Part shown: in pieces, positions 1-33,060 of the stretch
Position numbering within the stretch: position 1 is the stretch's first letter
How the letters are laid out: each line of letters opens with the position of its first letter
NCBI GenBank assembly: GCA_005239475.1
Contig: SPAX01000003.1
Location: 1-33,060 of the forward strand
Direction of reading: 5' to 3'
Origin: Nitrospira sp.
GTDB taxonomy: Bacteria; Nitrospirota; Nitrospiria; Nitrospirales; Nitrospiraceae
DNA length: 33,060 bases
Position numbers and translations under genes: made by a program
The notes under the pieces: model-generated
The model's database searches: none
What the model saw: only the letters and a program-made list of their open reading frames with translations
Told to the model about the DNA's origin: nothing

Positions 1-70
1 CAATTCTATGAATGTAAACGAGGGGTAGGCTCGGTACGGGAACGTCCCAGCGAAAACGACGTGATGCCAT
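1..70 (-). CDS. Possible 5' end of next gene, cut by window edge
   Basis: After the lolD stop codon, an ATG at position 70 on the minus strand opens a frame that stays open to the left edge for 23 codons. It is basic at the start (residues ASRRFRW) and then hydrophobic. No Shine-Dalgarno sequence is visible in front of it, and a frame this short can be chance. It could be the N-terminus of the next gene of the lol cluster. I cannot assign a product, and I consider it only a possibility. Confidence 0.2.
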   Translation of the reverse strand, partial: MASRRFRWDVPVPSLPLVYIHRI

Positions 71-78
71 AGTTTTGT

Positions 79-741
79 TTATACTATTTGGCCGTCCTGC
101 ATATGCACGATCCGGTCGGCCTGGGCCGACAGTTTATCGTTATGGGTAACGATCACGAAGGTCGTCCCACGGGCTTTGTTCAGTTCACGCATCATGGCAA
201 AGAGCGCGTCGCCCGTATGTGTATCTAGATTTCCGGTCGGTTCATCAGCCAGCACGAGATCAGGCTTTTGCAAGAGGGCTCGTGCGACAGCCACGCGCTG
301 CTGTTCACCGCCGGACAACTCACCAGGCTTGTGATGCAACCGAGCTCCCAGCCCGACCTCCTGCAACAACGCGATGGCTTCTGGCTCAATTTCTATTTGA
401 TGCCGTCGCTGGATCAGGGCCGGCATACAGGCATTCTCGAGTGCGGTGAACTCCGGCAGGAGGTGATGAAACTGGAAGACAAACCCGATACGCCGATTCC
501 GAAACTCCGCCTGTTCACTCTCCGACATCTGAAACATATCCTGGCCGTCGAAGTGGACCGTTCCTGTCGTGGGACGATCAAGCGTCCCGATGATATGGAG
601 CAGCGTGCTTTTCCCGGCTCCCGAGGCCCCGACAATCGCAATCAACTCGCCCCGTTGAATCTGTAGATTGACGCCCTTCAGCACCGTGAGGGTTTGCCCA
701 CCCATCGGGAACGATTTGTACAGATCGGTGACGGCGATCAT
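79..741 (-). CDS. lolD: Lipoprotein-releasing ABC transporter ATP-binding protein LolD
   Basis: This is the cytoplasmic ATPase of the Lol system, which extracts outer-membrane lipoproteins from the inner membrane and hands them to the periplasmic carrier. All ABC ATPase motifs are visible in the 220-residue product: Walker A GASGAGKST at 38-46, Q-loop Gln90, signature LSGGEQQ at 142-148, Walker B LVLADE at 162-167 and switch His200. The open frame extends 39 codons further upstream, but that extension overlaps the end of the permease gene and does not look like an ABC N-terminus. The ATG at 741 begins with the normal MIAVTDLYKSF and has a GGAG about 8 nt upstream, so I chose it. It lies 46 nt downstream of the permease gene, so the two are presumably cotranscribed. 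MacB-type ATPases are similar, but the neighbouring LolC/E permease supports LolD. Confidence 0.93.
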   Translation of the reverse strand: MIAVTDLYKSFPMGGQTLTVLKGVNLQIQRGELIAIVGASGAGKSTLLHIIGTLDRPTTGTVHFDGQDMFQMSESEQAEFRNRRIGFVFQFHHLLPEFTALENACMPALIQRRHQIEIEPEAIALLQEVGLGARLHHKPGELSGGEQQRVAVARALLQKPDLVLADEPTGNLDTHTGDALFAMMRELNKARGTTFVIVTHNDKLSAQADRIVHMQDGQIV

Positions 742-787
742 GCCAGCGCTCCAGAATGAAATAACAATGATGGAGGGGCCGGCATGA

Positions 788-2068
788 TCATTCGTAGCGC
801 AGCGCGGCCACCGGTTCGAGTTTGGCTGCCTGGAGCGAAGGGTAAACCGTGGCGACAAAGCTAATCACAATCGCGGAGCCTGCTACCAGGAAGACATCCA
901 TCGCTTGTACATGGACGGGGATTCGCGAGATGTAATAGACCGAGGGATCGAAGGTCCAAAATGTCTGGATCAGCCAGAGAAACGCGTAGCCGAGCGGAAT
1001 GCCGATGGCTGTCCCGGACAGGCCGATGATCAACCCGTTCAGCATGAAAATGCGCCGAATGCTCTTGCGCGTCGCCCCCATAGCCTTGAGGATCGCAATT
1101 TCCTTTTGTTTCTCCGTAACGATCATGGTGAGGGTGCTCACGATGTTGAAGGACGCCACGATCGTGATCAGCACCAACAACAGAAACATCATCGTCTTTT
1201 CGAGCTTGAGCGCCGAGAACAGATTACGATTCATCTGCATCCAGTCGCGGGCGCCATAGGCGAAGCCGAGCGACTGCTCCACGGAGCGGGCCGTCTCCGC
1301 TGCGCGAAAGACGTCCGTGACTTTGATTTCAATGCCCGTCACGGTGTGCCCCATGTTGAAAAACTTCTGCGCTTCCGCGAGATCGATGTAGGCCAACGAC
1401 GAATCGTACTCGTACATGCCGGATTGAAACAGAGCGACCAACGCGAAAGTACGGATCTTCGGCACCATTCCTATTGCACTGATCGGACCGGCCGGAGGGG
1501 ACACCACATTGACCGTATCGCCGACAAAGACGCCGAGTCGCAGCGCCAATTCCTTGCCCAGGATGATGCCGGGTTTTTCTGTCTCGACCGCCGGGCCGTT
1601 CGGATCGTCGATCGGTGATTGCTTCACCTTGACCGGTCGGCTGAGGTCGGCTAACTCTCCAGTCGAGAGATTCTTGGCCAGTTCGGTCACCGTGCCCTCG
1701 CGTTGCGGATCGATGCCGCGGATCACGATGCCTTGCACCCCGGTTTGGGTCGTGAGCAAGACCTGCTTGAGTACAAACGGGGTTGCCGCAACGACACCCG
1801 GCACGGTTGTGACCTGCTTGGTGACGGGATCGTAATCGCTCATGCCATCCTTCATTCGATCCTGCACGATGATATGGGCCGTCGTCCCAAGAATCTTGGC
1901 CTGAATGTCCTCTTTAAAACCGGTCATGATGCCGACCGTTCCAATCAGGGCGGCCACACCGAGTGTAATCCCGGCAATGGAAACCACGGTGTTCAATGAA
2001 ATCGTCCGATTTCGACGCTTCGCGCGCAGGTACCGCAACCCGACAAAGATTTCGTAGGGGAGGGCCAC
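788..2068 (-). CDS. lolC: Lipoprotein-releasing ABC transporter permease, LolC/LolE family
   Basis: This is the membrane subunit partnering the LolD ATPase encoded just downstream. The 426-residue protein has the FtsX/MacB-type layout. An N-terminal transmembrane helix at about 22-48 is followed by a large periplasmic domain at about 50-285. Three more helices lie near 292-316, 340-372 and 390-412, and the protein ends with a short tail, AALRYE. The cytoplasmic coupling segment after the second helix (EKQKEIAILKAMGAT) is typical of the family. The start is a GTG at 2068, two nucleotides after the lysS stop, with only weak Shine-Dalgarno character, which suggests translational coupling. A single permease gene is visible, so the transporter is probably a LolC/E homodimer with LolD, as in many bacteria outside the gamma-proteobacteria. 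Whether to call it LolC or LolE is arbitrary. Confidence 0.9.
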   Translation of the reverse strand: MALPYEIFVGLRYLRAKRRNRTISLNTVVSIAGITLGVAALIGTVGIMTGFKEDIQAKILGTTAHIIVQDRMKDGMSDYDPVTKQVTTVPGVVAATPFVLKQVLLTTQTGVQGIVIRGIDPQREGTVTELAKNLSTGELADLSRPVKVKQSPIDDPNGPAVETEKPGIILGKELALRLGVFVGDTVNVVSPPAGPISAIGMVPKIRTFALVALFQSGMYEYDSSLAYIDLAEAQKFFNMGHTVTGIEIKVTDVFRAAETARSVEQSLGFAYGARDWMQMNRNLFSALKLEKTMMFLLLVLITIVASFNIVSTLTMIVTEKQKEIAILKAMGATRKSIRRIFMLNGLIIGLSGTAIGIPLGYAFLWLIQTFWTFDPSVYYISRIPVHVQAMDVFLVAGSAIVISFVATVYPSLQAAKLEPVAALRYE

Positions 2069-2070
2069 CG

Positions 2071-3552
2071 TTATTTCTCGGGTCTCAGTTGTGGGAAGAG
2101 GACCACGTCTCGGATCGACGCTTGGTTGGTAAAGAGCATAATCAGCCGGTCGATGCCAATGCCTTCGCCCGCGGTCGGCGGCATGCCGTACTCCAAAGCG
2201 CGCAGGAAGTCTTCGTCGACCAGATGCGCTTCTTCGTTGCCCGCCGCCCGCTGGGCCGCTTGTCCTTCGAACCGTTCCCGTTGATCCAGTGGATCGTTCA
2301 ACTCTGAAAAGGCGTTCGCGATTTCCCGACCGGCAATGTAGAGCTCGAAGCGATCAGTCAATGCCGGGTTCGAGTCTTTGCGTCGTGCGAGGGGGGAAAT
2401 TTCAATCGGGTAGTCGGTAATGAACGTTGGCTGCTGCAGATTAGGCTCTACCGTTTCCTCGAAGATTTCATTCACTATATTGAAGAGCGGCCATTTCGGA
2501 TCGACCGCGATGCCAAGTCTTTTGGCTGCCGCAATCGCTTTGTCCTGATTTTCAAGGACGGAGGGGTCGAGATTGTTTACCTCCAGAATCGCCTGATGAT
2601 ACGACCAGCGGCGCCACGGAGGCGTGAGCGTGATCTCCTTGCCCTGATAGTCGATGACCGTCCTGCCGAGAATCTGCTGAGCCAACGAGGAGACGAGCTC
2701 TTCCGTGAGGATGATCAAGTCCTGATAGTCGGCATAGGAAACGTAGAACTCCAGCATCGTGAATTCCGGGTTATGAATCGTCGAGATGCCTTCGTTCCGG
2801 AAGCTCCGATTGATTTCAAACACGCGAGGAAAGCCGCCCACGATCAACCGCTTCAAGTAGAGTTCCGGCGCGATGCGGAGATAGAGATCGACGCCGAGCG
2901 CATTATGGTGTGTGACAAATGGTTTCGCTGTCGCGCCTCCTGGAATCGGATGCATCATCGGCGTTTCGACTTCGAGGAAGCCTCGTTCGATTAAGAAGGC
3001 ACGAATGCCGGCGATGATTCTGCTGCGCATGGCAAAGATACCATGGACCTCGGGATTGGCGATCAAGTCGACATAGCGCTGCCGATAGCGGGTTTCCACA
3101 TCCGTCAACCCGTGCCACTTTTCTGGAAGAGGTCTGAGGGCTTTGCTCAAGAATGTCAGCTGTGTGACCTCGACGGTGAATTCATTTGTCTTCGTGCGAA
3201 AGAGAGTGCCGGTCACGCCGATCCAATCGCCCAAGTCGAGTAGCTCGGCGATGCGATAGCCTTGTTCTGAGAGATGATCTTTCTTGAGATAGACCTGCAG
3301 CCGGTTGGATCCGTCTTGCAGCACGGCGAAGCCTGCTTTCCCGAATCGCCGCAGGGCGACGATGCGTCCCGCAAAGGTACAGGAGATCTTCTCTGCTTCC
3401 AGTACCTCTTTGGTTTTTTCGGCATGAAGTGTAATCAGTTGGCCCGCACGATCCTTTACTTCGAATCGCGTGCCGTAGGGTGCCACGCCCGCTTCACGCA
3501 GGGTGTCGAGCTTCTTGATGCGTTGCTGCTGCTGTTCGTTCAGTTCGTCCAT
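2071..3552 (-). CDS. lysS: Lysyl-tRNA synthetase, class II
   Basis: The enzyme charges tRNA-Lys with lysine in the cytoplasm. The 493-residue product shows the class II LysRS plan. An N-terminal OB-fold anticodon-binding domain spans roughly 55-140 (AGRIVALRRFGKAGF). Motif 1 lies around 176-200. Motif 2 lies at 245-268 (FEINRSFRNEGIS then NPEFTMLEFY), and motif 3 near 462-472 (GEGIGIDRLIM). The length is normal for bacterial LysS. The start is ATG at 3552, with no strong ribosome-binding site. The gene lies downstream of prfB, a common pairing, but a 126-bp inverted-repeat element sits in the gap between them. The permease gene begins two bases after its stop, so lysS and lolCD form one transcription unit. 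Confidence 0.97.
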   Translation of the reverse strand: MDELNEQQQQRIKKLDTLREAGVAPYGTRFEVKDRAGQLITLHAEKTKEVLEAEKISCTFAGRIVALRRFGKAGFAVLQDGSNRLQVYLKKDHLSEQGYRIAELLDLGDWIGVTGTLFRTKTNEFTVEVTQLTFLSKALRPLPEKWHGLTDVETRYRQRYVDLIANPEVHGIFAMRSRIIAGIRAFLIERGFLEVETPMMHPIPGGATAKPFVTHHNALGVDLYLRIAPELYLKRLIVGGFPRVFEINRSFRNEGISTIHNPEFTMLEFYVSYADYQDLIILTEELVSSLAQQILGRTVIDYQGKEITLTPPWRRWSYHQAILEVNNLDPSVLENQDKAIAAAKRLGIAVDPKWPLFNIVNEIFEETVEPNLQQPTFITDYPIEISPLARRKDSNPALTDRFELYIAGREIANAFSELNDPLDQRERFEGQAAQRAAGNEEAHLVDEDFLRALEYGMPPTAGEGIGIDRLIMLFTNQASIRDVVLFPQLRPEK

Positions 3553-3588
3553 GAATGTGCGCCTGTACCGATCTTCTTTCCTCGGTTA

Positions 3589-3714
3589 GCAGGATGCTGA
3601 AAAAGTCCGCCAGCAGCGTTCTCGCATCGTTCAGACCCTCAACGTACCCCAGAGGGTACGCTTCGGCCCTTCACTCGCTGCGGCCTTGCTGGACGGCCTT
3701 TTTGAGCATCCTGC
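3589..3714. repeat. Interspersed terminal-inverted-repeat element, copy 1 (126 bp)
   Basis: The left end GCAGGATGCTGAAAAAGTCC and the right end, read on the other strand as GCAGGATGCTCAAAAAGGCC, form terminal inverted repeats of about 22 nt with three mismatches. A perfect 7-bp internal hairpin lies at 3643-3660 (CGTACCC, loop CAGA, GGGTACG). A related element occurs in opposite orientation at 9968-10163, sharing both ends and a core GATGCGAGAACGC block. No coding potential is seen. It resembles a non-autonomous MITE- or REP-like element. It lies in the prfB-lysS gap, where it may affect read-through or mRNA stability. Confidence 0.75.
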
Positions 3715-3790
3715 AGGAATGTCGTGCTGTTGTGCCACACATACGCACCCTCGAAATTCTCGCGTACCAAAATACTGTTCTCTCAGCTTG

Positions 3791-4940
3791 TTAGCTATCG
3801 AACTCGTCCGCACCTGACTGTTGATAGCTGAGAGCGGTTTTCCCAAGCTGCTTCATCTTCAGATAGGCCTCGATGAACCCGTCCAGATCACCGTCCATGA
3901 CGGCGGCTACCTGGCCCACTTCGTAGCCGGTCCGGTGATCTTTGACCATTTGATAGGGCTGGAACACATACGATCGAATTTGGCTGCCCCAGGCAATATC
4001 CTTCTTCTCCCCGACGATCGCATTGAACTCCGCCTCTTTCTTTTTCAGTTCCAGTTCATAGAGGCGCGCCTTCAAGACCTTCATTGCGCCATTGCGATTC
4101 TGGAGCTGTGACCGTTCGTTCTGACATTGCACCACGATTCCGCTCGGCAGGTGCGTCATGCGGATGGCTGTCTCGACCTTGTTCACATTCTGGCCGCCGG
4201 CGCCGCCGGCCCGAAAGGTATCGATCTTGAGGTCTTTGTCTTCGATCACGAGGTCGATATCGTCATCCACCTCGGGATAGACGAATACTGAGGCAAAGGA
4301 GGTATGCCGCCGTTTGTTCGCATCGAAAGGTGAAATGCGCACCAGCCGGTGCACGCCTGCCTCGGCCTTGAGATAGCCATAGGCATAGGCCCCTGTCACT
4401 GACAGCGTTACACTCTTCACTCCCGCTTCTTCTCCTGGGAGCAGGTCCAACGTTTCAACCTTGAATTTCTTGCTCTCGGCCCAACGGACGTACATGCGGA
4501 GCAGCATCTGCGCCCAGTCCTGCGATTCCGTTCCACCGGCGCCAGGATGGATCGCCACAATCGCGTTGTTGGGGTCCAGTTCGCCCGAGAGCAGAAGTTC
4601 AAGTCGCAACGTGGCGAGCATCGGCTCAAATTGATCCAGCTCGAACGTCAACTCCTTGGCCAGCCCGGCGTCGGCGCTTTCTTCTGCCAACTGGAGTAAC
4701 GCGCCCAGGTCGTTCATCTTCCCATCGATATCACGCCACTGCTGGAGGTCGCGCTCAATCGTGGACTTCTTCCGGCTGATCTTGGCGGCCTTCTGAGCGT
4801 GGTTCCAAAAATCCGGCTGTGACGTCTGCTGCTCTAGATGTGCCAACTCGGCCGTCATGCGAGCGAAGTCAAAGATGCCCCCGTAGTTCCAATACCAATT
4901 GTTCGACGGCCTGCACGCGATTCTTTACCTCATCTAACAT
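3791..4940 (-). CDS. prfB: Peptide chain release factor 2, with programmed +1 frameshift
   Basis: RF2 terminates translation at UAA and UGA codons. The gene is in two frames. Positions 4940-4872 encode 23 residues starting MLDEVKNRV, then an in-frame TGA at 4871-4869. Skipping the T at 4871 continues at 4870 with DFAR and the long second frame to 3791, giving 382 residues. The slip sequence CGG GGG CAT CTT TGA C matches the well-known RF2 autoregulatory site. In the merged protein the stop-codon-reading SPF tripeptide is at 203-205 and the peptidyl-hydrolysis GGQ motif at 248-250 (GAGGQNVNK). An AAAGGA precedes the ATG. Annotating only the second frame would start at ATG 4858 and lose the N-terminal helix. 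lnt lies upstream with 17 nt between stop and start. The C-terminus is longer than in E. coli RF2. Confidence 0.95.
4868..4885 (-). promoter_or_regulatory. Programmed +1 ribosomal frameshift site in prfB
   Basis: Read on the minus strand the site is CGG GGG CAT CTT TGA C. A Shine-Dalgarno-like GGGGG is followed by the slippery CTT codon and then UGA with a C after it. In E. coli RF2 the corresponding AGG GGG TAT CTT TGA C lets low RF2 levels favour the +1 shift, so that RF2 controls its own synthesis. The spacing and key bases are conserved here, so the same feedback is inferred. Confidence 0.93.
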
Positions 4941-4957
4941 GGAGCGATCCTTTCAGG

Positions 4958-6592
4958 TTAGACCGGAGTGGCAGCCACTGCGTCTGGCTCAGATCCCTTG
5001 GTGCGGAAATAGCCGAACAGGAATAAGAGCGCGCAGATTATAGCACAGCCGTAGGCAAACACATCGCCGTACCGGCTGTAAAACGTATGCGGGTGCCAGA
5101 CCTGCATCGTAGCCTTGACGGCCTGCTCCGTGAAGATCGGCGTCGCTTCGACGATGCGCCCGAACGGATCGATGAAGCCGGAAATGCCGGTGTTGGCTGC
5201 ACGGGCAAAGGCCAAATGATTCTCGACCGAACGAAACACCACCATCGCAAAATGTTGTGAGGCCGCCGACGAGCGACCGTACCAGGCATCGTTCGTCACG
5301 GTCACCAAGAACTCCGCCCCATTCGCGGCGAATTGCCGCACCAGGTTGGGGAAAATCACTTCGTAGCAGATAGCCACGCCGAATTTCACCGGGCGCGGCG
5401 TCGTTTCCGCCATGCCTGTAGCCGCAGATCTTGGTTTCGGCGGTAACGTCAAGACCGTCGGACCAGGCCCCGCTTCGAAATCGCCGATCCCTTCGACTAA
5501 TTTCTCGAGGAAAAACAGAAGCGAAGATTTGAACGGAATATATTCGCCGAAAGGCACCAGATGTTGTTTGTCGTAGCGCCCCAACAACTGGCCGTCGTGG
5601 GCGAGGAGGTATGCACTGTTCAACAGATATGGTCGCCGATCCGGATAGAAACGTAGGGCGGGGCTTCCAAACAAGATCGGCGCCTGGGCTCGATTTGCCA
5701 GTGCAATGAGTTGCAGCTGATAGACCGGCTCACGCTCAAAGACGAATGGTGTTGCCGCTTCCGGCCAGATCACCAAATCGGTGGCACGGCCGAGCTGTTC
5801 CGTCAGCCGGTCAAAGCGTGCAAGGGTCTCTTCTCGATAGGCGGTATCCCACTTCACCGCCTGATCGACGTTCGGCTGCACCACTCCCACGCTGATAGAC
5901 GAGCGGGGAATATCAGAAAAAGTCTCTCCAGATGACGTCATGAAACCATATTCCCACGAGAGCGCCACCAGCAATACCGTCGTCGCCACGAGTTCCCATG
6001 GGAGCTTTGCCGGACGGAATCCACGGAGCAGCGGCATCAGCCAGGCCAGCAATTCAGCCAGCGCGACATTCACCAGCACAATGAGGAACGAGACTCCGTA
6101 CACCCCCATGTGGTCTGCAATCTGAATCATCTCAATCTTGCGATATTGAGAATAACCGAGGAGGCCCCAGGGCAATCCGCTCAGAGCATATGTCCGGATC
6201 AGCTCGAGGGTCACCCATAAGCAAGGAACCGCAAAGAGACCGTAGCGAGGAATCAGGGTCTGAAACCACACGGCCCCGGCAGAATAGAGGCCGACATAGA
6301 GGCCAAGATAGGCCGTGAGCAGCAACATGAGGCCATAGCTGATCACCAGCGGGACCTTGCCATAGGTGTTCATGGCGGTCACCACCCAGGCCATCATACC
6401 GGTAAAGGCAATCGTGCCGGATAGCCAACCGATCCAAAACGCCTGCGTCTTGCTTTTTCCGTCCAACGCCCAATGCAACGGCACGAGGGCGATCCAGGCT
6501 AACAATCCAATGTCAGATTTCGGGAAACTCAGCGGGAGGAAAAGCCCGCTCGCGCCGGCAAGGACGAGTGAGCGCGCGAGGGAATGGGTCAT
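4958..6592 (-). CDS. lnt: Apolipoprotein N-acyltransferase
   Basis: Lnt adds the third acyl chain to the N-terminal cysteine of lipoproteins in the inner membrane, a step needed for efficient Lol-dependent export. The 544-residue protein has several N-terminal membrane helices (to about 215). A nitrilase-type periplasmic domain follows, with the Glu-Lys-Cys triad visible as Glu278 (VIWPEAA), Lys342 (YDKQHLVPFGEYIP) and Cys409 (GVAICYEVIF). A final helix lies near the C-terminus. The open frame reaches a TTG at 6628, but the ATG at 6592 has AAGGTG at good spacing and begins with a normal MTHSLARS membrane start, so I chose it. Its cluster also holds lolC/E and lolD, and pal, which encodes a lipoprotein substrate, is divergent from it. 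Confidence 0.95.
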   Translation of the reverse strand: MTHSLARSLVLAGASGLFLPLSFPKSDIGLLAWIALVPLHWALDGKSKTQAFWIGWLSGTIAFTGMMAWVVTAMNTYGKVPLVISYGLMLLLTAYLGLYVGLYSAGAVWFQTLIPRYGLFAVPCLWVTLELIRTYALSGLPWGLLGYSQYRKIEMIQIADHMGVYGVSFLIVLVNVALAELLAWLMPLLRGFRPAKLPWELVATTVLLVALSWEYGFMTSSGETFSDIPRSSISVGVVQPNVDQAVKWDTAYREETLARFDRLTEQLGRATDLVIWPEAATPFVFEREPVYQLQLIALANRAQAPILFGSPALRFYPDRRPYLLNSAYLLAHDGQLLGRYDKQHLVPFGEYIPFKSSLLFFLEKLVEGIGDFEAGPGPTVLTLPPKPRSAATGMAETTPRPVKFGVAICYEVIFPNLVRQFAANGAEFLVTVTNDAWYGRSSAASQHFAMVVFRSVENHLAFARAANTGISGFIDPFGRIVEATPIFTEQAVKATMQVWHPHTFYSRYGDVFAYGCAIICALLFLFGYFRTKGSEPDAVAATPV

Positions 6593-6691
6593 GAGTCGCA
6601 CCTTATCGAAAGCCGGAGATGGATGCAACTTCCGGTTCGTAGAGGATCTGCTCGCTTGTACGCCGTCGCGGGCGAGGAGAGAGATTTGGGG

Positions 6692-6720
6692 TTGACTGAC
6701 ACCCGTTGAGTACCTATAAG
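6692..6720 (+). promoter_or_regulatory. Sigma70-type promoter upstream of pal
   Basis: TTGACT at 6692-6697 and TATAAG at 6715-6720 are separated by exactly 17 nt, close to the vegetative consensus. It faces pal, whose ATG is about 130 nt downstream. The long leader contains no convincing gene. A 19-codon ATG frame at 6759-6818 is present, but I give it little weight. Confidence 0.65.
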
Positions 6721-6849
6721 TAAGAGTGACAATCTAGCATCTGTGACTGCGTGAAGAGATGGAGCAGGCCAAGGTGATAGAGTCGGCTATCCTGACCCTG
6801 GCGCAGCAGCGCAACTAATGATCACGACAAATAATTAGGAGACCATGCC

Positions 6850-7395
6850 ATGGATCGAAGAGTCATCAGCCTCTGTCTGAGTTTGGGCCTCATGTTTCTG
6901 TTAGCAGGCTGCTTTGGTAAGAACGTCTCCTCCTCGTCCGGGGATGCAGCCTCACAGGCAGGTCAGAGCAAAAGCGAGGAGATCCAGCCGGACGCGATCA
7001 AGACGGTACCGCTGGAGCGCTCGCTCGACCGGCCATCTGGTAGCGCGACCACACCATCCGGCAGCAATGCATTGGACGACGTGTTTTTCGATTTCGACCG
7101 GTTTCAAATCCGCAAGGATGCCATGCCGGTGTTGGACGCCAATGCCCAATGGTTTCGCGCCAATGGGAGCAAGACTGTGCTGATCGAAGGCCATTGCGAT
7201 GAACGAGGCACCTTGGCGTACAATCTCGTCCTGGGCGAGAAACGGGCACGTGCCGCCAAGATGTATCTCCAGGATTTGGGCGTCCAGGCCTCGCAGCTCC
7301 AGATCACGAGCTACGGAGAAACAAGGCCCTTCTGCAAGCAGCAGAACGAAGACTGTTATCAACAAAATCGGCGGGCACATTTCGCAACAAAATAA
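6850..7395 (+). CDS. pal: Peptidoglycan-associated lipoprotein Pal
   Basis: Pal is an outer-membrane lipoprotein that binds peptidoglycan and works with the Tol system in envelope integrity and division. The 181-residue product begins with a lipoprotein signal peptide ending in the lipobox LAGC, with the acylated residue at Cys21. A low-complexity linker of about 50 residues follows. The OmpA-like domain runs from about 77 to the end (FFDFDRFQIR, GHCDERGTLAYN, LGEKRARAAK), and contains the Asp and Arg expected to contact diaminopimelate. An AGGAGA lies about 8 nt before the ATG. No tolB or ybgF is next to it here, so it is detached from the usual tol-pal cluster. The protein ends abruptly after RRAHFATK, which is normal for the family. 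Confidence 0.93.
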   Translation: MDRRVISLCLSLGLMFLLAGCFGKNVSSSSGDAASQAGQSKSEEIQPDAIKTVPLERSLDRPSGSATTPSGSNALDDVFFDFDRFQIRKDAMPVLDANAQWFRANGSKTVLIEGHCDERGTLAYNLVLGEKRARAAKMYLQDLGVQASQLQITSYGETRPFCKQQNEDCYQQNRRAHFATK

Positions 7396-7463
7396 TACTA
7401 GCATGTGTTTCGACCGGAGACCTGCCATATGTGTCAGACCATCGCATCACGAAGGAGGAACAT

Positions 7464-8084
7464 GTGAGGCATTATCACATCGTAGGAATCGGGCTCCTCG
7501 GGATCATCTTAGCGACCGGCTGTGCAGGCAAGGGCGAGCGCATCGATCTGCAGGTCCCCATGGCGAGCGGGGCCGAGGACAAGGTCGTCGCGATGAGTTC
7601 CGCGACCGTCGCGATTCAGCCGTTTGAAGACCATCGCACTGACCGATCGCACCTCGGCACCAGACATCACCTATGGGGCGGAGAGAGTCACTTCAGCCTC
7701 CCCAGCGGCACCCTCGGCGAGGCCACGGCACAGGCCTTCGCTGACTATCTCAAGGGGAAAGGCTGGAACGCGATCGTTGCCAAGGGCCATGAAATAGCCG
7801 GGGCAGATATGACCATCACCGGCAAACTTGTCGATGTTGGCGTGGATGCCAAGAGCGGTATCGGACAGACTACCCTCAACGCCAAAAGTCGGTTGGTCGT
7901 TCAAGTGAAGAATTACGCTGACGGCAGTCAAGTTCGTGAGACCCTCATCAGTACCGGAACCAACCAGGTCTTCTGGTTTGACCCGGAAGATGCCCAGGAG
8001 CTGCTCAACGAACTGTACAATAAGAATTTCGAGAAGTTCGTGACGGACACCAAACTCGACGGCAAGATTCTCAAGCTCCGGTAA
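7464..8084 (+). CDS. Predicted lipoprotein of unknown function
   Basis: I do not recognise this 206-residue protein with confidence. The GTG at 7464 is chosen because a strong AAGGAGGA lies just upstream, and because it gives a short lipoprotein signal peptide ending in ATGC, with the lipid-modified residue at Cys20. An upstream in-frame GTG at 7431 has no such site. The mature part is soluble and mixed alpha/beta, with segments such as VAIQPFEDHRTD, GADMTITGKLVDVGVD and LVVQVKNYADG. This pattern recalls YajG-like outer-membrane lipoproteins, but similarity by eye is weak. It follows pal by 68 nt on the same strand, so it may be cotranscribed. Export as a lipoprotein fits the lnt/lol genes nearby. 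Function is unassigned. Confidence 0.75.
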   Translation: MRHYHIVGIGLLGIILATGCAGKGERIDLQVPMASGAEDKVVAMSSATVAIQPFEDHRTDRSHLGTRHHLWGGESHFSLPSGTLGEATAQAFADYLKGKGWNAIVAKGHEIAGADMTITGKLVDVGVDAKSGIGQTTLNAKSRLVVQVKNYADGSQVRETLISTGTNQVFWFDPEDAQELLNELYNKNFEKFVTDTKLDGKILKLR

Positions 8085-8185
8085 GGGAGTTCTCTATCCC
8101 TCCGTGGGGGACCCTGCGATGCACGGAATCCAGTCCTTCAGCATCGCCCCTGAATCGTATGGGAAACAGGAACCTTGCGAGTAAC

Positions 8186-8515
8186 ATGGATCGACGAAAA
8201 CATCGCCGGGTACCGGCACAGGTGCAGGGATTTCTGTTGGGAAACTCGCATGAGATCGAAGGGGTCACCCTCGACCTCTCAGTTGGTGGGGCCAGGTTTG
8301 ATTGTGACCTCGAAGTCTACCCCGGCAAGGTGATCCGTGTGCGACTAATCATTCCCGGCGCAGAGGAACCGGTCTCGATCGAAGACGCGCGAGTGCAGTG
8401 GGTCGGAGAGGACACATTCGGGGTCTCGTTTCAGAACGTTCGACCAGCCGAACTTGATGAACTCGAGCAGCTCATTGACGAATTCGAAGAGGGCGAAGGC
8501 AGCGGTCACGCCTAG
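8186..8515 (+). CDS. PilZ-domain protein (predicted c-di-GMP binding)
   Basis: The product (109 residues from this start) is a single PilZ domain. The N-terminal arginine cluster MDRRKHRRVPAQ supplies the RxxxR motif, and DLSVGGARF supplies the [D/N]xSxxG motif, the two elements that contact cyclic di-GMP in this family. An acidic C-terminal helix follows (ELEQLIDEFEEGEG). The frame also opens at an ATG at 8159, but neither start has a good ribosome-binding site. I prefer 8186 because the domain begins there. No partner domain is present, so it is a stand-alone receptor or adaptor of unknown target. The 6S RNA promoter begins 11 nt after its stop codon. Confidence 0.85.
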   Translation: MDRRKHRRVPAQVQGFLLGNSHEIEGVTLDLSVGGARFDCDLEVYPGKVIRVRLIIPGAEEPVSIEDARVQWVGEDTFGVSFQNVRPAELDELEQLIDEFEEGEGSGHA

Positions 8516-8526
8516 TGCGCCAATCC

Positions 8527-8555
8527 TTGACTCCCCCACATCGGAAGAATATCGT
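8527..8555 (+). promoter_or_regulatory. Promoter of the 6S RNA gene
   Basis: TTGACT at 8527-8532 is followed after 17 nt by TATCGT at 8550-8555. The predicted start of transcription is about position 8562, which is exactly the 5' end of the closing stem of the 6S RNA. This agreement supports both calls. Confidence 0.7.
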
Positions 8556-8561
8556 ATCCCT

Positions 8562-8713
8562 GTGGGAGGAGCTTAACGCCCCGAGGGAATATGGTTCATC
8601 AGGGGGTCGAGCGTAGGGATGGTGTGCAAGCCCAGCTTGACTGGGAAGCCTAAAGTCCCGCCAAGATCCCCGCCGTACCTATGCTGTCCTCGGTAGGTGC
8701 GCGCTCCTCCCAC
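8562..8713 (+). ncRNA. ssrS: 6S RNA (regulator of RNA polymerase holoenzyme)
   Basis: The segment folds into the characteristic long 6S rod. The two ends pair perfectly over 11 bp (GTGGGAGGAGC at 8562-8572 with GCTCCTCCCAC at 8703-8713). A second closing helix pairs CCGAGG at 8581-8586 with CCTCGG at 8688-8693. A helix of GGGGGTC with GATCCCC precedes the terminal part, and the tip is the hairpin CCCAG-cttga-CTGGG at 8631-8645. The block GGGAAGCCTAAA matches the conserved GAGAAGCCTTAAA region of E. coli 6S RNA, and preceding bases are also similar. 6S RNA mimics an open promoter and sequesters the vegetative holoenzyme in stationary phase. The exact ends are approximate. No protein-coding reading is needed to explain the segment. 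Confidence 0.88.
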
Positions 8714-8850
8714 CCTAATCATCTGTTCATTCCCGTTGGCAGCTTCTCCATCTCACCACCGCGTCATGGTCTGCTTCTCTCCATACGCTGCCGGCAAGAA
8801 GTACGCGTTGCTGTTTCACTTGCAAGGGATGGCGGTGAGGGTGTGATGAT

Positions 8851-9028
8851 CTACTCAATCTGACTACGAAGCCGCCCGGTTTCGTCGCGGGAGATTAAGA
8901 CGCATCCATCCTGCATCGAGTTCGGGATGCTCCTTAAGATGCTCCAGGAGGCCAAGAGCCAGACCCTTTCGAGTTTTTCCGAACGATTTCTTCCGGATGA
9001 CGCCTGCTTTCGCAGATGAGATTTGCAA
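8851..9028 (-). pseudogene. Possible frameshifted small gene
   Basis: On the minus strand a frame running from about 9028 to its stop at 8864 encodes a protein-like stretch (KKSFGKTRKGLALG, LLEHLKEHPELDAG) that degenerates after a tandem GGATGGAT. The overlapping frame that stops at 8851 then continues sensibly (CVLISRDETGRLRSQIE). Deleting one GGAT unit joins them into about 57 residues. I read this tentatively as a small gene broken by a 4-bp duplication, or as a phase-variable one. No good start codon or ribosome-binding site is visible; a TTG at 9028 is the nearest option. Function is unknown, and the reading could be chance. Apart from this I see nothing certain between the 6S RNA and 9188. 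Confidence 0.3.
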
Positions 9029-9187
9029 GGTAGCGAGGGTATTGCCAAAGGCGAAGCCTATGGAAACAGGAGGGGCGATTGCCGAAACGTACGATCACAC
9101 CAATTCTCAAGCGACGAAAATTATGGCAGCGTGACCCTGAACGGTGCGAACTCAAGCGTAACGTCGGGATTAAACGGAAAGAGAAAC

Positions 9188-9373
9188 ATGGCCCGCTCGA
9201 AAGAGCTCCTCAACTTTTCAGTGGGTCTAGAAACCGGCTTGCAAGCGGAAGTCAGGCGGATGCTCACGAGCGGACTCAAGTGCGAACTGGAGGCCCTGGC
9301 CGACAAAGACTTCCAGTACCTCACAGAAAAATATCTTCTACGGAAACTGAAAGAGAAGGACTGGCTGGACTAG
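9188..9373 (+). CDS. Small hypothetical protein (61 residues)
   Basis: I do not recognise this gene. The ATG at 9188 follows GGAAAGAG at normal spacing. The 61-residue product is soluble, charged and predicted mostly helical (ELLNFSVGLETGLQAEVRR, ALADKDFQYLTEKYLLRK), with one cysteine. The frame is open further upstream to 9023, but that part lacks protein character and is probably leader. The gene ends 40 nt before the convergent stop of the small membrane protein gene at 9413. Its amino-acid pattern looks genuinely coding, but no function can be proposed. Confidence 0.55.
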   Translation: MARSKELLNFSVGLETGLQAEVRRMLTSGLKCELEALADKDFQYLTEKYLLRKLKEKDWLD

Positions 9374-9412
9374 GCAGGCCCACTTTCTTCCATCGTATCC
9401 TTGCGGCAGTAT

Positions 9413-9637
9413 TTAGTTCTCTGGCAACAGCAGATAGAGTCCGACCACAATGATCGGCGCCGCCACATACATGGCCTTCTTGCCGAAGCTATCGTAGACG
9501 CCATAGATCAAGATCGCGGCCATGAAGGTGAAGTAGAGCTGTCCGATTCCCCGATACCCGGCACTATGTTCCACCGCCAGGGCGAGCGTGGGCGATCCCA
9601 GGGTCAGTATGGCCGAAAGGGCTGCCAGTCGTTTCAT
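9413..9637 (-). CDS. Small membrane protein of unknown function
   Basis: The 74-residue product has a clear N-terminal hydrophobic signal-like segment (AALSAILTLGSPTLALAVE). Two further hydrophobic stretches follow, at about 33-50 (LYFTFMAAILIYGVYDS) and 54-72 (AMYVAAPIIVVGLYLLLP). The ATG at 9637 is preceded by an excellent GAAGGAGA, so translation is likely. It appears to be a single-gene unit facing the small gene at 9188. I do not recognise a family. A small inner-membrane protein with a cleaved or retained signal is the most that can be said. Confidence 0.65.
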   Translation of the reverse strand: MKRLAALSAILTLGSPTLALAVEHSAGYRGIGQLYFTFMAAILIYGVYDSFGKKAMYVAAPIIVVGLYLLLPEN

Positions 9638-9967
9638 TTCAGTCTCCTTCTCGATGATGTTAAGGCCCCTGACGTCATGTCGATGGTGGCTCCTGCTGCA
9701 CAGACAATAACGTCCTCATGGCGAAGGAACCAAGAGGGCGTAACTCTGTCCCCAAACGATTCTGCGTGGTTGGATTGGCAAAGGCAACATGGGATCACAG
9801 TACACATCGCTGCTTCACGATTTGTAGTTTGCCATTTTGCGCCTTTTACCGTGAAAAATCAAACTGACGCCATGATGGAATTACACGCCCAGCAGCCTGC
9901 GGAAAACCTATGTGGGCACGCCGGGATTTGATGGGCTCGTATGTCTGGGACAGTAGGAGTATACCCC
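9638..9967. other. Intergenic region without a recognised gene
   Basis: I find no convincing gene in this stretch. A plus-strand frame crossing it begins antisense to the small membrane protein gene and lacks protein-like composition. The segment should hold the promoter of the minus-strand gene at 9637, but I could not pick out clear -35 and -10 boxes. The bases GGGGACAGAGTTACGCC (minus strand, near 9750) resemble ends of REP-type repeats by eye, but there is no second copy in the window. Confidence 0.4.
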
Positions 9968-10163
9968 GCAGGATGCTCAAAAAGGCCGTACAGCAATCCG
10001 TGAGACGTCATACGTGAAACGATTCGGAGTAAGCGCACTCGGCAGTCCTACGTTTCACCTTTCGCGGTTCGTGAGAGCGATGCGAGAACGCCGCCTGGTG
10101 AAAGGCGCGTCTCGGCGCGCGGGGTTGGGCGGGTGAAAAAAAAGCGACTTTTTCAGCATACTG
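9968..10163. repeat. Interspersed terminal-inverted-repeat element, copy 2 (about 196 bp)
   Basis: The left end GCAGGATGCTCAAAAAGGCC is identical over 20 nt to one end of the element at 3589-3714 (reverse strand). The right end GACTTTTTCAGCAT matches the other end. The shared core GATGCGAGAACGC lies at about 10079-10091. The interior differs: a nested inverted repeat (GTGAAACG near 10014 and CGTTTCAC near 10051) and a GC-rich segment ending in eight A residues are unique to this copy. The element lies immediately downstream of the argJ stop codon. It is non-coding and probably non-autonomous. Confidence 0.7.
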
Positions 10164-11387
10164 TTACGATCGATAGCTTGCATTAATGCGGACATAGTCA
10201 AACGACAGGTCGGTCGTCCACATATGGGCCCGGTGACGACCTTGCCCAAGCCCCACGGAGATCGTAAATTCTTTCTGACGAAAGACCTTTGCGATTCGGC
10301 GTTCAGCCACGAGTCCGAGTCCAATTCCTCGCTGTACCATTGGGACCCCTCCAAACCACACGTTCAGCTTCGAGGGGGTAATTGGGACTCCGGCTCGTCC
10401 GATCGCGGCCATGACACGACCCCAATTGGCATCCTCGCCGAACAGGGCGGTCTTGACCAAGTTCGAGGTCGCTATGGTTTGGGCCACCTGCCGTGCCTGC
10501 GCCACGGTGGCTGCTCCGGTCACCTCAATGTTCACTACCTTGGTGACACCCTCCCCGTCGCGACAAATGGCCAGCGCGAGTGCCTGGCAGGCTTCTGTCA
10601 GGAGCAGCAGGAACCGACGGAAGGCAACCGTACCTTCTTTGATTGTGCGGTTCTCAGCCAGGCCGTTCGCCAAACACAGGACGGTATCGTTGGTACTCGT
10701 GTCCCCATCCACTGAAATGCAATTAAACGACTCATTGACCGCCAGGCTGAGCGCCTGTTGGAGAGCATTCCTCGTGATCGAGGCATCCGTAGTTAAATAA
10801 GCCAGCATCGTAGCCATGTTGGGATGGATCATTCCAGAGCCCTTGGCCATCCCGCCAATGGTAATCAAGCGACCGCCGATGGTGTCCTGAAGGGCGATGG
10901 ATTTCGGGCGGATGTCGGTCGTCATGATCGCCCGAGCGGCATCGAGGCCTCCACGGTCGCTGAGCTGAGTGAGCAGCTGCGGTATTCCCTTGATGATTCG
11001 ATCGACCGGTAACACGCGACCGATCACACCGGTGGACCCGATGAAGACGTGGTGTGAGGGGATACTCATGTGTCGTGCGACCACCGTGGCGGTTTTTTTT
11101 GCGGCCGCTAATCCCTTGGCGCCAGTACAGGCGTTCGCGTTACCACTGTTGACGAGAATGGCCCGTCCGATTCCCTGCCGCAGGTGTAGGCGATCAACGA
11201 TGACCGGTGCCGCGACCACCTGATTTTGTGTGAAAACCCCGGCGATGGGACCGCTCTGTTCTGAGGCGACGAGCGCGAGATCGAGCAGGCCTGGCTTCTT
11301 GATGCCGCAATGTATGCCGGCTGCGCGGAACCCCTGCGGTGCGGTGATCCCGCGGCGTGGAGATGTTGTCGGTGTTTTCCTGGTCAT
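10164..11387 (-). CDS. argJ: Bifunctional glutamate N-acetyltransferase / ornithine acetyltransferase
   Basis: ArgJ transfers the acetyl group from N-acetylornithine to glutamate in the cyclic arginine pathway; many members also use acetyl-CoA to make N-acetylglutamate. The 407-residue product is of normal length. The conserved NSGNANACTG segment (80-89) is present. So is the self-cleavage region KGSGMIHPNMATML (182-195), where Thr193 becomes the N-terminal nucleophile of the beta chain. The C-terminus ends in a typical YVRINASYRS. The start is ATG at 11387 with only a weak ribosome-binding site, 32 nt after argC. Its stop codon TAA lies at the very edge of the repeat element at 9968-10163. 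Whether it is mono- or bifunctional cannot be told from sequence alone. Confidence 0.96.
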   Translation of the reverse strand: MTRKTPTTSPRRGITAPQGFRAAGIHCGIKKPGLLDLALVASEQSGPIAGVFTQNQVVAAPVIVDRLHLRQGIGRAILVNSGNANACTGAKGLAAAKKTATVVARHMSIPSHHVFIGSTGVIGRVLPVDRIIKGIPQLLTQLSDRGGLDAARAIMTTDIRPKSIALQDTIGGRLITIGGMAKGSGMIHPNMATMLAYLTTDASITRNALQQALSLAVNESFNCISVDGDTSTNDTVLCLANGLAENRTIKEGTVAFRRFLLLLTEACQALALAICRDGEGVTKVVNIEVTGAATVAQARQVAQTIATSNLVKTALFGEDANWGRVMAAIGRAGVPITPSKLNVWFGGVPMVQRGIGLGLVAERRIAKVFRQKEFTISVGLGQGRHRAHMWTTDLSFDYVRINASYRS

Positions 11388-11419
11388 GCTCGTGAAAGAG
11401 ACGTCCTGCTCAATGTGGA

Positions 11420-12493
11420 TTAGGGATAGGCAGCGGGAGCCGTCAAACCCGTCTCCTCAGGGAGGCCCAGCATGAGGTTCATAGCCTGAATGGCCTGGCC
11501 TGCGGCGCCTTTCACAAGATTATCCAGCGCGGCCACTGTAATGACCGATCCTGCACGGGGGTCCAGGTAGACCCCGATGTCGCAATAGTTGGAGCCTTTG
11601 ATATAGCGCGGATTCGGCACGATGTCTTCCTGGACTCTGACGAATCGCTCACCTTTGTAAAAGGCTCGATACAGCGCGCGCAGGTCTGGCAGCGCCATCG
11701 GACTCTTCAATCGGCAGTAGGCGGTGCTCAAGATACCTCGGTTCATCGGTACGAGGTGCGGAGTGAATGTCACGATAGGCTGTGCAGCAATCGCTCCCGA
11801 TGGCGGTGATGCACGTCGAAGCAACCCACCCAGTTCTTGTTCGATCTCAGGGGTGTGGCGGTGCTGTCCGATCTTGTAGGGCTCTATGGATTCATGGGCT
11901 TCCGGAAAATGGTAGGGGAGAGCCGGGCTTCGCCCCGCGCCGGAAATGCCGGATTTCGCATCGATGACTACGGTGTGTGGTTGTACGAGATCCTGGGCGA
12001 ACAGCGGGGCCAACTGCAGAATGGCCGCAGTCGGGTAACAGCCAGGCGACGCAACCAACGTTGCCTTGACGATGGCGGCACGATGCAATTCCGGAAGTCC
12101 GTAGACCGCGTCCTTCAGCAAGTCTTGGTAGGTATGCGGCGTCCGATACCACTGTTCATACACGGCTGGATCTTTGAGCCGATAATCGGCACTGAGGTCC
12201 ACTACCAGTTTGCCGGTTTGGAGGCAGGCGGAAACCGGCGCCAATGATTTGGTATGGGGAAGGGCCAAGAATACCGCATCGGCCTGTTCCGCTAAGGCTT
12301 CGGGTGAGAGCGCTTGAAACGAGAGAGACACGAGGCCGGCCAGACTGGGGAAGACCGCTGCCACAGGAGTCCCCGCAGATTTCTCCGATGTAACGGCGTG
12401 GAGCTCAAAATACGGGTGGAGGGCTGCCAGGCGAACGAGCTCCGCCCCGGCATATCCACTGGCCCCTGCGATTGCCACGCGTATTTTTTTCAT
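11420..12493 (-). CDS. argC: N-acetyl-gamma-glutamyl-phosphate reductase
   Basis: ArgC reduces N-acetylglutamyl phosphate to the semialdehyde with NADPH, the third step of arginine synthesis. The dinucleotide-binding start VAIAGASGYAGAEL and the catalytic cysteine in VASPGCYPTA (about residue 152) are clear, and the total length of 357 residues is usual. An additional ATG lies two codons upstream at 12499; neither has a strong ribosome-binding site, and I prefer 12493 because spacing to the purine-rich GCGGG is better. It is followed by argJ with a 32-nt gap. The upstream gap to rpsI is almost entirely filled by a terminator hairpin, so argCJ must have a promoter very close by or depend on read-through. 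Confidence 0.95.
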   Translation of the reverse strand: MKKIRVAIAGASGYAGAELVRLAALHPYFELHAVTSEKSAGTPVAAVFPSLAGLVSLSFQALSPEALAEQADAVFLALPHTKSLAPVSACLQTGKLVVDLSADYRLKDPAVYEQWYRTPHTYQDLLKDAVYGLPELHRAAIVKATLVASPGCYPTAAILQLAPLFAQDLVQPHTVVIDAKSGISGAGRSPALPYHFPEAHESIEPYKIGQHRHTPEIEQELGGLLRRASPPSGAIAAQPIVTFTPHLVPMNRGILSTAYCRLKSPMALPDLRALYRAFYKGERFVRVQEDIVPNPRYIKGSNYCDIGVYLDPRAGSVITVAALDNLVKGAAGQAIQAMNLMLGLPEETGLTAPAAYP

Positions 12494-12512
12494 CTGCATT
12501 ACCCGCTGCAGA

Positions 12513-12565
12513 CCACAGACACAAAAAAAGGGAAGGCCTGGAGCCTTCCCTTTTTTTGACTGTGG
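12513..12565 (-). terminator. Rho-independent terminator after rpsI
   Basis: An 8-bp GC-rich stem (GGGAAGGC at 12530-12537 with GCCTTCCC at 12543-12550, loop of 5 nt) is flanked by seven A and seven T residues that extend the stem and supply the U-tract on either strand. A further CCACAG / CTGTGG pairing lies outside. It begins 9 nt after the rpsI stop codon, and is symmetric enough to work in both directions. Confidence 0.9.
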
Positions 12566-12574
12566 CTCCGATGT

Positions 12575-12967
12575 TTATCGCTTTGAGTACTGGAACCGCT
12601 TTCGCGCACCCTTCTGTCCATACTTTTTCCGCTCTTTAACGCGCGAGTCGCGTGTCAGTAAGCCTTCCTTCTTCAAGGGCGTACGGAGGGGCTGATTGAG
12701 TTCCACCAACGCGCGTGCGATCGCATGACGCAGGGCGCCGGCTTGTCCAACCTGTCCACCGCCATGTACCGTCGCCTTGATCGAGTACTGTCCGACGACC
12801 CCGCCAATTTCGAGCGGGAATTGAATGATCTGCCGCAGAGTCAGTCGTGGGAAGGCCTGCTCGATCGGTTGATCGTTGATTGTAATGTCGCCCGCCCTCC
12901 CGGTGACCCAGGCTCTGGCAATTGCGCACTTTCGTCGTCCGGTTGCATATTGAGTTACTACTGCCAT
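12575..12967 (-). CDS. rpsI: 30S ribosomal protein S9
   Basis: S9 binds the 16S rRNA head, and its C-terminal tail reaches the P-site tRNA. The 130-residue product has the standard start (VTQYATGRRKCAIARAW), the conserved GGGQVGQAGALRHAIARAL segment, and the characteristic basic tail KYGQKGARKRFQYSKR. AAGGAG lies about 11 nt before the ATG. It follows rplM after 34 nt in the usual rplM-rpsI pair and is followed by a strong terminator. Confidence 0.98.
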   Translation of the reverse strand: MAVVTQYATGRRKCAIARAWVTGRAGDITINDQPIEQAFPRLTLRQIIQFPLEIGGVVGQYSIKATVHGGGQVGQAGALRHAIARALVELNQPLRTPLKKEGLLTRDSRVKERKKYGQKGARKRFQYSKR

Positions 12968-13001
12968 GCTACAACGTCTCCTTGTTCGCTTGCGGTGATG
13001 A

Positions 13002-13430
13002 TTACAGGGTAATAGGTTCCGGTCCTTGAGCCTGATGCGGATGAGTGGGCCCGACGTAGACGCGGAGTTTCTTTGCCATATGGTTTCCTAGTGGGTTCTT
13101 GGGAAGCATACCTTCGATCGCTTTGGTCAAGAGTACTGTCGGATCTTTTCGGAAGACATGCTGCGCCGTCGCGGTCTTGAGTCCGCCCGGAAAGCCGCTG
13201 TGATGGCGATAGAGTTTCGTGGTCATTTTGTTACCGGTCAAATGAATCTTCTCCGCATTCACGATCACAACATGGTCGCCCATGTCCACATGGGGGGTAA
13301 AGGTTGGCCGGTGTTTGCCGCGCAACATCCCGGCAACGCGGGCGGCCAATCGGCCCAGCGTTTGCCCCTCCGCATTCACGAGGTACCACTTTTCCTGCAC
13401 GTCCAAGGGCTTTTGCATGTATGTCAACAT
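13002..13430 (-). CDS. rplM: 50S ribosomal protein L13
   Basis: L13 is an early assembly protein of the large subunit. From the ATG at 13430 the product has 142 residues, exactly the usual length, with family features such as [31 protein letters not shown] and GMLPKNPLG. The open frame extends a further 50 codons upstream into the end of the bifunctional-nuclease gene, but that part is not L13-like. A purine-rich GGGAAAGAA precedes the chosen start. It is cotranscribed with rpsI, and probably with the two bifunctional-nuclease-domain genes upstream. Confidence 0.97.
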
Positions 13431-13462
13431 CGTTCTTTCCCGCTCCTTCGCTATCGAGTGAA

Positions 13463-13960
13463 TCAAGTTTCCTGTACTTCCGGTGTGCCGATATCTTTCG
13501 ACTCTAGTTTTGCCAGCCAGGCGTCGAGATTCGTTGTGCTCCGTCGTTTCAACACATCTTGGGTAATGTAGATCGGGCAAGGAGCCCGGAGGGCCAACGA
13601 GATGGCATCGCTGGGCCGGGCATCGATTGTCCGCTCCACGCCTTTGTTGGCGACATACACCATGGCGTAATAGGTGCTGCTCTTGACGTCCGCAATGACG
13701 ACGCGTTGGATCGTGATGTTCAAATGTTCGGCGAAACTCTTGATCAAGTCATGGCTCATTGGCCGTGGTGTGATCATGGTATCGAGCGCTAATTTAATGG
13801 CATTACCTTCCGCGGCCCCGACCCAAATCGGAAACGTATCGAGGGCACCGTCCTGTCGTGCCAGGACGACAATTCTAGTGTCGGTGTTGGCCTCCTCGAG
13901 GATGCGATCCACCCGGTATTCAACCAGGTCTCGTTCTTTGGGTACATCGACGGCGCTCAT
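13463..13960 (-). CDS. Bifunctional nuclease-domain (BFN, DUF151) protein
   Basis: The 165-residue product is a BFN-domain protein. Typical segments are [30 protein letters not shown] and [15 protein letters not shown]. In plants and a few bacteria this family has been reported to have nuclease activity; the role in most bacteria is uncertain. The ATG at 13960 is chosen. An upstream in-frame start at 14026 would overlap the previous gene and adds no domain residues. The previous gene, ending 17 nt upstream, is a paralogue with the same core, so this is a tandem duplication that has diverged. Its position just before rplM-rpsI suggests coexpression with ribosomal proteins. Confidence 0.85.
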
Positions 13961-13977
13961 ACTTGCGTCTCGCTGAA

Positions 13978-14433
13978 TCAGGAGTCCAGTTTGCCGAAAT
14001 CTTCCGGTTTGAGATTCTCCAGCCACTGTTCGAGTTCTTCGGAGCTCTGTTTGGTGATGACCGAATCGTTTGCAAACACCGGCGCATTGCTCCGAAGCGC
14101 AAGTGCAATCGCATCGCTGGGTCTGGCATCGACGGTGTATTCTGAATCTTCGTACATCAAATGGATTTTTGCAAAATAGGTGTGCTCAGACAAGTCCGTA
14201 ATGACCACGCTGATGACTTTCGCGTTGTAAGCATCGAGGAGGGATTTCATGAAGTCGTGCGTCATCGGCCGGGGGGGCGTGACGTTTTCCAGTGACATAC
14301 TAATCGCACCTGCTTCTGACTTGCCGACCCAAATGGGGAGCATGTCGGAATGCTCTTCGTCACGTAGCACCACGATATACGCGTTATTGTAGGGGTCGAA
14401 CATCAACCCTTTTACCTGCATCTGTGTAATCAC
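13978..14433 (-). CDS. Bifunctional nuclease-domain (BFN, DUF151) protein, paralogue
   Basis: This 151-residue product has the same core as the next gene: LPIWVGKSEAGAISMSLE, TPPRPMTHDFMKSLL and [16 protein letters not shown]. The C-terminal tail is acidic (SEELEQWLENLKPEDFGK). I start it at GTG 14433, because an AAGGAG lies 10 nt upstream. The next in-frame ATG at 14421 would leave that site too far away. It is the first gene behind the promoter at 14514-14543 and therefore heads the unit that includes rplM and rpsI. Confidence 0.87.
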   Translation of the reverse strand: MITQMQVKGLMFDPYNNAYIVVLRDEEHSDMLPIWVGKSEAGAISMSLENVTPPRPMTHDFMKSLLDAYNAKVISVVITDLSEHTYFAKIHLMYEDSEYTVDARPSDAIALALRSNAPVFANDSVITKQSSEELEQWLENLKPEDFGKLDS

Positions 14434-14513
14434 AACAAACCGGCTCCTTCTCCTCAGCTAAAAAAGTCGCGAGGAAATGCTGATCACCCTGACAGATGGA
14501 TCAAGAAGTAACT

Positions 14514-14543
14514 AATGTAGCATTTCGGAAATCGGCCTGTCAA
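14514..14543 (-). promoter_or_regulatory. Promoter of the BFN-rplM-rpsI unit
   Basis: On the minus strand a perfect TTGACA (14543-14538) is followed after 18 nt by TACATT (14519-14514). Transcription would begin near 14507, giving a leader of about 75 nt before the GTG at 14433. No other comparable promoter is seen before rplM. Confidence 0.65.
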
Positions 14544-14636
14544 CGAAGCCTGCGAGATCGCTGAAGAAATTCACGGAAGGCTCTGGCGATCAATGGCCTA
14601 GCCGGGGACCCGCTTTCCGCCGCAAAACCGCCTGGC

Positions 14637-14915
14637 TTAGGCCGGTGGGCGATAGTTCTGATCCAGCTTTCCGGTATCAGTTTGTTCGCCAAGTTTAAGA
14701 AAGGCCTTCATCTGCTTCTTCACGAGTTCTCTGCCGCTCTCTTCGCCCAGGTTGACCTGATATTCGTTGATGACCATGACCCGCATGCCTTCCCACTTTT
14801 TCCAGCAGGGCTTGCAGACCTTGGCCTTGATCTCGGATTCAAGCCTCCCCATGAAGAGGGGATCCGTAATAGTTTCTCCGGCCTGTCCACATGTCACGCA
14901 CTGGACGTCTGCCAT
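14637..14915 (-). CDS. YggX-like (Fe(2+)-trafficking family) protein with two CxxC pairs
   Basis: The 92-residue product resembles YggX. The segment WKKWEGMRVMVINEYQVNL and the following amphipathic helix (ELVKKQMKAFLKL) align by eye with the YggX region around WAQWQHKQTMLINEKKLN. YggX proteins are linked to iron handling and protection of iron-sulfur enzymes from oxidative damage. Unlike E. coli YggX, this one has two CxxC pairs (CVTC at 6-9 and CKPC at 34-37), which look like a metal-binding ribbon. CAGGAGGAT lies 10 nt before the ATG at 14915. It appears to be a stand-alone gene. The family call is by pattern only, so moderate confidence. Confidence 0.65.
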   Translation of the reverse strand: MADVQCVTCGQAGETITDPLFMGRLESEIKAKVCKPCWKKWEGMRVMVINEYQVNLGEESGRELVKKQMKAFLKLGEQTDTGKLDQNYRPPA

Positions 14916-15002
14916 GGTGTGAGGATCCTCCTGAACATAAGTTAGGTGAGTGTGAGGCGGGATTGTAACACTGCGGGCGTGCTAAAAAAAGAGGGGAGCA
15001 GA

Positions 15003-15031
15003 TTGACCCGCACATGGCTTCGTGCTAAGAA
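15003..15031 (+). promoter_or_regulatory. Promoter of the tRNA-Leu gene
   Basis: TTGACC at 15003-15008 and TAAGAA at 15026-15031 are 17 nt apart and end 22 nt before the mature 5' end of the tRNA, a suitable distance for a short 5' leader. Confidence 0.55.
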
Positions 15032-15053
15032 GAATCGCCTTTTAAATGGATAC

Positions 15054-15140
15054 GCCCGGATGGCGGAACTGGCAGACGCGCCGGACTCAAAATCCGGTTC
15101 TCGTAAGAGAGTGGGAGTTCGACCCTCCCTCTGGGCACCA
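15054..15140 (+). tRNA. tRNA-Leu (anticodon CAA)
   Basis: A complete class II tRNA. The acceptor stem GCCCGGA pairs with TCTGGGC (one G-U). The D-arm contains GGCAGACGC. The anticodon stem CCGGA/TCCGG carries the loop CTCAAAA, giving anticodon CAA, which reads UUG. A long variable arm (TTCTCGTAAGAGA) is typical of leucine tRNAs. The T-arm GGGAG-TTCGACC-CTCCC is standard. The terminal CCA is encoded. Confidence 0.97.
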
Positions 15141-15244
15141 TCAGTCCACAGCGTGGTAACAGGATTGGCGTGGGGGCGTTGCCGGTTCTGGTGATGACCG
15201 GATTGCGCGTGAATCTGAATCAAATGAAACACGTCTATCCCCAG

Positions 15245-15273
15245 TTGACATGTCCGAATGGGCAGCCTATATT
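15245..15273 (+). promoter_or_regulatory. Near-consensus sigma70-type promoter
   Basis: A perfect TTGACA at 15245-15250 and TATATT at 15268-15273 are spaced by 17 nt. It is about 100 nt upstream of the exported-protein gene at 15374. It is one of the strongest-looking promoters in the window. Confidence 0.75.
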
Positions 15274-15373
15274 TTCATAATAGCGTGATGAAGAAGCTTC
15301 AAAATCATGATGTTGGATCCATTTTGGTGTCCGTCATTTCACTGCATCTCTAATTTTGGCAAGGAGGCGGCAC

Positions 15374-16129
15374 ATGCGTAAGGTATTGGCACTAGGAGCG
15401 GCAATTCTTTTTGTCGGTTCCGTGGGTGTGTCAATCGCTCAGGAGCGCTTGCAGTCTAACCAATCCGGCATGGGCGTGGGTACGGGAGTTGGCGATGTGT
15501 CGGGGTCAAGCACGCGAGTGACTACCTTCGACCGAACCAACTTCCTCGATCGGCTGTCGCAGCCGGAGACAGTGTATGGACGGGTGTTTGCACTTGACCT
15601 GCCCGGGAACAGACTCATGATTGAAACAGGCGGGGCAGGGAAGATATTCGACCAAGGGCAGGAAGGCAAGTCAGGATACGGAGCTCGGACGGTTATGACC
15701 CTGCTCATCGATGACCATTCAAACCTTCAGAGCCTCAGAGAAGTGAATGTCGGGGACGACGTCTCCATTCAAGTCATAGAACAGGTCAATGAAAACCATC
15801 CGTATGGGACAGGGAAGAAACTTGTGTTGGAAGCGTATGTGGTTCACGTTGCTGACACCAGGCAGGGGTTTGGTGGACTTGGACAACGTCCAGATCCTGA
15901 GCATGAGCGCGCGCTTTCGACGAATCGTGGTGGGATCACCGGTGGCATCGCTGGCTCTGTACTTCCAGGAGAGATTGAGTCCGGTATCACCAGTTCGGTT
16001 GGTGAATATACCGGAGCAGCTCCCTGCTGGCAGTGTGAACCCCAGCCAGGATGGGGTAATGCAGTCGGAAACCAATCAGACTATGGGACGGACTACAACA
16101 AGCCCAACTTGGTCAAGGGCTTGAATTAA
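15374..16129 (+). CDS. Exported protein of unknown function
   Basis: I do not recognise the family. The ATG at 15374 follows AAGGAGG at ideal spacing; the frame's upstream TTG would place that site inside the gene. The 251-residue product has a Sec signal peptide (RKVLALGAAILFVGS, likely cut near SIAQ/ER). A Ser/Gly/Thr-rich stretch follows. A beta-rich middle domain lies at about 55-160 (VYGRVFALDLPGNRLMIE, VNVGDDVSIQVIEQV, KLVLEAYVVHV), which might be an OB-like fold. The C-terminal tail is Gly/Pro-rich, with a close cysteine pair (PCWQCEPQ). The gene stands alone between a near-consensus promoter and a perfect terminator, which suggests a well-expressed monocistronic periplasmic protein. 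Confidence 0.7.
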   Translation: MRKVLALGAAILFVGSVGVSIAQERLQSNQSGMGVGTGVGDVSGSSTRVTTFDRTNFLDRLSQPETVYGRVFALDLPGNRLMIETGGAGKIFDQGQEGKSGYGARTVMTLLIDDHSNLQSLREVNVGDDVSIQVIEQVNENHPYGTGKKLVLEAYVVHVADTRQGFGGLGQRPDPEHERALSTNRGGITGGIAGSVLPGEIESGITSSVGEYTGAAPCWQCEPQPGWGNAVGNQSDYGTDYNKPNLVKGLN

Positions 16130-16158
16130 GTCGAGACATATTTGGTGAGGTTTGAGGA

Positions 16159-16186
16159 GGGGCAGCGAGGCGCTGCCCCTTTTTTT
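16159..16186 (+). terminator. Rho-independent terminator
   Basis: A perfect 9-bp stem, GGGGCAGCG at 16159-16167 and CGCTGCCCC at 16171-16179 with a 3-nt loop, is followed directly by seven T residues. It ends the exported-protein gene 30 nt upstream. Confidence 0.93.
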
Positions 16187-16218
16187 GCGTTCACCATGTT
16201 GGTACACCGGGGCAGTGC

Positions 16219-16247
16219 TTGCAGGGCCACCGACTCCTTGTTAGGAT
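16219..16247 (+). promoter_or_regulatory. Possible promoter upstream of the TusA-like gene
   Basis: TTGCAG at 16219-16224 and TAGGAT at 16242-16247 are separated by 17 nt. The match is moderate, but a terminator lies just upstream and the gene needs its own promoter. Confidence 0.4.
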
Positions 16248-16301
16248 TTCCGTAGAGCCAGCACGCGGCGAAGGGTCAAGACTGTTGCGGAGGAGAGAGA
16301 C

Positions 16302-16574
16302 GTGGCAGCGAATGGAGAGGGAATCACGACAGTGACTGGTCGACCGGATGCCGAGTTGGATTTACGGGGAGTGATTTGCCCTTATAACTTCGTCAAAACG
16401 AAGTTGAAACTGGAATCGATGGAGCAGGGACAGATCCTTTCTGTGCTGTTGGACGCTGGCGACCCGATTCGGAATGTTCCTCGCAGTGTGAGTAATGAGG
16501 GGCACACCATCCTTTCTCAAGAACGCGTCGAAGGGTCCTATCGAGTGCTCATCTCCCGCCGTGAAGACGAGTAA
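16302..16574 (+). CDS. TusA-like sulfurtransferase-family protein
   Basis: TusA-family proteins are small sulfur carriers using a cysteine in a CPxP motif. The 90-residue product has the family core: LDLRGVICPYNFVKTKLKL with the candidate cysteine at 26, a QGQILSVLLDAGDPIRNVPR beta-alpha region, and a C-terminal strand (YRVLISRRED). The usual second proline of CPxP is replaced (CPYN), so the precise role in sulfur transfer is uncertain. The start is GTG at 16302 behind GGAGGAGAG. Its last 26 bp overlap the 3' end of the convergent RsmI-like gene. Confidence 0.8.
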   Translation: MAANGEGITTVTGRPDAELDLRGVICPYNFVKTKLKLESMEQGQILSVLLDAGDPIRNVPRSVSNEGHTILSQERVEGSYRVLISRREDE

Positions 16575-17352
16575 CACGGGACATTCTTCCGCGCATCTTT
16601 TTTGTTTGCGATCCTGCCCTATACCCTTCAATGACGACCGTCACCGCTGAGTCCTTCGACACTGGTCCGATCTGATCGAGCAGCTTACCCGGCCTCCCGC
16701 GAGAGAGGGTTTCTTCGCGCATTGTGAGATTCATGGCGATGGCAATCTGTCTGGTGGGAAGTATCTGCGCCAGGGCTTTCAGTAGCCCTGTGAGGGCTCT
16801 GGGGTCCACATAGAAGACGAGAGTGCTTCGTTCTTTGCGGAGGCGGGAGAGGTATTGGGCGAGACGATGACTGGTTGAGGGAAGGTGTCCTTCGAAGATG
16901 ATCGCATCACCAGAGAAGCCAGAGATCGCCGCCGCTGCCGTCATGGTCGTGGGGCCAGGGATGGCTTTGACCGGAATTCCTGCTTGATGGGCAGCAGCCA
17001 CAAACAGACTGCCTGGGTCGTAGATGACCGGGGTGCCGTTGTCTGAGACGAGGGCGACATCCTGTCCCTGCGTGAGTCGATGCAGAAGGAGCAGCACTTT
17101 CTCGTGGCGATTGAGCGGGCCGTAGCTCGTGACTGATGCGGTGATGCCATGATGGGCTAGGAGCGCCTGGGTCATGAGAGGGTCTTCTGACGCAATCACC
17201 TCGACGTGGCGCAGCGTGGCAAGGGCCCGAAGGGTGATGTCATCAGGGTGGCCAATCGGCGTGCTGACGACATACAGTGTGCCGGGAGGGCGATATATGG
17301 GTGTCCGGCCTCCCACTCCCCGATCGTTTGGTTGACTCCCATCTCGCGCCAT
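16549..17352 (-). CDS. RsmI-like SAM-dependent methyltransferase (divergent)
   Basis: The product belongs to the tetrapyrrole-methylase fold family, closest by eye to RsmI, the 16S rRNA C1402 2'-O-methyltransferase. Matching segments are GTLYVVSTPIGHPDDITLRA, VALVSDNGTPVIYDPGSLF and VKAIPGPTTMTAAAA. Several signature positions differ from usual RsmI: the GN of PIGN is GH, EDTR is EDPL, and DAGTP is DNGTP. So it is either a divergent RsmI or a paralogue with another substrate. The ATG at 17352 is chosen because GGAG lies 10 nt upstream; the frame also opens at a TTG at 17415. It is divergent from the hem cluster, and its 3' end overlaps the TusA-like gene. Confidence 0.75.
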   Translation of the reverse strand: MARDGSQPNDRGVGGRTPIYRPPGTLYVVSTPIGHPDDITLRALATLRHVEVIASEDPLMTQALLAHHGITASVTSYGPLNRHEKVLLLLHRLTQGQDVALVSDNGTPVIYDPGSLFVAAAHQAGIPVKAIPGPTTMTAAAAISGFSGDAIIFEGHLPSTSHRLAQYLSRLRKERSTLVFYVDPRALTGLLKALAQILPTRQIAIAMNLTMREETLSRGRPGKLLDQIGPVSKDSAVTVVIEGYRAGSQTKKMRGRMSRVTRLHGGR

Positions 17353-17361
17353 CGATATAAT
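17332..17361 (+). promoter_or_regulatory. Promoter of the hem cluster
   Basis: TTGACT at 17332-17337 and a perfect TATAAT at 17356-17361 are spaced by 18 nt. They point into the ccsA-like gene at 17415, with an expected start near 17368. The -35 box lies inside the first codons of the divergent RsmI-like gene, so the two transcription units overlap here. Confidence 0.7.
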
Positions 17362-17414
17362 TCTCCGTTTAATGTCAGTCTGTTTGTCCTGAGAAGCTGA
17401 GAGGATAGACCTCA

Positions 17415-18218
17415 ATGGCCGCCATGTTTTTCGTGGTGACGATGGCCTTGTATTTTGCGGCCACCGTTTCCTATCTTGCCTACTTGCTCCGGCCTTCGGA
17501 AGCCCTCTCGAAGGTCTCTTTGGGTATGACGGCGATCGGGTTTACCTCACACACGATTGCGTTGGTCGCACGGATGGTCGGGGCGACGGATGTCTCGCCG
17601 CCAGGGTTCCAGGAAGCTCTGTCGTTTGTTTCCTGGATGCTGATTCTGGTCTTCCTCGTCGTGGAATATCGCCATCGTCTGCACGTGCTGGGCTCCTTTA
17701 TCGTCCCCCTGGCACTGGTCTCGCTGGTCTCCGCCGCGGCATTGCCTGAAACCGTTCCGACGCTCACCCCTATGTTTCACACGCTGTGGGTCCACATCAC
17801 CCTGAGTATGCTCGGCACGGTGGGGTTTGCCATCGCTTTTGTGGCCGGTCTCATGTATCTGATTCAGGATGGACTTCTCAAGTCCAAACGTTTCAATGTC
17901 CTCTACTCGAAGTTACCCGCCCTGGATTTTCTCGACCATCTGAATCAGCAGTCGATCGTAACAGGATTTCCGCTCCTCACGCTCGGCATCATTACTGGTG
18001 CGCTTTCTGCCGAATTCTCTCGGGGGTCATATCTGAATTGGAATCCCGAGCAAACTTGGGCGGTGGTGACGTGGATATTCTACTTTGTCGTATTGATGGG
18101 ACGACTGACGGTGGGCTGGAGAGCCAAACGCGCGGCGTACCTGACAATCATTGGATTTGCCGGGGTTATTCTGACCCTCATCGGTGTGGTTCTCAAGAGT
18201 CACGGACCGGTGTCGTAA
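17415..18218 (+). CDS. Cytochrome c assembly (CcsA/HemX-type) membrane protein
   Basis: The 267-residue product is an integral membrane protein with about eight hydrophobic segments in the CcsA/ResC/HemX arrangement. It contains a short WWD-like region (YLNWNPEQTWAVVTWIF), which in this family forms part of the heme-handling site. Histidines in THTIALVAR-like and FHTLWVHITLSMLG segments are candidates for heme ligands. Proteins of this type directly upstream of hemA are often called HemX and influence HemA levels; others assemble c-type cytochromes. The ATG at 17415 has GAGAGGATAG upstream, and hemA starts two bases after the stop. Either role is possible, and the context favours HemX-like. 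Confidence 0.8.
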   Translation: MAAMFFVVTMALYFAATVSYLAYLLRPSEALSKVSLGMTAIGFTSHTIALVARMVGATDVSPPGFQEALSFVSWMLILVFLVVEYRHRLHVLGSFIVPLALVSLVSAAALPETVPTLTPMFHTLWVHITLSMLGTVGFAIAFVAGLMYLIQDGLLKSKRFNVLYSKLPALDFLDHLNQQSIVTGFPLLTLGIITGALSAEFSRGSYLNWNPEQTWAVVTWIFYFVVLMGRLTVGWRAKRAAYLTIIGFAGVILTLIGVVLKSHGPVS

Positions 18219-18220
18219 CT

Positions 18221-19612
18221 ATGCACATTGTCGTCGTCGGTTTGAGCCACAAGACTGCCCCGGTCGAAATCCGCGAGAAACTCGCGGTCCCTGAGAGCCG
18301 GATGGGCGAAGCCCTGACCCGTCTCTGTTCGTACCAGGGGGTGCGGGAAGGGATATTATTGTCGACGTGCAATCGTGTTGAGGTCTATGCCGTCGTCGAT
18401 GAGATCGAAGCGGGGTATGGACGAATCCAGGATTTCCTCGCTGACGCCCACCTTTCTCTGTCCTCGGAGCAACTGACTCCCCATATGTACTGGCACCAGG
18501 GGGATCGGGCGATCAGCCATTTATTTCGTGTGGCTTCCAGTCTCGACTCTATGATCGTCGGTGAGTCGCAGATTCTGGGCCAGATCAAAGAGGCCTTCGA
18601 CGTCGCGCTTACACACAAGACGACCGGTATCATTCTGAACAAGGTCGTGAAGAAAGCGATCTCCGTCGCTAAGCGTGTGCGAACGGAAACGAAAATTGCC
18701 GAGATGGCGGTGTCGGTCAGCTATGCCGCGGTCGAATTAGCCAAAAAGATCTTCTCGGACTTAAGCGAGAAGACGGTGCTGTTGGTGGGGGCGGGGGAGA
18801 TGGCGAAGTTGGCGGCACGGCATTTCATTGCCAGCGGTGTCCGGCATGTGCGGGTGACGACCAGGAATCCTCAACATGCCCTGGAGTTGGCAAACCGGTT
18901 TGGCGGCATCGCGGTCGCCTTTGAGGAGTTTCGGGAGGATATGGCTTCGGCCGATATCGTCTTGGTGTCGACCGGTGCCGCGCATTATCTTGTGAGCGAG
19001 GATGACGTGCAGCGCTCGATCAAGCAACGGATGAATCGTCCGATGTTCCTGATCGACATCTCGGTTCCCCGCAATATCGATCCGGCCGTGCGGCATGTGG
19101 ATAATGCTTTCCTCTTCGACATCGACGATTTGAAAGCGCGGGTTGAACAGAATCGCGGCGGACGCTTGCAGGAGGCCGAAAAGGCCGAGCGGATGGTGGT
19201 GGATGAAGTCGTAATCGTCCGGCAATGGCTCCAGTCGCTCGAAGTGACTCCCACCATCATGGCCCTTCGTATGAGGGTCGATGACATCAAGCGGGCGGAA
19301 GTCGAGAAGACCTTGGGGCGGTTGGCGAATCTGTCTGCGCCGGAGCGTGAATTAGTCGAAGCTATGGCGTCGTCGATCGTGAACAAACTCATTCATAATA
19401 CGATGGTGACGCTCAAGGCCGAGGTGAATTCCTCGGAGGGGGCTGCCTTTGTCGAAGCGGCGAGACGCTTTTTCAGCCTCAGCGACCCTGCGGTCTCGAA
19501 TGTCAATGGGAGTGCGTCATCTGCGTCGGAGACCGGTCATTCGTCACAAGAAGATATCCGGAATACTGAAGAGGCGACGCCGAGAGCTGGTTCGAAGATG
19601 CCGGACCATTGA
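18221..19612 (+). CDS. hemA: Glutamyl-tRNA reductase
   Basis: HemA reduces glutamyl-tRNA to glutamate-1-semialdehyde, committing glutamate to tetrapyrrole synthesis. The 463-residue protein begins MHIVVVGLSHKTAPVEIRE. It has the catalytic cysteine at Cys50 in LLSTCNRVEVYAV, the NADPH-binding VLLVGAGEMAKLA around 186-197, and a C-terminal dimerisation helix. The last 45 or so residues are a Ser/Glu-rich tail without known function. The open frame continues far upstream inside the ccsA-like gene, but the ATG at 18221 is the proper start, two bases after that gene's stop, consistent with translational coupling. hemC follows after a 116-nt gap that holds a hairpin repeat. Confidence 0.97.
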   Translation: MHIVVVGLSHKTAPVEIREKLAVPESRMGEALTRLCSYQGVREGILLSTCNRVEVYAVVDEIEAGYGRIQDFLADAHLSLSSEQLTPHMYWHQGDRAISHLFRVASSLDSMIVGESQILGQIKEAFDVALTHKTTGIILNKVVKKAISVAKRVRTETKIAEMAVSVSYAAVELAKKIFSDLSEKTVLLVGAGEMAKLAARHFIASGVRHVRVTTRNPQHALELANRFGGIAVAFEEFREDMASADIVLVSTGAAHYLVSEDDVQRSIKQRMNRPMFLIDISVPRNIDPAVRHVDNAFLFDIDDLKARVEQNRGGRLQEAEKAERMVVDEVVIVRQWLQSLEVTPTIMALRMRVDDIKRAEVEKTLGRLANLSAPERELVEAMASSIVNKLIHNTMVTLKAEVNSSEGAAFVEAARRFFSLSDPAVSNVNGSASSASETGHSSQEDIRNTEEATPRAGSKMPDH

Positions 19613-19640
19613 GCGTTGAAGACCGTTAGTTGGTTTATTA

Positions 19641-19703
19641 GGTTTGTCTCGTTTGTTTGGTTGAACAAAACTAACCCGATGAACCAAATCAACCAGACAG
19701 ACC
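19641..19703. repeat. Imperfect inverted repeat between hemA and hemC
   Basis: Two 24-nt arms (19641-19664 and 19680-19703) match at 19 of 24 positions as an inverted repeat, with a 15-nt loop. As RNA, two of the mismatches become G-U pairs. The sequence is low-complexity, built on GGTTTGTTT-like units. It is non-coding and lies in the only sizeable gap of the early hem cluster. Confidence 0.65.
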
Positions 19704-19728
19704 AGATGTGAGTCGGTGAAAGGGAGCC

Positions 19729-20676
19729 ATGTCAACAGTCGGCCATGAACGCTCAACCGTCGTGCTTGGAACGCGCGGGAGTAAGCTGGCGGTGCAGCAG
19801 AGCGAGTGGGTGCAGGGACAGTTGCACGCGCTGGCTCCGCATGTGACGGTGACGTTGCGGAAGATCCAAACATCGGGAGACAAGATTCTGGACGTCCCGC
19901 TGGCCCAAATTGGCGGGAAGGGACTGTTCGTGAAGGAGATCGAGGAAGCGCTGTTGAGCGGCGAGATCGACCTGGCGGTGCATAGTATGAAAGACGTGCC
20001 CACGGAGTTGCCCGAGGGATTGGCCATCCTCTGTGTGCCGCCCCGCGAGGATCCCCGGGATGCCCTGATTAGTCGTGACGGGCGGTCCTTCGTGGACCTT
20101 CCTCGTGGCGCCCGGATCGGGACCAGCAGCCTTCGCCGCCAATCACAACTCCTGCATTCCAGGCCTGATCTCACGATTGCCATGTTGCGCGGGAACTTGG
20201 ATACCCGTCTCAAGAAATTACGGGAGGGACAGTTCGACGCCATCGTGCTTGCCGCGGCCGGGCTCCGGCGATTGGCCTGGGCGCATGAGATTACTGAGTA
20301 TCTTGCGCCGCAGATTAGTTTGCCTGCCATTGGCCAGGGGGCGCTGGGCATCGAGGGCCGGCGCGCCGATCCCTTTATCCATTCGTTGTTGAGTGGCTTG
20401 GACCATGCGCCAAGTAAGATAGCCGTTCTTGCCGAACGTGCCTTGCTCCATCGGCTCCAAGGAGGCTGTCAGGTTCCGATCGCGGCGCATGCGACAGTGG
20501 TCGGGAGAGGGGTGAGACTGGAAGGATTGGTATCCAGCGTGGACGGCAAAGAGCTCATTCGCGATACCGTTGAAGGAACCATTGAGGATCCGGAGTCGAT
20601 CGGTATTCAACTCGCGGAACGATTGCTCGCACGTGGTGGCGATAGAATTCTTCAAGCGATCTACGGGACCACATGA
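19729..20676 (+). CDS. hemC: Hydroxymethylbilane synthase (porphobilinogen deaminase)
   Basis: HemC polymerises four porphobilinogens into hydroxymethylbilane. The 315-residue product shows GTRGSKLAVQQSEWV at the start, VHSMKDVPTELP (85-94), the substrate-binding arginines in GTSSLRRQSQLL (131-142), and the dipyrromethane-anchoring cysteine at Cys247 (LQGGCQVPIA). The length is normal. AAGGGAG precedes the ATG. Its stop codon overlaps the ATG of the next gene (ATGA), so the cobA-hemD fusion is translationally coupled to it. Confidence 0.97.
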   Translation: MSTVGHERSTVVLGTRGSKLAVQQSEWVQGQLHALAPHVTVTLRKIQTSGDKILDVPLAQIGGKGLFVKEIEEALLSGEIDLAVHSMKDVPTELPEGLAILCVPPREDPRDALISRDGRSFVDLPRGARIGTSSLRRQSQLLHSRPDLTIAMLRGNLDTRLKKLREGQFDAIVLAAAGLRRLAWAHEITEYLAPQISLPAIGQGALGIEGRRADPFIHSLLSGLDHAPSKIAVLAERALLHRLQGGCQVPIAAHATVVGRGVRLEGLVSSVDGKELIRDTVEGTIEDPESIGIQLAERLLARGGDRILQAIYGTT

Positions 20677-22238
20677 CGAAACCGAGAAGATCTGGGAAGG
20701 TCTATCTAGTGGGAGCGGGACCAGGCGATCCTGGACTCTTGACGCTGAAAGGGAAGGAATGCCTGGAGCAGGCCGATATCGTCCTGTACGATTATCTCGC
20801 GAATTCTGTCTTACTGCAGTATGCTCCGGCCACGGCCCAGCGCATCTATGTTGGCCGGCGTGGACGTGGGCAGTATCAAGACCAAGCCGACATCAATCGA
20901 CTGCTTATTGAGCGTGCCAAGGAGGGGAACGTGGTGGTTCGGCTCAAAGGGGGCGACCCGTTTGTCTTCGGACGCGGTGGAGAAGAAGCAGAAGCGGTGG
21001 CCGCTGCAGGGGTCGACTTCGAGATTGTGCCTGGTGTGACGGCGGCGGTCGCGGTTCCTGCCTATGCGGGCATTCCGGTGACCCATCGAACGTTGGCTTC
21101 CACGGTTACGTTTGTGGCCGGGCATGAAGATCCCACCAAGCCGGCGGCTTTTGTGGAATGGCCCAAATTGGCCAGTACATCAGGGACGCTCGTGTTCATG
21201 ATGGGCATGAAGAATCTTCCTTCGATCGTCAAACAGTTACTGTCGGAGGGGCGGTCACCCGACACGCCGGCTGCGGCGATCCGTTGGGGGACCAAAGCCG
21301 ACCAACAGACTATCGTGGGGACATTGGGCGATATTGTCGAGAAAGCGGAAGTTGCGCATCTCGAACCACCGACGGTGATCGTTGTGGGTGAGGTCGTGCG
21401 ATTGCGAGGACAGCTGAATTGGTTTGAAACCAAGCCGCTCTTCGGGAAACGGATTGTGCTCACCCGTGCGCAGGAGCAGGCAAGAGAATTTTCCCAGCTA
21501 TTGGCGGCCTATGGCGCGGAGCCGGTTGAAGTCCCGACGATTCAGATCGTGCCTCCGGCCAGTTGGCAGGCGATCGATGAAGCGGTGATTCGTCTCAGTA
21601 CCTATCAATGGTTGATTTTTACCAGCGTGAACGGGGTGCGGCCTTTCATGGACCGGCTTCATGCGGCAGGGAAAGATGCGCGCGCGTTGGCGAACCTTCG
21701 ACTGTGCGCGATTGGACCAAGAACTGCGCAGGAACTGGGAACCTATGGGCTGACTCCGGATGTCGTTCCAACCGAGTTTCAGGCAGAGGGTGTGATCGCG
21801 GCATTGACCCATGTGGGAATCCGTGGGAGCCACGTCTTGATCCCACGCGCCGAAGTCGCCCGCGAAATCTTGCCGGAACAGTTGCGTGAGTTAGGGGCAA
21901 CCGTCGATGTGATTCCTGTCTATCGCACGCTCGCTCCCCCAGTGGACGTTGCGTCCTTGACGCAACAGCTTCACGATGGGCGGGTGGCGGCGGTGACCTT
22001 CACGAGTTCCTCCACCGTCCGCAATTTTGTGGAAGTCTTTGGAGGGCGGGACGCGGTGAGACCACTTGTCGCGCGGGTAGTAATTGCCTGCATCGGACCC
22101 ATTACGGCACGCACGGCGGAGGAGTATGGGTTGACGGTCACGGTCATGCCGTCTGAAAATACTGTGCCGGCGCTGGCAGAAGCGATCGTGAGGTATTTCA
22201 GGGAAGAGGCTCGAGTTGCCGTCTCTACGCGCGGATAG
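20673..22238 (+). CDS. cobA-hemD: Fused uroporphyrinogen-III C-methyltransferase / uroporphyrinogen-III synthase
   Basis: The 521-residue product joins two consecutive or competing steps. Residues 1 to about 250 are a SUMT-type methyltransferase: [54 protein letters not shown] and [10 protein letters not shown]. This half makes precorrin-2 from uroporphyrinogen III and leads to siroheme. After a short linker (FETKPLF), residues about 258-515 are the HemD uroporphyrinogen-III synthase ([49 protein letters not shown]). This half closes hydroxymethylbilane. Such fusions are known in several phyla, and here the gene fills the hemD slot of the cluster. It overlaps hemC by 4 nt. Confidence 0.95.
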
Positions 22239-22290
22239 GCCGAAGCATACGGCAGGGTGACGGACTGAATTAGTCAAGGGAGGACATTGT

Positions 22291-22683
22291 ATGGTTCCAG
22301 TCAAGTCGTTCATGGTTCCGAGGGAGAAGTTTATTACGGTTGCGCGGGATACGGATGCACAGACGGCGGCACGTATCATGCGGGATCGTGGCATCGGCAG
22401 CCTGTTCGTGACGAACGGGAAGGAGATCGTCGGCATCCTCACGGATACCGATATGGTCCGGCGCGTGGTAGCGGCTGGAGCCGACACCCACAAGACAACG
22501 GTCGAACAGATTATGTCTGCCCCGATCTTGACGATCGAGGCGAATAAGACAGTGTTAGATGCCAACGATTTGATGGCCCAAACGCATACCCGCCATCTCG
22601 GCGTGACTCAGGGTGGCAATTTGGTCGGTATGATTTCTGTGCGCGACCTCGTGGTATTCTTGACGAATCTTCCGAGGAAGTAA
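22291..22683 (+). CDS. CBS-domain pair protein
   Basis: The 130-residue product consists of two tandem CBS motifs and little else, at about 3-60 ([34 protein letters not shown]) and 70-128 ([38 protein letters not shown]). CBS pairs bind adenine nucleotides or other ligands and act as sensors. No catalytic domain is attached. The ATG at 22291 has AAGGGAGGA upstream. It sits between the cobA-hemD fusion and hemB, with hemB starting 4 nt after its stop, so it is surely cotranscribed with heme synthesis genes. A regulatory role there is possible but is inference. Confidence 0.92.
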
Positions 22684-22687
22684 CCCG

Positions 22688-23659
22688 ATGGCCTTCCCAA
22701 TACAGCGGCTCCGGCGGCTGCGGCAGCATGAGGCCTTTCGTCGCATGGTACGGGAGACGAGCCTTGCCCCGTCTGATTTTATCTCTCCGCTGTTCGTCGT
22801 CGAAGGGCGAGATCGGCGGGAGGAGATCGCCTCGATGCCGGGCCAGTTCCGGCTCTCGGTCGATCTCTTGCTGAAAGAGGCAAGTGAGATCGCAGCTTTG
22901 GGGATTCCCGCCATCATCCTCTTTGGGATTCCTGATCGGAAAGACGATCGGGGTAGTTCGGGGTTTGATCTGAATGGCATCGTGCAGCGGGCCGTCAAAG
23001 CGGTGAAGGACCAGGTCCCGGGGTTGATGGTCGTGACCGACGTCTGTATCGACGAATACACCGATCACGGCCATTGCGGAATCGTCAAGGACGGGCGCAT
23101 TCTCAACGATGAAACGTTGGAGTGTCTCCGTGCGATGGCTAGGACCCATGCGCAAGCCGGGGCTGACATGGTGGCGCCGTCCGATATGATGGATGGGCGG
23201 GTGGCGGCGATCCGGGCGGAACTGGATCAAGCAGGTTTTCCAGAGCTGCCAATTATGGCCTATGCCGCTAAATTCGCGTCTTGCTTTTATGCACCGTTCC
23301 GGGATGCGGCATGTTCAAGCCCGCAATTCGGTGACAGACAATCCTATCAAATGGATCCGGCTAATCGGCGGGAAGCGCTTCGCGAGATCGCCCTCGATGT
23401 TGAAGAGGGGGCCGACATCATCATGGTGAAACCGGCACTGCCGTATCTTGACATCATTGCCGCGGCCAGAGCACAGATGTTGTTGCCGGTAGCGGCCTAT
23501 CAAGTGAGCGGGGAGTACAGCATGATCAAGGCGGCCGCCAAAGCCGGCTGGCTCGACGAATCGCGGGCCATAATGGAATCCTTGCTCTCGATTAAGCGGG
23601 CCGGCGCAGATCTCATTTTGACCTATTTTGCCAAAGACGCAGCGCGTCTCCTCCGCTGA
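22688..23659 (+). CDS. hemB: Delta-aminolevulinic acid dehydratase (porphobilinogen synthase)
   Basis: HemB condenses two aminolevulinates to porphobilinogen. The 323-residue product has both Schiff-base lysines, Lys195 ([18 protein letters not shown]) and Lys248 ([14 protein letters not shown]). The metal-site segment reads [14 protein letters not shown] (118-131). Cys120 and Cys130 of the zinc-type site are kept, but the middle cysteine is Asp122, as in magnesium-type enzymes, so the active-site metal is not obvious. GAGGAAG precedes the ATG at 22688. The gene closes the hem part of the cluster, with ribF starting 5 nt later. Confidence 0.96.
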
Positions 23660-23664
23660 CGACC

Positions 23665-24609
23665 ATGCTGAAAGTCACGCGTGGTCTATCCGATGGGTGT
23701 CCACGTCCATACCCGGTCGCCACGATCGGCAATTTCGATGGGCACCACCTGGGCCATCGAGTCCTGCTGCGGACGGTGGTCGAGACGGCCCGGAAGGCAC
23801 AGGGGACCGCGCTCGTGCTAACCTTTGAACCGCATCCGGTGAAAATCCTCGCGCCCCACGTCGATCTTCGTTTCCTTACCAGTCCGGAGGAAAAGCTTGC
23901 ACACTTCGAAGCTGCGGGGATCGATGAAGTGGTCTTCCTGAACTTTACCCCCACCTTCGCATCGATGAGCCCAGATCAATTTGTCGAGGATATCCTGCAT
24001 CGGTCTCTCACTCTGTCTGAACTGTTTGTGGGCAATCATTTTGCGTTTGGGCAGGGCCGGGCCGGGCGTATCGATGACCTCGTGCGTCTCGGCGGGCAGT
24101 ACGGTGTTCGCGTACATCCTGTGACTCCCGTGATGATTGAGGGGGACGTGGTGAGTTCAAGCAGGATTCGCCAACTGATTCAGGGAGGGAATATGGAGCG
24201 GGCTGCCAGGTTGCTTGGACGCGTATACGGAATTCGAGGCGCCGTGGTACACGGGATGCAACAGGGGCAGGTGCTGGGCTGGCCTACTGCCAATCTGCGC
24301 GTCCCAGCTGATCGCGTCGTGCCGCCCGATGGAGTCTATGCCGCGCGGACGGTCCACGGTACTCAGACCTATGATGCGATCGCCTATATTGGGACCAGGC
24401 CGACCTTTGGAGCGGGCGAGCGGCTGATCGAAGTCCATCTGTTGGATCAGACCAATGATCTCTATGGCCAGGAGATCTCCGTGCAGTTTGTGGCACGGGT
24501 ACGCGGCGATCACATCTTTGCATCTGCCGACGATCTGTCGAAGCAAATTGCCCGTGATGTGGAGCAGGCGCGCATCAGTTTGCGACAAATTCCGCAGGGA
24601 GTTCAGTAA
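23665..24609 (+). CDS. ribF: Bifunctional riboflavin kinase / FAD synthetase
   Basis: RibF converts riboflavin to FMN and then FAD. The 314-residue product, close to the E. coli length, has the nucleotidyltransferase half first, with ATIGNFDGHHLGHRVLL (19-35) carrying the HxGH-type site and VVSSSRIRQLIQGG later. The flavokinase half follows, with GQVLGWPTANLRVP and PPDGVYAA. It starts 5 nt after hemB and ends 2 nt before tilS, so it is part of the same transcript. Confidence 0.95.
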   Translation: MLKVTRGLSDGCPRPYPVATIGNFDGHHLGHRVLLRTVVETARKAQGTALVLTFEPHPVKILAPHVDLRFLTSPEEKLAHFEAAGIDEVVFLNFTPTFASMSPDQFVEDILHRSLTLSELFVGNHFAFGQGRAGRIDDLVRLGGQYGVRVHPVTPVMIEGDVVSSSRIRQLIQGGNMERAARLLGRVYGIRGAVVHGMQQGQVLGWPTANLRVPADRVVPPDGVYAARTVHGTQTYDAIAYIGTRPTFGAGERLIEVHLLDQTNDLYGQEISVQFVARVRGDHIFASADDLSKQIARDVEQARISLRQIPQGVQ

Positions 24610-24611
24610 CC

Positions 24612-26096
24612 ATGGCCATTGAGACGACGATCATGAGGCCGTCATCCAGGTCCGCCACACGACCGGCATTGTTGACCCATCTTGTTCGGACGGTGCGTCA
24701 GCAACAGTTGTTCGTTCCCGGTCATCACTTATTGGTGGCGGTGTCGGGTGGGCCCGACTCGGTCGCCTTGTTGTCTCTCCTCCATCGCCTGGCCCGGTCC
24801 TGGCGGCTCACGCTGACAGTGGTCCATTGTAATTATGGGTTGCGCGGACCGGAGTCCGACGGTGACGAATCGTTTGTCAATAATTTTTGTCGAGAACGAC
24901 AGCTGGCTCTTGTCATTCATCGGCCCAAGCTGGTCAAGCGCCGACAGCGTTCATCGCTTCAAGCCACGGCCCGCGACGCGCGCTATGACTTCATGAAGCA
25001 ATTGGCGCACGAGGTAGGGGCTGACCGCATTGCGGTCGGTCATACCGCCAATGACCAGGCGGAAACGGTGCTTATGTGGCTGTTGCGTGGAGCGGGCCTG
25101 ACCGGGTTAGCGGGAATGCCCTACGCCCGTGAAGACAGAATTATTCGTCCGCTCCTGGCTTCTACCCGTGAGGAGGTGTTGGCATACTTGGATCATGAAG
25201 GGCTGACCTATCGTCGTGATTCGAGCAATGAGAAGCCGCTCTTTCATCGCAATCGGATCAGGAAGGTTCTCCTTCCTGTCATCACGCAGTTGGCGCCGGC
25301 TGCCGTCCGTGTGTTGCAGCGGCAGGCAGATCTATTGCGCGCGGACGAACAATATCTAGAGCAAATTACAAGTTCACTGGTGCGTACACTCGTGAGCCAG
25401 GATTCTGGAGACGTACAACGGCTTAACCGGCAGGCCTTCTTCGAGTTGCCGGTTGCGCTTCAGCGGCGTCTCGTTCGGACGGTCCTGCGGACCTACGACG
25501 ACGAGGGGCGCGCCAGCAGCGTTCGCGTGGTGGAGTCAGTTCGGCGTGTCTTTCTCAAGGGACGGAGCGGGACCCGGCTGTCTTTGAAGCAGGCCCTTGT
25601 GACTCTGGATCAGGGGTCGATGCGATTTAGCCCAGGTGTAGGAAGCAATCACAGGCATGGGACTGATTCAGGACAGGGGAAGAGGGAGGCCCTGCCGCTT
25701 CCAGTGCCTTCCACGGTCTATTGGGCTGGAACGAACCAGCAAATTCAGGTACAACTCATGACTCGTCGTGCTGCCGAGGAGATGGGTAGGGCTCCTTCTC
25801 AAGGATTAGCATTGTTTGATGCTGACCGGTTTTCTGAGCCCTTATTGGTTCGAGCTTGGCAAGCCGGCGATCGATTCTCTCCCCATGGGATGAAGGGGAA
25901 GAGCAAGAAGCTGCAGGATTTCTTTATCGACAGGAAGGTTGCTCGACACGAACGTGGGCAGGTTCCTTTATTGGTGGCGCCAGAGGGAATTCTTTGGGTG
26001 GTGGGAATGCGGGAGGATGAGCGCTTCGTCGTTCGATCTGGGACGACACGTTGTTTGGTTGTCTTGGTGAGCAATAGGGCCTCAGAGAAGGAGTAA
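24612..26096 (+). CDS. tilS: tRNA(Ile)-lysidine synthase
   Basis: TilS modifies C34 of the AUA-reading tRNA-Ile to lysidine, changing both decoding and charging. The 494-residue product has the ATP-binding PP-loop SGGPDS at 45-50. Downstream family segments are VVHCNYGLRGPESDGDE, RDARYDFM and GHTANDQAETVLMWLLRG. The C-terminal domain typical of long TilS forms is present (AWQAGDRFSPHGMKGKSKKL, FIDRKVARHERGQVP). The ATG at 24612 lies 2 nt after ribF. A tilS-hpt-ftsH order, as seen here, is widely conserved among bacteria. Confidence 0.95.
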   Translation: MAIETTIMRPSSRSATRPALLTHLVRTVRQQQLFVPGHHLLVAVSGGPDSVALLSLLHRLARSWRLTLTVVHCNYGLRGPESDGDESFVNNFCRERQLALVIHRPKLVKRRQRSSLQATARDARYDFMKQLAHEVGADRIAVGHTANDQAETVLMWLLRGAGLTGLAGMPYAREDRIIRPLLASTREEVLAYLDHEGLTYRRDSSNEKPLFHRNRIRKVLLPVITQLAPAAVRVLQRQADLLRADEQYLEQITSSLVRTLVSQDSGDVQRLNRQAFFELPVALQRRLVRTVLRTYDDEGRASSVRVVESVRRVFLKGRSGTRLSLKQALVTLDQGSMRFSPGVGSNHRHGTDSGQGKREALPLPVPSTVYWAGTNQQIQVQLMTRRAAEEMGRAPSQGLALFDADRFSEPLLVRAWQAGDRFSPHGMKGKSKKLQDFFIDRKVARHERGQVPLLVAPEGILWVVGMREDERFVVRSGTTRCLVVLVSNRASEKE

Positions 26097-26102
26097 GGGA
26101 GC

Positions 26103-26642
26103 ATGGAACGGATCTTCGGTCGGCCGATCGTGACGCAGGAAGAAATGCGTGCCCGGATTCGTGAGCTGGGCAAGCAGATCACGACCGACTATACAGGGAA
26201 GGATTTTGTCTTGGTGGGGGTGTTGAAGGGGGCCTATGCCTTCTATGCCGATTTGGCTCGCGCAATCAGAATTCCCATGCGAGTGGACTTTCTTATGGTG
26301 ACGAGTGACGGGTCTCGGGCAAAAACATCCGGCAAGGTTAAAGTGGTGACCGAGCTGACCGAGGACATCAAAGGTAAGGACGTCTTGTTGGTGGAAGACA
26401 TCGTCGATTCCGGACTGACGGCCCAACACTTGATCAAGACCTTAGCGAAAAAGAAGCCTCGGTCAATTAAAGTCTGCACCTTGCTGAGTAAGCCAGATCG
26501 TCGGACCATCAATGTCGCCATCGACTATGTGGGGTTCAAGATTCCGAATAAGTATGTGGTCGGGTATGGACTCGATTACCAGCAAAAGTACCGGAACCTT
26601 CCCTATCTGGCTGTCCTGGATATCGAGGAAGATCAAGAGTAA
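26103..26642 (+). CDS. hpt: Hypoxanthine phosphoribosyltransferase
   Basis: The enzyme salvages hypoxanthine (and usually guanine) to the nucleotide with PRPP. The 179-residue product shows FVLVGVLKGAYAFYADLARA and the PRPP-binding loop VLLVEDIVDSGLTAQ, followed by the expected TLLSKPDRRTINVAIDYVGF and PNKYVVGYGLDY segments. AAGGAGTAAGGGAG lies directly upstream of the ATG. It is 6 nt after tilS and 101 nt before ftsH, the canonical arrangement. Confidence 0.96.
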   Translation: MERIFGRPIVTQEEMRARIRELGKQITTDYTGKDFVLVGVLKGAYAFYADLARAIRIPMRVDFLMVTSDGSRAKTSGKVKVVTELTEDIKGKDVLLVEDIVDSGLTAQHLIKTLAKKKPRSIKVCTLLSKPDRRTINVAIDYVGFKIPNKYVVGYGLDYQQKYRNLPYLAVLDIEEDQE

Positions 26643-26690
26643 GGCTGTGGTCACACGGTTGTCAGTATGAATGAACCTGTGGTAACATCA

Positions 26691-26704
26691 ACCATGTTCA
26701 TGGT
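26691..26704. promoter_or_regulatory. Small palindrome in the hpt-ftsH gap
   Basis: ACCATG-TT-CATGGT is a perfect 6-bp inverted repeat 40 nt before the ftsH ATG, followed by a short T-run. It is too short and has too small a loop for a stable terminator. It could be an operator, or it could be chance. Confidence 0.2.
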
Positions 26705-26743
26705 TTTTCTGACCGCTTGCGTGCCTTCCACAAGGAGATCTGG

Positions 26744-28555
26744 ATGAATTCCAGGACAAAGAATATACTTTTCTGGGTCGTCGTCGGCCTCTTCATGATT
26801 TTGCTGTTCAACCTCTTCAGCGTTCCACACCATGAGCCTGAAGAAGATGTGATTTTTAGTGAGTTCATGACCAAACTCGACAAGGGAGAGATCGAGCGGG
26901 TCATCATCAAAGCCAGCCACATCAGCGCCGTCTTAAAAGACAAGACCCGTATACGAACCTACTCAGTGGAATATCCTGAACTGGTGCAGGTCTTGCGGGA
27001 TCGGGGCGTGCAGATCGAGGCGAAGCCACCGGATGAAAGCCCTTGGTACATTACCTTCCTTGTGACCTGGGGGCCGTTTGTACTGTTCCTGGGATTGTGG
27101 TTCTTCTTGATGCGGCAAATGCAGATGGGGGGCAATAAGGCCATGTCCTTCGGGAAGAGCAAAGCTCGTCTGCTGACGGAGGAGCGTAAGAAGGTGATGT
27201 TCGCTGACGTTGCAGGTATCGAAGAAGCCAAGAACGAAGTGCTCGAGATCATCGAGTTTCTCAAGGATCCGCGCAAGTTTCAAAAGCTCGGCGGCCGCAT
27301 TCCCAAGGGCGTCTTGATCGTGGGTCCTCCCGGTACAGGAAAAACACTGCTGGCCAAGGCCATTGCCGGTGAAGCCAGTGTGCCGTTCTTCAGTATCAGC
27401 GGATCGGATTTCGTAGAAATGTTTGTCGGCGTCGGAGCGTCTCGTGTTCGCGATCTCTTCGAGCAGGGGAAAAAACATGCCCCCTGTATTATCTTTATCG
27501 ACGAAATCGATGCCGTTGGTCGGCTCCGTGGAGCAGGGTTGGGCGGAGGTCATGACGAGCGTGAACAGACGCTCAATCAATTGCTCGTCGAGATGGATGG
27601 ATTTGATACGACAGAAGGTGTGATCTTGGTTGCTGCGACCAATCGGCCGGATGTCCTCGACCCTGCCTTGCTCAGACCGGGGCGGTTTGATCGGCAAATC
27701 GTCGTCAATCGACCGGACTTGCGTGGCCGTGCTGAAATTCTCAAGGTGCACACGAAGAAAGTTCCAATCGCGACGAACGTGGACCTGGAAATAATTGCGC
27801 GCGGCACGCCGGGATTTTCAGGGGCTGACCTGGAAAACTTGGTCAACGAAGCGGCGCTCTGGGCCGCGAGACTAAACAAGAAAGAAGTGGAAGTTGTCGA
27901 CTTCGAGATGGCCAAAGACAAAGTGCTGATGGGGGCTGAACGGAAGAGTCTGATCTTGAGCGACGAGGAGAAACGGACCACGGCCTATCATGAAGCCGGG
28001 CACGCGCTGATCGCCAAGCTGATTCCTGGAACGGATCCCGTGCATAAGGTGACGATTATTCCTCGTGGCCGTGCCTTGGGTGTGACGATGCAGCTCCCCA
28101 CCGATGACCGGCACAACTATTCGAAGGATTACTTATACAACCAGCTCGCCATCCTCATGGGAGGGCGTGTGGCGGAAGAGTTGGTTTTGAATGACATGAC
28201 GACCGGAGCGGGGAACGATCTCGAACGGGCGACGGATCTTGCGAGGAAGATGGTCTGTGAATGGGGCATGAGTGAAAAGATGGGCCCCTTGACGTTCGGT
28301 AAAAAAGAAGAAGCGGTTTTTCTTGGGCGAGAGCTCGGGAGCCAGCGCGACTACAGCGATCAAATAGCCATGGAGATCGACAAGGAAGTCAAACGACTTG
28401 TGATGGAAAACTATGAGCGGGCGAAGCGGCTGCTCACGGAAAACATGGCCAGCCTGAAGGGTTTGGCGCAAGCACTTTTGGAGAAAGAAGTGCTCGATTC
28501 CGCTGATATTGATCAGATCATCATGCAGTCCACATCCCAAGCGGTTCCTGCCTAA
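26744..28555 (+). CDS. ftsH: ATP-dependent zinc metalloprotease FtsH
   Basis: FtsH is a membrane-anchored hexameric AAA+ protease that degrades unassembled membrane proteins and regulatory proteins. The 603-residue product has two N-terminal membrane helices (about 7-25 and 102-122) around a periplasmic domain. It has Walker A GPPGTGKT at 194-201, Walker [14 protein letters not shown] around 248-260, the second-region arginines in [10 protein letters not shown], and the zinc site HEAGH at 416-420. The open frame starts at a TTG at 26717, but the ATG at 26744 has a strong AAGGAGA just upstream and gives a normal N-terminus, so I chose it. It follows hpt on the same strand. Confidence 0.97.
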
Positions 28556-28571
28556 ATTCTGCAGCGCTGAT

Positions 28572-28650
28572 CCCGGGACGCCAGTTAAGGGCATTGGAGT
28601 CCCGGGCAGTACATCTGAAAGACGATAGGCGAGAAGGGAGTTCTTCTCGC
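28572..28650. other. Two hairpins in the ftsH-folP gap
   Basis: CCCGGGAC at 28572-28579 pairs perfectly with GTCCCGGG at 28599-28606, and GCGAGAA at 28629-28635 pairs with TTCTCGC at 28644-28650. Neither is followed by a T-run, so they do not look like simple terminators. They may shape the leader of folP or protect the ftsH mRNA 3' end. Confidence 0.4.
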
Positions 28651-28739
28651 GAGTGGGGTGTTGTGACGTGTACCCTAGGCGGCCACGATTGTTGGCGGTC
28701 TTGGTTTGCGTGGCAGATCCCTATACGGAGGCACCGTCG

Positions 28740-29621
28740 GTGTTAGAACCGAAGTCATTGACACGACAGGCGAAGGATCGGCTGATCGAATTCTCCGACC
28801 GACCGTTAATTATGGGCATTGTGAATGTGACGCCGGATTCGTTCTTCGACGGTGGCCGCTATTTGGATGCAGCCGCCGCCGTGGCCCATGCCGTTTGGTT
28901 AGTAGAAGAAGGGGCGGATCTGTTGGATATCGGCGCAGAGTCGACGCGTCCCGGTGCTGAAGTTGTGGACGAGGTAGAAGAGTGTCGCCGTGCTATTTCC
29001 GTTGTGACCGCAGTGGCAAAAGCCGTCACCGTTCCGATTTCCATCGATACCTCAAAGGCTGTTGTTGCACGCGCGGCCCTCGATGCGGGAGCGGTCCTCG
29101 TGAACGATGTGACGGCTTTACGAGGCGACCCTGCCATGGTCGATGTGGTCGCCCGAACGGGAGCCGGAATCGTCCTGATGCACATGCACGGTACGCCGCG
29201 CACGATGCAGCAGGCCCCCCGCTACGACGATGTGGTCGGCGAGATCTCTGAATTTTTCGAGGAACGAATCCGTTTTGCGATGGCACATGGCATTGTACGA
29301 AGGCAAATCATTCTTGATCCAGGTATCGGATTTGGTAAGCTGCTGGTACATAACCTTACGCTGCTAGCGCAATTGCGCCGTTTCGTGCAGTTTGAGTGTC
29401 CATTGCTGGTCGGTGTCTCACAGAAGGCGTTTCTTGGGCAGCTCGTGGACCGTCCGGTTCAGGAGCGTCAGTGGGGTACGGCTGCGGCGGTGGCGATGGC
29501 AGTGGATCGTGGGGCTGGAATCCTTCGCGTCCATGACGTAAGGGCCATGAAGGATGTGGTTCAGGTGGCAGCGGCGATTAATCGACAGACGACTGTTTCC
29601 ATGACAGCACAACATGCGTAA
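28740..29621 (+). CDS. folP: Dihydropteroate synthase
   Basis: FolP joins p-aminobenzoate to dihydropterin pyrophosphate in folate synthesis. The product contains [59 protein letters not shown] and the closing ILRVHDV, all expected for DHPS. The frame is open from a GTG at 28653, but I choose the GTG at 28740. A GGAGG lies 8 nt before it, and the 293-residue length then fits the family; the extra upstream residues are cysteine-rich and unlike DHPS. Its end overlaps the glmM start by 8 nt. folP-glmM pairing is common. Confidence 0.94.
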
Positions 29622-30963
29622 ATTGTTCGGTACTGATGGGGTCCGAGGGGTCGCCAACCTCGATCCGATGACCAGCGAAATGGCGATGCAGCTGGGGCGG
29701 GCCGCGGCGCATTTGTTCATGCGCCGAGCTGGACGCCATCAAATCGTGATCGGTAAAGATACCCGCATCTCCGGTTATATGTTGGAATCGGCGTTGACCT
29801 CCGGGATTTGCTCGATGGGTGTCGATGTCTTGTTGGTCGGTCCGATGCCGACGCCGGCGATTGCGTTCTTGACGAGGAGTCTCCGTGCTGATGCCGGGGT
29901 GATGATCTCGGCCTCGCACAATCCCTACCAGGATAACGGCATCAAGTTTTTTTCCAACGACGGGTTCAAGCTGCCCGATGAGATGGAAGCTCGTATTGAG
30001 GAACTCATTGTTTCAAACGGGATTGCCCATCTCCGGCCGACGGCCGATGCCATTGGGAAAGCCTATCGAATCGACGATGCCGAGGGGCGTTATATCGAGT
30101 TCGTCAAGCGGTCTCTCCCGAAGGAGCTGGACTTCCAGGGGGTCAAAGTGGTGGTCGATTGTGCCAATGGTGCAGCCTACAAGGTCGCGCCAAAGGTGTT
30201 GCGCGAACTCGGGGCGAAGGTCGAAGTGATCGGTGATGAGCCGGACGGGATGAATATCAATGCCGGTTGTGGCGCGGTCCATCCTGAACTGCTGCAGAAG
30301 GCGGTCCGTGAGCAGGGGGCCCATCTCGGAGTGGCGCTGGACGGGGATGCCGATCGCGCCATTTTCGTCTGCGAACAGGGACGCGTTGTGGACGGCGATC
30401 ATATTATGGCGATGTTGGCACTCGATCTTCATCGCCAGGGGCGGTTGGCCAAGCAGACGGTGGTGGGGACCGTCATGAGCAACTTCGGATTAGAGCTTGC
30501 CATGACGAAAGCCGGTATTACCCTTGAGCGGACTGCCGTCGGTGACAGATATTTGCTCGAACGGATGTCGACCGATGGGTATAATTTCGGAGGAGAGCAG
30601 TCCGGCCATTTCATCTTCCTGGATCATAATACAACCGGTGACGGGTTGCTGTCGGCGTTGCAAGTCTTGTCGCTGATGAAGCGCACGGGAAAGCCCTTGT
30701 CCGAGCTGGCCCAAGCCATGACGGCGGTGCCACAAGTGTTACTCAACGTGAACGTGACGAAGAAGCCGAACCTCGACACGGTTCCTGAACTGCAACGTGC
30801 GATCCGTGAAAGTGAGCAGAGCCTCAACGGCAGCGGGCGCGTGTTGGTGCGCTACTCCGGGACCGAACCGCTCTTGCGGGTGATGGTCGAAGGTGAGTGC
30901 GATGATATGATTCGCGAAGTGGCCAAGCGACTTGTCGAGGTCGTCAAGACTCATCTGGGTTAG
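29614..30963 (+). CDS. glmM: Phosphoglucosamine mutase
   Basis: GlmM interconverts glucosamine-6-phosphate and glucosamine-1-phosphate on the way to UDP-GlcNAc for peptidoglycan and lipopolysaccharide. The 449-residue product begins [15 protein letters not shown]. It has the phosphorylated serine Ser101 in [15 protein letters not shown], the metal-binding [13 protein letters not shown] segment, the sugar-binding [10 protein letters not shown], and the C-terminal phosphate-binding [12 protein letters not shown]. The length is normal. The ATG overlaps folP by 8 nt, so translation is coupled. Confidence 0.97.
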
Positions 30964-30991
30964 GGTTGTCGCCCCCCACTGAGGGTGGCCC

Positions 30992-33060
30992 ATGCTGCCG
31001 TCCCTTACCGTTGCCTTCATCACCGGGCTCCTCGTCGGATCACAGATTTCCTATTTCCCCCTCTCACTCTCGTTCCTGCTCCTCGTTACTGTGCTAGGCG
31101 CCTTCGTCCTTGAACAACTCAATCGGGTCACCGTCCGCCAGGCAACTTGGCTCTACGGAGCACTCTTGGTGGGAGTTGTCTATTGGGCGGTGGCTGTCAA
31201 TCTGGCTGCGCGTGCTCCGATGGTTGAGCACGCGTCCGATACGGTGATCGAGGTGACCGGTCGTATCGTGGCACCCGTGCAACAGGCGCCAGATCGACTG
31301 GTCATGATCATCAGGTCGGACGGTCCAATTGATACGTCGGGAGCGTCCAGACATATTCGTCTGACCTGGCGCACACCGGAGCGAGTTTTCTTTCAAGGCG
31401 ATCGGGTCGGCTTTCGGGCGACGTTGCGCCGTCCGAGCGGGTCCTTGAATCCAGGTGGATTCGACTATGCGATTTATCTTGAGCGGCAAGGGATCGAAGC
31501 GATCGCCACGGTGACCGGATCCGAGGCGGTGCAGTTTCTTGAGTCCGGGCGTGCACATGCCTGGTGGGCAATCTGGAATCAATTCGATCGATGGAGGGGC
31601 AGTATCCGTCTTGCCGCGCTGCAAACCCTTCCCCAGCCTGCACTGGGACTCTATGTAGGCATCATCATCGGTGATCGAGGGTATTTGGATCCAGATCTGC
31701 GGGATCAGTTCATGGTGACCGGGACGGTCCATCTGCTTTCTATTTCAGGGAGCCACTTGGGCCTCGTGGCACTGCTTATCTTCGCGGTGGTCAGATGGGC
31801 GATGATTCTGTTGCCTGCAAATTGGCTTCTTGCGCTGTCTCGGAGAATCACGCCGACTCGCATTGCCGCTGTCTGTACACTTTTCCCTGTCGCAGGCTAC
31901 GCCTGCCTGGCCGGGGCAGAAGTAGCTACCATACGGTCGTTGCTGATGGTGACTGTGGGGCTGAGTGCGATCTGGCTTGGCCAGGAGCGCCATCTGTTCC
32001 ATGCCCTCTCTGCCGCCGCGGTGGGGATTTTGCTGCACGATCCTCAGGCCCTATTCGATATCTCCTTCCAGCTCTCCTTTTTGTCCGTCATTGCCATTGC
32101 CGGGTGGCTCTCCTGGCCGACCGAGGCTGGAGTGGAGGCGCTGCCGAACGAGCCGTCGTTTCTGAGAACCTGCGCTCGATGGGGGAGAGATTCTGTGGTC
32201 ATGAGCGGGGTGGTCACCGTGGTGACCCTTCCTGTTGTTGCGTACTATTTCAATCAATTTCCCTGGCTCGGTCTTTTTACCAATGTAGTGGCCGTTCCCG
32301 TGATGGGGATTCTGCTGGTTCCGATCGGACTTGCTGCCGGAATCTGGCAGATTGTGGTTGGGGGAACCATGCTGCCCCTGGCTTCGCTGAATCAGTGGTT
32401 CCTTGAACACTTTGTGGCTGCGGTCCGTCTGGTGTCGATGCTGCCGGGAGGGGAATGGCATATTGCGGCCCCTTCGGCTCTTGCCATCCTGTCATTTTAT
32501 GGCTGTCTCGTATTGTTGTGGCGGCGAGTGGGCAGCGTGGCGTTCCGGTTGGCAGCAGGCGTCGGAGTACTATCGCTTTTGCTGTGGTGGGCCTGGTCCC
32601 CACGGATGTTTCTTGATGGGGATCACTTTCGAGTCACGTTTCTGGACGTCGGGCAAGGCGATAGCGCAGTCGTTGAGCTGCCTGATGGACAGGTGGTGTT
32701 GATCGACGGAGGGGCGGCGTATGAACGATTCGACATGGGCCGTGGGGTGGTGGCTCCGTTTCTCTGGAACCGGGGAATTCATGCCATCGACCAGGTCATT
32801 GGCACACATCCCCAACTTGATCATGTCGGAGGTCTGGCCTGGGTGGTCCGCCATTTCATCGTGAAGCGCTATTGGGGGTCGGGAGAGACCCGCGAAGAAC
32901 TATTCTATCAACGATTGCAGCAGGCATTGGCCGATCGAGGGGTACAAGAGCAGGTGGCTAGAGAAGGACAAGAGATCGTGTCGTCCGAGTCCTGTCGGAT
33001 GGTGGTGCTCAACCCACCATCCGACAGGCACCGTGATGTGCCGCTCCACGATAACCATGA
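30992..33060 (+). CDS. comEC: ComEC/Rec2-type DNA uptake channel protein, 3' end beyond window
   Basis: ComEC forms the inner-membrane channel for single-stranded DNA during natural transformation. From the ATG at 30992 (GAGGGTGG just upstream) the frame is open for 689 codons to the right edge with no stop. The start is strongly hydrophobic. A DUF4131-like region follows, including LRRPSGSLNPGGFDYAIYL. The competence domain has the hallmark VHLLSISGSHLGLVALL and about eight further helices. The metallo-beta-lactamase-like domain begins at VTFLDVGQGDSAVVELPDG and includes GTHPQLDHVGG. The usual HxDxDH or HxHxDH reads HPQLDH, so one metal ligand position is changed. The last codons (LHDNH) fit the next motif of that domain. 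It follows glmM by 28 nt. Confidence 0.93.
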   Translation, partial: MLPSLTVAFITGLLVGSQISYFPLSLSFLLLVTVLGAFVLEQLNRVTVRQATWLYGALLVGVVYWAVAVNLAARAPMVEHASDTVIEVTGRIVAPVQQAPDRLVMIIRSDGPIDTSGASRHIRLTWRTPERVFFQGDRVGFRATLRRPSGSLNPGGFDYAIYLERQGIEAIATVTGSEAVQFLESGRAHAWWAIWNQFDRWRGSIRLAALQTLPQPALGLYVGIIIGDRGYLDPDLRDQFMVTGTVHLLSISGSHLGLVALLIFAVVRWAMILLPANWLLALSRRITPTRIAAVCTLFPVAGYACLAGAEVATIRSLLMVTVGLSAIWLGQERHLFHALSAAAVGILLHDPQALFDISFQLSFLSVIAIAGWLSWPTEAGVEALPNEPSFLRTCARWGRDSVVMSGVVTVVTLPVVAYYFNQFPWLGLFTNVVAVPVMGILLVPIGLAAGIWQIVVGGTMLPLASLNQWFLEHFVAAVRLVSMLPGGEWHIAAPSALAILSFYGCLVLLWRRVGSVAFRLAAGVGVLSLLLWWAWSPRMFLDGDHFRVTFLDVGQGDSAVVELPDGQVVLIDGGAAYERFDMGRGVVAPFLWNRGIHAIDQVIGTHPQLDHVGGLAWVVRHFIVKRYWGSGETREELFYQRLQQALADRGVQEQVAREGQEIVSSESCRMVVLNPPSDRHRDVPLHDNH
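32991..33028. repeat. Perfect 15-bp inverted repeat inside comEC
   Basis: CCTGTCGGATGGTGG at 32991-33005 and CCACCATCCGACAGG at 33014-33028 are exact reverse complements separated by 8 nt. They lie within the coding frame of the metallo-beta-lactamase-like domain of ComEC (residues SCRMVVLNPPSDR). The corresponding mRNA hairpin would be very stable. No T-run follows. Confidence 0.85.

Follow-up and report, generated by a model that had tools for sequence, protein, structure and literature searches.

A modular hairpin family of Nitrospira: very probably MITEs moved into YTAR sites by an IS5-type transposase

The locus and its two copies

The window, the whole stretch of 33,060 nucleotides that was analysed, belongs to Nitrospira sp. 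(assembly GCA_005239475.1, contig SPAX01000003.1, here C213). The genome measures 3.56 Mb in 289 contigs and is incomplete. Two copies of a palindromic repeat lie in the window, copy 1 in the gap between lysS and prfB and copy 2 beside argJ. A first-pass annotation, made from the letters of the DNA, had placed them at 3589-3714 and 9968-10163, with common ends, a common core GATGCGAGAACGC and mutually inverted orientation, and all of these features are present. The limits drawn at that time are real but enclose only sub-parts of the units, which run in full from 3590 to 3790 and from 9893 to 10163. The copies were also described as intergenic. This is true and can be put more exactly, as the tail end of copy 1 adjoins the prfB stop codon (TAA, 3791-3793, minus strand), and the G end of copy 2 adjoins the argJ stop codon (TAA, 10164-10166, minus strand). 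The features are as follows.

3586..3589, plus strand: left target-site duplication of copy 1, TTAG, seen in the sequence and matching 3791-3794.
3590..3790, plus strand: full mobile unit of copy 1, 201 bp, hairpin and tail; sister genomes lack it in the orthologous lysS-prfB gap, and its boundaries are those set by the 100-unit family.
3590..3714, plus strand: hairpin arm of copy 1 (G end, interior and internal C end), the element of the first-pass annotation; a long imperfect palindrome, -62 kcal/mol as RNA, aligned in 34 units.
3695..3714, minus strand: internal C end of copy 1, GCAGGATGCTCAAAAAGGCC, from the end-motif search.
3715..3790, plus strand: tail of copy 1 with degenerate right terminal repeat; profile match at 3717-3787 and alignment.
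3791..3794, plus strand: right target-site duplication of copy 1, TTAG, holding the prfB stop TAA (minus strand, 3791-3793), seen in the sequence.
9893..10163, minus strand: full mobile unit of copy 2, 271 bp, in opposite orientation and with a longer modular interior; family boundaries, and absence in sister genomes.
9893..9967, minus strand: tail of copy 2 and right terminal repeat (CAGCCTGCGGAAAACC on the plus strand, 9893-9908); profile match at 9891-9966, 54 bits.
9968..9987, plus strand: internal C end of copy 2, from the end-motif search.
9988..10143, minus strand: interior of copy 2, with a TTTCACC/GTGAAACG block, a GCGTTCTCGCATC core, a GCGCGCCGAGACGCGC hairpin and a TCACCCGCCCAACCC block; similar blocks turn up in other units.
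10144..10163, minus strand: outer G end of copy 2 (CAGTATGCTGAAAAAGTCGC on the minus strand), from the family boundaries.
10164..10167, minus strand: target duplication of copy 2, GTAA, holding the argJ stop TAA (10164-10166); its partner at 9889-9892 is degenerate, CTGG.

The mobile unit of approximately 200 bp is made up of the 126-bp hairpin and a previously missed tail of approximately 75 bp, which closes in a third, outer repeat. Read inward, the G end is GCAGGATGCTGAAAAAGTCC (3589-3608 in copy 1) and the C end is GCAGGATGCTCAAAAAGGCC (3695-3714). The units are longer than first drawn because the tail, which recurs in other copies, sits outside the C end and finishes in the third repeat, TTTTTCCGCAGCCTG. 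The terminal inverted repeats are imperfect, with 5'-CAGGATGCTGAAAAAG on the left and CAGGCTGCGGAAAAAC on the right. The true outer termini start at CAGG, and the G or A that precedes this belongs to a duplicated 4-bp target, YTAR. When the two window loci are aligned with sister genomes, the missing stretch exceeds the element of the first-pass annotation. The 126-bp hairpin was rejected as the mobile unit because the break at empty sites lies beyond the tail, at the outer ends.

Family size and distribution

The end 20-mer GCAGGATGCTCAAAAAGGCC has 332 matches at up to 3 mismatches across the 3.56 Mb, while the reversed control has 0. This corresponds to an estimated 165 or so hairpins genome-wide, assuming two end matches for each. 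A 16-mer core is present in all 24 of the other Nitrospira genomes sampled, with 1 to 96 matches each, and in three of 16 genomes from other families of the order, with 1-3 matches each. In a scan of one genome for each of 84,980 species, all 80 loci among the matches listed carry Nitrospira or Nitrospirota names; the scan comprises at least 80 loci, and records close to the genome of the window are possibly missing from it. The MITE family is in practice confined to the genus Nitrospira. The search of the genome and its relatives for further copies, which the first-pass annotation had proposed, thus succeeded: the 332 end motifs against 0 in the control, and the genus-wide spread, dispose of the view that there are no others.

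Unit statistics were taken from 1.15 Mb in 81 stretches of the same genome, mostly picked for containing the end motif. Profiles of the G end, the C end and the tail were run across these, and 100 units were delimited, mostly with the G end first, followed by the interior, the C end and the tail. The internal C block is found in 71 of the 100. A few of the 100 paired a C end with a G end over a short length; a length and score filter removed them and left 82 units. Listed lengths range from 124 to 465 bp, typically about 200 bp, and no transposase gene lies inside. The earlier picture, in which an abundant family of non-autonomous elements shares its ends and exchanges its middles, is borne out by the copy number, the spread across the genus and the differences of interior found in place.

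Target-site duplications and empty sites

TA adjoins most unit ends. In units with TA at both ends, left and right match in the bases beyond it as well (37 of 47 and 40 of 47), which sets the duplication at 4 bp. The flanking 4-mers are identical on the two sides in 27 of the 82 units, compared with a shuffled mean of 11.6 and a maximum of 22 in 2000 shuffles. These identical pairs consist of CTAG (13), TTAG (7), CTAA (5), TTAA (1) and ATAG (1). Target-site duplications, suggested as a check in the first-pass annotation, therefore flank the units as 4-bp direct repeats of the YTAR type.

At the window loci, most of the 29 relatives examined per locus have an empty orthologous site, which in the close relatives can be followed base by base. 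A further 22 units were compared with four close relatives; two had no usable two-sided match, and most of the 20 loci with such a match are empty in at least one relative. Several of the empty sites break exactly at the outer ends, for example between GTCGGTCTAG and TCTAT and between GAAGCCGTAA and TCTTT. One unit is common to the genome of the window and G022 and is absent in G008, and at a few loci the relative holds another insert instead of a clean gap. Empty sites, another check named in the first-pass annotation, are thus found in sister species, and a fixed placement of the copies is contradicted.

Some individual loci were recorded separately. At the target site of L091:1993-2190, G022 holds another inverted repeat of approximately 198 nt, CCCGCATTATTCATGA...TCATGAATAATGCGGG (L271, G022:C339:9792-11012), and the same site is empty in G008. 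The L271 repeat possibly represents a second palindromic family that shares targets with the first. L040 (G012, 1329-1500) appears to be an independent insertion in the lysS-prfB gap of copy 1, with a shortened tail. In L267 (G043), the counterpart of L096:4338-4626, the same CTAG site appears to hold a unit in the opposite orientation.

Hairpin and tail as modules

The mean identity among 34 standard units is 88% for the hairpin and 52% for the adjoining tail. Distances correlate between the two halves of the hairpin (Mantel r = 0.73) and between the two halves of the tail (r = 0.60), and the correlation of hairpin with tail is about 0. At two orthologous sites (L135 vs L244; L139 vs L265), the ends and tail are common to both species while the interior differs. 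Several interior blocks recur in different units, some of them also elsewhere in the sequence searched. With hairpin and tail distances uncorrelated, interiors that differ at shared sites and blocks that recur, the hairpin evidently has a history separate from that of the tail. The GTGAAACGTGAGGCGTGAAACG, AAGGTTAAGGTTGAGG and CGTGCTCGCGCAACGCGCGG blocks each occur in approximately 20 places in the 1.15 Mb of this genome, mostly outside delimited units.

There is a good possibility, somewhat short of a probability, that the hairpin arm, running from the G end to the C end, is a spreading cassette which overwrites the hairpin of an inserted unit by gene conversion or transposase-driven stem-loop replacement. 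The gap in identity between hairpin and adjacent tail, the lack of correlation between them in spite of correlated halves and the changed interiors at two shared insertion sites all argue for this, and the replacement of stem-loops is documented for IS1272 (PMC5678879). However, the high divergence of the tails could have eroded an old signal, and the correlation within the hairpin may stem in part from base pairing. The IS1272 mechanism need not apply, as the transposase that matches the family (see below) falls below the IS1182 cut-off. Gene conversion and IS1272-like stem-loop replacement would both be possible routes of hairpin exchange. The cassette complements the MITE reading and does not exclude it.

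Insertion at stop codons

A unit boundary lies exactly at the stop codon of a called gene in 31 of the 82 units (expected 12.4%, p = 4e-9). The expectation is the share of stop codons among the available non-coding YTAR sites, and the gene calls come from a simple hexamer score, uncurated. In 25 of 33 cases (p = 0.005) it is the hairpin side that is turned toward the gene. Four loci were checked in sister genomes that lack the unit, and there the gene stops at the identical codon, so insertion did not create the stop; the argJ stop is at the same place in sister genomes that lack copy 2. As TAA or TAG is part of YTAR, stop codons would receive many of the insertions. The duplication would preserve the stop, so that the gene outlives the insertion, with a hairpin added directly behind it. 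The bias may owe something both to the choice of target and to selection against the disruption of genes. A family unit with other modules is found at the argJ stop codon of copy 2 in G019 (L066, approximately 1286-1505), with the nearest relatives empty; either recurrent targeting or repeated loss would account for this.

That the units persist behind genes because they serve as transcription terminators, or as RNA processing or stability hairpins, is rather unlikely; the first-pass annotation had raised an exapted termination or processing signal as its alternative. The position at stop codons and the orientation bias are in keeping with such a function. As RNA, the copy 1 hairpin (-62 kcal/mol) has A5/T5 flanking a GC-rich inner stem, which could end RNA in both directions; its high stability and the A5/T5 beside the stem make a two-way terminator conceivable. 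Against this, there is no surplus of units in convergent gaps (7 seen, 9-11 expected), and YTAR targeting together with selection against gene disruption would also yield the placement at stop codons. A simple terminator scan was negative for copy 1, but its limit on loop length leaves out long hairpins. The consensus fold of the tail, searched for a conserved RNA structure, shows no pairs there.

The probable transposase partner

Two related insertion sequences (IS) of approximately 1.3 kb, in the sister species G014 (G014:C74, L226, 366-aa transposase) and G008 (G008:C102, L234, 363 aa), are framed by a matching repeat. Both ends of each are CAGGCTGCGGAAAAAC, the right-end consensus of the family, and the flanks are CTAG/CTAG and CTAG/TTAG, respectively. 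YTAR is the documented target duplication of IS5 (PMC10359306). The 366-aa and 363-aa transposases score 281 and 267 bits on the NCBIfam model NF033581 (IS5_4), which has a cut-off of 140. On the IS1182 model they score 176-182 bits, below its cut-off of 270, and an IS1182 identity of the partner was dropped. These IS thus share the right-end repeat and YTAR flanks with the units; they differ from them in carrying a transposase and in having neither the hairpin arm nor the left variant of the repeat. The likeness is limited to the outer 16 bp, and the sequence just inside differs.

A second group of IS1182-like IS, with the repeat CAGGCTGTTGACAAAC and CTAG or TTAG flanks, was observed in G023, G042 and G043 (L219, L220, L221). 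IS with this repeat were considered first as the partner and were set aside, as the repeat differs from both unit ends.

The family is very probably a Nitrospira MITE family that is moved through its outer repeats, by an IS5_4-type DDE transposase on a separate 1.3-kb IS, into YTAR. The MITE assignment follows from the 4-bp YTAR duplications, the exact empty sites and the related IS5_4-type IS with the same right repeat. Mobilisation by a transposase encoded elsewhere, which the first-pass annotation had raised, gains support from the duplications, the empty sites and the two IS that share the outer right repeat. The transposase would recognise the outer repeats CAGGATGCTGAAAAAG (left) and CAGGCTGCGGAAAAAC (right), excise the unit of approximately 200 bp and insert it at YTAR, duplicating those 4 bp. 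The evidence for this type of transposase is strong, and the chemistry would be cut-and-paste. The role is deduced indirectly because the match covers the right repeat only: no IS with the left repeat was found in the genus genomes examined, and none with a matching right repeat in the incomplete genome of the window, in 289 contigs. IS collapse in assemblies of this kind, and the absence of the partner from this genome therefore means little. With a mean identity of 52%, the tails have diverged too far for all units to have transposed together recently, so that a large number of the units may be old or immobile.

It is very improbable that the units are of the REP/BIME type and owe their movement to a RAYT (Y1) transposase. 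They are palindromic, extragenic and near stop codons, and the genome has two Y1 (RAYT-like) genes (G000:C218:6660-7007 and G000:C106:2324-2647), but long terminal repeats and 4-bp target duplications point to a DDE enzyme and not to Y1. The reading was rejected, as neither gene is framed by the unit repeats as a terminal pair of its own. An IS630/Tc1-mariner MITE with a TA duplication, a scarcely credible reading suggested by the TA at most unit ends, was rejected on account of the agreement of the bases outside TA, which makes the duplication 4 bp, and of the finding that none of the 30 IS630-type (DDE_3) loci examined in the genus is framed by unit ends.

Relation to known systems

MITEs have already been linked to IS5 and to IS1182 elements, according to the part of PMC3852290 consulted. 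The MITEs of Methanosarcina acetivorans described in that part, assigned to IS1182 with ISMac2 partners, are alike in length (160-169 bp), in terminal repeats (25-26 bp) and, for one of them, in a 4-bp direct repeat. They differ in host and copy number (7-14), and the same part contains no mention of modular interiors. QMITE2 of Coxiella burnetii (PMC5896051) is also a hairpin MITE, with one copy at the 3' end of a gene, at the stop codon; its host is different and its direct repeats are 7-9 bp. BOX, RUP and SPRITE of Streptococcus pneumoniae (PMC10969869) are likewise intergenic and are inserted into one another, and SPRITE has terminator-like sequences. The host is again different, and the likeness is one of description. 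The stem-loop replacement of IS1272 (IS1182 family) could explain interior swaps, but IS1272 is a full IS without target duplications (PMC5678879), whereas the Nitrospira units show clear 4-bp duplications.

No description of the Nitrospira MITE family was found in the literature searched, which mostly excludes subscription journals. The unit end sequences, as an unbroken word, occur in none of its papers, and none was found that joins Nitrospira, MITE and IS630. Nitrospira moscoviensis stands in the RepRanger survey table of palindromic repeats (PMC12306157), some of which may belong to the present family. The unusual traits of the Nitrospira MITE family are its docking on stop codons and its decoupled modules.

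Significance

The family would account for an abundant repeat of Nitrospira, which are major nitrifiers and hard to grow, and it provides assemblers and annotators with exact unit boundaries. Sister species offer the same stop codons in filled and in empty form, a natural insertion series that would show directly what a mobile hairpin does to gene 3' ends. With hairpin and tail decoupled, the exchange of modules in place becomes testable in bacterial MITEs. It is tentatively proposed that the element has two layers: an IS5-type MITE docks on stop codons, and its hairpin arm is repeatedly swapped in place while the docking site and tail stay fixed. If this is true, genes would receive interchangeable 3' hairpins.
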